A stretch of DNA of 64,000 nt from an uncultured Gammaproteobacteria bacterium (GTDB lineage: Bacteria > Pseudomonadota > Gammaproteobacteria > Pseudomonadales > Azotimanducaceae): assembly GCA_913045175.1 (NCBI GenBank), contig CAJWQG010000016.1, positions 1 to 64,000 on the forward strand, in the 5' to 3' direction. The stretch's first letter is position 1; each line of letters starts with the position of its first letter. The translations under genes were made by a program, and so were the position numbers. A model generated the notes under the pieces. That model saw only the letters and a list, made by a program, of their open reading frames with translations, was not told the origin of the DNA and ran no database searches. Positions 1 through 64,000 of this stretch are shown piece by piece.

Positions 1-717
1 GCAGAATCCAAAAAGTATCCTCATCTTAAAGTGATGGAAGCGTTTATGTATCGTTGTCATCCGCAGATTGAAAGGCTAAGCATACTGATTCAGGAGGGCG
101 CTATTGGCGATGTGCGGATGGTGCGATCGAGTTTTGGCTATAACGCTGACTTTGCATCGTCAAATACGTTTGATCACGGTGGCATTATGGATGTGGGCTG
201 CTATGCCGCCTCCGCTTCGCGGCTGGTCGCGGGAGCCGTATCGGGTCAGCCGTTTCTTAACCCGATCGAGATAAAAGCAGCAGGCGTTGTCAACGATACC
301 GGGGTGGACTGCATTGCGGCAGCTTCGCTGCTGTTTGAAAATGATGTAGTTGGCCAGATTAGCACGTCGATTACCTGCAATTTACCCAGTGAAATTGTGG
401 TATTTGGTACCGAAGGTGTATTGAGGGTCCCTGAACCCTGGCTGCCATCCACGCCCTGTCGTGCGGCGGATTCGCCCTTGCCATTGGATACCGCGTTTCC
501 TCCTAGTGAGATACTCCTTTCACGCCGGGGGCAGCACGAGACCATTACGGTTGAAGTGAACCGAGATCTTTTTACCTATGAAGCAGACGTCGTTGCGGAG
601 TATATCGATGCACGCCAGTCACCAACGATGAGTTGGGACGATAGCCTCGGTAATATGCAACTGATGGATGAATGGCGGTCACAGATTGGCGTGGTGTTTC
701 CCGAGGATGTGGTTTGA
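1..717 (+). CDS. Gfo/Idh/MocA family oxidoreductase, C-terminal part (5' end outside window)
   Basis: The frame is open from base 1 to the TGA at 715-717, so the gene starts upstream of the window. The first visible residues contain VMEAFMYRCHPQ, the segment that follows the NAD(P)-binding Rossmann domain and its EKP motif in Gfo/Idh/MocA dehydrogenases; DVGCYAAS further on is also typical. What remains is the C-terminal alpha/beta substrate domain of a sugar- or inositol-type dehydrogenase. Substrate cannot be told. The stop overlaps the probable TTG start of the next gene (TTGA), suggesting translational coupling. A GTG codon at 31 could be mistaken for the start, but homology continues upstream of it. 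Confidence 0.85.
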   Translation, partial: AESKKYPHLKVMEAFMYRCHPQIERLSILIQEGAIGDVRMVRSSFGYNADFASSNTFDHGGIMDVGCYAASASRLVAGAVSGQPFLNPIEIKAAGVVNDTGVDCIAAASLLFENDVVGQISTSITCNLPSEIVVFGTEGVLRVPEPWLPSTPCRAADSPLPLDTAFPPSEILLSRRGQHETITVEVNRDLFTYEADVVAEYIDARQSPTMSWDDSLGNMQLMDEWRSQIGVVFPEDVV

Positions 718-2147
718 TCAGTTTGGCAGCGAGGTTCGATTCTCTCCAGCGTTACTCTGTGATCATTACTGTGGTGTTATTGCTTTGCACTGCCTGTACC
801 CGCGTAGATGGCCCGATAATTGCCGACATCGACCCACGTGACAGGGACCTCGCTGACCATATTAAAGATTTGCAGCAATCTGCACTTGCGATGGAGAGTT
901 CAGCATTGGCGCGGGGTAGGTTAGCGATGGCATACGATGTCAACGGACTGCATGAAGCTGCGCTCGCGACTTACAAACAGGCTGAGACACTTGATTCCAA
1001 TGATTTTCGTTGGCCGTATCTCAGGGCTCACGTCAATGCAGAGGCGGGAGAGTATGGCCAGGCATTGGAAGTACTTGAGCGGGCTTTTGCAATTGATGAT
1101 GGCTACGCTTCCGCGTGGCTATGGCGTGGTTCATGGCTGTTAAAAACCGAGCGTCCCGACGATGCCTTAGTTGCCTTCGAGCGCGCTGCAGGTATCGAGG
1201 CAGGACCTTCCGCAGATTTCGGGCGGGCGCAAGCGCTGATTGCAAAAGGTGCGCATGCGCAAGCGATCGAGATTCTCGAACCACAGTCTAAATTAACAGA
1301 GAGCCCGCAGGTCCATCGGACCCTTGGTGAGGCTTTACGTGGTATGGGGCGATCAGAGGAAGCACGTAGGGCGCTGAGGAAAGGAACCGATGGTCGACCG
1401 CTTATCTGGTCGGATGAGCGACGGGATGAACGGGATGTTCATATACGCGGTCGTGCCAGTTACCATCTGGCTCAAAAGCTATCGGCATCTGGACAAACGG
1501 ATGAGGCGCTGAGGATGCTAAAGCGATTGCAACGCCATCACCCCGAGGGAGAATGTGGGCAGGGCGAAGAAGCATTCGCTTGTGATCTGATCAACTCAAT
1601 AGTTATTACGTACGACCGTGCGGGGCGCCCTGGTAAAGCACTTGAAAAGGTTAAGCATGGGCTTTCGATTAATTCGGCATTCGTTCCCTTCCACGTAACC
1701 ATCGCATACCTCTACCGAGAGGGTCGTCAATTTGAACAATCTCTTGAACATGTAAACTGGGCCATAAAACTCAATCCTTCCAAAGGTGACCTATACGAAC
1801 AGCGCGGAAGATTGTTGTATGCTCTTGGCAGATACGATTACGCAAAGATTGCCCTTGAGAGGGCGCTAAAGGCGAAGCCAGCAAAGAGTGCGATTTTATT
1901 TTATCTGGGGCTCGTGGAAGTTGAACTCGCTAACTGGTCAAACGCGACAGAGCATTTTCAACACGTGACCAGGATAGAGCCCGATTACCGGCTGGGTTAC
2001 GTGTCTCTTGCACGAAGCTTGGGTGAGCTTGGTCATTTTGAAGAGGCATGGCAGGCACATAGTCACGCTCAGCTACTTGGCGCCGATTTGACTGATCTCC
2101 AAACTACCAAACGGCGTCTGAGGGAACTGGAGGAACAAAGCAAGTGA
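714..2147 (+). CDS. TPR-repeat protein, probably membrane-anchored or lipoprotein
   Basis: About 477 residues from a TTG at 714, which overlaps the preceding stop as TTGA. An ATG at 672 would instead add 14 residues ahead of a normal signal-like segment. The N terminus has a basic/polar stretch, a hydrophobic core (VIITVVLLL) and then C-T-A-C, which resembles a lipobox although position -3 is Cys. The rest is a run of tetratricopeptide repeats, for example around residues 50-210 and 300-470, with the usual A/G, Y and P spacing (SALARGRLAMAYDVNG, ALEVLERAFAIDDGYASAW). TPR proteins mediate protein-protein contacts; partner unknown. A start at 672 remains possible. Confidence 0.75.
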   Translation: MISLAARFDSLQRYSVIITVVLLLCTACTRVDGPIIADIDPRDRDLADHIKDLQQSALAMESSALARGRLAMAYDVNGLHEAALATYKQAETLDSNDFRWPYLRAHVNAEAGEYGQALEVLERAFAIDDGYASAWLWRGSWLLKTERPDDALVAFERAAGIEAGPSADFGRAQALIAKGAHAQAIEILEPQSKLTESPQVHRTLGEALRGMGRSEEARRALRKGTDGRPLIWSDERRDERDVHIRGRASYHLAQKLSASGQTDEALRMLKRLQRHHPEGECGQGEEAFACDLINSIVITYDRAGRPGKALEKVKHGLSINSAFVPFHVTIAYLYREGRQFEQSLEHVNWAIKLNPSKGDLYEQRGRLLYALGRYDYAKIALERALKAKPAKSAILFYLGLVEVELANWSNATEHFQHVTRIEPDYRLGYVSLARSLGELGHFEEAWQAHSHAQLLGADLTDLQTTKRRLRELEEQSK

Positions 2148-2262
2148 CCTGAAACCACTACTCCCAAGTTGAACCGAATGCAATTTACCATAAGAACCTG
2201 ATCGGTATTGCCGAAATTTGCCACGATAAGATACCCTGACAGTAAATAGGTGGGAGCCAAAT

Positions 2263-3765
2263 ATGACGATTAAAGAAACTGGGTCGTTAGTCGGAACTGA
2301 CCCAGAAAGTATTGCGATCAGCGCTCCGGATCGACCGTCTTTACCTCATGGTCTGCTTTCAGAGCAGACTCTTTCGGCGGGTGGTCAGCTCAAGTCACTT
2401 CAAGTTGGGGGAGATGATAGGGTTGCTATTGTGCTTCCTAACGGACCCGCGATGGCGAGCGCGTTTGTCTGTTTGTCACCCTGGTGTGCGACTGCGCCGT
2501 TAAATCCTGCCTATAAAACAGATGAATACGAGTTTTATCTCAACGATCTGGATGCGAAGATACTTTTGGTCGAAACCGGCTCTACTTCGCCCGCGTTGGA
2601 TGTTGCTAACGGACTTGGAATCAAGATCGTCGAGCTTCAGGAAGGAGAGGCTGCTGGTTCGTTCTCTCTTGACGCGGCGGATGGTGAAGCGATGAGTCGT
2701 GATGACGACGCGATCGCATTGATATTACACACTTCTGGTACTACATCGCGACCGAAGATGGTTCCTTTATCTCAGGCGAATATTGCGGCTTCGGCGAAGA
2801 ATATTTCCGCCACACTGTCGCTGACCCCGGATGATATTTGTTTGAATGTCATGCCGCTGTTTCATATACACGGGTTGATGGCACCGGTATTGGCGAGTCT
2901 GTCTTCAGGAGCCAGTGTCCATGCCACCCCGGGTTTTGATGCGCTTCGCTTTTTCAACTGGCTGGAAGAGGCTAAGCCCAGTTGGTATTCAGCGGTGCCC
3001 ACCATGCATCAGGCAATTCTGTCACGGGCACCTAGAAATACTGATGTGATCGAAGTGGCATCCTTAAGGTTTATTCGTTCATCTTCCGCGTCGCTACCCC
3101 CTCAGGTGATGGCGGCGCTGGAAGAAACTTTTGGTGCGCCGGTGATAGAGGCCTACGCCATGACAGAGGCGGCGCATCAGATGTGTTCGAATCCTCTACC
3201 ACCCGAGGCACGAAAGCCAGGATGTGTTGGCCCCGCTGCAGGGCCAGAAGTTACTATCATGAATGACGTGGGTGAAGAACTCATCTCTGGTGACGAAGGC
3301 GAAATTGTGATTCGTGGCCCGAACGTAACATCCGGCTACCTCGCCAATCCAGAAGCAAACGCAACCGCATTCCATGAGGGCGGCTGGTTTCGTACCGGCG
3401 ATCAGGGAATTATGGATGAAGATGGTTACGTCAAAGTAACAGGTCGATCAAAAGAAATTATCAATCGGGGCGGTGAGAAGATCGCTCCATTGGAGATTGA
3501 CGAAGTTATTCTCGACCATGAAGCGGTGGCGCAGGTGTGCAGCTTTGCCGTGCCCCATGACAAACTCGGTGAAGATGTTGGCGCAGCGATTGTGTTGCAC
3601 GATGGAGCGGAGATTTCCGAAAAGGAAATTAGAGAATTTACGGCGACACGGCTCGCGGATTTTAAAGTGCCAAGGGTCATTGTTTTTGTTGATGAAATAC
3701 CAAAAGGTGCCACCGGAAAAATACAGCGTATTGGCCTCGCTAAGGCACTTGGACTAGCCCAGTGA
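2263..3765 (+). CDS. AMP-binding acyl-CoA synthetase, AAE3/Pcs60 (oxalyl-CoA synthetase)-like
   Basis: A 500-residue ANL-superfamily enzyme that adenylates a carboxylate and forms the CoA thioester. Visible motifs are the P-loop-like core HTSGTTSRPKMVPL, the AMP site EAYAMTEAAHQM, GWFRTGDQG (hinge and ribose binding), INRGGEKIAPLEID and the C-terminal catalytic lysine region PKGATGKIQR. The wording TSGTTSRPK...PL is characteristic of the AAE3/Pcs60 oxalyl-CoA synthetase group, so a short dicarboxylate or similar acid is the best guess; this is inference. The ATG at 2263 follows GGTGGGAG. The stop overlaps the next start as GTGA at 3762, so the two are translationally coupled. Confidence 0.85.
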   Translation: MTIKETGSLVGTDPESIAISAPDRPSLPHGLLSEQTLSAGGQLKSLQVGGDDRVAIVLPNGPAMASAFVCLSPWCATAPLNPAYKTDEYEFYLNDLDAKILLVETGSTSPALDVANGLGIKIVELQEGEAAGSFSLDAADGEAMSRDDDAIALILHTSGTTSRPKMVPLSQANIAASAKNISATLSLTPDDICLNVMPLFHIHGLMAPVLASLSSGASVHATPGFDALRFFNWLEEAKPSWYSAVPTMHQAILSRAPRNTDVIEVASLRFIRSSSASLPPQVMAALEETFGAPVIEAYAMTEAAHQMCSNPLPPEARKPGCVGPAAGPEVTIMNDVGEELISGDEGEIVIRGPNVTSGYLANPEANATAFHEGGWFRTGDQGIMDEDGYVKVTGRSKEIINRGGEKIAPLEIDEVILDHEAVAQVCSFAVPHDKLGEDVGAAIVLHDGAEISEKEIREFTATRLADFKVPRVIVFVDEIPKGATGKIQRIGLAKALGLAQ

Positions 3766-4736
3766 AAATCTGCATCTATGGTGCGGGTGCGATAGGGGGT
3801 TATATCGCGGTACAGTTGGCCGGGGCTGATCATGAGGTGTCCCTTGTTGCGCGCGGACCTCATCTCGCAGCGATCAAAGATAACGGTCTCACGCTAAAGA
3901 TCGATGGGCAGGAGAAGATCGAACGGTTCAACGTAACTGACGATCCCGCTACCTTGGGTACCCAGGACTATGTATTGGTTACGCTGAAAGCTCACTCGTT
4001 GCCCACGGTAGTTCCTGATCTACAACCATTACTTGGGCCAGAGACATCGGTCGTGAGCGCGGTTAACGGCATTCCCTGGTGGTATTGTCACGGTCTTGAT
4101 CTTGGTGAGCGTCATATCGAAGCAGTGGATCCAGGTGGCGTTATCTGGAACGGGATAGGCCCCGAGCGGGCGCTGGGCTGTGTGGTTTATCCGTCGGCAG
4201 AGATCGAGTCGCCGGGAGTCATCCGCCATATTTCAGACAACAAACTTAGTCTTGGTGAGCCCAGTGGCGAGAAGTCTGAGCGTGCGTCAGCATTTGCAGC
4301 GATTCTGATGGAAGGTGGATTCAAGGCGCCGGTACGACCAAGATTGCGGGATGAGATCTGGATCAAGCTCTGGGGTAACCTATCGTTCAATCCGCTTAGC
4401 GTACTGACCGGCGCGAACCTGTATACCCTGGCGACCGAACCGGGCACAAGAGCAGTGGCCCGACAGATGATGCTGGAAGCCCAGGCTATTGGTGAAGCGC
4501 TTGGTGTCCGGTTTGTAGTTGATGTGGATAAGCGCATTGATGGGGCAGCATCGGTTGGTGCACACCGAACGTCCATGCTGCAGGACTTTGAACTGGGGCG
4601 ACCACTTGAAACTGGTGCGCTGGTCGAAGCTGTGCAGGAACTGGGACGAATAACGCAGTTTCCAACGTCAACAATTGATATGATTTACTCGCTGCTAACT
4701 CAGCGAATTGCCATCCGCGACTCTCGCAGTGCATAG
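3762..4736 (+). CDS. Ketopantoate reductase (PanE/ApbA)-like 2-hydroxyacid dehydrogenase
   Basis: A 324-residue NADP-dependent reductase. The N terminus MKICIYGAGAIGGYIA carries the GxGxxG dinucleotide loop, followed by ARGPH, VLVTLKAHS and later LWGNLSFNPLSVLTGA, all typical of the ApbA family. GTG start at 3762 overlaps the stop of the acyl-CoA synthetase. Many ApbA paralogues in catabolic clusters act on other 2-keto acids, and position between a CoA ligase and an esterase argues against a biosynthetic pantoate role, although that is inference. Confidence 0.85.
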   Translation: MKICIYGAGAIGGYIAVQLAGADHEVSLVARGPHLAAIKDNGLTLKIDGQEKIERFNVTDDPATLGTQDYVLVTLKAHSLPTVVPDLQPLLGPETSVVSAVNGIPWWYCHGLDLGERHIEAVDPGGVIWNGIGPERALGCVVYPSAEIESPGVIRHISDNKLSLGEPSGEKSERASAFAAILMEGGFKAPVRPRLRDEIWIKLWGNLSFNPLSVLTGANLYTLATEPGTRAVARQMMLEAQAIGEALGVRFVVDVDKRIDGAASVGAHRTSMLQDFELGRPLETGALVEAVQELGRITQFPTSTIDMIYSLLTQRIAIRDSRSA

Positions 4737-4771
4737 CTCAAAACTAACGACTTACATTACAAGGAAACAAC

Positions 4772-5737
4772 GTGGATTCAACCGAACACCTGCTGGACCC
4801 TGAATTATTGCCCATGCTTGAATGGAAGATGGACCTCACCCTGTCGGATGAAACCATGGTCAAGGTAAGAAAAAGCCCCTGGCCAACTCCACCCCTGGGC
4901 GATCCGGATAGTCGTGGCGTATCTCGGGAAGAAATATTGGTCCAAAACCAGATGGCGGGTGCTGATGAGCCTGATGTGCGCTGTCTGTTGTATAAACCTC
5001 TGGAAGAAGCCGATGTCCTTCGACCCGGATACCTGCATATGCATGGGGGCGGATATTTGTTCGGCGAACCGGAGGGATCGGACGCCACGAACCTCAAGAT
5101 CTGTGCCGAGCTCGGCGCTGTAGTTGTTTCGGTAGATTATCGACTTGCTCCTGAGCATTCAGGTCTGGGGCCGCTGAATGACTGCTACGCGGCGCTGGGC
5201 TGGTTGCACAATAACGCGGATGAGTTGAATGTTGACGTTAATCGAATCGGCATCGGTGGTGAAAGTGCAGGAGGCGGTATGGCGGCCGCGCTGGGTCTCA
5301 AAGCCCGGGATGAAAACGAATATGCGGTTTGTCATCAGCATCTTACCTATCCCATGCTGGATGACCGAACCGGCAGCGACCAGAATCCGGGAGATCCGCT
5401 CGTTGGGGAATTTATCTGGACGCGCCCGCACAATCAGTATGCCTGGGGCGCCTATCTTGGTGATACACCACCGGCTGCGCCGCAAGTACCCGCGCGCGCT
5501 GAGTCTCTTGAAGGTTTGCCCCCTACTTGGATGCATACAGTAGCGCTGGATCTTTTTCGGGATGAGAATATCGAGTACGCGAAACGACTAATGGCGGCGA
5601 GCGTCCCGACTGATCTTTCTGTTTATCCCGGTGCATGTCATGGATACCAGGGGGTGGTCAAAGCCGCAGTCAGTAAACGGTACACCAGGGACTTTATGGA
5701 GGCGCTCGCGAAAGGCCTGGGTGTTATCAACCGGTAA
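4772..5737 (+). CDS. Alpha/beta hydrolase, hormone-sensitive-lipase family esterase
   Basis: A 321-residue esterase. The oxyanion motif HGGGY (in LHMHGGGYLFGEP) and the nucleophile elbow GGESAGGG are those of bacterial HSL-type (family IV) carboxylesterases; the C-terminal GACHGY supplies the catalytic His. The GTG at 4772 is preceded by AAGGAAA. It lies 35 bases behind the reductase and probably closes the same operon, perhaps releasing the acid used by the CoA ligase. Its last 11 bases overlap the end of the convergent selenoprotein gene. Confidence 0.85.
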   Translation: MDSTEHLLDPELLPMLEWKMDLTLSDETMVKVRKSPWPTPPLGDPDSRGVSREEILVQNQMAGADEPDVRCLLYKPLEEADVLRPGYLHMHGGGYLFGEPEGSDATNLKICAELGAVVVSVDYRLAPEHSGLGPLNDCYAALGWLHNNADELNVDVNRIGIGGESAGGGMAAALGLKARDENEYAVCHQHLTYPMLDDRTGSDQNPGDPLVGEFIWTRPHNQYAWGAYLGDTPPAAPQVPARAESLEGLPPTWMHTVALDLFRDENIEYAKRLMAASVPTDLSVYPGACHGYQGVVKAAVSKRYTRDFMEALAKGLGVINR

Positions 5738-6245
5738 GAATCCCGATCGCCTGTTCACAGGCTGCTGCTGCGCGCTCGCTAATCTCATCTTCGGTAAGAC
5801 TTCCTAACGGATGATCGAGAATAACGAACGGATAGTCAGGGATACCCAGCATCCTGGCGATATTCTTTGACGTAACCTCGAACGGTGCTGTGCACAGTAC
5901 TACTGCGCGTTTGCCCAGCTGCTCGAAAGTAATGCCGTCGTGCACACTGCACGTTGAGCAGCTCCCTCAGTCGCCCGAAGCAGTAATTAGGTAGTCACAC
6001 TCAGGGGAGAGATTGGTTAGCAGCTCTGTCGGTGCCGGTGCGCCCGCGTTATTCTTTGTCTCCATTGGCAAGATCTTGCCGCCGAATTTTGATTGCAAGA
6101 GCTTCGCCGTCTGACTTAACAGTAGATCGCCCCTGGCCTTCTTGTTCCATAGTAGCCCGATAGTTAGTCCCTCAAGACTGACGAGCGCAGGGGCTCTTGT
6201 GGCTTCTTTTTCTTTTGCCGGAATTGTGGGGTCGACCAGTTTCAT
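5727..6245 (-). CDS. UGSC-family selenoprotein (in-frame TGA = selenocysteine)
   Basis: 172 residues if the TGA at 5969-5967 is read as selenocysteine. Frame upstream (ATG at 6245, 92 residues ending in LITASGD) and downstream (GSCSTCSVHDG...) is continuous, giving the diagnostic motif D-U-G-S-C at residues 92-96 plus a further Cys99. This is the UGSC (seleno)protein family, known from marine metagenomic selenoprotein surveys; non-selenium homologues read CGSC. The conserved tail IARMLGIPDYPFV and HPLGS is also present. U93 and C96 form a redox pair by family analogy; the substrate is unknown. The true stop is TGA at 5729-5727. An alternative, premature termination after 92 residues, would remove all conserved redox residues. 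Confidence 0.9.
5939..5953 (-). promoter_or_regulatory. SECIS-like hairpin of the UGSC mRNA
   Basis: On the transcript, the 15 bases starting 14 after the UGA form CGUGC-AGUGU-GCACG: a perfect 5-bp stem with a 5-base loop that has G at its second position. The loop starts 18-19 bases after the UGA. This fits the general bacterial SECIS rules (short stem, small loop with G in the first two positions, loop roughly 16-37 bases from UGA). A competing stem (GCUGC/GCAGU) overlaps it. No folding energy was computed. Confidence 0.65.
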
Positions 6246-6265
6246 AGTGCTAGTTCTATCTCAGG

Positions 6266-7306
6266 TTAACAGTCAATGCAAACGCCAATTGACTGGGACT
6301 GCATAATGGAACCCCTTCCACGACTCCACGAGGGGATGAATGCAGAGTGACCTCCGGCGTCCCCACCGCCGACAGTGATCAGAATGTCATCGGCGACAAG
6401 GCCCCGATGACAGTCTTCTCTATCTTGGTGTTGGTAGTCAGCGAAGTACTTGCCGATTTTCTCCAGGACTTTACGTGGCCGCTTCGCTTGTTCGAACAGG
6501 TATTCTCTGACGTCACTCTTGGTCCACCCGGTGCCCGCAACAATGTTGACGTGCTCCGGAGAAAAAACGATCACTGTCTGGCCGGGGCTGATACATCCAT
6601 AGTTAGCCATGGCATCAGCCATGGTGTCGAGAATGGCTTCCGGTGTATTACCGCCATGATTTTCAACGTTACAGAATCCGGCACCGGCAAATACAGTGAC
6701 TGAACTCACGCCATCGGGATATCCGAGTTCTTCACACAGTGGTTGCCACGGGTTTCTGTCCGCACGTTCTGCAATACAAAAACTGTATTTCCCCGGATTC
6801 CCCTGCGTAGACTTGTCAGAAATACCAGGAGTGATTTTGAAAACGTTCATCAGCGTCAGCCTGATAGATCTACCGATAGTTGCATTGGCGCGGTTGCCTG
6901 GACCAAACAGATTGACGCCCGAATTCATGGCAATCTCGTCAACTATGGGTCCGCTAACAACCAACAGGTGCCCTGAGCCACCAGTACTTACTGTAGAGCC
7001 GTGAAAGTTAAATGGCTCGCGGTCCATTGCTTCAAACGCGGCGACGACAACAGGAAAGTATTCCGGCAGACAACCCGCCATCACGGCGTTTACCGCAGCA
7101 GAGTGTAAGGTCAGTTCAAGCCCGGTCGCTGGATGATGTGCAATAACCGTCTCGGGAGGGCGTCCCTCCATTGCCAGCATAGCGGTGACACGACCTTCTT
7201 CAGGTGGAACGACCGGTAAGCCATCGGTCCAGCCCTGGTCATAACAGTAATCGATTACTTCAAGCAGATCGTCGGGTGCTTCGTGGATCGCTGGTGCTTC
7301 TGGCAT
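6266..7306 (-). CDS. Conserved protein partnered with UGSC selenoprotein; ends in CxxC
   Basis: 346 residues from the ATG at 7306, chosen because AGAGG precedes it; the frame is open 25 codons further upstream. The N-terminal block DQGWTDGLPVVPP and the glycine-rich middle (GSTVSTGGSGHLLVVSGP, LFGPGNRANATIGR) recur in proteins encoded next to UGSC genes, as I recall. The last residues are C-I-D-C, a C-terminal CxxC that could exchange electrons with the U-G-S-C centre; this is inference. It lies 20 bases upstream of the selenoprotein on the same strand, so the two are almost certainly co-transcribed. No signal peptide seen; biochemical activity unknown. Confidence 0.7.
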   Translation of the reverse strand: MPEAPAIHEAPDDLLEVIDYCYDQGWTDGLPVVPPEEGRVTAMLAMEGRPPETVIAHHPATGLELTLHSAAVNAVMAGCLPEYFPVVVAAFEAMDREPFNFHGSTVSTGGSGHLLVVSGPIVDEIAMNSGVNLFGPGNRANATIGRSIRLTLMNVFKITPGISDKSTQGNPGKYSFCIAERADRNPWQPLCEELGYPDGVSSVTVFAGAGFCNVENHGGNTPEAILDTMADAMANYGCISPGQTVIVFSPEHVNIVAGTGWTKSDVREYLFEQAKRPRKVLEKIGKYFADYQHQDREDCHRGLVADDILITVGGGDAGGHSAFIPSWSRGRGSIMQSQSIGVCIDC

Positions 7307-7401
7307 GGGCTGACCTCTGCGGAGTTCGTAAATGAATAAACCATGTTTTCCCGGTTTCTTCAATACACAGGCAAGGCACACGACACGTTTGAGGGTACAT
7401 G

Positions 7402-8022
7402 TTAACTCTTGTAGTTGACCTTGAAGGCTTCCTGATAAGTGTCTCGTTGCCGGATTCCTGCCGCGTAGCTTTGCACTGCGTCGGATAGCAGCATGTTAAG
7501 AATTCTGGCCCAGTCTAGGATCGAGATAAGCAGGATATCTAACTCAGTAAAACTGTCAGGTAAAAGAAACTTCCGTCCATCGAGTAGTGCGTTGTCAAGG
7601 GCATTAATCTGCCGATAAAAATACTCGCGCGCGGCCACGACAGCGGCTTCTGCTTCACCATAGATTTCCGGAAGGCCTTCATGCCGGCGTAGCACATAGA
7701 GAGCAGTTGCATCGAGCTCGGTCATCATGAAGAAAGCCCACTGGTCAATAAATGCTTGGTCGCTCGCTGACCGGGATTGCAAACCTCGGATCATCACGTA
7801 GCGGGCGATAGCTGCACTTTCACTGAGGGTGAGATCGTCTATCTGCAATACCGGAATCTTGCCGCTGATCGATACTGCCCGGAAATCCTCGCGATCCTGG
7901 CTGTTGGTTCGGGTGCGGATTGGTATTGTTTCGTAGGAAACACCTCTTTCGATGAGGGCAAAATGGGCGCGGAACGTTCGCGTCGTGCCGATACCCCATA
8001 GTATGGTTGAACCTTCAGACAT
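7402..8022 (-). CDS. Glutathione S-transferase-like protein
   Basis: 206 residues. The N-terminal thioredoxin-like domain shows the cis-Pro motif GKIPVLQIDD followed by LTLSESAAIARYV, the glutathione-binding SES-A-I block of GSTs. The helical C-terminal domain follows. The active-site region GIGTTRTFRAHFAL has Thr/Ser but no Cys. ATG at 8022 follows AGGAAG. Directly upstream of the UGSC pair on the same strand, possibly part of the same thiol-related unit. Confidence 0.8.
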   Translation of the reverse strand: MSEGSTILWGIGTTRTFRAHFALIERGVSYETIPIRTRTNSQDREDFRAVSISGKIPVLQIDDLTLSESAAIARYVMIRGLQSRSASDQAFIDQWAFFMMTELDATALYVLRRHEGLPEIYGEAEAAVVAAREYFYRQINALDNALLDGRKFLLPDSFTELDILLISILDWARILNMLLSDAVQSYAAGIRQRDTYQEAFKVNYKS

Positions 8023-8076
8023 GTGGACTTCCTCTTTGCGTCTTTAAATTCTGACGACAATTTTGGACGCGCGCAA

Positions 8077-8172
8077 ATGGTAAACCTCTTACCCATTACC
8101 CCCAAGGAGATAACTTGGGACGACTTCTTTGATCAGGATTCTGCATTTGGAGAGGACTTCCTACCTCGGTGA
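8077..8172 (+). other. Short open frame resembling the tail of an AbrB/VapB-type antitoxin
   Basis: A 31-codon frame between two minus-strand genes. It contains TWDDFFDQDS and EDFLPR, which resemble the C-terminal WD-FF...DFL-R tail of AbrB/VapB-like antitoxins. After a TGA the frame continues EEDLRRGEFNLA up to 8211, so the stop may be a mutation. No toxin gene is adjacent and no DNA-binding domain precedes it. It may be a relic or chance; low confidence. Confidence 0.25.
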
Positions 8173-8207
8173 GAAGAGGATCTAAGGCGTGGAGAGTTTA
8201 ATCTAGC

Positions 8208-8912
8208 TTAAGCCCCGAGTTTTTCAGCAAGGTCGATAAAGTCATCAGCAACGACGTCGAAATCTCCTTCAGACACTTTTTCAGACTTATGATCTGGACC
8301 ACCTTCCAGCGGCCGCGAGACATAGCCCGTTTTGAGACCGCTGTCTGCGGCGGCTCGTAAGTCGCCAGGATGCGCGGCGACCATCATTACTTCTGATGGA
8401 GAAAGCCCTAAAAGCTCTGCTGAACCAAGGTAAGTTTCAGGGTCCGGTTTGTAGTGACCGAATGACTCCGCGGAAAAGATGACGTCCCAGGGCAGGCCGC
8501 CGTACTTGGCCATGTTGACTAGCAGAGATACGTTCCCATTGGATAATGTCGCCATCACGAACTGCTGTTTGAGACGGGTTAGTCCTGCAACTGAATCGGA
8601 CCAGGGCGTTAACCGATGCCACACCTTGTTGAATTCGACCAGTTCGTCCTCGGACATATCACCCAGACCAAACTGTGGAACCAGGTCATCGAGAATCATG
8701 CGATGCAGATCGTCTATCTTTGTCCAGGGGAGCTCCCCTGTTCGAACTCTATGCATGGCAGGCGCATATCCAGCGCGCCAGCGATCGGCGAATTCCGCCC
8801 AGTCCACTTTATAACCAAAACGGTCAGTGAACTGCTGACCCTCTCTTATTATCGAAGAGCGCCAGTCTACGACGGTACCGAAAACGTCAAAAGTAAGTGC
8901 TTTTATATCCAT
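8208..8912 (-). CDS. HAD hydrolase, haloacid dehalogenase type II-like
   Basis: 234 residues. Motif I is LTFDVFGTVVDW with Asp9 as nucleophile, followed by a cap region, motif II (MATLSNGN), the lysine motif HYKPDPETYL and motif IV-like MVAAHPGDLRAA. The arrangement and length match L-2-haloacid dehalogenases and related phosphatases; whether it dehalogenates cannot be judged from sequence alone. Its end abuts the short plus-strand frame. Confidence 0.85.
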   Translation of the reverse strand: MDIKALTFDVFGTVVDWRSSIIREGQQFTDRFGYKVDWAEFADRWRAGYAPAMHRVRTGELPWTKIDDLHRMILDDLVPQFGLGDMSEDELVEFNKVWHRLTPWSDSVAGLTRLKQQFVMATLSNGNVSLLVNMAKYGGLPWDVIFSAESFGHYKPDPETYLGSAELLGLSPSEVMMVAAHPGDLRAAADSGLKTGYVSRPLEGGPDHKSEKVSEGDFDVVADDFIDLAEKLGA

Positions 8913-9023
8913 GCGACGAGTCTCGCATCTCCAGCGTAACTCAGCAACGGTACTTGATCTCTGTCAAAGCTGACCTTTTCTTAACGCCCTAGAATGATTC
9001 AATACCTTGGGTGCGCAGGACGC

Positions 9024-9485
9024 ATGAATATGAATGCCTACCGACCACTGCTTTTATTAGTATCTTTGATTTGCAGCGTGATATTGCTCAGTTCCTGCAA
9101 TGGATTTGCCGGCGCTATGCGTAAAGTGACCTATCCACCGGACTTTCTCTACATAAGCGAGGTGCAGCTGCGTTCAAAAATTTATCAGCTTGCCGCCCAG
9201 CTAAGTGTTCTGGAAACAACACTCGCGGGTGATGATAGCGGGGCTGTGAATCAACAACAGAAGACACTGGATATATTGGGTGAAATCGAAAGGATTGGTG
9301 GTGAATTGAAAGCCACTGAATCCGGATCCAATCATCCCTTTCTTGAAGACTATATGGGTGATTTTGTCAGTACCGTAACCCGTGCGCGCATTGCTGCATC
9401 GCTTACCCCGCCACGTTACTACTTATCCGGGCGGGTATCTGGTGCCTGTACCAACTCTCATGAGGTGAATCGCCGCAACGACTAA
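9024..9485 (+). CDS. Small lipoprotein with a degenerate CxxCH-like site
   Basis: 153 residues from the ATG at 9024 (AGGA five bases upstream). Signal peptide LLLLVSLICSVILLSSC ends in an L-S-S-C lipobox, so the mature protein is predicted to be lipidated. The body is helical. The C terminus reads RYYLSGRVSGACTNSHEVNR: a C-x-x-S-H where a c-type haem site would be C-x-x-C-H; TCT (Ser) is one base from TGT (Cys). Function unknown. It converges on the acyl-CoA dehydrogenase, and the two stops share the bases CTAA. Confidence 0.65.
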   Translation: MNMNAYRPLLLLVSLICSVILLSSCNGFAGAMRKVTYPPDFLYISEVQLRSKIYQLAAQLSVLETTLAGDDSGAVNQQQKTLDILGEIERIGGELKATESGSNHPFLEDYMGDFVSTVTRARIAASLTPPRYYLSGRVSGACTNSHEVNRRND

Positions 9486-10681
9486 CCAAAGTACACTCCG
9501 CCATCGGTATTGCGGAGTTTGTCTCTGGCAATCACCATGCGATGTACCTCCGACGGACCCTCGCCGATTCGTTTGACCCTGAGTTCCCGATACCAGCGTT
9601 CAAGGGGCATCTCCTGGGCGACCCCCATGCCGCCGAACATCTGAATTGCCCGGTCAACGACTCTACCGGCAGTTTCTGTACCGTATAGCTTGCAGATGGA
9701 AGCATCTACCTTGCCGGGTTCGCCTGCATCAATCCGTGCCGCGGCTTCGTAAACAAGCAGTCGGGCAGCTTTTAACTCCACTTCGGAATCTGCGATCATC
9801 CACTGGATCGCCTGTTTATCCATTAGCATGCCGTCTCTGGTCGGCCGCTGTTTCACCCAGCCGCAGGCCATATCGAGAGCCTCCTGCGCGATGCCGATGC
9901 ATCCCGCTGCGTAGGGTACCCGCGCATTGACCAGCCAATTTTGTGCGACCCCGAATCCGTGTCCAACCCCACCAAGTACGTTTTCTTCAGGAACCTCGCA
10001 GTCTTCAAGAACAATCTCCCAGGGGGAGAGGGCACGGATGACTTTGATTTCGTTGAAGGTAATTCCCGGGAAGTCCGGCTCAACGATAAACGCCGTAATC
10101 TGTGGTGGATGCCCCTCTTCTCCGTCGTTGGTTCTCGCAAAGATGATGCCATAGGTTGCCAGGCCCGCCCCGGTAATCCACATCTTTCGTCCATTGAGGT
10201 ACCACTTGTCGCCGCGTTTTTCGGCACGGGTAGTGATGTTGTTGCGAGGGTCTGACCCCCCTGTGGGTTCAGTAATAGCGACAAACATATTAGCGTTACC
10301 TTCCACGCAGGGTACGCCATATTTCTCTTTTTGCGCGGCGGTGCCACCCCAGATGACGTTTGGTGGTCCACCCTTAAATGCATTCAGTGCCGGTGCATAA
10401 CCGCCAAGGCGACATTTCGCAGATTCCTCGGCGACGATAATCTGCGTCAGGGCGCTTGCAGGATTGCCACCATATTCATCTGGAACCGCCATTCGGGTGA
10501 GACCCATGTCTTGGGCGATCGCGCGGAGGTGTTCAAGATCTTCAGGTGAGCACCCGGTGGCATCATGAGGCAATTTGTCCTCGATGGGTTTGACTTCCTC
10601 CCGCATGAACCGACGAATCTGATCACGCAGTAGTATGAGTTCTTCCGGCAAGATGAATCCGTAATGATTAGGGTCCGTCAT
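9482..10681 (-). CDS. Acyl-CoA dehydrogenase family protein
   Basis: 399 residues from the ATG at 10681. FAD-dependent alpha,beta-dehydrogenation of an acyl-CoA. Visible are AITEPTGGSDP (flavin/substrate loop), GDKWYLNGRKMWITGAG, the C-terminal QMFGGMGVAQEMPLERWYR block and SEVHRMVIARDKL. Other in-frame starts lie up to 33 bases upstream. Stand-alone transcription unit; the physiological acyl chain is unknown. Confidence 0.9.
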   Translation of the reverse strand: MTDPNHYGFILPEELILLRDQIRRFMREEVKPIEDKLPHDATGCSPEDLEHLRAIAQDMGLTRMAVPDEYGGNPASALTQIIVAEESAKCRLGGYAPALNAFKGGPPNVIWGGTAAQKEKYGVPCVEGNANMFVAITEPTGGSDPRNNITTRAEKRGDKWYLNGRKMWITGAGLATYGIIFARTNDGEEGHPPQITAFIVEPDFPGITFNEIKVIRALSPWEIVLEDCEVPEENVLGGVGHGFGVAQNWLVNARVPYAAGCIGIAQEALDMACGWVKQRPTRDGMLMDKQAIQWMIADSEVELKAARLLVYEAAARIDAGEPGKVDASICKLYGTETAGRVVDRAIQMFGGMGVAQEMPLERWYRELRVKRIGEGPSEVHRMVIARDKLRNTDGGVYFG

Positions 10682-10813
10682 GTCGCGCTCCAGTTCACCA
10701 CGTTTTTTCATCATACCACGAACAATGATCAGGTGGAGCTAGACCTCGGAGGAGCGCTAGTGGTAATTTTCTATCTCTTGCTACTATTGAATACGTTTAT
10801 CCGGACGGCATTG

Positions 10814-11250
10814 ATGGCAGAGCTAAAGACCAAGCAAAACAACGCGTCAGTCACGTCATTCGTGAAGGCAGTGGAGAACGATCAGCGCAGGGCGGATGCG
10901 AAGGAATTGCTCAGACTGTTCAGAGAAGTTACGGGTCATCGGCCCAAAATGTAGGGCGACTCGATTATTGGCTATGGTAGTTATCACTACAAATCTCCGC
11001 GTAGTTCCCAGGAGGGAGACTGGCCACTTACTCGGTTTTCTCCTCGTAAAAGAAACATGACCATCTATATCATGCCGGGCTTCAAGGATAAAAAGGTTCA
11101 GGCGTGGTTGAAGGATCTTGGCAAGCACAAGACTTCGGTCAGTTGTCTATATATCAATAAGCTCTCGGACGTTGACCCTGGAATGCTGAAAAAATCGTAA
11201 ACTTCGGCTTCAAAGAAATGAAGAAACGGCCTAATGGTGGCTACGGATAA
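10814..11250 (+). pseudogene. DUF1801 protein, broken by an amber stop and a frameshift
   Basis: Starts MAELKTKQNNASVTSFV at 10814. At codon 47 the conserved KMWGDS of DUF1801 proteins reads KM-TAG-GDS (stop 10952-10954), one base from TGG. The frame then continues with intact family sequence (IIGYGSYHYK, FSPRKRNMTIYIMPGF, LYINKLSDVD) to LKKS-stop at 11200. Adding one A to the A6 run near 11190-11195 gives LKKIVNFGFKEMKKRPN, ending at 11250, so a second lesion is likely. Probably dead. Confidence 0.75.
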
Positions 11251-11298
11251 CCAGTTATACTTCTGCATGAACTGAAAGGTGATGGCTGATTTAACACT

Positions 11299-12882
11299 AT
11301 GAAATCTCAACAGGGAATCAAACTTACTGATGATCAGATGCGCAGATTTATCTGCGATGGTGTGCTGGTGCTTGATAGTGACGTTTCAGAGAGTATTCAT
11401 CAGACAATCTATGAAAAGATTCAATGGAACAATAATCGTGAATTCAACATGGGTAACAATGTTTTGCCAAGGATTCCCGAGTTGCAGAAGGTCCTGGATT
11501 CACCCGTAATCCATGGTGGCCTCCAGAGTGTCCTGGGCGATGACTATATTCTTCATCCCCACCGGTTTATGCACGCCAGTGAGCCGCTGGATGAAGACAT
11601 GCGGGATATGGAACTGACAGGGCATGAGAATCAGCCGCCGATGGGCAAGGGTTCTTCAGGGGGTAGTGGCTGGCACCAGGACTCGCAAAGCCCATTATCC
11701 AGGGCGCGATACCATGTGCCGCGGTTAGCGATGATTCTTTACTTTCCGCAGGATACACCGATCGAACGTGGTCCGACCCGGGTGATCCCCGGAACGCATC
11801 TACAGGCAGGTTTGCAGGAGAGCAATTTTCCGTTCGCGTTTGTGTGCGACTACGTCAAAGCGGGTACCTGTTTCCTGATTGCTTTTGATATTGCGCACGC
11901 GGCTTTCCCGAATAGAACAGACATGAGCCGCTATATGTTCAAGTTTGTTTTTATGCGAACCAGTCATCCCACGGCGCCCAGTTGGGATGGTGGGACCGAA
12001 ACATGGAAGACGCCAGAGACGCGACTGGGTCAATACGAACACACCAAAGCCTGGTCTTATATCTGGGATTGGATGCGGGGTGCGCGGCGGGAGTTCGTAG
12101 ATAGCGACAGCGATACGGATAAGCTGATTAGCCACCTCAATGGCGGGGACCCGGAGACGGGCCTCAATGCGATTTATGAACTGGCGAGTATGGGTCCGCG
12201 GGCGGTCGATCCTCTGACTCAGAATTTGTTGGTTCATACAGATCGACCGCTGGAGCGTTATAAAAAAGATACCAGGAAAAGAGCGTCTGATGAGGTGCGT
12301 CCGCGTGAATGGAACGAAGGTGCATTTGCCCTTCAGGATGAAGCGTACGCGTTGGGCGCTATCGGTGTACCCGCAATTGATGCGCTTGTCACCTTACTGC
12401 AACACGAAGACCCGTGGATCAAGGTCAATGCTGCATTTGCTTTGGGGGAAGTGGGACCCTGTGCAGGGGTGGCAATGTCCGCCCTGGCCGGGCAATTGAA
12501 GGATGAGCACCATCAGGTAGTTCGCGCCGTACTCGATGCCATTGGTTGTATTGGCGTAGATGCCAGCATTGCGCTACCGGCTATTCGACGGTTGTTATTG
12601 GAGGACAATCCGGCCTGGCAGGAGAAATTGATGCGTGGATGGACTGGCGAGAGTCAGGTTCGCTTCAATGCGATGTGCGCGCTCCTGAACTCCGACATTC
12701 CTGTTACTGATATCGAAGATCTTCTGGTTGGTACATTTCGTGACCCCAACGGTTACGTGCCGGCCCTGGCACTCGAAGCACTTACCCGGCACGGTAGTCC
12801 GCAAGGCTTACGATCTGCCCTGACGTTTCTAAAGACACATCGCTGGGATGATTCGCTCGCAAACGAGCAACGAGTTTACTAG
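11299..12882 (+). CDS. Phytanoyl-CoA dioxygenase-like Fe/2-oxoglutarate oxygenase with C-terminal HEAT repeats
   Basis: 527 residues. The N-terminal PhyH-type domain (about 1-260) has the iron ligands in WHQDSQ (H126, D128) and DIAHAA (H200) and a probable 2-oxoglutarate Arg in MSRYMFKF (R211). The remaining half contains HEAT/PBS-lyase-type helical repeats (AYALGAIGVPAIDALVTLL, VNAAFALGEVGPCAG). The repeats may bind a carrier or partner protein. A close paralogue lies at 31542-33149. The stop TAG overlaps the stop of the convergent gene in a shared CTAG. Substrate unknown. Confidence 0.85.
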   Translation: MKSQQGIKLTDDQMRRFICDGVLVLDSDVSESIHQTIYEKIQWNNNREFNMGNNVLPRIPELQKVLDSPVIHGGLQSVLGDDYILHPHRFMHASEPLDEDMRDMELTGHENQPPMGKGSSGGSGWHQDSQSPLSRARYHVPRLAMILYFPQDTPIERGPTRVIPGTHLQAGLQESNFPFAFVCDYVKAGTCFLIAFDIAHAAFPNRTDMSRYMFKFVFMRTSHPTAPSWDGGTETWKTPETRLGQYEHTKAWSYIWDWMRGARREFVDSDSDTDKLISHLNGGDPETGLNAIYELASMGPRAVDPLTQNLLVHTDRPLERYKKDTRKRASDEVRPREWNEGAFALQDEAYALGAIGVPAIDALVTLLQHEDPWIKVNAAFALGEVGPCAGVAMSALAGQLKDEHHQVVRAVLDAIGCIGVDASIALPAIRRLLLEDNPAWQEKLMRGWTGESQVRFNAMCALLNSDIPVTDIEDLLVGTFRDPNGYVPALALEALTRHGSPQGLRSALTFLKTHRWDDSLANEQRVY

Positions 12883-13259
12883 GGCTGAAAGAACGCCATT
12901 AGAAACAGATAATTTGCGATGGCGAAAACTGCAAAGAACACATAGGTTGATACTTGGTCTACCAAACCTTCATCGATGTTGATTGGCAATACCTTGTCGA
13001 GCATGTATTTGACGTAAATGTTCGCTGACGGTCGTACGCCGAGTTTGTCTTTGATTCTCCAGTGCACATCGGTCATCAGGCAATAGCCGAATCCATAGAT
13101 GAGCCCCAGCCCAAACCACGACAGGAAGACTAACCAGACAAGCACGAAGTGCGGTAGTTGTGTTTCGTAAAAGGCCCAACCTACCAGTAAGAAAAAGATG
13201 GCTGACAGGTGGATTATGTGCATAAATAAATCCAGAAATTGCCACAATGACTTCAACAT
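12879..13259 (-). CDS. Small integral membrane protein, DUF2784-like
   Basis: 126 residues with about four hydrophobic segments (roughly residues 10-30, 37-57, and two packed near 100-124 and the intervening region). The order helix-helix-GYCLMTDVHWRIK-hydrophilic-YVKYMLDKV-helix resembles DUF2784 proteins, where an invariant Cys-Pro-Leu-Thr-like turn is followed by a basic segment. Assignment is tentative. Divergent from the hydroxylase gene; about 190 bases between them must hold both promoters. Confidence 0.55.
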   Translation of the reverse strand: MLKSLWQFLDLFMHIIHLSAIFFLLVGWAFYETQLPHFVLVWLVFLSWFGLGLIYGFGYCLMTDVHWRIKDKLGVRPSANIYVKYMLDKVLPINIDEGLVDQVSTYVFFAVFAIANYLFLMAFFQP

Positions 13260-13449
13260 TTGTTAATTCCTGAGTCAGGGCCACCGATCGGAAATCAGAA
13301 CCCAGAACGACCAGTTTGGATTGTCATTGTCGAAGGTCTCTCGGTACTTGTCTACGGTATTATTCTCACGGCGCCTACTGCTCAGCGCTTCTGCATCACC
13401 TGTGGTTGGATGAATTGTTTCTTCGATGACTTGCTGGCACGGTTTGCCA

Positions 13450-14574
13450 ATGAGTGAGCGACTGCGTATTGGTGAGGGCCAGGTCAGTGGGTATCTGTCT
13501 ATTAGCCTGGGACTGATCTCATTAGGCGGCGTAATCTGTTTCCATTTTCCAGAGTACTTCACCACTGCAGAATTCAGATCCCTGTACCCGACTGAAATGC
13601 TGCGATGGCTTTTGTTGCTGTGTTTGATACTGGCGTTTGGCTTTGCTCTTTTAAGTTTCCTCCTCGGTACTTCCTCTAAACTTGCGTTCACGGGTGTGAT
13701 GATTACGGCTCTCGCCGTGGTCTTGGGAGGACACACTGTCGAGATCGATGAATTCGAACAGAGTCTCTACTCTATCAGTCTCGACTGGTTGCTGATTGAT
13801 ATTGTTGTCCTGTCAGCGATATTTGTTCCCATAGAGTTGTTCCTGCCGAAACGGGAGTCGCAAACCAAATTCCATGAGGAATGGCGGACCGATCTTGTAT
13901 ATTTCGCGATTAGTCACCTCTTAGTGCAACTAACCGCGGTTATCATCAAGACGCCTGCGGAGTTTATTTTTCGTGACTGGGGCCTGAATGATGTTCAGTC
14001 TGTGGTGTCAGGTTGGCCGTTTCTGATCCAGGTGTTTGTGGCAATACTGGTCGCTGACTTGTGCCAATACACGATCCACAGGGCCTTTCACCGATTGCCG
14101 TACCTTTGGCGCGTTCACTCGGTACACCATTCTATTTGGGCCGTGGACTGGATCGCAGGTTCCAGGCTACATCTGGTAGATATCCTGATTACCCGCTCGC
14201 TATCCTACATTCCTCTCTATGCTTTGGGATTCTCCATGGCGGCTTTCTACACCTATGTTGCGATTGTCTCGATCCAGGCAGTCGCTGCACATGCCAATAC
14301 CAGGCTACCGTTTGGGTATCTCAAATACCTTCTGGTCACGCCCCAGTATCACCACTGGCATCACACGGAAGATCCGAAATTCTATGATCGGAACTTTGCA
14401 ATCCATCTGCCTCTGGTCGATAAGCTTTTTGGAACCTATTACTTGCCCGGCGATCAATGGCCAGACAGTTTCGGGCTGGCGACGACACAGTTTCCAAAGG
14501 GATATCTTAGACAGTTGGTTTATCCGTTCTTTACTGATCCAACTATGGATGTAGCAGAACCGTCTCGGCGCTGA
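13450..14574 (+). CDS. Sterol desaturase / fatty acid hydroxylase family membrane protein
   Basis: 374 residues from ATG 13450. Several membrane spans are followed by the histidine clusters of membrane di-iron oxygenases: HRAFHR, HSVHHS and HHWHH. Such enzymes hydroxylate or desaturate sterols, carotenoids or acyl chains. The long hydrophobic N-terminal half is longer than in the minimal family. The start is weak (no clear Shine-Dalgarno); upstream in-frame codons exist to 13426. Confidence 0.85.
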   Translation: MSERLRIGEGQVSGYLSISLGLISLGGVICFHFPEYFTTAEFRSLYPTEMLRWLLLLCLILAFGFALLSFLLGTSSKLAFTGVMITALAVVLGGHTVEIDEFEQSLYSISLDWLLIDIVVLSAIFVPIELFLPKRESQTKFHEEWRTDLVYFAISHLLVQLTAVIIKTPAEFIFRDWGLNDVQSVVSGWPFLIQVFVAILVADLCQYTIHRAFHRLPYLWRVHSVHHSIWAVDWIAGSRLHLVDILITRSLSYIPLYALGFSMAAFYTYVAIVSIQAVAAHANTRLPFGYLKYLLVTPQYHHWHHTEDPKFYDRNFAIHLPLVDKLFGTYYLPGDQWPDSFGLATTQFPKGYLRQLVYPFFTDPTMDVAEPSRR

Positions 14575-14650
14575 CGTTGGGTTTCTCACTTGTTCAATAT
14601 AGACAGGTAAGTTGTGTTTAGTACACTGAGGACAGAAATGGGAGGCATGT

Positions 14651-14755
14651 ATGAAAGTAGCACTCAGTGGCGCCGGTTACGTTGTCATAACTTTTGTATC
14701 GCAAGGATACACTCGATTGAAGAATTTCACTCTTGGCAAAGAAGCCTCGTTATAG
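14651..14755 (+). pseudogene. Possible remnant of a nucleotide-sugar (UDP-glucose-type) dehydrogenase
   Basis: A 34-codon frame with a good GGAGG six bases upstream. It begins MKVALSGAGYVV, close to the GxGYVG Rossmann start of UDP-glucose/UDP-mannuronate 6-dehydrogenases, then loses similarity and stops. It overlaps the start of the broken polysaccharide polymerase gene, which fits a decayed polysaccharide locus. Only about 11 residues support the call. Confidence 0.35.
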
Positions 14756-16727
14756 CAGTCAAGAATTGATGGCCCACTGGGTTGGCTGCACTGCGTTACT
14801 AGTTGTTCTGGTTGCTCCAATCAATATGGCACTTGGGATACACATGTTTCTCAAGGACTCGGTGCTCGAAGTTTTCATTGCTGTTTCCGTTGTACTTTTC
14901 TTTTTCTTTAGCCGCCAGGTACGTTATCGAACTGATGCGCTGGCGATTGCACTGATTGCAACGATGACGTGGGGTGTCATCAGCGTCATATGGAGCACGA
15001 ACCCGGATTACAGTGTTGTACGTCTGCTGCACTGGGTCGCTGCAGGCGCGGTGGCAGGTGCTGCACTGCAACTTCAGCAGCAGCGTGATCGCTTCGTTGT
15101 GCTAAGGTATTTGTTTGCATCCGGGTGTTTTGTGGCGGTGCTCGGTATGATGCAACACCTGGGAGGGTTCGATGCAATCGCTCAGGCGAAACCGCCGGCC
15201 GCGACCTTCGCTAATCGCAATATGGCGATGCACATTATCGTGGTCAGCTGGTGGTTAGGACCGCTACTGATGATCCTAGATCAGGGCGGTTGGCGTCATC
15301 GTCTATGGCAATACATATATAGCGTGGGGGCAGCATTGATGCTCGCCTTTGCAACCTATACGGAAACTCGAGCCGCGCTGGTGGCGATAGGTATACAAAG
15401 TGTGTTGCTTGCTTCGTACTTTCTGATTACCAAAATCAGAGGTGTTTGGATCCCGGAGGCAGGAAACATTAGTCGACGAGCGTTAGCAGTCGGCGTGCTG
15501 GTGCTTATTTTGTTTACCAATATAGGCTCGGGTGGGTTTGATCCTGTATGGACCAAAGATGTGAACCTTACCCAGCTTGCTGACCCGATTGAAGATGAAA
15601 CTGGCTATGAGCGATTGGTTTTCTGGGGAAGCACGCTCGACATTATCAGGGATCACAGCATTCCCGGCGTGGGTCTTGGCGCCTTTGAATAGGTTTATCC
15701 TGCTTATTCGCACGGTAACGCCATTACACTGGTGCGAGCGCATAATGATTTTCTGCAAACGATTGCTGAACTTGGCCTTGTCGGTGGGATGCTGATTGCG
15801 GCGGTATTGGGCATGCTCATCTGGCGCGAAATTTCGCTAATGTTCATGGCGAGACAGGGTGATTTTTTATCGGTGTCGATGCTCGTTTTGCTTGGGGGAA
15901 TCGCGGTCAATGCGGTATTCAGCTTTCCACTGCAGCTTATTGCGCCACTGGTTTTCATCGCCATATACCTCGGTTTGCTAATTGGCCTGGACGATACGGC
16001 GGTGGTTAAAGTCAAAAGACTGCCAGTGATATTGCTGGTCACTCCTTTAACACTGGCGGTCATCTACTTGAATTTTGACTCGAGCAAAACGCTTGAGCGT
16101 CTTGATCGAAGCGCTGCAACGACATCATGGCAGCAACCGGCAGAATTCAATACGCTGCTGCAGCATCCGATGTTTGCGCATCTGACTCGCATTCTGGCCC
16201 AACGATATCAGACGGCCGCACCGCAATGGGCAGAAAATATCGCGCGTGGTTTCTACTCCCTCAATGGCGATGATGTGGTTATCAACAATACACTCGCGCT
16301 CGCGTTGGTGTTTCAAAAACAGCATGAGGAAGCGGAAGAGATAATCGCTCATACCCTGGGTATGGAACCCAAAGGCTATTATCGAAGCTATGAGAATGAA
16401 ATTATCATGGCAACCAATGTGATGGATCGCGCCCGGTTGAGCGAGATTCTTGAACAGCTGGATAGTGAGCCAAGGCATCTCTTAACCATGCAACAAAATA
16501 CATTGGTACAGATGGCCAAGACCGCATCTAATCTGGGAGATCTGGCTCGCGCCGAGAAGCTGCTGAGAGAGAATCTCGCACTGCATCCCAGGGACTTTGA
16601 AACTCACCGCACTTTTTTGTTATTGCTGACTCGATCGAAACGGGTGGGAGAGGCAGAAGCGCATCGAAGTCAATTGTCATCCTATGGATTATCTGAGGGA
16701 AAAATAGCCAGGTTGGGTGCTCAATAG
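14733..16727 (+). pseudogene. O-antigen ligase/Wzy-family membrane protein, interrupted by TAG
   Basis: First part (319 codons from a TTG at 14733) has about ten membrane spans and ends GVGLGAFE, the start of the Wzy_C motif. A TAG at 15690-15692 follows, after which the same frame resumes VYPAYSHGN...RAHNDFLQTIAELG, the normal continuation, then further spans and a TPR-like tail to 16727. Only the one stop separates the halves. The protein would ligate or polymerise O-antigen-type glycans in the inner membrane. Read as inactivated unless suppressed. Confidence 0.75.
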
Positions 16728-16791
16728 TGATCCCGCAGGAGTTAGACCCGTATGGTATTGTGGGATTAACGAAGAAAAACGGGGCATAGGT

Positions 16792-17856
16792 ATGGACTTC
16801 GGGTTATCCGCAGGGGGAATCAGTCAGCTGGATCATGTTGTCGAGGCAGAATCCCTGGGTTATGACTTTTGCTGGGTCGGTGATTCGCCCATGTTGTTCT
16901 CGAACCCGTGGCCAACACTTGCCATGCTGGCCCAGAAGACTCATCGCATAAGAATTGGTACCGGCGTCGCCGTGGCGGGCGTCCGAAGTGCACCGGATGC
17001 GGCGAACGCCATTGCCACGATTAATCAGCTTGCCCCGGGTCGGGTGTTTTTTGGTATTGGTACCGGTAACACAGCCATGCGTACACTTGGCCGTCCGCCA
17101 ATGCGCGTGAAACCTTTTGGCGAATATCTCCGGCTGGTGAGGGGGCTTCTGCATGGTGAGGAGGTAACCTATGGCGATGAGGATGAGGCCGCAGCGATTC
17201 GATTTCAATGGGCTGGTAAAGGGCACTACGACATAAGCGAGCCTATCCCCATTCACGTCGGTGGTTTTGGGCCGCGTGCCCAGGCGCTGGCGGGTGAGTT
17301 TGGCGATGGTCTGATTACCGGTATTCCCAGGGGCGGAACTGTGACCCAGGCCCTTGCCAATGTAAAACGCGGCGCGGATCGGGCAGGTCGTTCAGTCGAT
17401 GATTTCTATACCAGTGCGCTCGTAAATCTGATGATGCTTGAGCCAGGAGAAAAGCTGGATTCCGAGCGGGTTATCAAGGAATGCGGGCCATCCATTATGG
17501 CGAATGTTCACTACCTGGTGGATGCCGTCCGAGATGCAGGCATTGAAGTGCCAGACTACATACTCCCGATCTGGGATGACTATTTAAAGTTCCATGAGTC
17601 ACGTGAAGCCAAGCATCGCCACCAGCAGTTGCACCAGAGTCATTACAGCTACATCGATGATGATGAATCGCGCTTTATGACACCGGAATTGGTCAAGGTA
17701 TTCTGTATTGTCGGCGAGCCAGATGACATCATTGAGCAGCTACTGGCGCTGGAGGAAGAAGGGCTGAATGCGATCAGTTTCATTCCTCCAGGCAAAAGAA
17801 CCGGGGAAGTGCATCACGCCTTTGCGAAAAACGTTATCGCCAGGATGCGTGGCTAG
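16792..17856 (+). CDS. LLM-class flavin-dependent oxidoreductase (luciferase-like)
   Basis: 354 residues from ATG 16792. The bacterial luciferase-like TIM barrel is visible: ESLGYDFCWVGDS, then PWPTLAMLAQKTHRIRIGTGV, GRVFFGIGTGNTAMRTLG and IHVGGFGPRAQALAGEFGDG. The family uses reduced FMN or F420; which cofactor is not decidable here. It converges on the downstream Gfo/Idh/MocA gene. Upstream in-frame codons to 16717 would overlap the pseudogene tail and lack a Shine-Dalgarno. Confidence 0.85.
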   Translation: MDFGLSAGGISQLDHVVEAESLGYDFCWVGDSPMLFSNPWPTLAMLAQKTHRIRIGTGVAVAGVRSAPDAANAIATINQLAPGRVFFGIGTGNTAMRTLGRPPMRVKPFGEYLRLVRGLLHGEEVTYGDEDEAAAIRFQWAGKGHYDISEPIPIHVGGFGPRAQALAGEFGDGLITGIPRGGTVTQALANVKRGADRAGRSVDDFYTSALVNLMMLEPGEKLDSERVIKECGPSIMANVHYLVDAVRDAGIEVPDYILPIWDDYLKFHESREAKHRHQQLHQSHYSYIDDDESRFMTPELVKVFCIVGEPDDIIEQLLALEEEGLNAISFIPPGKRTGEVHHAFAKNVIARMRG

Positions 17857-17862
17857 CAGCTA

Positions 17863-18990
17863 CTAAAGATCCGCTAGCTGAACAGTTTTACCTGTGGCTG
17901 CCGCTTCGTAGATACCGAGGATAAGCTTCATTGAACCCAGTATCGCCTTGCCACTACTGATGGGCTCTGCGCCTGTCTGGCAACACTCTGCAAAGTGCAG
18001 AATCTCGTTGGTAAAGCAATTATCACTGGGCAATCCGTGATTGCCGCCGTCAAGTTGCTTAAAGTGACCCATGATATCTTCCAGGCCTTTCATTTCCCGG
18101 CTCGGGCTCCCATCGCGTCTATTGATGGGCGCAGTCTCTGGCGTGTCTCGTGTTGGTGAGGATACGACCACAGGACCAAAATGATCACCTTTATATATAG
18201 GCAGAGTAGGTAGCGAATACAAAGCGCCTTCGCTGCCGTATAGCGTATATCCTTGTGATACGGGTGACCGGGGAGCGTTCCAAAGGCACATCACCGTTCC
18301 CACCGCACCGTTTTCAAATTCCAGCGTAGCGCACAACATATCCTCGGCGTCGTTCAGAAGTCGTTCGGAGGTCGACTTCTTAACGCCGGTGACACTCTTA
18401 ACTTCTCCCACCAGGTATCTCACGATATCCGTTTCGTGAATCGTGTTAGTCATGCCGATGCCGCCGCCGGCTTTGCCATCAAGCATCCAGTGGCCTTCTC
18501 TTAAACTGCCAACCGCGTTCATATTGATGTCGATCTTCGCGGCATTGATGGTGCCGAGTTCACCCTCCGCCAGCAGTTTTTTCACTGCCTCTGTCGTTGG
18601 AGAGAATCGCAGCATATGAGCAATCATCAGGGTCACACCGGCCTTGTCGGTTTCCTCGATCATTTTGAGGCACTCATTCATGTCATTTCCCATAGGTTTT
18701 TCGACCAATGAGTGTTTGCCGGCTTTGGCTGCTGCAATGACGATCGGTGCGTGGGTGTCGTGCCCCGTGCAAATGTCCACAGCGTCAATATCTGCTTTGT
18801 TCAGCATCGTCTCGTAGTCGAGATAAATATCATCGACCCCAGCTTCTGCAGCGCGTTCTTTTGCGGCGTCTTCAAAAATGTCACAGACCGCGGTGAGTTT
18901 TACTTTGTCCGGAAAGTCTTTGAATACAGGTAGATGTGATCGGGATATTCCCCCTGTGCCAATAAGTCCGATCTTGAGTGGTTCTGCCAT
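17863..18990 (-). CDS. Gfo/Idh/MocA family NAD(P)-dependent oxidoreductase
   Basis: 375 residues. LKIGLIGTGGISRSHL is the Rossmann nucleotide-binding loop, LVEKPMGNDM the EKP motif, and LRFSPTTEAV begins the substrate-binding domain. AAGGAGC precedes the ATG. The family oxidises or reduces sugars, inositols and related compounds. It is intact, in contrast to the 5'-truncated relative at 1-717, which is only cut by the window edge. Confidence 0.88.
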   Translation of the reverse strand: MAEPLKIGLIGTGGISRSHLPVFKDFPDKVKLTAVCDIFEDAAKERAAEAGVDDIYLDYETMLNKADIDAVDICTGHDTHAPIVIAAAKAGKHSLVEKPMGNDMNECLKMIEETDKAGVTLMIAHMLRFSPTTEAVKKLLAEGELGTINAAKIDINMNAVGSLREGHWMLDGKAGGGIGMTNTIHETDIVRYLVGEVKSVTGVKKSTSERLLNDAEDMLCATLEFENGAVGTVMCLWNAPRSPVSQGYTLYGSEGALYSLPTLPIYKGDHFGPVVVSSPTRDTPETAPINRRDGSPSREMKGLEDIMGHFKQLDGGNHGLPSDNCFTNEILHFAECCQTGAEPISSGKAILGSMKLILGIYEAAATGKTVQLADL

Positions 18991-19062
18991 TTCTTGCTCC
19001 TTTTCCTAGCTTTAGTGTTTCAATATAACCCGAACATCAAATGAAAAGCTTTATTCGAGTCT

Positions 19063-20925
19063 CTAATCGATTAGTTCAATACGTGCGGCCTTCTCTTCGT
19101 CGTACCACCAGGCGGCAGGGAAGCTGGTTCGAATCTCGGCGTCGAACGGTGGTCGGCCGAATTTGTCCCAGTAGACGACGCTGGGTCCCTCTACTGCCCT
19201 TAGCGGGATAATGCCAAAGTTCCACATAAGAACTCGGTCCAGCGCTCTTCCTGATGCAATCAACTCCTCTCTCGAGCGCGCACCCATTAGGCGAATTACC
19301 ATTTCATCAGCTGCCGCGCTTTCGATGCCGGTTAGATTTCTTGTATTCGACAATTGAGCGTTCTTTGAATCCCAGTAGGAGACAATTTCCACGCCAGGGG
19401 GCTGGGCGACGCCGAGCTGTCCAAAGCGGATGTCGAAATCGAAGCTCCGCATCAGGTTAACGAACTGTGCCGATTCCACCAGGCGTATTTGTGGCACGAA
19501 CCCAAGTCGGCGCAGTTCATCGATATAGGGAAGGATCGTACGCTTTTGACCGGCAGTCTGGATAACGAACGATAATGTCAGCTGTTCTCCGTCTGCGTTG
19601 GTGAGAATGCTGTCGCGAATAGACCAACCGGCTTCCTGCAGAAGTTTTCGTGCTTTCAATAGTGCGCTGCGGTTGTGTCCCATAGCCGGTGAGACTGGTC
19701 GTTGCAGAGGTTCTGTAAACAATCGGTCGGGAAGGTCGTCGCGAAACGGTTCCAGCAAGGCGAGTTCGGCTTCGCTGGGTAAGCCTTCGGCAGAGAATTT
19801 AGCAGGAGCAAAGTGGCTATAAGGTTTGATGAATATATTCTGGTTGATAACACGGTGGTACCAGTCGTAGTTGAACGCCAATACTAGGGCTTCTCTTACT
19901 CTTATGTCTTGCAGATGCTTTCGTCGTTGATTGATCACCAGACCTTGCAGCAGGCCCACATAAAACTGATAAGTGTGCTTACGCTTTATGATCCAGCCTT
20001 TGTCGCTGGCAGGAATGTCATAACCTTCAAACCAGTATCGTGGGTCTCCCTCCATTGTGTAGTCAATCAGACCCTTGCGGAACGCTTCTCGGGCTACCGT
20101 CGAGTCACGGTAAAACTCGTAACGAAAAATATCGAAGTTATGGCGACCGCGGTGAGGGCCAATATTGCGCCCCCAGTAGTCCGGTACGCGTTCATAAACC
20201 AGATAACGAGATTGCTTGAATTCCTTTATGCGATACGGGCCACTACCTAGTGGTGGGGTCAAGGTTGTTTTGGTGTTGTCGTGTTCGAGCCAATAATGCT
20301 CTGGCAGAATAGAGAGTTTTCCCAGACTAGAAATTACACCGGCGTTCAGTCCGTTCTTGTCGTTCAGATGGATAGTAAATTCACGGTCTGTGTGGATTTC
20401 GACCGAATCCACCATGCCGAAAGCTGCTTGCAGATTGAAACCTGAATTGTTTGCGATGTGTTCAAAGGTAAACCTTACGTCCCTCGATGTGACTGGCACG
20501 CCATCGTGCCACCTTGCTTCCGGCTGCAACCGAAATCGCACCCAGGTGAAATCGTCGGCGACCATCACTTCTTTGCAGAGGCTGCAATAAAACGTGCCGA
20601 TTTCATCATCAGAGGCTGAGAAAAGGCCGTCATAGAAAAACGGTTGTGATGAGAACAGGTGCTGTACACCGGGTGGAACATTTCCTTTGGCTAGGTAGGG
20701 TGTAAACGAATTCCAGTTGTCGTCCGTGGCAAGTACTATTGTGCCGCCTTTGGGTGCATCGGGATTGACGTAGTCGTAATGAGTGAAACCGGGTGGATAC
20801 TTGAATTCACCGAAGTACGAGACGCCGTGCTTCCACGACGGTTCTGCGATAGTGCATGTCGCGTGTGTGACAAGAAGCGGCGCCAAGAATAATGCAATTT
20901 TCAGTGCAAAAAAACGTACGATCAG
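19063..20925 (-). CDS. YejA-like extracellular solute-binding protein, family 5 (oligopeptide-type)
   Basis: About 620 residues. The mature start (GVSYFGEFKYPPGFTHYDYV, NPDAPKGGTIVLATDDNWN) matches YejA-type periplasmic binding proteins, with VRFRLQPEARWHDGVPV and family-5 blocks later. The signal peptide IVRFFALKIALFLAPLLV lies upstream of the only canonical start near it (TTG 20886). Reading it needs CTG at 20925 or ATC at 20922, placed just after AGGGGAAG, so the start may be mutated or non-canonical. No permease or ATPase genes are adjacent. A paralogue is at 45950-47827. Confidence 0.8.
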   Translation of the reverse strand: MIVRFFALKIALFLAPLLVTHATCTIAEPSWKHGVSYFGEFKYPPGFTHYDYVNPDAPKGGTIVLATDDNWNSFTPYLAKGNVPPGVQHLFSSQPFFYDGLFSASDDEIGTFYCSLCKEVMVADDFTWVRFRLQPEARWHDGVPVTSRDVRFTFEHIANNSGFNLQAAFGMVDSVEIHTDREFTIHLNDKNGLNAGVISSLGKLSILPEHYWLEHDNTKTTLTPPLGSGPYRIKEFKQSRYLVYERVPDYWGRNIGPHRGRHNFDIFRYEFYRDSTVAREAFRKGLIDYTMEGDPRYWFEGYDIPASDKGWIIKRKHTYQFYVGLLQGLVINQRRKHLQDIRVREALVLAFNYDWYHRVINQNIFIKPYSHFAPAKFSAEGLPSEAELALLEPFRDDLPDRLFTEPLQRPVSPAMGHNRSALLKARKLLQEAGWSIRDSILTNADGEQLTLSFVIQTAGQKRTILPYIDELRRLGFVPQIRLVESAQFVNLMRSFDFDIRFGQLGVAQPPGVEIVSYWDSKNAQLSNTRNLTGIESAAADEMVIRLMGARSREELIASGRALDRVLMWNFGIIPLRAVEGPSVVYWDKFGRPPFDAEIRTSFPAAWWYDEEKAARIELID

Positions 20926-20977
20926 ACTTCCCCTATTCCCCGTACTTTGCCCGAGCCTTCGGTCGGCTCAGGCACTA

Positions 20978-20994
20978 GAGTATACGTTATACTC
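20978..20994. promoter_or_regulatory. 17-bp palindrome, candidate operator/promoter between divergent genes
   Basis: GAGTATA-CGT-TATACTC is a perfect 7-bp inverted repeat with a 3-base spacer, placed between the binding-protein gene (-) and the SDR gene (+, 35 bases to its start). It contains TATACT and TATAAC hexamers usable as -10 boxes on either strand. The size and symmetry suit a TetR- or GntR-type dimer. No regulator gene is adjacent. Confidence 0.5.
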
Positions 20995-21028
20995 GTTTCT
21001 TTTTGGACAAACGCTTTTTGGGGGCACA

Positions 21029-21805
21029 ATGGCGAGAACAGTATTGGTTACGGGCGGAGCGAGAGGCATTGGAAAAGGGATTGCCAAAGCATTTCTAGAG
21101 GCAGACCACAACGTCATGATTGCTGATCTTGCGGATCAGGGTGACTGGAATTACAAGCTGGCGTCGTCGGAAACGATGCGAGAAACCGTCGAGGAGTTAG
21201 GAGAGCTTGGTGAGATCGATGCCGTGGCGGTCAACGTTACCGATGCTGAGTCATGTAAGTCAGCCGTTTCTGCCACGCTGGAGCGTTTTGGCGCACTGGA
21301 TGTGCTGGCGAATAACGCCGGAATCATCACGAGTGGTCCCATCGATGAATTGACTGAGGCCGAGTGGGATAGTACCTACGAGGTGAATGTGAAAGGTATC
21401 TTTCACATGGTGAGAGCGGCGTTACCAGCACTAAAAGCATCTGACGACCCTGCCATCGTCAATACTTCGTCCATTTCTGGTTTGCGAGGCGGGCAAAACC
21501 ACTCCTCCTATTGTGGGTCGAAGTTTGCCGTCATCGGGATTACCCAGAGCCTGGCTCAGGAATTTTCACCTCACGGAATTCGCGTCAACGCAATTTGCCC
21601 CGGCATTATCGGCACCGCCATGTGGCACGACCATCTAATGAGAGACAAGAGCGAAGAAGAGTTCAATGCGCGGATGCAGGAGACCATTCCACTAGGGCGA
21701 CCACAGGCTGTGGAGGATATAGGTGAAGGCGTTGTGTACCTGGCAACCGCAACAAATGTCACGGGAATTTCCCATATCGTCGCTGGTGGGATTCTGATGT
21801 CCTAG
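21029..21805 (+). CDS. Short-chain dehydrogenase/reductase (SDR)
   Basis: 258 residues from ATG 21029, after a GGGGG Shine-Dalgarno. Classical SDR features: VTGGARGIGKGIA (cofactor loop), LANNAGI, the catalytic Ser in NTSSISG, Tyr-x-x-x-Lys in SYCGSKFAV, and CPGIIGTAM. NAD(P)-dependent oxidation of an alcohol; substrate unknown. An in-frame extension upstream to 20783 is unlikely because it crosses the promoter region. Confidence 0.9.
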   Translation: MARTVLVTGGARGIGKGIAKAFLEADHNVMIADLADQGDWNYKLASSETMRETVEELGELGEIDAVAVNVTDAESCKSAVSATLERFGALDVLANNAGIITSGPIDELTEAEWDSTYEVNVKGIFHMVRAALPALKASDDPAIVNTSSISGLRGGQNHSSYCGSKFAVIGITQSLAQEFSPHGIRVNAICPGIIGTAMWHDHLMRDKSEEEFNARMQETIPLGRPQAVEDIGEGVVYLATATNVTGISHIVAGGILMS

Positions 21806-21887
21806 CTTTGATGTCCTGGCGTTTGGAATCCCGAGTGTGGGATAATCGCGTCTCGCTCAAACCAATCAGATCAAAAGGGGTAGATCT

Positions 21888-22871
21888 ATGGCAAAGCAAC
21901 CTTCCAAGAAAGCGTTACAGGAAATTCACCTGAACATGGTGCGCATTAGACGCTTTGAAGAAACCGCCGGAAGGATGGCGGAAAACGGAAAGATACCTGG
22001 CGCATTACATCTATATGTCGGCGAGGAAGCAGTCGCTTCCGGAGTCATGCAGCACCTGACGGCCAAGGACCAGATAACCAGCACTCACAGGGGCCATGGA
22101 CACCTGATCGCTAAAGGGGGTGTATTTAAACTGATGTTTGCGGAACTGTTTGGAAAATCCACGGGTTATTGTGGAGGCAAGGGCGGCAGTATGCATGTGT
22201 GTGACATGAATGTAGGCATGTTGGGGGCGAATGGCATTGTGGGGGGAGGGCCTCCCATCGCCATGGGCGCGGCTTTTTCTAACAAGTTCCGAAAAACGAA
22301 AGACGTCGCAGTATGTTTCTTTGGTGACGGTGCATCAAACGAAGGTAGCTTTCACGAAGCAGCCAATATGGCAGCCCTGTATAAGCTGCCTTGCCTCTTT
22401 GTTTGTGAGAACAATGGATACGGTGAATATACGAAGCAGGCTAATCACCAGGCGATTGTAGACGTTGCAGACCGAGCAGCCGGTTACGGCATGCCTGGCG
22501 TGATCGTCGATGGTATGGACGTAATGGCGGTATATGAGGCCGCTGGCGAGGCGGTTGACCAGGCCAGGAAGGGCGGCGGTCCAACCCTGTTGGAGTTCAA
22601 GACCTATCGATTTTATGATCATGTTGGTGTGCGCGGCATGGGGCTCACCTATCGCGCCGATGAAGAACTGGAAATATGGAAAGCCAGGGACCCCATCGAT
22701 TTGTTCGAGAAGAACCTTATTGATCTGAAGGTAATGACCCAGAGGAAAATCGACAACGTGTATGCTGCAGTCGATGCAGAACTAGAGGAAGCTGTCGAGT
22801 TTGCGGAACAGAGTCCGTACCCGGATCCTGCGGAGTTGCTCGATAACGTTTACTGGGAAGAGGGGGCCTAG
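21888..22871 (+). CDS. acoA: Thiamine-PP 2-oxoacid/acetoin dehydrogenase E1 alpha subunit
   Basis: 327 residues. TPP-binding motif CFFGDGASNEGSFHEAANMA...CENNGYGEY, preceded by GGKGGSMHV and THRGHGHLIAKGG. With the following gene it forms the alpha2beta2 E1 that decarboxylates a 2-oxoacid or cleaves acetoin. The order E1a-E1b-AcoX-E2-E3 and the AcoX gene point to an acetoin-type complex rather than pyruvate dehydrogenase; this is inference from context. Confidence 0.85.
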   Translation: MAKQPSKKALQEIHLNMVRIRRFEETAGRMAENGKIPGALHLYVGEEAVASGVMQHLTAKDQITSTHRGHGHLIAKGGVFKLMFAELFGKSTGYCGGKGGSMHVCDMNVGMLGANGIVGGGPPIAMGAAFSNKFRKTKDVAVCFFGDGASNEGSFHEAANMAALYKLPCLFVCENNGYGEYTKQANHQAIVDVADRAAGYGMPGVIVDGMDVMAVYEAAGEAVDQARKGGGPTLLEFKTYRFYDHVGVRGMGLTYRADEELEIWKARDPIDLFEKNLIDLKVMTQRKIDNVYAAVDAELEEAVEFAEQSPYPDPAELLDNVYWEEGA

Positions 22872-22873
22872 TC

Positions 22874-23875
22874 ATGTCAGAAGCAGAACAATTAGAACCA
22901 AGAAAGTTAACCTATCTCGCTGCGATCACCGAAGGGGTGAGTGAGGTATTAAAGGAACAGGACAATGCTTTTCTTGCCGGAGAGGACGTTGCCGGCGCGG
23001 GAAGTGTGTTTGGGATCTTTGGCGGATTACTGGACGAGTTTGGTCCGAAACGTGTGATCGACACACCTATTTCAGAAAAGGGCATCATTGGTCTGGGCGT
23101 GGGTGCATCTGCAACAGGATGTAGGCCCATCGTAGATATCATGTTCATGGACTTCATGGGAGAGTGCATGGATGAGATCACCAATCAGATGGCCAAAATG
23201 CGATTTATGTTCGGTGGCGCCGTTAATCTGCCTGTTACGGTAACGACGATGTCAGGGGGCGGGCGCAACCTTGCTGCGCAGCATTCACAATGCCTCGAAG
23301 CATGGTTAGCACATTTGCCTGGGATCAAGGTCGTGATGCCTGCAACGCCTTATGATGCAAAGGGGCTGATCATTGCTGCAACGAGGGACAACAATCCGGT
23401 ATTCGTTGTGTTGAGCAAAATGTTGGTGGCCGAAGAGGGTGAAGTGCCTGAAGGCGCCTACGAAGTAGAGATCGGCAAGGCGGCTATTGCAAAGGAAGGC
23501 GGCGATTTTACGATTGTTGCCCATGGTCGAATGCTTCATGAAGCGCTGTCAGCTGCAACACAACTCAAGGCGCTGGGTGTTGATGTGGAAGTTATAGATC
23601 CGCGGAGTATCCAGCCCTTTGATACCCAAACGGTCATCGATTCAATCAAGAAAACGCATCGTGCTCTGGTTGTCCATGAGGCAGTGCAGTTTGGCGGCAT
23701 CGGCGGAGAGATTGTCGCGCAGATTCAAGAGCTGGCTTTTGACTATCTGGATGCGCCAATAGGACGCCTGGGTGCGCCTTTCTCACCGGTACCGTTTAGT
23801 CCTGTATTGGAGAACGTATATATTCCGAACGCAGACAGGATTGTGGAGAAAGTAAAAGAGACACTCGGCCTCTAG
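22874..23875 (+). CDS. acoB: Thiamine-PP 2-oxoacid/acetoin dehydrogenase E1 beta subunit
   Basis: 333 residues, starting two bases after the alpha subunit stop. Features of transketolase-like E1 beta: GEDVAGAGSVFGIFGG, DTPISEKGIIGLGVGAS, QHSQCLEAWLAHLPG and VVHEAVQFGGIGGEI. It supplies the active-site half that contacts TPP and the E2 lipoyl domain. Translational coupling with acoA is likely. Confidence 0.88.
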   Translation: MSEAEQLEPRKLTYLAAITEGVSEVLKEQDNAFLAGEDVAGAGSVFGIFGGLLDEFGPKRVIDTPISEKGIIGLGVGASATGCRPIVDIMFMDFMGECMDEITNQMAKMRFMFGGAVNLPVTVTTMSGGGRNLAAQHSQCLEAWLAHLPGIKVVMPATPYDAKGLIIAATRDNNPVFVVLSKMLVAEEGEVPEGAYEVEIGKAAIAKEGGDFTIVAHGRMLHEALSAATQLKALGVDVEVIDPRSIQPFDTQTVIDSIKKTHRALVVHEAVQFGGIGGEIVAQIQELAFDYLDAPIGRLGAPFSPVPFSPVLENVYIPNADRIVEKVKETLGL

Positions 23876-23882
23876 AGGTTTC

Positions 23883-24875
23883 TTGACTGTGTCCGCATCG
23901 ATCGGGATTGTAGCCAATCCGGCATCCGGTAAGGATGTTCGCCGTCTGGCGGCTCAGGCTTCCGTGTTCGACAATCGAGAGAAAGCAGCGATTGTCAGCC
24001 GTGCAGTGACTGGTGCTGTTAGTGCGGGCGCACGATCGTTCATCTACGTGGATGACACCCACAACATTGCATCTAGTGCGACCCTGTCTTTGCCATCCTG
24101 TTGTAGCGTAGAGAAGGTCGACAGCATTAAGACGTCGAGCAGCCTGGATACGATTCGAGGAGCTGAGGCGTTATCGAAAACGGATTGCATTGCGACGATG
24201 ATTCTCGGTGGGGACGGCACCAGTCGGGCATTTGTTAAGGGTTGGCGTGATGCGGTGTTGTTGCCTGTGTCGACCGGTACTAACAATGTGTTTCCCCGTT
24301 TCGCAGAAGCAACGGTGGCAGGCGCGGCGCTTGGCGTGTTGGCTGCCGGAGGTGTGCAACTGGAAGAGGTTGTCATGCCAGTAAAGATCATCGATATAGA
24401 AATTGAAGGTGAAGAACCCGATATTGCGCTAATTGATGCTGTGGCAACCAGTGACCAGTTTGTTGGTAGCCGGGCGCTGCTTGATGCAAGTGCGCTCAAG
24501 AAGATTTTTTTAACGCGGGCGGAGCCCGCGGCAGTAGGAATGACGTCTGTTGGTGGTCTTCTAATGCCGGTAACCACCGATGAAGATAGTGGGTTGGTAT
24601 TAGACGTGTCTGAGTCAGGTACGCTGGTTCATGCGCCGATTGCACCGGGGATGTTCCAGTCTGTCTCGATTGGTTCGGTGAACAAGGTTTCGTTCGATGA
24701 GCTTGTGGAATTGCAGGGACCCTGTGTCCTGGCATTTGATGGTGAACGGGAAAGGGTTCTCAAGGCTGGCCAAAAGGCGACGATGAGCGTTTCCAGAAAT
24801 GGCCCGGGAGTTCTTAACATTGAAAAAACAATGCAACTGGCGGCGGAACGACAGTTGTTCAAGGTAGTGGAGTAA
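23883..24875 (+). CDS. acoX: AcoX-like protein (NAD kinase-like fold)
   Basis: 330 residues from TTG 23883, with AGAGG six bases upstream. It has the ATP-NAD kinase signature ILGGDGTSRAF and the start IGIVANPASGKD typical of AcoX, a protein of unsettled function that occurs specifically inside acetoin dehydrogenase operons. Its presence between E1 beta and E2 is the strongest argument that this is an acetoin-type cluster. The kinase activity is not demonstrated for the family, to my knowledge. Confidence 0.8.
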   Translation: MTVSASIGIVANPASGKDVRRLAAQASVFDNREKAAIVSRAVTGAVSAGARSFIYVDDTHNIASSATLSLPSCCSVEKVDSIKTSSSLDTIRGAEALSKTDCIATMILGGDGTSRAFVKGWRDAVLLPVSTGTNNVFPRFAEATVAGAALGVLAAGGVQLEEVVMPVKIIDIEIEGEEPDIALIDAVATSDQFVGSRALLDASALKKIFLTRAEPAAVGMTSVGGLLMPVTTDEDSGLVLDVSESGTLVHAPIAPGMFQSVSIGSVNKVSFDELVELQGPCVLAFDGERERVLKAGQKATMSVSRNGPGVLNIEKTMQLAAERQLFKVVE

Positions 24876-24877
24876 TC

Positions 24878-26239
24878 ATGCCAAAAGAGATTTATCTGCT
24901 GAAAGTTGGAATGACCATGACAGAAGGTCTGGTCTCGGAATGGTACATCGCCGATGGTGATCAGGTTAAGAAGGGGGAGATGCTGTACGCCCTTGAAACC
25001 GAGAAGGTCAACATGGATGTTGATGCCGAGTACGACGGCACCGTAAAACATCTGGTCCCGGTGGCGCAGGCCATGGAACCTGGCGATGTGGTTGGTTTTA
25101 TCTTCGAGGCAGGCGAGGAAATTCCTGCGGATATTGGCGCAGTGCCTGCGGCCGCTAATGCGACTGCTCCCGTGGAGGCTGCACCGGAACCGAAGGCACA
25201 ACCAGCGGCTGCACAGCCGGCTGCGCGCAACGCTTCTGATGGCAGAGTAAAGTCATCGCCGGCGGCGCGCCGTCTCGCTGGAGAATTGGGCGTCGACTAC
25301 ACGACACTTGCCGGGACAGGACCGGGAGGAAGAATCATTGAAGCAGATGTACAAGCGGCCAGTGCAGGAGGCGCGCCTGTGGCAGCTGTCCCGAGTAATG
25401 TCAAAGCTTCACCCCTGGCGAAACGTCTTGCAGAACAGAAGGGTGTCAACCTTGCGTTGGTCAAAGGCACGGGCCCCGGCGGTCGAATTGTCGAGGCAGA
25501 TATTGAAGCCGCGGCAGCAGCGCCTAGTGCGGCGCCTGTTTCAGGTCCGAGTGCGGGAGAGACTATTCCCCTTAGAGGTATGCGCAAAACGATTGCGCAA
25601 AGAATGTATTCCAGTGTTCAGGGCAGCGCGCAGCTCACCATGGATATGGAAGCGCCAATGGACGACACCGTTAGACTGCGCGAATCGCTCATTGAGGAGT
25701 GGCAGAACGAACAGATAAGACCGACCTATACAGATCTTGTGGTGAAGGCGGTTGCCAAGGCGCTTAAGTCTCATCCTCAGATGAATAGTCAGTTTGGCGA
25801 AACCGAGATTACCCTGCTTACCGACATTAACGTCGGAATTGCGGTGGCAGTGGAGGATGGTCTGGTGGTCCCCGTTGTACGAAATGCGGCTGACTTATCG
25901 GTTAAGGAAATCGCGATTGAGAGCAGTCGTCTTGCATCGCTTGCGCGGGATGGTGCCCTTGGTCTGGATGATTACGCGGGTGGTACCTTTACGGTGAGTG
26001 CGCTAGGAATGTACGGCGTGGATTCGTTCACGCCCATTATTAACGAACCCCAGGCGGGGATTCTGGGTGTCAACCGTATCTACGACGGTGTGGAATGGGA
26101 GGACGATCGGCCGGTCAAGTCGAAGAAAATGAATCTTTCCCTTACCTGGGATCATCGCGTGTTGGATGGCGCACCCGCGGCTGAGTTCCTCAAAGAGGTT
26201 TGCATCCTATTGGCTAACCCCTTCCGATTGTTGGTGTAA
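24878..26239 (+). CDS. acoC: Dihydrolipoamide acyltransferase E2 with two peripheral-subunit-binding domains
   Basis: 453 residues. A lipoyl domain (1-75) has the lipoylated Lys43 in LETEKVNMDV. An Ala/Pro linker is followed by two adjacent E3/E1-binding domains at about 126-158 and 177-209, each ending TGPGGRI(I/V)EAD. The catalytic domain from about 225 ends with WDHRVLDGAPAAEF, whose His426/Asp430 are the acyltransferase residues. Two binding domains in a row is unusual; most E2 proteins have one. It overlaps the next start by one base (TAATG). Confidence 0.88.
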   Translation: MPKEIYLLKVGMTMTEGLVSEWYIADGDQVKKGEMLYALETEKVNMDVDAEYDGTVKHLVPVAQAMEPGDVVGFIFEAGEEIPADIGAVPAAANATAPVEAAPEPKAQPAAAQPAARNASDGRVKSSPAARRLAGELGVDYTTLAGTGPGGRIIEADVQAASAGGAPVAAVPSNVKASPLAKRLAEQKGVNLALVKGTGPGGRIVEADIEAAAAAPSAAPVSGPSAGETIPLRGMRKTIAQRMYSSVQGSAQLTMDMEAPMDDTVRLRESLIEEWQNEQIRPTYTDLVVKAVAKALKSHPQMNSQFGETEITLLTDINVGIAVAVEDGLVVPVVRNAADLSVKEIAIESSRLASLARDGALGLDDYAGGTFTVSALGMYGVDSFTPIINEPQAGILGVNRIYDGVEWEDDRPVKSKKMNLSLTWDHRVLDGAPAAEFLKEVCILLANPFRLLV

Positions 26240-27615
26240 TGCGGATGGCAGATAAAGTAGACATTCTGGTTATTGGTGGTGGACCTGGCGGATACACGGC
26301 GGCGATCAGAGCCGTGCAGCTTGGGTTTACGGTAGCGCTTGCAGAGAAAGACGAACTTGGCGGAGTCTGTCTCAATTGGGGTTGCATACCGACCAAGTCG
26401 CTACTTCATGCTGCTGACGTGTTACGTGAAATAAACACGGCTGGACAACTCGGCATCGAGGTTGGCGAACCGAAGATTGATCTTTCGAAAATGGTAAAAC
26501 GGTCTCGTCGGGTGGCATCGCGGCTTAGTAAAGGTGTTCAGCACCTGATGAAGAAGAATGCGATTCAGGTCATTAAGGGTGACGCCGTTTTTGTAGATAA
26601 GAGTGTAGATAAGAATACTGTTCAGATCGGTGGTGAAACGATCACTGCCGAGAACGTGATTATCGCGACAGGTGCGCGGCCGAAAAACCTGCCACATATA
26701 GAGGTGGATGGAGATCGAATCTGGGATGCACGCTCGGCGATGACCCCGGCTTTCATGCCTGAGAAGTTGTTGATCGTTGGTGCAGGCGCGATCGGTGTCG
26801 AGTTCGCGAGTTTCTACAATACACTCGGCGTCGATGTCACGCTGGTGGAGATACTCGATCAGATCCTTCCGGTTGAGGATGCTGAGATCGCACAGGCGGC
26901 AGAGCAGGCCTTTAAGAAACAGGGAATCGAGGTATTGACCAGTACTGGGGTCGATTCTGTGAAGACAAAGAAGAATGGTCTTGTCGCTGAAATATCTGGC
27001 GAGGCACAAGACTTCGATGCGCTCATTCTTTCTGTGGGAGTCCAGGGCAATATTGAAGGACTCGATCTACCGGGTGTTAGCCATGAGTCAGGGTTCATTA
27101 CTGTGGACGCGACCCAACAAACTTCCGTTAACGGAATCTATGCGATTGGTGATGTCGCCGGTGCGCCTTGTCTTGCGCACAAGGCGAGCCACGAAGCGAT
27201 TATTGCGGTCGAATCAATCGCCGGTATGAATGCACATGCACTAAATAAACAACGGGTACCTGGTTGTACCTATAGTCATCCTCAGGTTGCGAGCATCGGT
27301 TTAACCGAGGCCCAGGCGGCCGAACAGGTTGAAATTCGCGTCGGTAAATTTCCGCTACTTGCCAACGGCAAGGCCATCGCAATTAATGATTCGGAAGGGC
27401 TCATTAAAACGGTATTTGACCGTGAAACGGGTGCGCTGGTGGGTGCCCATATGGTCGGCCCGGGTGTCACAGAGATGATTCAGGGATTCGCTATCGCGAT
27501 GGGTCTTGAAACCACAGAACAGGAATTGCTGGAAACCGTGTTTCCACATCCCACCCTATCGGAAGCGATGCACGAAGCAGTGCTTTCCGCATTTGATCGC
27601 ACGATTAACCTGTAG
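26239..27615 (+). CDS. lpdA: Dihydrolipoamide dehydrogenase (E3)
   Basis: 458 residues; starts ATG 26239 overlapping the E2 stop (a second in-frame ATG at 26245 is equally possible). VIGGGPGGYTAAIRA binds FAD; GGVCLNWGCIPTKS contains the redox disulfide Cys pair; the second Rossmann loop is IVGAGAIGVEFASF; the C-terminal VFPHPTLSEAMHEA provides the His-Glu dyad. It reoxidises dihydrolipoyl groups of the E2 with NAD. A dedicated E3 fits an acetoin-type operon. Confidence 0.92.
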   Translation: MRMADKVDILVIGGGPGGYTAAIRAVQLGFTVALAEKDELGGVCLNWGCIPTKSLLHAADVLREINTAGQLGIEVGEPKIDLSKMVKRSRRVASRLSKGVQHLMKKNAIQVIKGDAVFVDKSVDKNTVQIGGETITAENVIIATGARPKNLPHIEVDGDRIWDARSAMTPAFMPEKLLIVGAGAIGVEFASFYNTLGVDVTLVEILDQILPVEDAEIAQAAEQAFKKQGIEVLTSTGVDSVKTKKNGLVAEISGEAQDFDALILSVGVQGNIEGLDLPGVSHESGFITVDATQQTSVNGIYAIGDVAGAPCLAHKASHEAIIAVESIAGMNAHALNKQRVPGCTYSHPQVASIGLTEAQAAEQVEIRVGKFPLLANGKAIAINDSEGLIKTVFDRETGALVGAHMVGPGVTEMIQGFAIAMGLETTEQELLETVFPHPTLSEAMHEAVLSAFDRTINL

Positions 27616-28557
27616 ATGAAATACGGGTGCTACTTACCGACACGGGGACCACTGGCAGAGCCTGAAGTGCTTGCGGAACTGGTGCGCAGCGGCGAGTCCA
27701 TCGGATTCAATACCATTGTCATCGCTGACCACATCGTGTTTCCGGTCGAGGTTGAGTCGAAGTATCCCTACACGCTGGATGGAGGGTTCCCAGGTCAGGA
27801 GGACGTCCTCGAGCAGCACGCACTGATGGCGTTTGTTGCGGGCATCACTGAAAGTTCCAGGCTGGTGACCAGCGTCATGATCGTGCCCCACAGGAATCCG
27901 GTTGTTACTGCGAAAACCCTTGCTACCATCGACGTCCTGTCGAAGGGGCGGGTGACAGTAGGTGTAGGCGTTGGCTGGATGCGTGAAGAATTCCAGGCAC
28001 TCTGCGCTGCAGACTTTGACCAGCGAGGCAAAGTTACTGATGAGTATCTTGAGATCTTCAAGAAGTGTTGGACTGAGAATCCTGTTTCTCATCAGGGTGA
28101 GTTTTATTCCTTCAATGCATTACATTGCATGCCGCACCCGATTCAGAAACCATATCCGCCAATCTGGATCGGTGGTCACAGTAATCCGGCATTAAGACGG
28201 GTAGCGAAACTTGGTGATGGTTGGCACCCGGTGGGAGCGACGGCAGCTTCACCGCTGCCACCAGATGAGTTCCAGGGATTGTTGGAAAAGCTGAAGCGTT
28301 TGATGGATGCGGAGGGGCGCGACTACGAGTCACTGACTATTTCTCTAAAGGCGCCCTCCTATGACCCTGGGCAGTTGCCGGATGGTCATGACCGACTACT
28401 TTTTACGGGTGAACCAGAGCAGATCGCGCAAGATCTTCGCACCTACGAGGCGATGGGTGTATCTGAACTGACATTCGATTTTCGTTGTCCGACGCTGTCG
28501 GAAACACTGGATCGGATGAGTCACTTTAAGAACGAGGTAGCGCCGCTGGTGAATTAA
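27616..28557 (+). CDS. LLM-class flavin/F420-dependent oxidoreductase, TIGR03619-like
   Basis: 313 residues, ATG directly after the lpdA stop. Luciferase-like barrel with GFNTIVIADHIVFP, RLVTSVMIVPHRNPV, KTLATIDVLSKGRVTVGVG and HPIQKPYPPIWIGG. The start MKYGCYLPTRGP is typical of F420-class members. As the sixth gene of the operon it may supply the complex with a substrate through a redox step; no direct evidence. Convergent with the amidohydrolase downstream. Confidence 0.83.
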   Translation: MKYGCYLPTRGPLAEPEVLAELVRSGESIGFNTIVIADHIVFPVEVESKYPYTLDGGFPGQEDVLEQHALMAFVAGITESSRLVTSVMIVPHRNPVVTAKTLATIDVLSKGRVTVGVGVGWMREEFQALCAADFDQRGKVTDEYLEIFKKCWTENPVSHQGEFYSFNALHCMPHPIQKPYPPIWIGGHSNPALRRVAKLGDGWHPVGATAASPLPPDEFQGLLEKLKRLMDAEGRDYESLTISLKAPSYDPGQLPDGHDRLLFTGEPEQIAQDLRTYEAMGVSELTFDFRCPTLSETLDRMSHFKNEVAPLVN

Positions 28558-28563
28558 CGAGAG

Positions 28564-30285
28564 TTAGCGCCGCCCTCGAATCACAACCCCGGGACGCACA
28601 CCTGTGAACTCGCCGTTTTCACGTACCACCTGACCAGAAACGATCGTTGCTTTGTAGCCGTTTGGCTCCTGTAAGAGCCTTGGTGCACCTGTTGGCAGGT
28701 CATAGATCATTTTCGGTGCATCGATGGATAGTCCGTCATAGTCAATAATGTTGATGTCAGCTTTCTTGCCCACCTGTATCGACCCGCGGTCAGATAAACC
28801 GTAAATCGTTGCTGTGTCCAGGGTCTGGAGCTTGATGACTTCCTCAATGCTCAGTTTGTGGCCCTTGGTACGATCCCGGGTCCAGTGGGTCAGCATGAAG
28901 GTGGGCAGGGAAGAGTCACAAATCAGGCGACAATGGGCACCGCCATCCCCTAACCCCAGGATCGTACCTTCGTGTTGCAGTCGTTCAAAGGTTGGGTCGA
29001 GGGTTTGGTATGAAAACTCAAATAGCGGAAAAAACAGAAGGTTCTTCCCGTTGTTACCGATCAACAGATCGTAGGCATACTCGTAGGGACTCTTGTTCTC
29101 GCGTTCCGCGCAAGCCTTGATGCAATCACTAGCATCAGGTTCGTAATTTGGTTCCTCGCCAAGCAAATACATCTTGTGAAAACCATGGACGATATCTTCG
29201 GTAAATCGACCGGTGAAGGTTGTTTGTTCTGAAAGGATTTTTTCCCGTACCTCAGGCTTGCGCATTTCACTGACCCGTTCAGCCAGGGGCAGGTGCGCGA
29301 TGGCCATATAGGATGGATGCTTCAGGAATTGATGCAGTGAGGTTTCAAGGCCCAGCAACAGACCAATTGGACGCCCGGAGACCTGTGCGATTACCTTACC
29401 GCTACCTGAAAGGGGCGCTGATGACATGGCGAGTAACTCACGCCAATCTTCAGGGGTGGGATCACTCTGATGCAGGGAATACAAAACGGTCAGATCGTAT
29501 TGATTGGCAATTTCACGCATCAGTTCCATATCACCACTGAAGTCGCCGCGCATGCCGCCGGTTCCAATATCGGACACCACCTCAACCACACCACCACCTG
29601 CATCGGCTACCGCTTCACCGAGCGCGACCATTTCCTGGTCAGCGGCGAATGTTCCGGGGACTACTTCTCCATCCAGGGCACGATGCAACTTTGTGCGGGA
29701 GGTCGAGAAACCCAGCGCACCTGCTTCAATACCCTCTTTTACGATCTCAGCCATCGCTTCCAGATCTTCGGGTGTTGCTTCTTCGTTTCGTGCGCCGCGT
29801 TCCCCCATTACATAGGCGCGTACGGGACCATGGGGTACCTGGCACGCGATATCCATGGTGCGTGGCATTTGTTCCAGCGCATCGAGGAATTGCGGAAAAG
29901 TTTCCCACTGCCAATCGATACCGTCTGCCAATGCAGATCCGGGAATGTCTTCCACGCCTTCCATTAGCTGAATGAGCCATTCGTGTTTGTCTGGTCTGGC
30001 GGGTGCAAAGCCAACGCCGCAGTTGCCACAGACGGCCGTCGTCACACCGTGCCATGAGGACGGTGATAGTTCCGGGTCCCAGGTAGCCTGGCCGTCATAG
30101 TGGGTGTGAATGTCTACGAAACCTGGGGTAACCAGCTGGCCTTTGGCGTCAATTTCTCGTTTACCGGCTTCGACGTCACTGCCTACCGCACTGATAACAG
30201 AGCCATCGATACCGATATCAGCGATGCGGCCAGGTGCTCCCGTACCATCTACCAGGTTGGCGTTACGAATAACCAGATCGTGCAT
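28564..30285 (-). CDS. N-acyl-D-amino-acid deacylase-like amidohydrolase
   Basis: 573 residues. Amidohydrolase-superfamily architecture: N-terminal beta-sandwich (MHDLVIRNANLVDGTG), metal-binding DIHTHYDGQATWDP, GVTTAVCGNCGVGFAP (bridging Cys region typical of D-aminoacylases), DGGAHCRLICD near the C-terminal part, and the returning sandwich strand. Zn-dependent hydrolysis of N-acyl-D-amino acids or similar amides in the cytoplasm. ATG 30285 follows GGAGC. Probably co-transcribed with the CoA-transferase upstream. Confidence 0.85.
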   Translation of the reverse strand: MHDLVIRNANLVDGTGAPGRIADIGIDGSVISAVGSDVEAGKREIDAKGQLVTPGFVDIHTHYDGQATWDPELSPSSWHGVTTAVCGNCGVGFAPARPDKHEWLIQLMEGVEDIPGSALADGIDWQWETFPQFLDALEQMPRTMDIACQVPHGPVRAYVMGERGARNEEATPEDLEAMAEIVKEGIEAGALGFSTSRTKLHRALDGEVVPGTFAADQEMVALGEAVADAGGGVVEVVSDIGTGGMRGDFSGDMELMREIANQYDLTVLYSLHQSDPTPEDWRELLAMSSAPLSGSGKVIAQVSGRPIGLLLGLETSLHQFLKHPSYMAIAHLPLAERVSEMRKPEVREKILSEQTTFTGRFTEDIVHGFHKMYLLGEEPNYEPDASDCIKACAERENKSPYEYAYDLLIGNNGKNLLFFPLFEFSYQTLDPTFERLQHEGTILGLGDGGAHCRLICDSSLPTFMLTHWTRDRTKGHKLSIEEVIKLQTLDTATIYGLSDRGSIQVGKKADINIIDYDGLSIDAPKMIYDLPTGAPRLLQEPNGYKATIVSGQVVRENGEFTGVRPGVVIRGRR

Positions 30286-30331
30286 GGCCTAGCTCCAAAA
30301 GATGACTGTAACTTTCTATCGACCGACCTCT

Positions 30332-31522
30332 TTAGGTCTGACTCCACTCTTGAACGACACCATCGGCCAGCAACGCGTTGAATGCTTCCTCTGTCAATCC
30401 AAGATCCTCTTCTATCACTTCCCGGGAATGCTGCCCCAGCACCGGTGCAGGTTTAATTGTTACTTCGCTCTCCGATAATCGAGGTGCCCAGCCCAGTACC
30501 TTGATGGTGCCCAGCTCAGGGTGATCCACTTCATGGACAAACCCGCGTTCCACGAGATGTGGGATATTGTATAGATCCGTGGTATCCAGCACTGCGCTCG
30601 CCGGTACGCCTACTTCGCAGAGTGCCTGCATGGCAGCGTACTTGTCCCTGGCTGCGACCCAGGCAGCAATTTCCGGCACCAGCGCGTCCATGTTTTCCTT
30701 AGTGTCCTCGATTGTGGCGAACCGGGGGTCTTCGAGAAGATCAAGTCGATCCATCGCCTTACATATGTTTTCCCACATGGGCTGGGTAGTTCCCATGATA
30801 TAAATGTAATCGTTAGGGCCATCACCTTTAGCCTTGTAAAGCATTGACGTTGGACTCTTACCATTGCCGCTTCGCTGGGCGGGTCTGGTGCCGTATTTTC
30901 CAGAGCCTACGGCAGTGCGCAGGTACCAGGTCATCGCCTCCTGCATTGAAATTTCAATCATCTGACCCTTGCCGGTTTTGAGCTTTTGCACGTAGGCTGC
31001 GGTGATCGAGAGTGCCATTTGTACACCAGTGCCGGAGTCGCCCATGGTTGGGCCTGGGCGCATGGGCGGACCGTCAGCTTCACCAGTGATTGAGAATGCG
31101 CCAGCCGCGGCCTGGGCGACCATGTCGAAACACTTATAGCCTGACCAGGGACCAGACAATCCATAACCCTTGATACGGGCGTAGATGATCTCCGGGTTCA
31201 CGGTTTTCATCGCCTCATAGTCTAGTCCCAACCTCTCCATTGAGCCGGGGCCAAAATTCTCAACGAATACATCGTAGTTTGGCACCATCTTGAGTAGCAG
31301 ATCACGGCCCTCTGGATTGCGCAGGTCGATTGACAGGCTACGCTTATTTCCATTCCATAAGAGAAAGCCATAACCATGTCCGGCAGGTCCCCGGGCCGGG
31401 TCACCGTCGCGTGATTCAACTTTCACGATGTCAGCACCTAACCAGGCGAGTGCCTGGGTACAACCCGGTCCCGCTTCATATTGCGTCATGTCGAGGACCC
31501 GAAGGCCTTCCAAAGCTCCCAT
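30332..31522 (-). CDS. CaiB/BaiF family (class III) CoA-transferase
   Basis: 396 residues. LRVLDMTQYEAGPGCTQAL and VKVESRDGDPARG start the family fold; PTMGDSGTGVQMAL carries the catalytic Asp position (D in GDS); the C-terminal half has PQPMWENI-type and LVERGFVHEV blocks. Moves CoA between carboxylic acids without ATP. Strong AAGGGGGG before the ATG. Fits the CoA-ligase-rich catabolic theme of the window. Confidence 0.9.
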   Translation of the reverse strand: MGALEGLRVLDMTQYEAGPGCTQALAWLGADIVKVESRDGDPARGPAGHGYGFLLWNGNKRSLSIDLRNPEGRDLLLKMVPNYDVFVENFGPGSMERLGLDYEAMKTVNPEIIYARIKGYGLSGPWSGYKCFDMVAQAAAGAFSITGEADGPPMRPGPTMGDSGTGVQMALSITAAYVQKLKTGKGQMIEISMQEAMTWYLRTAVGSGKYGTRPAQRSGNGKSPTSMLYKAKGDGPNDYIYIMGTTQPMWENICKAMDRLDLLEDPRFATIEDTKENMDALVPEIAAWVAARDKYAAMQALCEVGVPASAVLDTTDLYNIPHLVERGFVHEVDHPELGTIKVLGWAPRLSESEVTIKPAPVLGQHSREVIEEDLGLTEEAFNALLADGVVQEWSQT

Positions 31523-31541
31523 AAAACCCCCCTTATGGTTG

Positions 31542-33149
31542 TTAGAAAACGCGGTAATCTTTAGCCAGGGTATCGTCCCAGCGATGTATTTTTAAATAAT
31601 CCAGCGCGCGCAGCAGCCCCTCGCTTTCGTCGATATCGTCTTCACGCGTCAGGATCTCCAATGCCATGCCCGGTATGTATCCGCAGGTGTCATCGAGGCA
31701 GGTAACCAGCAAATCCTCCATCTCTTCCTTTGGAATGTCGGAATTATATAAGGCGCACAAGGCGTTAAAACGGGCCTGATTTTCACCAGACCAGCTATTA
31801 CGCTGGCTGTCGTTTTGCCAGCTTGGATTACTCACGGTTAGCAGTTTACTAATAGCGGGTAGGGCGGCTCGAGTATTGGTGCCAATATACGCCATAGAAT
31901 CAAGGGTGATGCGGGCCACCTGATGCAGTTCGTGGTCAAGCAACTTGGCAAGGTCGGGCATGGCGCGCGCGGCCGATGTTCCTGCCTCACCCAGGGCGAA
32001 AGCGGCGTTGATCTTGATCCACGGATCAGCATGGCCCAGTAATTCGATGAGCGTACTTACGGCGTCTTCGCCAATAGCGCCCAGTGCATACGCTTCGTCT
32101 TGTGGGACGAAACCGATATCGTTCCAGCGACGCTCAAAGCGGTCTCCATCGGTAACGATTGCGCCGATGTCATCTCGTTTAAACTTGGCGGTAATCTCAC
32201 GTCCAAGTCCGGCGCTTCGCAAGAGGCTTTCTCGAAGTGGCTCAATCGCATTAGCACCGATACTGGCCAGCTCATAGATGGCTTCAAGTCTGGCTTTTTG
32301 ATCAGTGCCGTTCAGCGATGCCAGGAGTTTTTCTGCATCCTTGCGTTCGTCCAACCTAGGACGCGCCGCGCCCCGCATCCAGTCCCAAATGTATGACCAG
32401 GTACTGGTGTGATCGAACTGACCCAGACGTTCCTGGGGCGGTTGCCATGGCTCATTGCCGCCATCCCAGCTTGGACCGGTCGGGTGACTTGTGCGTAAAA
32501 AAACGAACTTGACCATATACCGACTGATATCGGTCTGATTGCTGAGGGCGGCATGGGCAATATCAAATGCTAGTAAGAAGCAGGTTCCCGCTTTGATGCG
32601 GTCCGATACGAGCGCGTAGGGATAATCGCTGTCGAACAGACAAGCCTGAAGGTGGGTGCCGGGAATAACTCTGGTAGGACCGCGCTCTACCGGCGTGTCC
32701 TGGGGGAAGTAGATGATCATTGCCATGCGCGGAACGTGATAGCGAGCTCTGCCGAGTGGACACTGTCCATCCTGGTGCCAGGTACTGTTACCGGATGATC
32801 CCTCACCCATGGGTGGCCCGTGCTCATCACCCTTTATGTGTCCTACTCGCTCTGCCTCGGGTAGGGGTTCACTCGCGTGCATATATCGATGTGGATGGAG
32901 AAGGTAGTCGTCTCCAAGAATGCTCTGCATTGCGCCATGCACAACAGGGGAGTCCAGTATTTGCTGTAGTTCAGCAACCCGGGGCAACACATTGTTCCCC
33001 ATGTTGAACTCGCGTTCGTTATTCCATTTTATTTTGTCGAAGATCTGTTGGTTTGCTTCGGGGGAAAGGCCGCTATCAAGCACCAGCACGCCATCGCAGA
33101 TAAATCGCCGAATCTGTTCGTCGTTTAGTTTAATACTGTCTTGTTGCAT
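31542..33149 (-). CDS. Phytanoyl-CoA dioxygenase-like oxygenase with C-terminal HEAT repeats (paralogue)
   Basis: 535 residues from the ATG at 33149 (AAGGTG seven bases upstream); a GTG at 33170 would add seven residues. It is closely similar along its whole length to the protein at 11299-12882, with the same ligand motifs (STWHQDGQ and DIAHAA) and the same C-terminal helical repeats (AYALGAIGEDAVSTLIELL). Two copies in one 64-kb window indicate family expansion. It sits between CoA-transferase and epoxide hydrolase genes on the same strand. Confidence 0.85.
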   Translation of the reverse strand: MQQDSIKLNDEQIRRFICDGVLVLDSGLSPEANQQIFDKIKWNNEREFNMGNNVLPRVAELQQILDSPVVHGAMQSILGDDYLLHPHRYMHASEPLPEAERVGHIKGDEHGPPMGEGSSGNSTWHQDGQCPLGRARYHVPRMAMIIYFPQDTPVERGPTRVIPGTHLQACLFDSDYPYALVSDRIKAGTCFLLAFDIAHAALSNQTDISRYMVKFVFLRTSHPTGPSWDGGNEPWQPPQERLGQFDHTSTWSYIWDWMRGAARPRLDERKDAEKLLASLNGTDQKARLEAIYELASIGANAIEPLRESLLRSAGLGREITAKFKRDDIGAIVTDGDRFERRWNDIGFVPQDEAYALGAIGEDAVSTLIELLGHADPWIKINAAFALGEAGTSAARAMPDLAKLLDHELHQVARITLDSMAYIGTNTRAALPAISKLLTVSNPSWQNDSQRNSWSGENQARFNALCALYNSDIPKEEMEDLLVTCLDDTCGYIPGMALEILTREDDIDESEGLLRALDYLKIHRWDDTLAKDYRVF

Positions 33150-33188
33150 ATCTTGCACCTTTTCTTGCACCTTCTGCTCTGGCCCATA

Positions 33189-34286
33189 TTAACGCAATGA
33201 CCGGAAGAATTTACGAATGTCCTGGGCGAGCAGCTCCGGTTCTTCTCCTGCCATAAAGTGCGCACCTTTATTGAATTCTGTCCAGTGCACCAGGTTGGAT
33301 TGCTCTGCCAGTTCTTCCCGGGTCTGGCGCAGCCAACGGCAGACGGCATAACCAGTAGGTATTTCAATGGGGCGAGGATCTGTATCGGCAATAGGATTGC
33401 GCGCATTCTCGTAGTAAAGGCGGGCGCTGCTATAAGCCGTCTCCGTGAACCAGTAAAGCGCGATGGTGGTCAATAGCTCATCCTTGGTAAACCGTGTTTC
33501 GATGTCATCACCGCAGTCGCTCCAGGCTTGCCATTTTTCGAGGATCCACCCTGCCAGTCCTGCCGGAGAGTCTGTCAATCCATAGGCCAGCGTTAGCGGC
33601 CGGGTGCTCTGGATGTGCCCATAGCCGCCACCATCGGCGGGTCTCTCGCCGGGCTTCGGTTCTACTCGCGGGATGCTACCGACCAAACGGAGAATACCGA
33701 TGGCGTTGTCTGCATGGTTTCTACCGACCACGCTAGTCACGGTACTTCCCCAGTCGCCACCATAACCGCCGTAATGCTCGTAGCCTAGGTCCGTCATCAA
33801 CCTGTCCCACAACTCAGCGACCCTCGTTGGTGCGTAGCCAGGCACTGAGGGTTTTTCAGAGAACCCGTAACCCGGCATTGAGGGAATGACCACATCGAAT
33901 GAATCTGCAGGGTCACCGCCATGAGCGGCGGGGTCAGATAGCATATCGATGATCTTGTCAAAATCGTAGAAGGTGCTGGGCCAACCGTGGGTGATCACCA
34001 GGGGCAGGGGATTCGGGCCTTTGCCTTTGGCATGTATGTAATGCAGGTTAAAACCGTCTACGTCACGCTTGAAATGGTCGAGTCGGTTTAGGTGTGCTTC
34101 CTGGGCGCGCCAGTCGTATCCGTTGAGCCAGTAGTCGCAAAGCTCCTTTAGATAAGTCTGGTTTGTACCGTATTGCCAACCGGCTTCGGGTCTGAATTCT
34201 GTGGGCCAGCGGGTTTGTCGCAGTCGATCGTGAAGATCGGCTATCGCTTCATCAGATATAGCAATCGTAAAGGGTGCAGCCGCCAT
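33189..34286 (-). CDS. Epoxide hydrolase (EHN-domain alpha/beta hydrolase)
   Basis: 365 residues. The N-terminal EHN domain (ISDEAIADLHDRLRQTRWP) is followed by the oxyanion HGWPSTFYDFDK, the nucleophile Asp in YGGDWGSTVT, and the C-terminal His in NKGAHFMAGEEP. Matches juvenile-hormone/microsomal-type epoxide hydrolases acting on terpenoid or aromatic epoxides. AAGGAG precedes the ATG. The neighbouring oxygenase could produce hydroxy or epoxy products; inference only. Confidence 0.88.
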   Translation of the reverse strand: MAAAPFTIAISDEAIADLHDRLRQTRWPTEFRPEAGWQYGTNQTYLKELCDYWLNGYDWRAQEAHLNRLDHFKRDVDGFNLHYIHAKGKGPNPLPLVITHGWPSTFYDFDKIIDMLSDPAAHGGDPADSFDVVIPSMPGYGFSEKPSVPGYAPTRVAELWDRLMTDLGYEHYGGYGGDWGSTVTSVVGRNHADNAIGILRLVGSIPRVEPKPGERPADGGGYGHIQSTRPLTLAYGLTDSPAGLAGWILEKWQAWSDCGDDIETRFTKDELLTTIALYWFTETAYSSARLYYENARNPIADTDPRPIEIPTGYAVCRWLRQTREELAEQSNLVHWTEFNKGAHFMAGEEPELLAQDIRKFFRSLR

Positions 34287-34288
34287 CT

Positions 34289-35161
34289 TTAGACTCCTTT
34301 AACTTTGTACATTCCACTGGCAGGGTTATCACCGGTGTCGTAGAACCGCTGCCACATGCCAGGCGTGACGCCATTGGCAGGTATTAGACCGGACCAGGGG
34401 TCCTCCGGTCGCGAATAGGTTTGGATCATACCTGTTTCCCACTCGGCAAAATGGATTCCAGGTTCCGGGTCACCGGTTCCCTGTCTGACGAGACATGTCC
34501 GCCCACCTGAAGGAACAAAAGAAACTGTGTTACCGAATTCATTGCCGCTCCTTTTGAGTTCCGTGACAGCAGCATCATCGATATGGATCGATTTGAATTC
34601 CATCGACAATCCCACCTCTCCCTCGTAGATAACTTCGGATCGATCTCGATTGACCGACATTTCATCAGCAACGCAGTTGGGCCAACCCAGAATATTCCAC
34701 TCAAGTGCCGTATGGAAACTCGGGGCAGGCGCGCAGATCACCAGCCAGGAATCGATACCATCAGGACACAGCACCCTGATCATTACGCGGGCTTCGACCA
34801 GCGGTGTCGGCGTATTCATATCCCATACTGAAATCATGACCTTAGGTTCGTCCGGATTACGCAGTGGTCTAAAAATATAGGACTCATACAGCTTGTAGTC
34901 TGCGGGTTCAATGATCGTGGTATGGCCGAAAACGCCGACACCGGCTTTGTCCATATCTTCGATTTGTGCGGGATCAAGCCGTGGCCCCGGCTCGTGAGGT
35001 AAGTTCATATTGAACATCACCTCCCGGTCGGGGTCATCGATCCATCGCCTAACGTTTTCCACCTGTTTCCTGGTAAGGATCATCTGATCCATTTCGTTCT
35101 GCGGGTCGTCAGCGGGTTTGCCGCCAGCCTGTTCTTTCGGAAACGTTACCATTTTTGCCAG
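34289..35161 (-). CDS. Acetoacetate decarboxylase-like protein, paralogue lacking the lysine
   Basis: 290 residues if started at CTG 35161, which aligns with the ATG of its two paralogues and has GGAGG eight bases upstream; ATG 35152 is the alternative. The fold and blocks (FGHTTIIEPADYKLYES, SVWDMNTPTPLVEARVM, RVLCPDGIDSWLV) are shared with the genes at 35190 and 37544. Where they have WGWPKYVADEM this one has LGWPNCVADEM, so the Lys expected to form the Schiff base in acetoacetate decarboxylases is Asn here. It is probably a non-decarboxylating relative or subunit. Confidence 0.6.
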   Translation of the reverse strand: MAKMVTFPKEQAGGKPADDPQNEMDQMILTRKQVENVRRWIDDPDREVMFNMNLPHEPGPRLDPAQIEDMDKAGVGVFGHTTIIEPADYKLYESYIFRPLRNPDEPKVMISVWDMNTPTPLVEARVMIRVLCPDGIDSWLVICAPAPSFHTALEWNILGWPNCVADEMSVNRDRSEVIYEGEVGLSMEFKSIHIDDAAVTELKRSGNEFGNTVSFVPSGGRTCLVRQGTGDPEPGIHFAEWETGMIQTYSRPEDPWSGLIPANGVTPGMWQRFYDTGDNPASGMYKVKGV

Positions 35162-35189
35162 GGACGATTCCTCCTCGAAAAAGGATGGG

Positions 35190-36095
35190 TTACTCGCACT
35201 TAACCTTGTACATGCCGCCACCACCACCGCCGCCACCGCGGCGAATCGTTCGTTGCCATACGCCGGGGGTTACACAATCAGTAGGCAACAAACCGGAAAC
35301 GGGATCTTCTGGGCGAATCCAGGTTTTGATCATGCCTGGCTCCCACTCCGCAAAGTAGCCGCCCAGGTAAGATTCACGCGCCTGCTCGGGACCGGTTCCC
35401 TGTCTGATCAAGGTCATACCGCCACCGTTGATGTGAAACGAAACCGTATTGCCACCTTCGGTACCGTTTTCCTTTAACTGCGCGATGGTCGCATCATCGA
35501 CGCCACCCGGTGTGAAATCCATGGTCCAGCTAGGCTTGCCTTCGTAGATCACTTCCGAATGGTCCTTCTCGACAGTCATCTCGTCGGCGACGTACTTGGG
35601 CCAGCCCCAGCAGTTGCCTTCAAGCGCCGTATAGAAATTGGGTACTGGAATAAGCAGAACGAGCCATGATTCTTGGCCGTCGGGGCATAACACCTTGATC
35701 ATAAAACGGCCTTCGATGAAATTGACCGGCTCATTGTTCATGTCCCAATACGAAATCATGACCTGTGGTTTCTCGGGCATGCGTAGCGGTGGGTAAACAA
35801 ATGTCTCGTATAGCTCAAGATCGTGAGGCTCGAACACGGTGGTGTGCCCCATTGTGCCCTTGCCTTGTTTGGCAAGCTCATCCAGCTGTTCATCAGTCAG
35901 CTCCGGTGTAGGATCACCCTGGGGTAGATCCATACCGTAAATAACATCTCTATCTGGATCCGCAATCCACCTTCGAACGTTCTCGAGCAGGACTCTTGCG
36001 AGCATCTCTCGATCTGTTTCATCCTTCATGGCGGCGGGCGTTATTTGTTTCCCATCCGGGTGTCTTTTCGTTGGATACGTGACTATTTTTCCCAT
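35190..36095 (-). CDS. Acetoacetate decarboxylase-like protein
   Basis: 301 residues from ATG 36095, after GGGAGGA. Contains EGNCWGWPKYVADEM, which resembles the YPKK active site of acetoacetate decarboxylases with the first Lys kept and the second replaced by Tyr. The C terminus is a polyglycine linker (eight Gly) ending GMYKVK, also seen in the paralogue at 37544. Family assignment rests on these resemblances and is moderate. Immediately upstream (on the transcript) of the lysine-less paralogue, suggesting tandem duplication. Confidence 0.65.
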   Translation of the reverse strand: MGKIVTYPTKRHPDGKQITPAAMKDETDREMLARVLLENVRRWIADPDRDVIYGMDLPQGDPTPELTDEQLDELAKQGKGTMGHTTVFEPHDLELYETFVYPPLRMPEKPQVMISYWDMNNEPVNFIEGRFMIKVLCPDGQESWLVLLIPVPNFYTALEGNCWGWPKYVADEMTVEKDHSEVIYEGKPSWTMDFTPGGVDDATIAQLKENGTEGGNTVSFHINGGGMTLIRQGTGPEQARESYLGGYFAEWEPGMIKTWIRPEDPVSGLLPTDCVTPGVWQRTIRRGGGGGGGGMYKVKCE

Positions 36096-36125
36096 ATTTT
36101 GGGTCCTCCCTAACAGGACTTTATT

Positions 36126-36146
36126 TAACAATTACACTTGTTGTTA
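36126..36146. promoter_or_regulatory. Inverted repeat upstream of decarboxylase-like gene, candidate GntR operator
   Basis: TAACAA (36126-36131) and TTGTTA (36141-36146) form a perfect 6-bp inverted repeat with a 9-base spacer, about 31 bases before the decarboxylase-like start. AT-rich symmetry of this kind is common for FadR/GntR family sites, and a GntR/FCD gene lies 600 bases away. Only one copy seen; speculative. Confidence 0.3.
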
Positions 36147-36211
36147 TTTTTACCTTTCGAATTACTTACGTAGATACTTCTTTGGGTTCTGGTTTGTGCC
36201 TTGGGTGGTCG

Positions 36212-36640
36212 CTAGTTGGATCGCACCGCCATGACATCGTGCAAGCCTCTCATCCAGTCCAAATCAGCCGTCGCATTCTCGTTACCTTCACGAACGATTG
36301 AATTGGTCAGGACCTGGCGCATGGCATCGTCCAGGGGTGGATCCGTCGACAATCTGCGTACTGCCGGCAACACTGTCTCATAGTCGCAACTTGCGCGCAA
36401 ATCAGGATCCGGCAGGATACCGGTTCTTACTTCAAGGCTGCCATCGGCAACCCGTATATACCAACCTATCTTACCTTCTACATTCGGATTCAGATGCGAA
36501 GGCGCGTCCGAAAATACTTCGTTGAATGAAACGCTGATTCCTGAAAGGTCAACATCCCTGGTTTGCTCTTCCAAATAATCGCGAGCAATTGCAACCCACT
36601 CCTCACTGGCAAAATCGTACCTGGTTTCGTTATTTCCCAT
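36212..36640 (-). CDS. SCP2-like or hypothetical protein
   Basis: 142 residues. The C-terminal half GWYIRVADGSLEVRTGI followed by PDLRASCDYETVLPAV resembles the lipid-binding SCP2 (sterol carrier) fold. The N-terminal part is acidic. No signal peptide. It lies between the decarboxylase-like paralogues and the GntR gene on the same strand and is probably in their operon. A carrier role for hydrophobic acyl-CoA would fit but is inference. Confidence 0.5.
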   Translation of the reverse strand: MGNNETRYDFASEEWVAIARDYLEEQTRDVDLSGISVSFNEVFSDAPSHLNPNVEGKIGWYIRVADGSLEVRTGILPDPDLRASCDYETVLPAVRRLSTDPPLDDAMRQVLTNSIVREGNENATADLDWMRGLHDVMAVRSN

Positions 36641-36689
36641 TTCGGTTCTCCTAAATAATAGAGATTAGTCGAATTGGATTGGTCCCGTC

Positions 36690-37427
36690 TTAGCGCCACT
36701 CAACGGATTGGTCCATCTTCGCTGGAAGATTCTCTCGACAGGACTCAATGATGTCTTGTAAGTGTTCTTCCATTAGCGTTCGTGCCTTACTGTGCTTTTT
36801 CGCTACGATGCTCTTGGCAATATCCTGATGTTCTGTGTGCTTTATTCGAGCGGAGGAATCGCTCTGGGCGATAATGTAATCGCAGTCCAGGTTGACATCT
36901 ATAAGCAGGTGATCCAGGAATACCGATTCGATTGCATTCATGACCAGCGTCAGAATCCTATTGCCAGCCAGTTGATAGATGACTGAGTGAAAATTCGCTT
37001 GTCGGCGCTGTTGATTATCTGGACTTGTCTCGGAGTCATCAAGCCAGGGGGCCAAAGCAATCTCTGCTTCCCCTTTATCGCAGCGGCGCGCTGCCAACTC
37101 GGCTATGCGCGGTGCGATTAGTACCACGCATTCACACACGTCCCCGTATGTGACACCCATCATTCGCAGAAACATGCTGATGGTTTTCCCCAGATACTCG
37201 GGGCTCGGGCGCCCAACGACCGGACCCCCACGGGGACCGGGTTTTAACTGAACTAATCCCTGAGTCTCCAACAAACGCAATGCTTCTCGGAGCGTTCCCC
37301 GGCTCACGCCAAAGGAGACGAGCATATCGGCCTCAGACTCAAGCATATCGCCAGGGTCACCATCGGCGATCGAACTCACAATATCGCGGGCGACCACTTC
37401 AGAAACTTTCAGAGATTGCTTTGTCAT
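36690..37427 (-). CDS. GntR/FCD-family transcriptional regulator
   Basis: 245 residues. Winged-helix domain at about residues 8-75 (SEVVARDIVSSIADGDPG, LVSFGVSRGTLREALRLLE, RGGPVV) followed by an all-helical FCD ligand domain with His residues for metal or effector binding (ANFHSVIYQLAGN, IKHTEHQDIAKSI). FadR-subfamily regulators typically repress catabolic operons and release DNA on binding an organic acid or acyl-CoA. Located among the decarboxylase-like genes, so probably their local regulator. Confidence 0.88.
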   Translation of the reverse strand: MTKQSLKVSEVVARDIVSSIADGDPGDMLESEADMLVSFGVSRGTLREALRLLETQGLVQLKPGPRGGPVVGRPSPEYLGKTISMFLRMMGVTYGDVCECVVLIAPRIAELAARRCDKGEAEIALAPWLDDSETSPDNQQRRQANFHSVIYQLAGNRILTLVMNAIESVFLDHLLIDVNLDCDYIIAQSDSSARIKHTEHQDIAKSIVAKKHSKARTLMEEHLQDIIESCRENLPAKMDQSVEWR

Positions 37428-37500
37428 ATTAAGTCCGTGTCGCCGACTACTGCGTAGCGCCTGATAGGTTTAATGCTACTCAGCCAAGTTAGAGTCCCTT

Positions 37501-37527
37501 GACCAGCACTCACTACAAGTGCTGGTC
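37501..37527. terminator. Perfect 10-bp inverted repeat: terminator or operator
   Basis: GACCAGCACT-(7)-AGTGCTGGTC lies 17 bases after the end of the gene at 37544-38449 and about 74 bases before the GntR start. As RNA it forms a strong 10-bp hairpin, but no U-run follows on either strand, so Rho-independent termination is not certain. It could equally be a regulator-binding palindrome. Confidence 0.55.
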
Positions 37528-37543
37528 AGCTTGGTCGTACGGA

Positions 37544-38449
37544 TTACTCGTACTTGACCTTCCACATGCCACCGCCACCACCGTTGCCTTTGCCAAAGGA
37601 ACGTTGCCAAACACCGGGTGAAACGCAATCAGGTGGCACAAGGCCTGAAGCAGGGTCTTCTGGCCGGATCCAGGTTTTGATCATGCCGGGTTCCCACTCC
37701 GCGAAATAGGTATGCTGCTCGTAGTTTTCGCGTGCCTTCTCTGGACCTTCACCCTGCCTTAGCAACGTCATGCCGCCGCCGTTGATGTGAAACGAAACCG
37801 TGTTACCACCCTCGGTTCCATTTGCCTTCAGCTGCGCGATGGTGGCGTCGTCCACTCCACCTGGGGTGAAATCCATGGTCCAACTGGGTTTGCCCTCATA
37901 GATGACTTCTGAGTGATCTTTTTCCACAGACATCTCATCTGCCACATATTTCGGCCATCCCCAGCAGTTGCCTTCAAGCGCCGTGTGAAAGTTCGGCACC
38001 GGTATCAGAATGACCAGCCATGACTCAAGGCCGTCCGGACATAACGTTTTGACCATCATGCGACCTTCAATGAAATTGACGGCACCCTGGTTCATGTCCC
38101 AGTAGGAGACCATGACCTCGGGTTTCTCCGGCATACGCAGTGGTGGATACATATACGACTCGTATAGTTCGAGATCATGGGGCTCGAAGACCGTGGTGTG
38201 CCCGAAGCTGCCTCTGCCTGCCTTGTCCATTTCCTCGAGCTCCTCTTGCGACAGGGGCCCACGTGGTGGACCCATGTCCAGGTCCATGTTGTAAATCACA
38301 TCGCGGGTGGGGTCAGCGACCCATTTGCGAACGTTCTCCAGCAGAATTCTGGCCACGATCGCTCGGTCTTCGTTGCTCTGTATGTTCCTGAAATCGAACT
38401 GCTTGCCGCCCGCGTGTTTTTCTGGGGGGTAGGTAACAATCTTTCCCAT
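37544..38449 (-). CDS. Acetoacetate decarboxylase-like protein (third paralogue)
   Basis: 301 residues. Very similar to the protein at 35190-36095 (EGNCWGWPKYVADEM, YEGKPSWTMDFTPGG, VSFHINGGGMTLLRQG) and with the same Gly-rich C terminus GNGGGGGMWKVK. MGKIVTYPP start; AAGGAG precedes it. Three paralogues around one GntR gene suggest a specific, expanded decarboxylation or acyl-processing pathway. The family identification is by fold-level motifs, not an alignment I could run. Confidence 0.65.
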   Translation of the reverse strand: MGKIVTYPPEKHAGGKQFDFRNIQSNEDRAIVARILLENVRKWVADPTRDVIYNMDLDMGPPRGPLSQEELEEMDKAGRGSFGHTTVFEPHDLELYESYMYPPLRMPEKPEVMVSYWDMNQGAVNFIEGRMMVKTLCPDGLESWLVILIPVPNFHTALEGNCWGWPKYVADEMSVEKDHSEVIYEGKPSWTMDFTPGGVDDATIAQLKANGTEGGNTVSFHINGGGMTLLRQGEGPEKARENYEQHTYFAEWEPGMIKTWIRPEDPASGLVPPDCVSPGVWQRSFGKGNGGGGGMWKVKYE

Positions 38450-38561
38450 GTTTTACTCCTTTTTAAGATAACTTTTGATTATTTTCGTGTTTGTTAATCG
38501 TATTCACTGCTCATCACTCGTTACTTTTTTTGCTCTTTACTCTTTACTTATCACTCACAGC

Positions 38562-39882
38562 TCACCATTTTGGCGAACCGAAAGGTTCGCTCACTTCCCG
38601 GCCCTCCCATAGAGCACGTTCCTGCTCGAACGGCGCACTTTCGACCGCCGCCGGGGTACCGAAGACTGCTGTAGAGCGCGTTTTTGTATCGTAGGCGACC
38701 AAGTTGGACAGCTTATCCGTACGCGGATTACCAGTCCTGGCTAGGTTGATGATTGCATCCTACAGATCCCCGGATAGGGTGTCAGTAGCCTCACCCTTAC
38801 CAAAAAACTTGGCGCTTCCCTCGCGGATCTTCCGATAGCCCGTCACCAGCCGCTCAGCATCCTGCACATTGTGGGCGATTTCAGCGATTAACCCCTGCTC
38901 ATCGAGATTGGCCGTATTCGGGTTCATCATCGTGAAACCAAGCCACTGATCTCGCTGCGTACCAACCAAAACGTCGATATCATCAGCGGAGCCCTTCCTT
39001 AATCGCTTCGATAGGTAACTCCTTTAGCACTGTGCCATCGATAATCGGTTGAAGCATCATGCCAATACCCGGTAATTGGTACCCGGTGGCGGCATCCAGG
39101 ATTGTTTCCGGATCCAGCGTCATCAGCTTGTCGACATCTTTACCTGACAGTTCAAGCTGGCCCAATATCCCTTCTGCCATTTCAACGGCCTTGGGAAGTT
39201 TGTGTGCAACGCTTGCCGCGCCGCTGATTGCCATCGCTCGATGAAAAAGGCCCTTTGCGTCCTCCATAGCCATTAACGCACCGATGCTCATTCCACCCGC
39301 AGATTCTCCGAAGATGGTGACGTTCCCTGGGTCGCCACCAAACGCGGCAATGGTATCGCGTATCCACTTCAGCGCCTGGAACTGGTCTAGTATGCCTTCG
39401 TTGCCGGTGGCGGGAATTCGCCCGTTCGTCACCTCAGTCAGATTGAGAAACCCGAACGCACCTACGCGATAGTTGATAGTCACGACTACCACGTCTCCCC
39501 GAGCTGAGAGGTTGTGTCCGGCGTACGTAGGCGTACCACCTGTCCCACCACCAAACCCGCCGCCGTGAATCCACACCAGTACGGGACGCTTTGCTTCGTC
39601 AGTACCCTTTATCCAGATGTTTAGTTGCAGACAGTCCTCATCTCTGAAGGCGGCATTGCGGGAATTAAATACAAAGGACAGCATGCCATCGTCACCTGTT
39701 GCCACGCCTGCCTTGCCCCAGTCAGTGGCATCTTGTACACCTTGCCAGGGTTCCGGTGGTTCATGTGCGCGCCAGCGACGCTCACCGGTGGGTAGCGCCG
39801 CGAACGGGATTCCCTTGAAACTGTGCACGCCATCGGTACTCGTGCCCTCTACCTTGCCATGCTGTGTTTCAACAACCGTCAT
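38562..39882 (-). pseudogene. Carboxylesterase (type B) with internal deletion, frameshift and amber stop
   Basis: Start MTVVETQHGKVEG at 39882. The first 300 residues are a normal type B esterase: WIHGGGFGGGTGG and the nucleophile GESAGGMS. Then EAIKEGLR-TGA at 38985; removing one base restores EGSADDID followed by VGTQRDQWLGF. The usual stretch of well over 100 residues with the catalytic His is missing between YRKIREG and GKGEATDTLSG. After DL a TAG at 38760-38762 replaces the usual Gln of MQDAW (here DAIINLARTGNP follows). Three independent lesions: dead gene. Confidence 0.85.
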
Positions 39883-40110
39883 GTCGTATCCAAAATTGGT
39901 TTTCAAAAATTTCCAATTGGTCGAATTCTGCGGACCAAGTGATCCCTCACTCACGGCAGGAAATCATTTGCTTCAGCAGTAGAGATGCTCAATTGCAAGA
40001 GCACGCAGGATGGTGGACTGGGACGGAACATCTTCAGCCCCCCTACAGGCGAGTTCCAGTGAGCAAGTATCATGGAGCCGGTCTACGCGGCAAGTACCCC
40101 TTTGAGAACT

Positions 40111-40131
40111 ACCCGGCCTGGAAGGCCGGGT
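40111..40131. terminator. 9-bp hairpin downstream of the TonB receptor gene
   Basis: ACCCGGCCT-GGA-AGGCCGGGT is a perfect 9-bp GC-rich inverted repeat with a 3-base loop, 36 bases beyond the TonB gene stop. No strong U-run follows. The surrounding 39883-40166 region holds no supported gene; it could be a terminator, a REP-like element or the relic of an insertion sequence end. Confidence 0.5.
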
Positions 40132-40166
40132 GAGTTGGATAAGCGTACTCCTCAAACGGCGAACCG

Positions 40167-42776
40167 TTACAGGCTCCAGTTGACTTCCATGCCCATGGTA
40201 CGAGCTCTGCCAAAGTTGTAGCCCTGCTGATTGCGCTCGTAAGCAATGACTTCATCGCCGGCATTGTTTACAAAAAGTGCAACATCGAACAGGTCATGTC
40301 GCAACGTGAGTCTTAGATCCGTCCTGTGCCAGCGCTTCGTCGGGCGCTCATTATCAGGACCTCTCCATTGCCTGCCCTGGAAGTATTGTTCCATCCGGGC
40401 GGTCGCATCAAACGGGCCGATCTCGAAATCGTAATCCAGTGAAATACTGCCACTGTACTCAGGGCTACCGGGAATTTTATTACCGGGAACAACACCGAGC
40501 GCGGTAGAACCCTCAACGCGAGCATCATTACCGACGGATGCTGTACCGATTTCCGCCTTCCACATCCAGGCACCACCTGCTTTCAGGGTCAGCGAATCGG
40601 TCAGACGGCTTTCAATCTCAAACTCCAGGCCTTCTGTTTCCGCATCGCCGGCGTTATTCGCATAGGAAAATGGAAATGGCGACAAAACTCCCGGGAGATC
40701 AACTGAAACAGACTCTATCTCGATGATGATGTCTGTCCAATCCATGTTGAAGTAGGCAGTGGTGAAACTGAACCTTCCGTCTGCCAGTGTCGCTTTAACA
40801 CCCAGTTCAATACTCTCGACCTCATCACCGTCGATCGTCTGCAGATCCTTCAGCAGATTGTATAGCGCCAACGCCTCCGCCGAGGTGTCTTTGACTGGTT
40901 CCACATCAGCGAGCTGACTGGAAGCCTGTACGATCCCGGGTCGGAAGCCGTGTGACCATATCCCGTAGACCATCAAGTCATCACTGGGTCTCCACGTTAA
41001 CCCCACTTTCGGTGAAGTTGTCGTTTGCTGGTCATGGGTAAACGAATCCTGAATGGTATTCGTCGGGTTGGGCTCTCTTTCAAATGTGTCCTGCACCACT
41101 GTTATGTCAGCCACGCGTATGCCCGCAGTGACCTCCCACTGGTCGTTAATGGCGTAACTTACATCGCCAAAAAAGGCCTCTTCCTCGGTAACAGCGCGGT
41201 CACGACGAAACGGGAAGAGAAACCTGTTGAGGAAACCATCTACGATCGCTGCCTGACGTGCGCCGTCTATACCAGGGTTGAACAGCCACAGGAGTCCGCA
41301 GTGTGCATCAGTGAATGCTGCGTAAGAAACAGAATCCGGGCAAGGATCAGGGTTTCCACCAAAAACTTCGTTTTCTTTGAAGTAATAGCCGACTGCGAAC
41401 TGCAGTTTGTTGTCGTTATTGGAAACCAGTCGTAACTCGTAGGAATCTCGTTCAGCCCAGTCCATGCAGAGGCTATGGCAAATCTGCCCGGACATGATTG
41501 CTCCCTCGCCAGTCGCTGGATTGATGGTGGGGGCGGTTGCGGTCAGGCATTCTCCTGTTGGCAGAAAACTGAAGAAAGGTGAAAAGCCACAATTGAAGTC
41601 TTCAACAAATCGTCTGGAAAAATTGACGTGCGGCGGCGATTCGTCGCCTGCCCGCTTCGTAAACCTGTCCACGTTTGACCAGGTGGCAGTAAAGGTGGAT
41701 CCCCCGAGGAACTCCGTGTCCCAGACGAAATCCACGTTGGTAAAGGTGTATTCATCAAGTGTCTCATCAAGGTTGGTACCCTTCAGATCAGGGTGCGCCT
41801 TGTGCGTAACATAGGGATCCCGCGTAAATTGTGTATTGTGATCGCCGATACAGTTGAAACGCTCTGGCCCTGGATCCCACCATGTATTGGTAGACGTGTA
41901 GGCGTTATAGCTGGGTATTTCAATCAGGTTGACATCGGTACGGAGTTCTTCGTAACAGTGAAAACCGATGGCTGGGGCTCCCCCGGTCATCTCGACATCC
42001 ATATACATAACTTCGAGCTGTACGTTGTCGGTTGGGTAGATACCCAGAGTGACCCGTCCGCCGGAATCCTCTTCCCAGTCCGTATCTTGACCTCGGCCCG
42101 GCGCGTCGAGCAGACCCTTCTGGTCCCGTGAGTAAAGGATTGCACGAACCGCTGCTATCTCCCCAAGAGGAACATTCACCATTGCATCGAGGCGGTGGCC
42201 CCACCCGTGTGAATGGGACATGGTTTCTGATGATGCTCGCACCGCAAAGTCGAAGCCTTCGGGATTGGGCTTTTTGGTGATGTAACGCAACGCACCACCC
42301 ATGGCACCCTCGCCGTAAAGGGTACCTTGAGGTCCTTTCAGCACCTCGATCCGGTCCAGATCAAAGGTAGGAAGCGCAAAGTGAGAGCTATCCCCACTCG
42401 TCGAGCCCACGGGCATATTGTTCAGGTAAGCACCAACGGGCGAGCCGTTGCCCTCCGCGTACGGTGTAATACCGCGTATCGTGAGGGTGTTAAACCCGGA
42501 CGTTGCCTTATTCATGTTGAGGCCCGGTATCGTGTTGTAGAGGGACCAGATGTTATTGACGCCTTTAGCGATCAATTGATCTTCGGTTAAGGCGGAAATA
42601 GAGATCGGCGTATCCATCAGATCGGTATCCCGAAACGTGGCGGTCACAACGATTTCTTCAAGCGTTATTTCATCTGAATCATCAGCTGCTACAGCAGGAG
42701 CGCCGATTACTGCAGCGGCAAGAACTGATGCAATGGCGTTAAGCCACTTTTGTGGCTTTCGGTATTTGGTAACCAT
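40167..42776 (-). CDS. TonB-dependent outer-membrane receptor
   Basis: 869 residues from ATG 42776 (GGGG nine bases upstream). Signal peptide, TonB box EEIVVTATF, plug domain (PGLNMNKATSGFNTLTIRG, RIEVLKGPQGTLYGEGAMGG) and a 22-strand-type barrel ending in an aromatic residue after RARTMGMEVNWSL. The iron-complex/nutrient type cannot be told; long sequence with no lesion. Members of this group in CoA-ligase-rich genomes often import terpenoid or aromatic ligands. It lies between two damaged regions. Confidence 0.9.
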   Translation of the reverse strand: MVTKYRKPQKWLNAIASVLAAAVIGAPAVAADDSDEITLEEIVVTATFRDTDLMDTPISISALTEDQLIAKGVNNIWSLYNTIPGLNMNKATSGFNTLTIRGITPYAEGNGSPVGAYLNNMPVGSTSGDSSHFALPTFDLDRIEVLKGPQGTLYGEGAMGGALRYITKKPNPEGFDFAVRASSETMSHSHGWGHRLDAMVNVPLGEIAAVRAILYSRDQKGLLDAPGRGQDTDWEEDSGGRVTLGIYPTDNVQLEVMYMDVEMTGGAPAIGFHCYEELRTDVNLIEIPSYNAYTSTNTWWDPGPERFNCIGDHNTQFTRDPYVTHKAHPDLKGTNLDETLDEYTFTNVDFVWDTEFLGGSTFTATWSNVDRFTKRAGDESPPHVNFSRRFVEDFNCGFSPFFSFLPTGECLTATAPTINPATGEGAIMSGQICHSLCMDWAERDSYELRLVSNNDNKLQFAVGYYFKENEVFGGNPDPCPDSVSYAAFTDAHCGLLWLFNPGIDGARQAAIVDGFLNRFLFPFRRDRAVTEEEAFFGDVSYAINDQWEVTAGIRVADITVVQDTFEREPNPTNTIQDSFTHDQQTTTSPKVGLTWRPSDDLMVYGIWSHGFRPGIVQASSQLADVEPVKDTSAEALALYNLLKDLQTIDGDEVESIELGVKATLADGRFSFTTAYFNMDWTDIIIEIESVSVDLPGVLSPFPFSYANNAGDAETEGLEFEIESRLTDSLTLKAGGAWMWKAEIGTASVGNDARVEGSTALGVVPGNKIPGSPEYSGSISLDYDFEIGPFDATARMEQYFQGRQWRGPDNERPTKRWHRTDLRLTLRHDLFDVALFVNNAGDEVIAYERNQQGYNFGRARTMGMEVNWSL

Positions 42777-42988
42777 AGATAAATCCCCTTTAATTACTTT
42801 GATCAAGCATTATAAATATCACGTTAGGTATTGCGCCTATCAGGGATCTACGCGGGAATCACCAGCCCCCTCTGAGCTACCGCACCCCAAATCAGGCGAA
42901 TTCGAACTCTACACTATCGTAAAAGAACGATATGGGGCAAGAGTTTATTATAATAATTAGAAGGCTTGTTTTCAGGGGTCCCGCGCGT
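42777..42988. other. Intergenic region with no supported gene
   Basis: About 212 bases between the TonB receptor start and the end of the cNMP-EAL gene. It holds the receptor's promoter on the minus strand and an AT-rich stretch near 42945 (TTTATTATAATAATTAG). Nothing else was recognised. Confidence 0.4.
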
Positions 42989-44197
42989 TCACATACCAAA
43001 ATCCGGAGGTTCCTGTAGCAACTTTTTAACCTCCTCTTCGGGGATTGACCTGGAGAAGAGAAACCCCTGGGCATAGTGACAATCCAGGGCACTGATAAAC
43101 TCCAGCTGCGACTGGGTTTCAATACCCTCTACCACGACCTCAAGGTCGAGGCCCCTGATCATTGTTACGATGTCCCGAAGCAGCTGCCGGTTTCGCCGGT
43201 CGTTCTGCAGGCCCTTGCTAAATGCCTGATCAATCTTGGCGTTATCTAGATCCAGACGGTAAAGCGTCTCGAGACTTGAGAAACCGGTACCGAAATCATC
43301 TAACGAAACCTTAAAACCAACTTCATGGGCCTGGGCTATCCATTCCTGGGTCGGTTCTATATTGACGGCGAGGCTCTCGGTGATTTCCAGTTTGATCGTT
43401 TCGGGAGGAATGCCTGCTTCTTTGGCGATTCTGGCGGCTTCTCCAATGAACGTCGGATCTGCGATCTGCCTGCCTGAAACGTTAATGCTTATTAAGAGGG
43501 GCGCGGGATAGTCTTTCTCTTTTGCAATGGCGCCGAAGGTCGCCATGTCATTGCATGCCTGTTCAAAGACATACAGGCCGACCGGGACAATCAGATCGGT
43601 TTCTTCTGCGAGTGCGATAAAAAGGCCAGGGGAGATAAAACCGCGCTCGGGATGAGTCTAGCGGGTCAACGCTTCGAACCCGGCCATCTTGCGATGTGCG
43701 ATGTCCAGAAGCGGTTGATAGAAAACCTGAAGTTGCCCTTTGGTAAGTGCTTCTTTTAGTTCTACCTCCAGTCTGATTTTATCGATGCCCTGATGAATGT
43801 ATTCACGAAATGCTTCTTCAGACATGGTGCTATCGTCGAAAGCATAAGCACCCTTCACCTTGTTAAGGCCACTGCGATAACGATCGAGCAGAACCTGAAC
43901 GAGCAACTTTAATATCGCGCCTGCTTCCGAGATGCGATCGGTTAACTGGTTACGGGTTACTGGAGTGAGTTTCGTTGTGGTGAGGGCTCTTGCATTCGCT
44001 GTTCTGGGCTCGTTATCAATAATGCCCATTTCGCCAACGATGTCGCCATCGCTTAGCGTGCAAATGATGACCTCTTCTCCTTCGGAATGGGTGCTTATCT
44101 CGAGGTCGCCCTGTTCTATGATGTGCGCGCAGTCAGCTGCGTCACCCTCTTTAAAAAGGTATTTACCTTTACCTAATTCCCGAGTGTGTTCGCTCAT
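42989..44197 (-). pseudogene. Cyclic-nucleotide-binding + EAL domain protein, interrupted by TAG at a conserved Trp
   Basis: Residues 1-125 form a cNMP-binding/Crp-like domain (KGKYLFKEGDAADCAHIIEQ, GDIVGEMGIIDNEPRTA). The EAL phosphodiesterase domain starts at about 145: LQVFYQPLLDIAHRKMAGFE-AL. A TAG at 43660-43658 replaces the Trp of the standard R-W-x-H-P motif (here TR-TAG-THPERGFISPGLFI). The rest of the domain is intact (ISINVSGRQI, EITESLAVN, DDFGTGFSSL). It would hydrolyse cyclic-di-GMP under cNMP control; as read it stops before most of the active site. Confidence 0.8.
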
Positions 44198-44283
44198 GAG
44201 ATTACCGTGAGATCAGGGTTGATCTTCGAACAAACCGTCTTTTTAGTCCTGGCGCAATGGCCCTTACCCGAAGAACCCTGGTC

Positions 44284-45885
44284 CTATCCAGGAGGGTTAC
44301 TCTCCCGAATATCGAGCTTGAAAATCTCTTGTTTCACCTTGACGCCCTGGAGTTGATGTTCGCCGAGTGAAGTAAGTCCACCGGAAAACTCCCTGGCGAA
44401 TTCCGACGAGGCGAGGACGGGCTCATCCAATGTCTTGCACAGGCCCTCAATTCGGGAGGCCTCGTTGACAGCGGGACCGATGACCGTGAAGTCCAGCCGT
44501 TTATTGGTACCAATGTTGCCGTAGGTGATGTTGCCGCGATGCAGTCCAGTGCCGAAGGCGAGGGCGGCGCCACCGCTGGCTGCCCTGTCCTCGTTGACAC
44601 GCTCCATTTGGCGGTATGCCTGGCACAGTGCCGCATGTGCTCGATTACAAGCTGGCGCGGAACCAACGATCGCGTCGTCGATAGGGAATATCGCCAATAC
44701 AGCGTCACCAATGAATTTGAGCACTTCGCCGCCATGTTCCATAACGGCACCGGTAACACAGTCGAAGTACTGATCGAGCGCGGCAAGGTAGTCATCTCTT
44801 GTCATGGTGTCTGCTAATCGGGTCGAATTTCGAAGGTCAGAAAACCAGATAATAGTATCCAGATCTTCGCCATCACCCCGTTTCACTCTGCCACTCAAAA
44901 CCCGCTCCCCGGTACTACGACCGAGATAGGTTTGGAGCAGTGCTAATGAAGACAATCGTTGGGCCTGGGCTTCAATCAGTCGACCCAGGTGCGGCAGTAT
45001 TTCGTATAGGTAGCCCAGATGACTGGTAGAGAATCCACCTGGCATGTCCGATACCAGAGACAAGGTGTTTATCTGTCCATCGGAGAACTGGATGGGAAGC
45101 GCCACATAGTCGGTGGCGCCTTCATCAAGCAGATCGGTGAGGATTGGGAAGTCCAGCTCTGGTTCATCCACATCCAATCGCCTGCGAACGCCACCCTCGC
45201 CGTTGATAATGGGTGCGAATGGGCTGTTGCGATACGAGTCTGACTGAACGCCCTTGTGTGTGGCCTGTAGTGTTTCGCCCTCATTGGAATCACGATCCCA
45301 ATTAAAGAACAGCCCATACAGTTGCGGATTCAGGGTGCGTACAAACAGTCGGATGGACTGTAGTGGTAGTCCCTGGTCATGCAGCATGTGTGGGGTTTCT
45401 ACCAGCAGATATGGTATGTCAGTTGTTTTCCAGGCGTCGCGAACCAGCCACCTTACAAAGGGATTCTCTTGTTCCGTTTCGTTTGACCGGGGTTGTTGCT
45501 CGATGACGGTATCGTCTTGAAACCAGCTATCCATCGCTTGCCAGTCGAATGCAATGTAGTCCTTGATGACCCTGGCTTCGTCGTAAACGTCCTCATAGCT
45601 CCAGACGGCATTGTCGATAGGTTTGTTGGCAACGTTTATGGATCAGTACCTGGCATTGCCCTTGAAAGGGCAGTTGGTCACCAGTGTTGAGGGCTTCAGC
45701 AGGTCCATACGCACGTCGGCACGCGGGAAGTAATACACATCGGGAAGATGTGTCTCAGACATCACCAGGGGAGCATGAATTATCGCGATGGTCTCGCCAT
45801 TTGCGACCGCGCGAATCTGTTGGTCACATGGTCGGACAACGACGTGATAACCTTCGTAAGTATCAGTTAAGGATTCTTCAGACAT
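44284..45885 (-). pseudogene. DUF427 + adenylate/guanylate cyclase fusion, interrupted by TGA at a conserved Trp
   Basis: An N-terminal DUF427 domain (GYHVVVRPCDQQIRA, TNCPFKGNARY) stops at TGA 45645-45643, exactly where DUF427 has the W of YW(S). The same frame continues SINVANKPIDNAVWSYED, a middle domain and a class III cyclase (IWFSDLRNSTRLAD, GGEVLKFIGDAVLAIF, FTVIGPAVNEASRIE). Both metal Asp residues and the NxxxR block are present. Without readthrough only the 80-residue DUF427 part is made. Selenocysteine here is unlikely because the residue aligned is Trp. Confidence 0.8.
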
Positions 45886-45949
45886 TGGTACATATATCCT
45901 TTCGCCTGAATATCATACACGTGCGAGGATTAGCTTGCTTTGCTGCGGG

Positions 45950-47827
45950 CTACCTGCCAACGGTCGACAGCTTCGCAGCCTTTTCTGCATCAAACCACCA
46001 GCTATCTATCACGCGCAGACTGCTGCCGACCAGGTATTCGTATCTCGCAATGTACTCCTGATCGGGACGTCCGAATTTGTCCCATAACAGAAAACGCTCC
46101 CCCTCGGGGGCGTGTAAAGGGATATTGTAGAAACTCCACAGGAGCACTCGGTCCAGGGCTTTGAGTGCGCTGGTTGCTGCCTCGATATTTGCTGCCAGTT
46201 CCACTTCCTTGATTAGTGAATCAATAACGGGATTACGGATACCAGCCATGTTATAGCTCATTTGGACTTCTGCGGTCTGTGAGCTGAACGCACCCCGTAA
46301 TTCAGCACCGGGCGGGTTGAGGAAGTCATGGCCGCGCACATAGGCATCGTAGTCGCGCTCGCGCAGTAGATTGATGGCAACCACACTATCGGCAAGTCGC
46401 AATGCAGCGTCGATCCCGAGTAATTTAAGAGCCTCAATATAGGGTAGAAGTATTCGCTGGTTGGCAGGATTTTGGGTAAGCAGTTCCAGTGTGAACTGTT
46501 CACCGTCGGCGTTTACCAGTTGCCCTGCCTTGATTCGCCAGCCAGCCTCAGCCAGTAGCGACTGTGCTCGTTCCAGTCCTTGCCGATAGAATCCCCTGCC
46601 TGGTGAGGCGGGCAGGCTGAAATGCTGGTCGAATACCCTGGGGTCAAGCTGATCGCGAAAACGGGATAGCAGTTCCAGTTCTTCCCCGGTCGGGGCGCCG
46701 GTTGCCGCAAACCGTGAACCGGCGAAATAGCTTCGTGCACGCTGGCGGGAATCGTGGTGGAACACCCGATTTTGCCATTCAAAGTCGAGCGCCATGGTCA
46801 GTGCCTCGCGAACACGGATGTCTTTTAGACGTTCCCGCCGGGTGTTGAGGGCAATTGCGCTCTGCATGCCGATAAATTTGGTAACGGCCCGGGTATCTTT
46901 TTTCAGCCAACCTTGTTCCAGGGCAGGGATGTCATAAGAACTGAACCATTGACCCATATTGCTCTCGAAGTGCACATCGAATAACCCTTTGCGAAATCCC
47001 TCGCGTGCGACGGTAGTATCCCGGTACACGTCATAGCGGATCTCATCGAAGTTAAAGCGGCCGCGGTTAATGGGTATATCGCGACCCCAGTAATCTTTCA
47101 CGCGTTCGTAAACGATGTAATCCCGATCAAACTCTTTCATCTTGTATGGGCCGCTTGCGACCGGGGCAATAAGGGTTGCCTTGGTCGGATCGCGATCTTT
47201 CCAATAGTGTGCGGGCCGAACGCGGAATGCCATCAGGGATTGTATGTTGGAAGGTGTGAATTCGTCCCGATGATGGACGACGAAATCCCGGGCTCCCGTG
47301 ATCTCCAGTTCCTTGATCCAGGGCGCCAGCGCGGCCTGGCCAAACACACTTTGTAGTACTTCTTCATAAGTAAAGAGTATGTCGCTTGTTGTGATGGGTA
47401 CGCCGTCATGCCATCTCGCTGCGGGGTGAAGACGGACATATAAGGCTTTGCGGTCGGGAGACAGTGCAATTCCTTGCGCGAGCCACCCATAGAAGGCGGA
47501 CAGTTCATCGCCGGTGCGGACAAATAGACGGTCGTAAGTTTGCCCTAGCCCAGGGGCGCTAGGTAATTCGGCCGAACGATATCCTGACAGGTTACCGACT
47601 CTCGATTCTGATGAGAGAACAATACGCCCCCCTTTTGGGGCATTGGGATTCGCGTACTCAAAGTGTGTGAAGTTTTTTGGATACTTGAGCGGGTGCAGCA
47701 GCGATATTCCGTGCTGATACATTTGTTCTTCAGTAAAGGGTTTTGCAATGAAGGGTTCTGCACTTTCCGCGCAAAGTGGTATCAATACCAATGCCTGTAT
47801 ATATAGCGCCGTGCTAAAGGATCGCAT
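45950..47827 (-). CDS. YejA-like extracellular solute-binding protein, family 5
   Basis: 625 residues with a normal signal peptide (MRSFSTALYIQALVLIPLC). Paralogue of the protein at 19063: GISLLHPLKYPKNFTHFEYA, NPNAPKGGRIVLSSES, YVRLHPAARWHDGVPI. Periplasmic peptide or peptide-like ligand capture. No dpp/yej permease genes follow, so the transport partner is elsewhere or lost. The Shine-Dalgarno is weak. Confidence 0.85.
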   Translation of the reverse strand: MRSFSTALYIQALVLIPLCAESAEPFIAKPFTEEQMYQHGISLLHPLKYPKNFTHFEYANPNAPKGGRIVLSSESRVGNLSGYRSAELPSAPGLGQTYDRLFVRTGDELSAFYGWLAQGIALSPDRKALYVRLHPAARWHDGVPITTSDILFTYEEVLQSVFGQAALAPWIKELEITGARDFVVHHRDEFTPSNIQSLMAFRVRPAHYWKDRDPTKATLIAPVASGPYKMKEFDRDYIVYERVKDYWGRDIPINRGRFNFDEIRYDVYRDTTVAREGFRKGLFDVHFESNMGQWFSSYDIPALEQGWLKKDTRAVTKFIGMQSAIALNTRRERLKDIRVREALTMALDFEWQNRVFHHDSRQRARSYFAGSRFAATGAPTGEELELLSRFRDQLDPRVFDQHFSLPASPGRGFYRQGLERAQSLLAEAGWRIKAGQLVNADGEQFTLELLTQNPANQRILLPYIEALKLLGIDAALRLADSVVAINLLRERDYDAYVRGHDFLNPPGAELRGAFSSQTAEVQMSYNMAGIRNPVIDSLIKEVELAANIEAATSALKALDRVLLWSFYNIPLHAPEGERFLLWDKFGRPDQEYIARYEYLVGSSLRVIDSWWFDAEKAAKLSTVGR

Positions 47828-47844
47828 TCGATTAATACGCTAGC

Positions 47845-49314
47845 CTAGTACGCAGGGTAGTCCTCGTGAATCGCCGTTGGAATTCCTCCCGCCTGTGCGA
47901 CCTCAAGTTGCGCCTTGTTAATATTGTGTAGCAACTTATCGAAGTGCTCCTTGAGCATTGCTTCTCGAACCTCTGAAAGTGATGGCTCGTTTACCAGGTT
48001 ATTGAGTTCGTTTGGATCGTTCTCCATATCGAAGAGTTCCAGCGGTTCCCGGGTGACGGAATCGATAGCCATTTTGTATCGGTCAGTGCGGGCCATTGAA
48101 TAAAGTCTTACCTCACTGAAGGTGACGTCTTTCCCCTGCTGGGCGTTGGCTGCTCCCTTACCGGCTTCAATTTTCGGGATCAGGGAAACCCCGTGATCAT
48201 TCTCAAGCGGCGCCGCACTTGCCGCGTCGAGCATGGTATCCACCATATCTAAGTGGTCAGTAAGGCCGTTCGCGATCCATGGTTCAGTGCCTCCTGGTGG
48301 TCTGATGATGAGAGGAATGTTGAGCGCACCCTCATAGAACACCGCTTTTTGTGCCATCCGGTGATCACCCAGCATCTCTCCGTGATCAGACGTATAGATG
48401 ATCCAGGTGTTATCCATCAGTCCTTTTCGCGTAAGTGTCTCGACAACGCTACCGATCAGGGCGTCATCGAATGCGATCTTGGCGTAGTAGTGGCTGGTCA
48501 TTAACCGACTCTGACCCTCTGTCATGTCGGGGAGGCCGCGTCGTCCATACATCGTTTTTACCTGTGGCGAAACGGGGTCTGCGGGTGGCTCCATGATGGC
48601 CGTTGGCATGTCTTCTGGATCGAACATGTCCCGGTACCTGGCTGGTGCATCGAAAGGTGGATGTGGGCCGACCGTTGCGACCTGCAAATAGAACGGGCGT
48701 TCATCCGTATATTGCGCTATCCATTCATTCGCCTTGTTAGTGATGTACGCATCGACGTGCTCGTCTTCCTCAAGCTGGCAGGGTGTGTGTTCCCACGGAC
48801 GAAGGGTGTTGTTGCCCTGACCCATTTTCCAGGTGGCCTTTAGGTTCTCGTGGATCTGGAGCTTCTTTCTTTCGGCCAGGAAGTCACTGTAGTAGTTACC
48901 GCTGGTGGGCTCGCCAAGAATCTCGTGGGCGACCTCGTAGCCCCAGTCATGCAGATCATCTTCGTGGTCCCGGGTGTGGCCCGCGTCGACCTGCGGTACT
49001 TTGAAATGGGTCTTGCCAAACACCGCCGTGCAATAGCCAGCGTCTCGGATATTTCTAACATGACTTTGGTCATGTTGATCTGCCTCGTTGCGATTGCCCC
49101 AGGCACCGTGTTCGTTGACATACTGCCCGGTCACAAGTGATGCACGGGCAGGCATGCAAAGCGGAGAATTGGTGCTGCACCTCTTGAACGCTACACCTTC
49201 GCCCGCCAGTCCATCCAGATGCGGCGTACGAACTGCGCTATTGCCGATACAACCGAGAGCGTCTCCCCGGTGTTGGTCAGAGAAAATGAGAACGATATTG
49301 GGTTGTTTCGCCAT
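47845..49314 (-). CDS. Type I sulfatase (formylglycine-dependent)
   Basis: 489 residues from ATG 49314, after AAGGAG. NIVLIFSDQHRGDALGC is the metal-binding start of type I sulfatases/alkaline phosphatase superfamily; SPLCMPARASLVTGQY holds the sulfatase signature C-x-P-x-R with Cys53 to be converted to formylglycine. TSDHGEMLGDHRMAQK and the C-terminal block complete the fold. No signal peptide, so probably cytoplasmic. It is preceded on the transcript by an AMP ligase 11 bases away. Substrate unknown. Confidence 0.88.
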   Translation of the reverse strand: MAKQPNIVLIFSDQHRGDALGCIGNSAVRTPHLDGLAGEGVAFKRCSTNSPLCMPARASLVTGQYVNEHGAWGNRNEADQHDQSHVRNIRDAGYCTAVFGKTHFKVPQVDAGHTRDHEDDLHDWGYEVAHEILGEPTSGNYYSDFLAERKKLQIHENLKATWKMGQGNNTLRPWEHTPCQLEEDEHVDAYITNKANEWIAQYTDERPFYLQVATVGPHPPFDAPARYRDMFDPEDMPTAIMEPPADPVSPQVKTMYGRRGLPDMTEGQSRLMTSHYYAKIAFDDALIGSVVETLTRKGLMDNTWIIYTSDHGEMLGDHRMAQKAVFYEGALNIPLIIRPPGGTEPWIANGLTDHLDMVDTMLDAASAAPLENDHGVSLIPKIEAGKGAANAQQGKDVTFSEVRLYSMARTDRYKMAIDSVTREPLELFDMENDPNELNNLVNEPSLSEVREAMLKEHFDKLLHNINKAQLEVAQAGGIPTAIHEDYPAY

Positions 49315-49324
49315 GTGGGACTCC

Positions 49325-51025
49325 TTAGCCTGACAAAAAACGCTGTGGCGCGGCATCACGAAGCTCGCGCTTGTTGATCTTACCGGATGCGATTCTTGGT
49401 AAAGGTTGGTCAATAACATCAATGTAGCGGGGAATTTTAAAGCGAGCGATATGGTCTTTCAGGAAATCTTGCAGTGCATCATAGTCAATTGATGCCTTGC
49501 TGTAGATCGTCGTTCCCACTTCTTCGCCGTAACGTTCGTCCGGCACGGCATACACTGATGCTTCGATAATGTCTGGATGTTCGTTTAGTGCAGCTTCAAC
49601 TTCTGCACAGCCTATATTTTCGCCACCGCGGATGACCAGATCCTTTATGCGGTCGACGATGTAAATGAAGCCTTCTTCATCAACGTAGGCGACGTCACCA
49701 GTGCGTAACCAGTGCCCATCGAAAGTTTCCTGATTGGCTTCCGGTCGCTCCCAATAACCCTCAATGATGGAAGCACCCTTGATCTGGAGCTCGCCGCGTT
49801 CACCGGTAGGCAGTGAGTTTCCTTCATCGTCAACAATTCGTAGTTCCAGGGTGGCGTGCAATATGCCGACGCTACTCGGATGTTTAAGATACTCCTCGCC
49901 GCCGACACCGGTGCCGATTGAATTGGTTTCGGTCATCCCCCATCCTGTGCTGGGCATCGCGTTTTCAAACGTACTCGCTATGCTGCGTACCTGGCTCGGT
50001 GGTCGAGGTGCGCCACCACCACCAACGCTCTGTAGACTGGACAGATCTCTTCCTGAAGACTGCGCCGCTTCGACCAGGTCTCCGGACATGGTCGCTGGCC
50101 CGTTAAATCCGTTGACCTTTTCTTGTTCGATAAGGCGTGCCGCTTCGATCGGATCCCACTTATACATGCTGACCATCTTGCGCTGCGCCCGATAGGACTG
50201 CAGCATAATGGCGAGGCAACCTGTTGCATGGAATAGCGGTACCGCCAGTAATGTAGCAGGTTGATGCGATTCCGATGGTTGGGCCGGCGGGCTATCACCA
50301 TCTTCCATGTAATTGCGGATCTGAGCCTGAAGTGCCCAGGAGAATAGAGCGCTTAATACATTTCGGTGGCTGGATACGGCCCCTTTGGGGTGGCCAGTTG
50401 ACCCGGAGGTATACAGGATCATCGCCCGATCGTCTGGTCCCGGTGCCTGATCCGGCATGGGGCAATCCGGTTGTGCTTCAAGCAGGTCGTCAATGGAACA
50501 CATCCCGTCAAGTAATCTGTCTGAACGTACGGTAATAACTTCGATGTTCGTCTTGTGCCAAAAAGGTGCCAGTCGATCGACCCGCTCCTGGTCAGCGAAC
50601 AGGACTTTGGCGCCACAGTCGCTCAGCCCGAATTCCATTTCCTCGCTTTGCCAAAGGGCGTTCATTGCGACCCCGATGGCGCCAATTGAGGTAACAGCGT
50701 TGTAGACAAAAACCCATTCCGGAAAATTACGCATGGAGATGGCAACCCGGTCACCTTTTTCTATGCCGTATTTTTCGATCAGGATGGTCGCGATCCGGCA
50801 TGACCGCTGATAGGTTTCTTCAAAGGTATATCGGTCATCGTCGTAAACGATAAAGGTTTCGCTGCTGCGTCCTGACTCAAAGAGTTCGCGTAGTGAATTG
50901 GGCGTATTGCGGAAAACTTTGCATGGGCGACCCCAAACTTCACCGTCGTAAAGTTCAAAGGGGCGTCCGGGTGCAGTGACGAAGGCCATCGCTTCTTCGC
51001 GACTATGCTCCAATGGGTTCTCCAT
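49325..51025 (-). CDS. AMP-binding acyl-CoA ligase
   Basis: 566 residues. ANL-family motifs: YTSGSTGHPKGAVSSHRN, TGWGMTETNSIGTG, GDVAYVDEEGFIYIVDR, IKDLVIRGGENI and the C-terminal SGKINKRELRDAA lysine region. Ligates CoA to a medium/long-chain or aromatic acid. Immediately upstream of the sulfatase and probably co-transcribed. Different subgroup from the ligase at 2263. Confidence 0.88.
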   Translation of the reverse strand: MENPLEHSREEAMAFVTAPGRPFELYDGEVWGRPCKVFRNTPNSLRELFESGRSSETFIVYDDDRYTFEETYQRSCRIATILIEKYGIEKGDRVAISMRNFPEWVFVYNAVTSIGAIGVAMNALWQSEEMEFGLSDCGAKVLFADQERVDRLAPFWHKTNIEVITVRSDRLLDGMCSIDDLLEAQPDCPMPDQAPGPDDRAMILYTSGSTGHPKGAVSSHRNVLSALFSWALQAQIRNYMEDGDSPPAQPSESHQPATLLAVPLFHATGCLAIMLQSYRAQRKMVSMYKWDPIEAARLIEQEKVNGFNGPATMSGDLVEAAQSSGRDLSSLQSVGGGGAPRPPSQVRSIASTFENAMPSTGWGMTETNSIGTGVGGEEYLKHPSSVGILHATLELRIVDDEGNSLPTGERGELQIKGASIIEGYWERPEANQETFDGHWLRTGDVAYVDEEGFIYIVDRIKDLVIRGGENIGCAEVEAALNEHPDIIEASVYAVPDERYGEEVGTTIYSKASIDYDALQDFLKDHIARFKIPRYIDVIDQPLPRIASGKINKRELRDAAPQRFLSG

Positions 51026-51044
51026 GCCAGGGTAAATACTGAAT

Positions 51045-51074
51045 TCTAACTAGACGGTACTCTAACTAGACGGT
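51045..51074. repeat. Tandem direct repeat upstream of the acyl-CoA ligase
   Basis: TCTAACTAGACGGT occurs at 51045-51058 and again at 51061-51074, a 16-base period. It lies 20-50 bases before the ligase start on the minus strand, where an activator or repressor could bind two adjacent faces of the helix. Function unknown. Confidence 0.5.
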
Positions 51075-51086
51075 GATTGGGGGGCG

Positions 51087-51109
51087 ATCCTCACACCGGG
51101 CATGAGGAT
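51087..51109. terminator. Weak inverted repeat after the 51116-51676 gene
   Basis: ATCCTCA-(9)-TGAGGAT is a perfect 7-bp inverted repeat just beyond the end of the minus-strand gene at 51116. No U-run follows; a weak terminator or a regulatory palindrome for the ligase. Confidence 0.3.
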
Positions 51110-51115
51110 ATCAAA

Positions 51116-51676
51116 TCAGGAACGGTTGATAGAAATTCCGGCAAATCGGCAGTTCACGGAATCGTCGACTAATTCCGTTTCGTCATGCAGCAGGGCTTCT
51201 TCGCCCGCCTTGAGGACTGTCTGCATGTTGTCAGGAAGTGTGGTGAGCGCCCGTTTCAGCACATCATTCAGATCAGGCTCACCGCATTCTTCGTCAATTA
51301 TCCTATCAATATTGCCGCGAGTCAGATCACGGACCATTTCAAGTACGTAGTCATTGCAGAGATCGTCGTCCGCCAGTATCTGCTGTTGCAATGCTACCTG
51401 TGCGGCGGCCCATTCTTCATATACAGGATAAAGAAGCATCTGGTAGTCCTTGGCCGGGCCTTTACCTTTGCCGCTCTTGATCCCCTTGATGGCCTTATCG
51501 GTCTCCTCGTCTGTCATGCCTTTGTCTTTCATTGCCTGACGCAGTTTGTTCTCGTCGAACGGTTTATCGGCCTTCTTTTTGTCAGTGCCGAGTTTGGTAA
51601 ATGCTGATTGATCGGGCACGTCGATTGAGTCAATCTCGACGTCGAATTGCAGAGTAACCGTGAACTTGTTCGTCAT
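51116..51676 (-). CDS. Conserved hypothetical protein
   Basis: 186 residues, not recognised. The first strand-like segment KFTVTLQFDVEIDSID is followed by a Lys/Asp-rich, probably helical stretch and a helical C-terminal half with DLCNDYVLEMVRDLTRG. No signal peptide or membrane span. It is 15 bases upstream of the end of the dikinase-like gene's transcript order and on the same strand, so possibly linked with it. Confidence 0.45.
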   Translation of the reverse strand: MTNKFTVTLQFDVEIDSIDVPDQSAFTKLGTDKKKADKPFDENKLRQAMKDKGMTDEETDKAIKGIKSGKGKGPAKDYQMLLYPVYEEWAAAQVALQQQILADDDLCNDYVLEMVRDLTRGNIDRIIDEECGEPDLNDVLKRALTTLPDNMQTVLKAGEEALLHDETELVDDSVNCRFAGISINRS

Positions 51677-51691
51677 AGTAAGTTCCTTGCT

Positions 51692-54256
51692 TTAATCCAA
51701 TATCTCAATGATTCCCCGGTCGCCGTCGACCGAGATTCTCTGGCCGCTCTTAAGCCGCTGCGTGACGTTGCCTAAACCCAGAACCGCGGGTATACCGAAC
51801 TCCCGCGCCACGATTGAACCGTGTGCCAGGATACTGCCGATATCGGTGACCAGCGCAATGGCATGGGAAAAAAGCTGCGTCCAGGCCGGCGTCGTCATGG
51901 GGCATACCAGGATGGTGTTGGGTTTCATGTTGTTGAAATCGGCAGGCGACAGGATCACGCTGACCTCGCCTTCGATCTTGCCAGGGCTCACGGCGAAGCC
52001 TTGCATTACATTGCTGTCCGGTGCATTCAGCTTCTGCGTTGCAGCCGGATTGGCATGTTGTTCTACAGGGATTGCGCCGGGCGGATGGATTCGCTTGCGT
52101 GCCTCACGAAGTTCGCGTTGTTCTGCAGCTGGCAGCGCCAGCTCAGGCAGCGGTTTATTCCTGGAGCGGGCTGCTATTGCTTTGTGTATGTTCTCGGTTC
52201 GCAAGAAATAGAGATCGTCGGGTCTCGCAAGTGTCCCGGCGTCCACCAGGCGTTGCCCCAGTTCGCTGGCCATACGTCGTAAGAGTGGCCAGGAAGCGCC
52301 CAGCCAGAACACCACCTCTTCACGATGGGGATAAAAATGACGTGCTTGCCAGAGATGCCAACGAAACTGCCACATCTGATCTTTGGTCAGGACCTGCCGA
52401 ACCTCCCTCAATGCAGCCTTGCGTTTTTCAGCGACCACGGCATGGTCCGAATCGGGATTGTAGTCAACGTCCTGCACCTGTGCTTTTAGTGCAACCATGA
52501 TCGGACTCAGATCTTCGGAGGCGGTGGGCTCGACGAAGTCGAGGGAGTAAATCTGGTGTCCATAGGTGTCATTGTATTCCTCGATTGCATCGATAACCGG
52601 ACCGGCTTCCACGTGGTTCTTCAGTGCGGGGAGTAATCGCTGCGCCGGTGTCGCGTTGACCATTGCCATGAGCGACTCATTAGCCTGGACCAGCTTGGCC
52701 ATCTGCCAGATGTCCATCTGCGCCTGCATGGTTCGTGAGTTGAAACCCGACAGGAACATGCCGCTGGTAAAGCTATGTTTGGGCGCCGCTGCTTTGAGAA
52801 AGCCCTGCAACTGCTCATCGGTTACTTTAGCCGTCGCAAATACTTTGGATGACTCTTCCCAGTAGTAGCCATCTTCGTTGGCGAGGTCTCGGATACTTTG
52901 CAGCAGTTCGGCGTCGGTGGCGGTGGCGATATCGATCTTGGATTTTTCCTGGATTAGTGCCTGGTAATCAGGCAGCCAGTCGTTGCGCCAGAGATCGACT
53001 AACCTGGTCCACCATTCAATCTGTCCCTGCACCTGAAATTCTGCCATGACTTTTGGATCCACACCCTCTACAGGCTTAAAGTCGCGGCGCTGGTAGGCAT
53101 AACCATTCACAGTCAGATGAACGTTGCCGTTGGTCATGTCCTCAATGGTGTGGGGTGCATCCATCCTTGCCAGACTCCGGTTCATGCCTTGCTGCAGGGC
53201 ATCTTCCAGGTAAAGCTCATCAAACAGGGGTGAGAGAGGCTCCGGCATGTTCTCCACGATCTGACGGCGAAGCAGCGTAGCGCCCGGGGCAGGGGGTTCC
53301 CACTTGAGGTCCTTAAGCGGTGGTGGCGGTAGATTGGTAATAGGGCGCGATTGCAATAAATAGAGCGTGCCATCCTTAACGGCCCACTCGACATCTTGTG
53401 GTACGCCACCGAAGTGCTGTTCCGACAGGACAGCGAGGTCAGCCAGACTCGCGAGCTGTGATTCGCTCAGCGAACAAACCTCTCGCTTTGATTGGGTAAC
53501 CTCTTGCCAGATGGTGCCACCGTCACTGTCGCTGATAATCATCTGCTTTTTGTCGCCAATGGTGGTTTCAACCACTTCGTTGGCGTTTCTATCAAAGATA
53601 AAGGCATCGGGAGTTATCTGTCCGCTGACAATCGCTTCGCCCAGTCCATAGCTTGCGTTGGCGACGATTTCAGAACGTTCACCGGTTGCAGGGTTTGCGG
53701 TGAACATGATTCCGGAAATATCGGTGGCGACCATGGTTTGCACCACGACGCCCATGGCAACCTGGTCATGGGCGATGCTCATCTGGTCGCGATAGCTGAT
53801 CGCGCGTGGTGTCCACAACGATGCCCAACAATCTCGCACTGCCGCAATAAGTTTCTCAGCACCGATCACGTTCAGATAGGTGTCCTGCTGCCCGGCGAAG
53901 GACATGTCTGGAAGGTCTTCAGCATTGGCTGATGAGCGAACCGCTACCGGTACATTATCGCCCAACGTGGCGTAGGCGGTTCCGACAGCTTCAGCAATGG
54001 TTGGTGATATGTCTATCTCTGCAAACATCGCGGCGATATTGGCAGAGGCGTCGTCCGGTGTTTGCCTGGTCTCATCGAGAATTCGAGACTGTAGGTGATT
54101 GTCGATTACGAATCCACGATAGACGTCGGTCGTGATATGAAAGCCCGGGGGCACAGGCAGACTGGCTCGAGTCATCTCAGAAAGAGATTTCCCCTTGCCG
54201 CCGACCAGTTCCAGCGTGGCTTTATCGGTATCGAACGGTAGTATTGTTTGAGGCAT
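51692..54256 (-). CDS. PEP-utilising dikinase-like enzyme (PEP synthase / rifampin phosphotransferase type)
   Basis: 854 residues. N-terminal ATP-grasp half: LELVGGKGKSLSEMTRA, VAVRSSANAEDLPDMSFAGQ, SGIMFTANPATGERSE, VPQDVEWAVKDGTLYLLQSR. A long middle domain is followed by the C-terminal swivelling domain with catalytic His in GSILAHGSIVAREFGIP. The same order and length occur in rifampin phosphotransferases and PEP-synthase-like enzymes that transfer a phosphate from ATP through His to a small molecule. No PEP-binding barrel is obvious, so the acceptor is unclear. Confidence 0.8.
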   Translation of the reverse strand: MPQTILPFDTDKATLELVGGKGKSLSEMTRASLPVPPGFHITTDVYRGFVIDNHLQSRILDETRQTPDDASANIAAMFAEIDISPTIAEAVGTAYATLGDNVPVAVRSSANAEDLPDMSFAGQQDTYLNVIGAEKLIAAVRDCWASLWTPRAISYRDQMSIAHDQVAMGVVVQTMVATDISGIMFTANPATGERSEIVANASYGLGEAIVSGQITPDAFIFDRNANEVVETTIGDKKQMIISDSDGGTIWQEVTQSKREVCSLSESQLASLADLAVLSEQHFGGVPQDVEWAVKDGTLYLLQSRPITNLPPPPLKDLKWEPPAPGATLLRRQIVENMPEPLSPLFDELYLEDALQQGMNRSLARMDAPHTIEDMTNGNVHLTVNGYAYQRRDFKPVEGVDPKVMAEFQVQGQIEWWTRLVDLWRNDWLPDYQALIQEKSKIDIATATDAELLQSIRDLANEDGYYWEESSKVFATAKVTDEQLQGFLKAAAPKHSFTSGMFLSGFNSRTMQAQMDIWQMAKLVQANESLMAMVNATPAQRLLPALKNHVEAGPVIDAIEEYNDTYGHQIYSLDFVEPTASEDLSPIMVALKAQVQDVDYNPDSDHAVVAEKRKAALREVRQVLTKDQMWQFRWHLWQARHFYPHREEVVFWLGASWPLLRRMASELGQRLVDAGTLARPDDLYFLRTENIHKAIAARSRNKPLPELALPAAEQRELREARKRIHPPGAIPVEQHANPAATQKLNAPDSNVMQGFAVSPGKIEGEVSVILSPADFNNMKPNTILVCPMTTPAWTQLFSHAIALVTDIGSILAHGSIVAREFGIPAVLGLGNVTQRLKSGQRISVDGDRGIIEILD

Positions 54257-54302
54257 GTTAGCTATTGTAACCCCAGCGCGATCGCCGATTGTTAAGAGGG
54301 GG

Positions 54303-55175
54303 TCAGGGCTGCGCCTGTCTCATGGATTCCACGTGGTAGTCAAACCAAACGTTACGGTATCGGTCGATAATGGGTTTTTTCTTGTGACCGAGTTCCTCAG
54401 TCTCGATGTATGTGTGATCGACATCAGCGTCGAGCAACGCCTGATGGAAATCTCGAATGGTTATCAGATGTGAAATGTCTTGAGTACCACAGATAATCTG
54501 GATTCTTAGTTTGCCTCTGATGTCTTCCACGTTTTTTTTCAATAGTTCGTAGGCATCGTTGTCGACGTAGTTCTGCTTGTCGGGACCTAAGTAGCTGTTG
54601 GGGTAAACGTCCGGCGTCGATGGGTCATAACCTGCAAGGGTCCGGGGCACGTTTCCCGCGAGATTGAAGAGCGAGCAGAACAGGGTGGGGTATTTCATCG
54701 CCAGACGAGTAGCACCGCGCCCGCCCATACTGTGTCCTTCTATGCATCTGCTATGACGCTCGGCTATTGTCCGGTATGTCTTGTCGATATGGGGAATCAG
54801 CTCATGAATGATGAGTGTTTCACTCATAAAGCGTCCATCATAGGAGTTCTTATAGAAGGTCCGCATGCCACCATTTGCCAGTACAACGATCATGGGGGGG
54901 CAGCGGCCCTCACGAATACCTTCATCAAGCACGCGAACGTCGTCGAAGCCATGCAGTTCATTGTCACCGGCGCCATGCAGGTTATAGATCACCGGGTACT
55001 GCTTGTCGGCCTCGGTTTCATATTTCGGTGGCAGATAGATGCAGTAGCCCACATCTTCCTTCTGCACTTCGGAGTAAAAAGTATTGTGCGTTACTCCGTC
55101 AGGGAGTTGTCCTGGCTCCGGTTTGTTAACCCAGATCGCCGAGGGTCCGCCTGGACCTTGTTGTGGTTTGTTCAT
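54303..55175 (-). CDS. Esterase, alpha/beta hydrolase of the esterase D (PF00756-like) type
   Basis: 290 residues. YPVIYNLHGAGDNELHGFDD begins the hydrolase core; CIEGHSMGGRGATRLAM is the G-x-S-x-G nucleophile elbow; ICGTQDISHLI and ELGHKK supply the acid and His. No signal peptide. Family members hydrolyse S-formylglutathione, feruloyl or siderophore esters; specificity not decidable. Confidence 0.83.
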   Translation of the reverse strand: MNKPQQGPGGPSAIWVNKPEPGQLPDGVTHNTFYSEVQKEDVGYCIYLPPKYETEADKQYPVIYNLHGAGDNELHGFDDVRVLDEGIREGRCPPMIVVLANGGMRTFYKNSYDGRFMSETLIIHELIPHIDKTYRTIAERHSRCIEGHSMGGRGATRLAMKYPTLFCSLFNLAGNVPRTLAGYDPSTPDVYPNSYLGPDKQNYVDNDAYELLKKNVEDIRGKLRIQIICGTQDISHLITIRDFHQALLDADVDHTYIETEELGHKKKPIIDRYRNVWFDYHVESMRQAQP

Positions 55176-55222
55176 AGTGAGTATGTTGACGTCGGACGCC
55201 GACGGACCCTCATTCGACGGAA

Positions 55223-55915
55223 CTAATCTCGCACTTCATCACTTTCTACGTGACCGTCTACCATCCTGACGATGCGTCGCGCGCGCGCGATCACTCGTTC
55301 ATCGTGTGTGGAGAAAATAAAGGTCGCCCCAAGCGTGGCATTCAAGTCCTGCATCAGGTCCAGTAGATGAATTGCGGTATCCGAATCCACGTTTGCGGTA
55401 GGTTCGTCCGCGAGGATAACCGCTGGATCTGATGCAAGGGCTCGGGCGATTGCAACACGTTGTTGCTGACCACCGGAGAGCTCGCTTGGTCTTCTATCTT
55501 CCATGCCTTCAAGACCAACAGAATGTAACAGCGACATTACTTTTTCGCGTCGTTCGTTTAATGGCATACCCTGCACCGATAGCACTAATTCAGCATTCTC
55601 GTACGCGCTTAATACAGGAATCAGATTGTAGGATTGAAACACGAAGCCTATACGGTCGCGGCGCAGGTGGCTGAGCTCCTTGCGGGTCAGTGTGGCCAGA
55701 TCTTTGCCCTCAAGCATAACCTGCCCTGCACTTGGTGAGTCCAGGGCACCGATGATATTAAGTGTTGTTGTTTTGCCTGAACCGGACGGGCCGCAAAGCG
55801 CGGTGAATTCGCCGGGCTCGATTGTAAGGGAAAGATCGTGCAGCGCATGAACTTCGATGTCGCCTTGCAGGTAAACACGGCTAACATCGCGCAATTTGAC
55901 AATCGGTTCAGACAT
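55223..55915 (-). CDS. ABC transporter ATP-binding protein (LolD/MacB type)
   Basis: 230 residues. Walker A GPSGSGKTT, Q-loop FQSYNLIPVLSAYENA, signature LSGGQQQRVAIARAL, Walker B VILADEPTA and the H-loop FSTHDERV. LolD/MacB-type ATPases drive lipoprotein release or antimicrobial/peptide export. It is followed (transcript order reversed) by two FtsX-like permeases within 15 bases. Confidence 0.92.
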   Translation of the reverse strand: MSEPIVKLRDVSRVYLQGDIEVHALHDLSLTIEPGEFTALCGPSGSGKTTTLNIIGALDSPSAGQVMLEGKDLATLTRKELSHLRRDRIGFVFQSYNLIPVLSAYENAELVLSVQGMPLNERREKVMSLLHSVGLEGMEDRRPSELSGGQQQRVAIARALASDPAVILADEPTANVDSDTAIHLLDLMQDLNATLGATFIFSTHDERVIARARRIVRMVDGHVESDEVRD

Positions 55916-55926
55916 GAGAAGTTTCC

Positions 55927-57189
55927 TTAAACAAGCTTGATTGCTTCAACGGGTTCTACGGTGCTTGCTCGCCAGGCCGGGTACAAACCGGCAAGTAGCG
56001 TTGCAACAAGAGCGGCTATCGCGATCATGGTGACGCTTTCCGGGAATATGCCGACTTTCATTGTTGTCGACATGGCGACGCCCGCTACGTCCATGGTTCC
56101 CTGGTCAGCGAGGAGCTGGCTCATATCAATCCCTACGGAGGCCAGATACAAGTAGGGACCGAGGGTAACCAGGGCAGCACCGATTAGTCCTACAATCGCA
56201 AGCCACAGGCTTTCCATCATTACCAGGCCAAATAGTCCCAGCGGGGTGAATCCAAGTGCCATCAGGATGCCAAATTCGCGCATTCGTTCCATAACGCTAA
56301 CGAACAATGTATTAAAAATACCGGCAGCGACCAGAAGCGCGATGAATGCCGAGATAAATCTGGTCCCGCCAACTTTAATGGCAACAAACGCTGCGAGATC
56401 GGACTGTGTTGTATACCAGGGTAATACAGTCACATCTTCTGCGTTGATCGAGCTCCCAATATTGGCTGCAACTTCGCCACTTTCACGCTGGTCTTCAATG
56501 AAGACCGCGATGTGTGTGGCTTCATCATTTTCATAACCTACAATATCTCGCAGTCTTCCCAGGGTTAGCAGACTTAGGCTCGCATCCATCTGAGGCGCGC
56601 CGGTCCTAATGACCCCCGAGAGACGCTCCATTCCGCTAACGAGTTCTCCATCCTTGTCCGTAATTGTGTAAACGACTCTTCCACCAATATAGGTATCCAA
56701 GTTTTCTGCAAGCTTCTGCCCAAGGATGATCCCTCGCTCGTTACTACTGGTGAACATCTTTCCTTCTACGAGTGCGTCGGGGTCCAGCAGAGAGAAGGTG
56801 GTCACGTCTTCTTGAGTCGGGTCGAATGCGATGAGGCCGGCGCCAAAACTTTCCGCGGCGGTGCTCATCATCACGGCGCTACTGACTCGCTCCGTCACCT
56901 TCCTGGTTTGCGGCTGAGTCAGCGCAATTGCGACGAGTTCAGAAGAATCCTTTATGGATTTCTTCAAATTCGGGGTTTCCTGGTATTCAGCATGTTGGAT
57001 AGTGACGTGTCCGCCCCCGAGTCGGGCAGCGAGATTGATCATTTCGTGCCAATTCCGGTCCTGCATTGCGGTGAACATGATGGCAAGAAATACCCCGAAA
57101 ATGATGGATGCCAGGGTGAGTAGCGTACGCCGTCGATTACGCCATAGATTGCGCCATGCGATTGCAGGAATATTTTGTCCAGCTGTCAT
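55927..57189 (-). CDS. ABC transporter permease, FtsX/MacB-PCD type
   Basis: 420 residues. N-terminal membrane helix (WRNRRRTLLTLASIIFGVF), a large periplasmic domain (MacB-PCD-like) and three C-terminal helices ending with AGLYPAWRASTVEPVEAIKL, the coupling-helix motif of the LolC/E-FtsX family. Pairs with the gene at 57186 as a heterodimer. Confidence 0.85.
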   Translation of the reverse strand: MTAGQNIPAIAWRNLWRNRRRTLLTLASIIFGVFLAIMFTAMQDRNWHEMINLAARLGGGHVTIQHAEYQETPNLKKSIKDSSELVAIALTQPQTRKVTERVSSAVMMSTAAESFGAGLIAFDPTQEDVTTFSLLDPDALVEGKMFTSSNERGIILGQKLAENLDTYIGGRVVYTITDKDGELVSGMERLSGVIRTGAPQMDASLSLLTLGRLRDIVGYENDEATHIAVFIEDQRESGEVAANIGSSINAEDVTVLPWYTTQSDLAAFVAIKVGGTRFISAFIALLVAAGIFNTLFVSVMERMREFGILMALGFTPLGLFGLVMMESLWLAIVGLIGAALVTLGPYLYLASVGIDMSQLLADQGTMDVAGVAMSTTMKVGIFPESVTMIAIAALVATLLAGLYPAWRASTVEPVEAIKLV

Positions 57190-58406
57190 TGGTGATGCAT
57201 CGCTTCGATGGGTGTTATCTTCGCGGCTTTAATGGCTGGGTAAAGGATGCCGAGGACCACGACGATTAACAATACAATGAGAGGATTGATAAAGGTCTGG
57301 GAGCTGACCATTCCGTAGATTATGGGGTCTATAGCCATCCCCATCACTGTTGCGCCGCCCAGATCCCCGAGATCGATTCCAACATTGACCAGATACCAGA
57401 GCGCTGGAATGCTCATCAGGCAGCCTAACAGGATGGCAATGGCGGTCTGGATTGCACCTTCCGTAAGCACAAGCGCCATGACGCTACCTGGGCTGACACC
57501 GACCGCTTTGAGAATGCCGAATTCGCGAACGCGCTCAAATACCGCCATCAACATGGCATTCAGCAGCAAGATCACCACGGCCACGTAAATTACAAGGAAT
57601 CCTATCTGTAACATTTGTAACGCAGAATCGATCATGGTGGCGAGAATGGGCGAGATCTCACGCCAGCTCTTGACCTCCAGTGTTGCTTCACCGGCAACAC
57701 TTTTTACCGCGGCTAGTGCGTCTGTCAGCGCAACATCAACGGGTCGCCTTACCGTTAGACGGTGGGCGCCTTCTTTAAGAATATAAAACTCACGGAAACT
57801 CTCAGCGATCATAAAGACGCCGCCACGGTCGGTGGCTTCGCTGATAGCGCCAAGGATGCCGCGAATCCTGTAGAGATCGTTTGCCATGCTGCCGTCATAG
57901 GCCTGACTCAAAAGGATCAGTTCATCACCTATGGAAATGTTCAAGGTTCGTGCCAGCAGGTGACCGACCACGACCCCGCGAGGATCGTCCTTGTCCAGCC
58001 AGAGACCTCTCTCAACTCTCTCAAAAACCAAACTGACTTCTGCGTCGTCCTCGACGTTGATTCCAAACAGGTGTGCCCCGGTTGAGGTTTCCGACGACGC
58101 GGCAAGCCCACCGCCGAGCAATCGCTCCGCTGTCTGGAAATCAGAGGCTTCGAGTCTGGCGACCACATCCCCTGACCCGTTGATTGTTTCGTATATGGAT
58201 GGATCTTCTCGATAGCCGTCGCGGTGGATTTGTATATCGCCGATCTCAACTTCAACGATATTGGCTTCCATTTTCGTCAGCATGCCTTCGTAAAAGGAAG
58301 AGGCGCAGATCATCATCAACAAAGAAAAAGTCATTGCACCAATAGTCACGACGCTGCGGCGGGTATTGCGCCAGATATTGCGCCAGGCCATTGTTGTGAT
58401 TTGCAT
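57186..58406 (-). CDS. ABC transporter permease, FtsX/MacB-PCD type (second)
   Basis: 406 residues from ATG 58406. Same architecture as its neighbour: WRNIWRNTRRSVVTIGAM helix, periplasmic domain, three helices and AIKAAKITPIEAMHH at the C terminus. Start overlaps the neighbour's stop region by four bases, so coupled. Together with the ATPase this forms a complete exporter or lipoprotein-release unit; the adjacent plus-strand lipoprotein may be functionally linked. Confidence 0.85.
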   Translation of the reverse strand: MQITTMAWRNIWRNTRRSVVTIGAMTFSLLMMICASSFYEGMLTKMEANIVEVEIGDIQIHRDGYREDPSIYETINGSGDVVARLEASDFQTAERLLGGGLAASSETSTGAHLFGINVEDDAEVSLVFERVERGLWLDKDDPRGVVVGHLLARTLNISIGDELILLSQAYDGSMANDLYRIRGILGAISEATDRGGVFMIAESFREFYILKEGAHRLTVRRPVDVALTDALAAVKSVAGEATLEVKSWREISPILATMIDSALQMLQIGFLVIYVAVVILLLNAMLMAVFERVREFGILKAVGVSPGSVMALVLTEGAIQTAIAILLGCLMSIPALWYLVNVGIDLGDLGGATVMGMAIDPIIYGMVSSQTFINPLIVLLIVVVLGILYPAIKAAKITPIEAMHHQ

Positions 58407-58474
58407 GTTAGTAGTTGTCCACTTTTCCAACTATGATGTAGAAACTTCAACCTGAGTGAGTCAAAGGGGGTCCT

Positions 58475-58828
58475 ATGCAGATCAGATATAACATCCTTTT
58501 GGTAACAATGTCAGTGCTTTTGTATGGCTGTGGTGATGGTAGTGACAGCAATACAGAGTCACCTGTAGCGCCGAAAACAACGATGGAAGCGGAAGAGAAA
58601 CTGACCGATCAGGCAGTGGATTTTTCAGGTGATCTTATCAATCAGGCAAAAGAAGCTGTCGCCACAGCGGCGGCGGACCTTAAGGAAGAAGCGATTGAGG
58701 TTGCCAAGGAAAAGGCCGACGAATTTGTAGATGAAAAGAAAGACGAACTGAAAGATGAACTGAAAGAAAAGGCCCAGGAAAAGGTTGAAGACCTGCAGGA
58801 GAAAATGAAGGAAAAGCTCGGGTTATAG
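58475..58828 (+). CDS. Small lipoprotein with long KE-rich amphipathic helix
   Basis: 117 residues. MSVLLYGC gives a lipobox with lipidated Cys. The remaining 90 residues are almost entirely Lys/Glu/Asp/Ala-rich, with 11-residue-like periodicity (AKEKADEFVDEKKDELKDEL), predicting a long amphipathic helix or coiled coil reminiscent of apolipophorin/LEA-like proteins. Function unknown. Divergent from the ABC permease gene and followed by a terminator. Confidence 0.75.
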   Translation: MQIRYNILLVTMSVLLYGCGDGSDSNTESPVAPKTTMEAEEKLTDQAVDFSGDLINQAKEAVATAAADLKEEAIEVAKEKADEFVDEKKDELKDELKEKAQEKVEDLQEKMKEKLGL

Positions 58829-58838
58829 CCGGGCTTTT
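58812..58838. terminator. Bidirectional intrinsic terminator
   Basis: AAAAGCTCGG-GTTATAG-CCGGGCTTTT: 10-bp stem with one G-U pair and a 7-base loop, ending in TTTT on the plus strand and TTTTC on the minus strand. It overlaps the lipoprotein stop codon (in the loop) and lies between two converging genes. Confidence 0.8.
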
Positions 58839-58850
58839 CCCTTACCAAAT

Positions 58851-59800
58851 TCAGTTCTTGGATACCACAAAGTCGACACGGCGGTTCTGCGCCAGACCTT
58901 CTGCGGTATCGTTGCTAGCAACGGGATCACTTTCCCCGTAACCGCGGCTGGTAAGTCTTCCAGCACTAATACCCTCTGATACCAGGTAGTCCAGCACAGC
59001 CTTTGCTCTTCGTTCCGACAGTTCCTGGTTGTTGGCTTCCGAATCCTGGCTGTCTGTATGACCTTCAATTCTCACGTTGATGTCCGAATTCTTTCGGAGC
59101 GTGAGAACAACGGTGTCCAGCTTACTCATTGCAGAACCTGAGAGTTCATGACTGGCGGTCGCAAAATTTAACCCGGTAAGGTTGACCAGCGTATGACATC
59201 CCATTTTGTTGACGGCTTTGCCTTTTGCCGTATTGGGACACTTATCTGAGCCATCAGTAACGCCATCACCATCGCTGTCTTTCTCGCCCCCATTCCTGTC
59301 GACCATGGCCCCTTGGGGCGTACCCGGACACTTATCCATATGGTCCGACACCTTGTCTTTGTCACTATCAAGGGCACATCTGCTGGCATCGATACTTACA
59401 CACCTTGCCGTTCCTGCGCATTGATCCAGATAATCTGCCACGCCACGCCACGCCACGCCACGCCACGCCACGCCACGCCACGCCACGCCACGCCATCGCC
59501 GTCGCTGTCAGTAGAGCATCCGCGTTCATCAACAGAGACCCCGGGCGGGGTTCTTGGGCACGCATCGTTCTTGTCGTTAACGCCGTCACCATCTGAGTCC
59601 GATTCCTGGCAGACCAGCCAACCGATCACGCCCCCAACGAGTGCCCCGGCCGCGGCGTTATCATCGTCGTCGACCCCGGTAGCTACACCGCCAACAACGG
59701 CACCGGTGATGACGCCGTAGGAGTGTTTTTCCTTGATGCTGGCGCATCCTGAGATGATCACTGCCATGATCAAAAGTAACAAGGTGTTCTCGTATTACAT
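58851..59800 (-). pseudogene. OmpA-family lipoprotein with TSP3 repeats, out of frame at a pentanucleotide repeat and stopped at codon 2
   Basis: The ATG at 59800 has AGAGG six bases upstream, but codon 2 is TAA (59797-59795); the remaining frame (YENTLLLLIMAVIISGC) is a good lipoprotein signal. It then has a glycine-zipper-like region, TSP3 repeats (DSDGDGVNDKNDACP), and the tract at 59437-59495, after which the frame is lost. The other frame resumes ADYLDQCAGTA and ends with an OmpA domain (NVRIEGHTDSQD, ERRAKAVLDYL) and NRRVDFVVSKN. Ten or thirteen repeat units instead of eleven would restore the frame. After the repeat several consensus Gly/Cys residues are altered (TARC, DKDK, RNGG), suggesting decay. 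Confidence 0.8.
59437..59495. repeat. Pentanucleotide microsatellite (CGCCA)11 plus partial unit inside the OmpA gene
   Basis: 59 bases: GCCA then 11 perfect copies of CGCCA (TGGCG on the coding strand), translating to repeated VAWRG in the gene's frame. A 5-base unit shifts the frame by 2 for each gain or loss, as in contingency loci of phase-variable surface genes. A frame-restoring count is 10 or 13; the current 11 is OFF. Confidence 0.9.
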
Positions 59801-59888
59801 GTTCGACCTCTTTGAACTCACTAAAGCTCCAACTATAGTTTTGAGACTTGAGGACCGCAAATTTATCCGATCAACGGGCTTATATTCC

Positions 59889-60884
59889 TTAGTGGTCGAC
59901 AGACATTAATACACGTAAATGAGCTTCGGTCGATTGTGTCAGTGCCTCGAGGTCATAGCCTCCTTCTAGCAGCGATACGAGGCGCCCCTCGGCATGACGG
60001 TCAGCGATCGTAGTCACGATCCGGGTAAGGGCTGTGTAACCCTGTGTGGTGATGGCCAGGTTTGCAAGTGGGTCTGCTTCATGGGCATCGAAGCCGGAGG
60101 AGATCAGCACAAAATCAGGTTGGAACGCATCGGCGGCGGGGATCAAAGTTTCTTCAAAAGCCTTTAAGATTTCCGCATCACCGCTTCCTTCCGATAGGGG
60201 CGAATTGATCGTTGTCCCCAGGCCAGCGCCACGGCCCCGTTCCTGTGTGCTGCCGCTGTGCAGATAGTAGGGGAACTGATGGGTGCTGAAATAAAGTGCC
60301 GAAGGATCATCATAGAAAACATCCTGGGTGCTATTGCCATGATGAACGTCCCAGTCGACAATCAACACGCGGGCGAGTTTATGTTTTTCCTGGATGTATC
60401 GCGCGGCAATGGCGACGTGATTGAGTAGGCATAATCCCATTGCGCGATCAGGCAACGCGTGATGTCCTGGTGGTCGGGCAGCGACAAAGGCATTTCGGAC
60501 CTTACCCGCGACTATCGCGTCTACTGCCTTCAAAACGCCGTCGCTGGACAGTCTGGCGACACGGTAGCTATCGGTCGAAATCCACGTGTCCGGGTCCAGC
60601 TGCCCTGGCGCACGACGGGATGCCGCCTTTAACTCATTTAGGTAATCAGATGTGTGGACTCGCGTGAGCCATTGGCGCGGAGCAGGACGCGGTTTGATTC
60701 TAACCAATGTCTCTAGTAATCCTGAACGTTCCAGCCCTGCCATAATCGCTTTAAGTCGTTCGGGACTTTCCCTATGTCCTTAGCGAGGATTATGCAGAAG
60801 AAAATCGTCTTGATAGACGAGCCCTGTTAGTGACTTGATGTCCTTATCTCCCAGGGCGCCGGATGTAAAACTAGCAGAAAACAT
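59889..60884 (-). pseudogene. Histone-deacetylase/acetoin-utilisation (AcuC-like) family protein with early TAA
   Basis: From ATG 60884 the frame reads MFSASFTSGA then TGLVYQDDFLLHNPR-TAA (stop 60782-60780), then GHRESPERLKAIMAGLER and a complete Zn-deacetylase body. The family has GHPESPERL there, so one stop and a Pro-to-Arg change fall in the conserved N terminus. All later active-site pieces are present: RPPGHHALPD, WDVHHGNST, SSGFDAHEADP, EGGYD. A shorter product from the internal ATG 60743 would lack the first strand and has no Shine-Dalgarno. Read as recently damaged. Confidence 0.7.
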
Positions 60885-60907
60885 ATGAGTGAGACTCTCA
60901 TGAATGG

Positions 60908-61876
60908 TCAAAAGATCGCAATTGGGTTCAGTGGTGACCCGGTGCCTCCCGGTACGCGCAATGGTGCGCCCATAAATAGGAAGGTATTTCGACCCTTTGC
61001 CGCGGCAACCTTCGCAACAGGATCGAGGTCAAGATTGTCCAGGATAGGCATGCCCAGGCCAACGAGCACCAGTTCATGCAACGGGTTGGCAAGCCCCTCT
61101 ACCCCGGAGGGCATGGCATCGCTCACCCTATCGCAGCCGATCACCGCCACATTTCGCGCTTTGAGCCACTTCGCCACTGATGCGTGCATACCAGCAGCTT
61201 GTGCAATGAAATCCCATTGGCCCTTTTGGCGAATTCGTTCCCATCTGCCGGTTCGAAGGAGCAGGACATCTCCGGCGCGGACGGTAACACCGGTCTTTTT
61301 CTCCCAGGCCTCGAGATCTTTGGCGGTAATGGCAGTGCCGGGTTCTAAATAGTCGATGCCAAGAAAGCGGGGCATGTCTACCAGAACGCCGCGAGTAATG
61401 ATGCCGTCTTTTGCATTCTGTATCCCGAGTCGTTCTGCGCCAGTCTCCTTCAACCCCGCCTTAGTAAAACCGTTGTACATCTTTCCTTTGTGGATGAAGT
61501 GTGGCAGCCCGTCGATATGTGAATGGGCGAAACCATGGTACGAGATGCTGTATTCATCCCCGGCCACATCGTGACCACCGAACTTAGACTGATCAAGATG
61601 ATGCATTAACGGGTTGCCATTAAGGGGACCCGGAACCTTATTCAGATCCAGCGCCATGGAAACTCGACTGCCGTCCTGGACCAGAGCAACAGCTGCTTTC
61701 ACCTGCTTTTCGGTGATGAGGTTAAGCGTGCCTAACTCATCATCCTTTCCCCAGCGACCCCAGTTCGATATCTCAGTTATCCATCGGTCGTACTCGGCGC
61801 GAGAAACTTTTTCCGGAGAAGCTATCGTTTGCGAAGTAACCAGCACCAGCATGATGACGAAATTTCTTAGCATCAT
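60908..61876 (-). CDS. Cyclase-family (kynurenine formamidase-like) hydrolase
   Basis: 322 residues with a signal-like N terminus (MMLRNFVIMLVLVTSQTIAS), so probably exported. Metal motif of the cyclase family: AHSHIDGLPHFIHKG (H-x-H-x-D-x-x-x-H). Also YEPGTAITAKDL-type and GDVLLLRTGRWERIR, HELVLVGLGMPI. Zn/Mn hydrolases of amide or ester bonds; often called arylformamidase-like. Same strand and possibly same transcript as the damaged deacetylase gene. Confidence 0.83.
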   Translation of the reverse strand: MMLRNFVIMLVLVTSQTIASPEKVSRAEYDRWITEISNWGRWGKDDELGTLNLITEKQVKAAVALVQDGSRVSMALDLNKVPGPLNGNPLMHHLDQSKFGGHDVAGDEYSISYHGFAHSHIDGLPHFIHKGKMYNGFTKAGLKETGAERLGIQNAKDGIITRGVLVDMPRFLGIDYLEPGTAITAKDLEAWEKKTGVTVRAGDVLLLRTGRWERIRQKGQWDFIAQAAGMHASVAKWLKARNVAVIGCDRVSDAMPSGVEGLANPLHELVLVGLGMPILDNLDLDPVAKVAAAKGRNTFLFMGAPLRVPGGTGSPLNPIAIF

Positions 61877-61951
61877 CTTTGATCTCCTGCCTGTTTGACG
61901 TCAGTATAACTGCTTCGTAACGGTTATGGATTGAGAAGACGGGAGGTCAAC

Positions 61952-62380
61952 ATGGTTACATTTACGGATGAACAGGACGATTACTTGAGAAGCCACAAGT
62001 GGGCAGCGCTAGCGACCGGGAGAAAAGATGGTTCGCCTCAGCTCTCGCAAATTGTCTACGCCTGGAATGGCGAAGATATTGTGATTTCGGTGAAGAGTTA
62101 CACAGCCAAGTGGAAGAACGCGCTGCGCGAGCCCAAGGTAGCACTGCTGATACATGACGGGCGTCGACAGCTAGTCGTTTATGGTACGGCGGAATGTATC
62201 GATAAGGGCCCCGAGCTTGCCGAGATGACACTTCGGATACATCAGACGTTTTTCGATGGCGGGGCAGACATCAAGATTGACGATAACTTCATTGATGTCC
62301 TGAATAGAGATCAAAGAACCATACTGCGTGTCATACCGGACAAGGTTCTGGACGAGGGCTTTGAGGTTGTTGAAGTTTAA
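61952..62380 (+). CDS. PPOX-class (pyridoxamine 5'-phosphate oxidase-like) flavin/F420-dependent protein
   Basis: 142 residues from ATG 61952, with GGGAGG upstream. Split-barrel fold: WAALATGRKDGSPQLSQIVYAW, DIVISVKSYTAKWKNALREPKVALLI, QLVVYGTAECI. Family members bind FMN or F420 and reduce small substrates; because F420 genes were not seen here, FMN is equally likely. Converges on the MmgE gene. Confidence 0.8.
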   Translation: MVTFTDEQDDYLRSHKWAALATGRKDGSPQLSQIVYAWNGEDIVISVKSYTAKWKNALREPKVALLIHDGRRQLVVYGTAECIDKGPELAEMTLRIHQTFFDGGADIKIDDNFIDVLNRDQRTILRVIPDKVLDEGFEVVEV

Positions 62381-62385
62381 AGAGG

Positions 62386-63729
62386 TTATTTGCGACGACT
62401 GAGCAGGTTCATCAATGGGACGAGGCTATCCTGGGTTTCGAGATTCATCACCCACTCCACGATTTCCCGTGAGCGCGTGTTATCTAATACAGGTTCGGCA
62501 TTTAGCAGGAATTTATTCTGTAGCTCTTCTGGTGACATAGGGTTTCGACCATGTCCCGGTGCTGGTTCGATAGGGCGGGAATACTCCTTTCCTCCAGCGC
62601 GAACAACCAAAACGCCCAGTCTCTCGGAGTCTTCGTCTTTTTTCACAGAAAACCGCTGGAACAATGGCGTCAGTTCCTTGCGGCCAAAAGACTCATCGGA
62701 GAAGGTCCACTTGGTTACCATTCCATCTACCAGGGCGCAGACAACGGTGAATTTGTAACTGAATTTCCCGGCTACATCGCCGGTGGGGTCTACCTGGAAG
62801 TAATCCTCAAGTACCGGGACTCGTACTTCCACTGACTCAATGTTATCTGCATTAATCCCAGCTTCTTCTTTCAGTTTTATTGCTGTCTCGATAGCCCCCT
62901 GGGCGATGTATCCGCAAGGATATTTTTTGAATCCCAGGGTGCTGGAAATATGATCTTTACCAAGTACTTCCAGAGATTTGTTGAAGTCGATATCAGCGTA
63001 GTAACCCGGCGCGACGACGCTATACATAAAACCCAGGGGTGCATCGAAGGCATTAGGATTGGAAGTGAAGCCGGAAGAAGCCAGTTCTGCGGCGAGTACG
63101 CCGCCTTGAGAGGCGAGTCCTGCGTGTAATGGTTTGGTATGGGTGCCGAAATTGCCGGTTACGCCGGCAGATTGCGATACCGCAACGCCCCATGCTCTGC
63201 GCAGTGCGTCAGAATCCAATCCCATAACCTTGCCCGCCGCCGTTGCGGAAGTAATTGGACCAAATATGCCTGTGGAATGCATACCGTGGTGCTGATCGTC
63301 GCCGCGTTTGGTGACGGAACTTAGGGCGAAGCCAACTTCATAAGCTGCAATATATCCCTCTAGCAACTTACTACCTTTGCATCCACCTCGCTCTGCCGAT
63401 GCCAATAGCGCGGGAACAATAATGACACTGGCATGCCCAAATTCGGCGGTGTCATCATAGTCCAGACAGTGGCCCAATGTGCCGTTCATAAGCGCTGCAA
63501 GCCAACTGGTGGTTTTCTCTGGTTTGCCGATGATGCTGGCTTCGTCACCTGAAGTCTGACTGATGCGATCCCAGAGGGCCTGGTTGGGTCCCTCACCAAT
63601 CCCCGCCAGTGCGGTACCCAGGAAGTCGAGGATCGCGAGCTTGGCTGTCTCTAGTTCCTGAGTACTGGTTTGCTTCCAGTCAACGCTTTCTACATAGGAT
63701 GCAAATTGCTGACTGAATTGTTCGGTCAT
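62386..63729 (-). CDS. MmgE/PrpD family protein
   Basis: 447 residues. The family of 2-methylcitrate dehydratase and cis-aconitate decarboxylase: DFLGTALAGIGEG, NGTLGHCLDYDDTAEFGHASVIIVPA and GMHSTGIFGPITSA, FKKYPCGYIAQGAIET. Substrate specificity differs widely; it could process a 2-methylcitrate or another tricarboxylate. ATGA overlap with the GST gene (start 63729, neighbour stop 63726). Confidence 0.9.
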   Translation of the reverse strand: MTEQFSQQFASYVESVDWKQTSTQELETAKLAILDFLGTALAGIGEGPNQALWDRISQTSGDEASIIGKPEKTTSWLAALMNGTLGHCLDYDDTAEFGHASVIIVPALLASAERGGCKGSKLLEGYIAAYEVGFALSSVTKRGDDQHHGMHSTGIFGPITSATAAGKVMGLDSDALRRAWGVAVSQSAGVTGNFGTHTKPLHAGLASQGGVLAAELASSGFTSNPNAFDAPLGFMYSVVAPGYYADIDFNKSLEVLGKDHISSTLGFKKYPCGYIAQGAIETAIKLKEEAGINADNIESVEVRVPVLEDYFQVDPTGDVAGKFSYKFTVVCALVDGMVTKWTFSDESFGRKELTPLFQRFSVKKDEDSERLGVLVVRAGGKEYSRPIEPAPGHGRNPMSPEELQNKFLLNAEPVLDNTRSREIVEWVMNLETQDSLVPLMNLLSRRK

Positions 63730-64000
63730 ATATCTGATCGCAGTGAACTGTTGGAAGCGATGTTGCCACCGTTCTGCTTGTACTGTTCTCTTCGTTCTTT
63801 GCTGAACTTGTCGATTTCATCTTTGGGTACCCCAAACGAGATACCGCGTTCCACACCTGGACGAGCGCGTACCCGATTCATCCAGTCAAAAACACGGGGT
63901 TTGGTTGTGATATCGACCTTTACCCACTTGTAGGATCGAACCCAGCACCAGGTGGCAATATCCGCGACCGTGAAATCTTCGCCGCAGAGATACGGATGTT
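63726..64000 (-). CDS. Glutathione S-transferase, C-terminal part (start outside window)
   Basis: About 90 residues read from the window edge: HPYLCGEDFTVADIATWCW, then KPRVFDWMNRVRARPGVERG and a basic tail ending SSLRSDI. The F-T-V-A-D-I-A motif and the arrangement are the C-terminal helical domain of GSTs of the YghU/YfcG type. Overlaps the MmgE start by four bases. Confidence 0.85.
   Translation of the reverse strand, partial: HPYLCGEDFTVADIATWCWVRSYKWVKVDITTKPRVFDWMNRVRARPGVERGISFGVPKDEIDKFSKERREQYKQNGGNIASNSSLRSDI

Follow-up and report, generated by a model that had tools for sequence, protein, structure and literature searches.

The UGSC selenoprotein family has been known since 2008 as "UGSC-containing protein" (PMC2398784) and is treated again in the available parts of PMC9312934, PMC9402790, and PMC13188914. 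The accessible 2008 text suggests a thioredoxin-like fold and notes a fusion of UGSC to a conserved domain called "Unknown_1" (Figure S1A). In the later papers, again as far as their text was available, UGSC is among the prominent families of ocean metagenomes, with 8.2% of the selenoprotein genes (PMC9402790), selenocysteine (Sec) decoded from UAG is already described for Geodermatophilaceae, UGSC-motif proteins included (PMC5330540), and a 2026 review calls the functions of such predicted selenoproteins largely uncharacterized (PMC13188914). The available portions of the literature searched held no account of a near-constant pairing of UGSC with a partner gene, of serine-containing UGSC paralogs, or of UGSC function. 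The window, by which we mean the whole 64,000-nucleotide stretch analyzed, carries a new member of this already known family. Like the family defined by PF24696 and NF041046 and described in the accessible text of PMC2398784, the window gene matches over its full length, contains D-U-G-S-C and UxxC, has a SECIS hairpin, and belongs to a Sec-decoding host; nothing essential sets it apart, its NCBIfam score lying 0.2 bits under the cutoff. Judging from sequence comparison, it is almost certainly a genuine UGSC-family selenoprotein in which UGA is recoded as selenocysteine and which is paired with a partner gene.

Features of the UGSC locus in the window
Feature	Position	Strand	Basis or remark
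UGSC selenoprotein gene, 172 aa with Sec93	5728–6245	−	Single in-frame TGA; PF24696 and NF041046 matches
UGA codon read as selenocysteine (U93) within D-U-G-S-C	5967–5969	−	Column conservation
Bacterial SECIS hairpin; apical stem 5953–5939, loop GUG 5947–5945	5924–5969	−	Fold and family conservation
Partner gene, unnamed family	6266–7381	−	GTG start at 7381; in-frame ATG at 7306 judged likelier, 346 aa

The gene is one open frame on the minus strand from the ATG at 6245 to the stop TGA at 5730–5728, which is directly followed by TAA, and the TGA at 5969–5967 is its sole internal stop. The original prediction, that two short frames are a single one joined by this TGA, therefore describes the locus correctly; its span of 5727–6245 located the gene, with an end one base beyond the last base of the stop at 5728. 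Read through, the product around Sec is TASGDUGSCSTCSVHDG, which contains the predicted D-U-G-S-C and with it the family signature of Sec followed by GSC (U93-G94-S95-C96). Aligned to the UGSC family, as had been proposed, this product matches PF24696 over its full length (E = 1.9e-50, model positions 2–171 of 172, 170.9–171.8 bits, cutoff 25). The N-terminal 92 aa before the TGA score 65.7 bits when taken alone, against at least 170.9 bits for the read-through product, bearing out the claim of conserved sequence on both sides of the codon. Compared with five of six orthologs, pN was 0.11–0.13 after the TGA, where pS was 0.72–0.82, and 0.17–0.26 before it, with pS at 0.61–0.83 across both halves; the sixth ortholog, 96% identical, is too close to judge. 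The codons beyond the TGA are under purifying selection, tighter than that on the codons before it, in five of the six comparisons. The expectation that automatic annotation would miss or truncate the gene holds in part. The ORF listing (table 11, minimum 80 aa) gives solely a 92-aa ORF at 5967–6245, and NF041046, the NCBIfam UGSC model, scores the product at 124.8 bits (E = 2.7e-36), marginally under its cutoff of 125, so a pipeline applying that cutoff could miss the gene; curated Pfam and NCBIfam models nevertheless exist for the family.

The case for Sec had been tied to the presence of selA, selB, and selC, and the genome holds the full set: SelA (E = 1.6e-162), SelB adjoining it on one contig (470.6 bits), a 721-aa protein in which SelD follows a pyridine-nucleotide oxidoreductase (Ndh-like) domain, and a tRNA-Sec whose anticodon is TCA (UCA). 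This SelD fusion lies at L021 310–2475 (contig C18), and the gene for tRNA-Sec is found some 0.6 kb further downstream. Three further UGSC copies are found elsewhere in the genome, each with exactly one in-frame TGA. Among 58 related genomes, UGSC occurs in 34, with 70 matches in total; SelA is present in all 34 UGSC-bearing relatives, UGSC in none of the 19 that lack SelA (Fisher 4.5e-11), and SelA without UGSC is seen in another 5 genomes. Sampled across the phylum, UGSC proved rare (5 of 398 genomes, this one counted).

A single TGA is present in 64 of the 70 matches in related genomes; of the six with none, three are fragments that stop short of the Sec site, two are full length, and the last is a match both weak and partial. 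In the fetched loci, the Sec column holds TGA in 111 of 112 readable rows and TGC in one (L083), while three rows have no residue there, two of them from L120, whose match is in halves, and one a further partial match in L083. This agrees with the original prediction, which allowed only Cys or Sec at the position, apart from two serine paralogs outside the alignment and one UAG. The 97 sequences of the alignment, from which the serine copies and L120 were excluded, show no variation at Sec93 (entered as C) or C96. The UAG is in L120, from Geodermatophilus ruber, where TAG stands at the Sec site (9741–9743) and the best tRNA-Sec match in the genome (L169 1501–1596) has the anticodon CTA (CUA) and is called tRNA-Pyl by ARAGORN. 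L120 resembles the Geodermatophilaceae selenoproteins in the available text of PMC5330540 in having UAG at the Sec position together with a tRNA-Sec match of anticodon CUA, whereas the window gene differs from them in using UGA and tRNA-Sec(UCA). The two serine paralogs, L174 118–654 and L175 152–784 (both minus strand), are full length and intact, with no TGA. Set against the motif by eye, they read FGD-S-ESCASCS and IGD-S-ECSSAS, respectively, with Ser in the place of Sec (codon TCA in L174), and no partner gene was found on their contigs. The simplest reading of these exceptional copies is as degenerate paralogs; they might be either degenerate or regulatory. Their lack of a partner, in two cases, which is few, fits the idea that Sec and the partner act jointly in catalysis.

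In bacterial SECIS elements, the apical loop lies about 16–37 bases past the UGA and has a G among its first two bases. A SECIS-like hairpin with its loop 18–19 bases past the UGA had been predicted, and the hairpin is there, with 19 bases between the UGA and a 3-base GUG loop, and is conserved across the family. By itself it is not significant, either against dinucleotide shuffles (z of −0.7 to −1.5) or against synonymous shuffles (z of −1.59, with 7.3% of 1000 equally stable). For the family, we used 107 sequences, that is, the 112 readable rows less one near a contig end and four duplicates (106 TGA genes and the TGC gene of L083). The spacing between UGA and loop was 19 bases in 89 of these 107, compared with 50 of 535 synonymous shuffles, and, of the 104 loops at an accepted distance, 101 had a G among their first two bases, compared with 152 of 341 in shuffles, all of these counts coming from related sequences and not from independent events. 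The commonest apical loops in the family are GUG, GUU, and GUC. Against synonymous shuffles, the 107 members had a mean z of −1.08 at UGA+0..48, with nearly neutral flanks (−0.08 and −0.17 in the next two stretches, −0.31 in the preceding one). The two weak matches that an Rfam scan listed (E = 0.71 and 1.6) both lie away from the hairpin. What marks the hairpin as a conserved SECIS is family-wide conservation and not its own stability. That a Cys or Trp gene was interrupted by a nonsense mutation or by an error in sequencing, so that a pseudogene or a cut-short protein of 92 aa remains, would suit the lone 92-aa ORF listed and a hairpin not significant alone, but this reading has next to no chance of being right, being refuted by the conservation of the TGA, at the same column in nearly every readable row and in all four UGSC copies of the genome, with purifying selection past it and a conserved SECIS.

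The partner gene, which the original prediction does not mention, adjoins the UGSC gene on its upstream side and on the same strand. Sequence comparison of its family with Pfam, NCBIfam, and the PDB gave no significant relative, just scattered single-member matches (E = 0.027–0.09). Each of the four UGSC copies in this genome has a member of the family next to it, L003 as a single fused protein of 542 aa. In the 29 loci fetched with UGSC (L023–L051), for which the partner was not a query, it lies at most 125 bases from the UGSC match in every case, once on the opposite strand. In the 58 related genomes, it is within 1 kb of 62 of the 64 TGA-bearing UGSC matches, the two others being a match that lies at the end of a contig and a weak match in two pieces; the partner occurs in 35 of these genomes and UGSC in 34, with 34 in common (Fisher 2.7e-15). 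It is usually a separate gene, mostly upstream of UGSC, and the fetched loci include seven stop-free UGSC-partner fusions, with UGSC first in all. The "Unknown_1" fusion in the available text of PMC2398784 is like L003 in joining UGSC to a conserved unnamed domain, the order in L003 being UGSC and then partner, and differs from the arrangement found here in that the partner is mostly a separate neighboring gene; Unknown_1 might be the partner domain. The distance matrices of UGSC and partner correlate with r = 0.926, the best of 2000 permutations reaching 0.107 (Mantel test on 89 of 102 pairs, kept after removal of near-identical and short ones), a value that partly reflects shared species history, the family sequences being related.

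Conversely, the fetched locus contained no UGSC for 8 of the 80 loci found with the partner as query, and 3 of 67 partner matches in the 58 genomes had no UGSC within 1 kb, so the partner can act alone or with something else. Its most conserved residues, numbered from the M at 7306, include D28, G29, L30, P31, A77, G78, C79, N141, R146, R149, N154, C177, E180, W187, and G314. Split matches had suggested in-frame stops in a Poribacteria partner; the DNA shows a shorter variant without an insert. At L004 16–420, the partner has an N-terminal extension, thioredoxin-like by eye, of which 135 aa were scanned without a Pfam match. The near-constant partner, the 1:1 fusions, and the partnerless Sec-less paralogs make the function of UGSC directly testable.

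An AlphaFold2 model of UGSC built from the 97 aligned sequences (pLDDT 94, pTM 0.88) predicts strands that alternate with helices, Sec93 lying after strand 85–91 and before helix 94–108, in what would be a flavodoxin/Rossmann-like fold. The invariant or nearly invariant residues are P6, K36, K64, D92, U93, G94, S95, C96, D103, E108, G111, F122, G134, H145, P146, and A159. The best PDB matches listed for the model are generic alpha/beta folds, receiver and flavodoxin-like ones included (Z of 7.9–10.7), among them a designed protein (Z of 10.7, 125 aligned, 3.1 Å), a chain of the methyl-coenzyme M reductase activation complex (Z of 10.1, 130 aligned, 3.1 Å), and lumazine synthases (Z of about 9); from matches of this kind to a predicted model, no function follows. 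A PDB sequence search with UGSC profiles reached a best E of 0.03. The model of the fused UGSC-partner protein is of similar quality (pLDDT 94, pTM 0.93), and the 50 PDB matches listed for it mostly cover the UGSC half. No thioredoxin-family entry appears among the 50 matches listed in either PDB comparison of the UGSC model, which is a missing match and not proof; the predicted structure may cast doubt on the thioredoxin-like fold proposed in 2008. This bears on the view of UGSC as a general thiol/selenol antioxidant or disulfide reductase of thioredoxin-like function, with the partner as its client or reductase. The UxxC motif, the fold and redox function proposed in the accessible text of PMC2398784, and AhpC/Redoxin domains in 2 of 148 scanned neighbors are in keeping with it. 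We nonetheless regard it as improbable, given that the listed fold matches are of the lumazine synthase, receiver, and flavodoxin-like kinds and that the paralogous pairs are distant (the UGSC copies of this genome are 25–32% identical to one another, and the others 28–32% to the window copy), which suggests substrate specialization rather than housekeeping.

Other neighbors of the pair were sampled at random from 59 of the 80 loci, 148 genes each being drawn from the 294 at under 3 kb (near) and the 275 at over 5 kb (far). By Pfam, tripartite-transporter receptors made up 6 of 148 near and 6 of 148 far genes, short-chain dehydrogenases 2 and 2, and luciferase-like domains were found in 5 of the 148 near genes; in neighbor clusters named by eye, short-chain dehydrogenases were near 10 loci and far from 5, and luciferase-like monooxygenases were near 5 and far from 1. 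Of 14 other window genes examined, 11 had no homolog near other UGSC-partner pairs. The acyl-CoA dehydrogenase gene at 9482–10714 had four, at distances of 43 to 7129 bases, and the genes at 2263–3765 and 11299–12882 one each. Apart from the partner, no neighbor recurs convincingly. The neighborhood was set aside as a guide to substrate, catabolic enzymes being present, none of them constantly, and the near and far Pfam counts differing little. The UGSC gene itself converges with an alpha/beta-hydrolase gene on the plus strand (4772–5737), the two overlapping by 10 bases at 5728–5737.

GrdB and PrdB, the selenoproteins of PF07355, use a separate companion subunit. They are like UGSC in carrying Sec after a hydrophobic stretch, mostly within UxxC, and in a Sec column that aligns with that of UGSC by profile; they differ in having U-P-x-C in place of D-U-G-S-C. 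In one hhalign comparison of UGSC with PF07355-like profiles (Prob 22.7, E = 9e-4), the two Sec columns aligned exactly, and a global alignment gave Prob 28.7 and E = 1.1e-4. PF07355-like genes occur in 28 of the 58 relatives. In the 28 loci read (of 30, L132–L161; L132, a full-length uninterrupted match, and L159 stand outside), an in-frame TGA lies at the Sec site in all 28, within UxxC in 26 and UxxD in two; the alignment of these proteins (A5) omits four of the 28 (L137, L147, L149, and L153). The results would fit UGSC as a Sec reductase of this kind, in which Sec attacks a carbon beside a leaving group, the partner holds the substrate, and the paralogs are catabolic reductases for different small molecules. 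Besides the aligned Sec columns, the conserved TGA of the PF07355-like genes, and the companion subunit, the short-chain dehydrogenases and luciferase-like enzymes near the pairs speak for it. Against it, an hhalign probability of 21–29% is suggestive of homology and not proof, none of the four UGSC proteins had PF07355 among its listed matches, even with E allowed up to 10 (UGSC falls below the Pfam cutoff), no UGSC locus is among the PF07355 matches at E = 1e-3 in the 58 genomes, and the neighbor counts are small, with short-chain dehydrogenases equal near and far in the Pfam samples. We consider it possible, if on the unlikely side; reductive bond cleavage by UGSC would be a lead and not a result.

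The explanation we favor as a whole, and hold to be very probable, is that the UGSC selenoprotein is half of a two-gene Sec module. SelA, SelB, SelD, and tRNA-Sec, with the in-frame SECIS whose loop lies 19 bases downstream, almost certainly recode the UGA at 5969–5967. UGSC would contribute a Sec93-x-x-Cys96 redox pair on its predicted flavodoxin/Rossmann-like domain, and the partner, with its conserved DGLP loop, Cys79, Cys177, and E180, would most likely be the substrate-binding half. The redox pair may face a pocket formed with the partner, which would select the substrate; Sec would attack a small molecule, a selenylsulfide with Cys96 would form, and cellular thiols would reset it, the paralogous pairs serving different substrates. 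That UGSC and its partner make up a two-component Sec-dependent oxidoreductase is, we infer, an even bet, and assignment to any one particular substrate class would be doubtful. More tentatively still than the oxidoreductase itself, the pairs might represent a widespread, unrecognized class of Sec-dependent reductases with two components, which in bacteria from the sea, fresh water, soil, and groundwater (habitats judged by record titles) would be the counterpart to glycine and D-proline reductase, duplicated into substrate-specific pairs that break down scarce organics, with loss of Sec to Ser accompanying loss of the partner.

The TGA-split PF07355-like proteins, with U-P-x-C in 26 and U-P-x-D in two, are a second set of selenoproteins that standard annotation could truncate. 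This genome has five PF07355-like matches, on contigs C2, C58, and C117.
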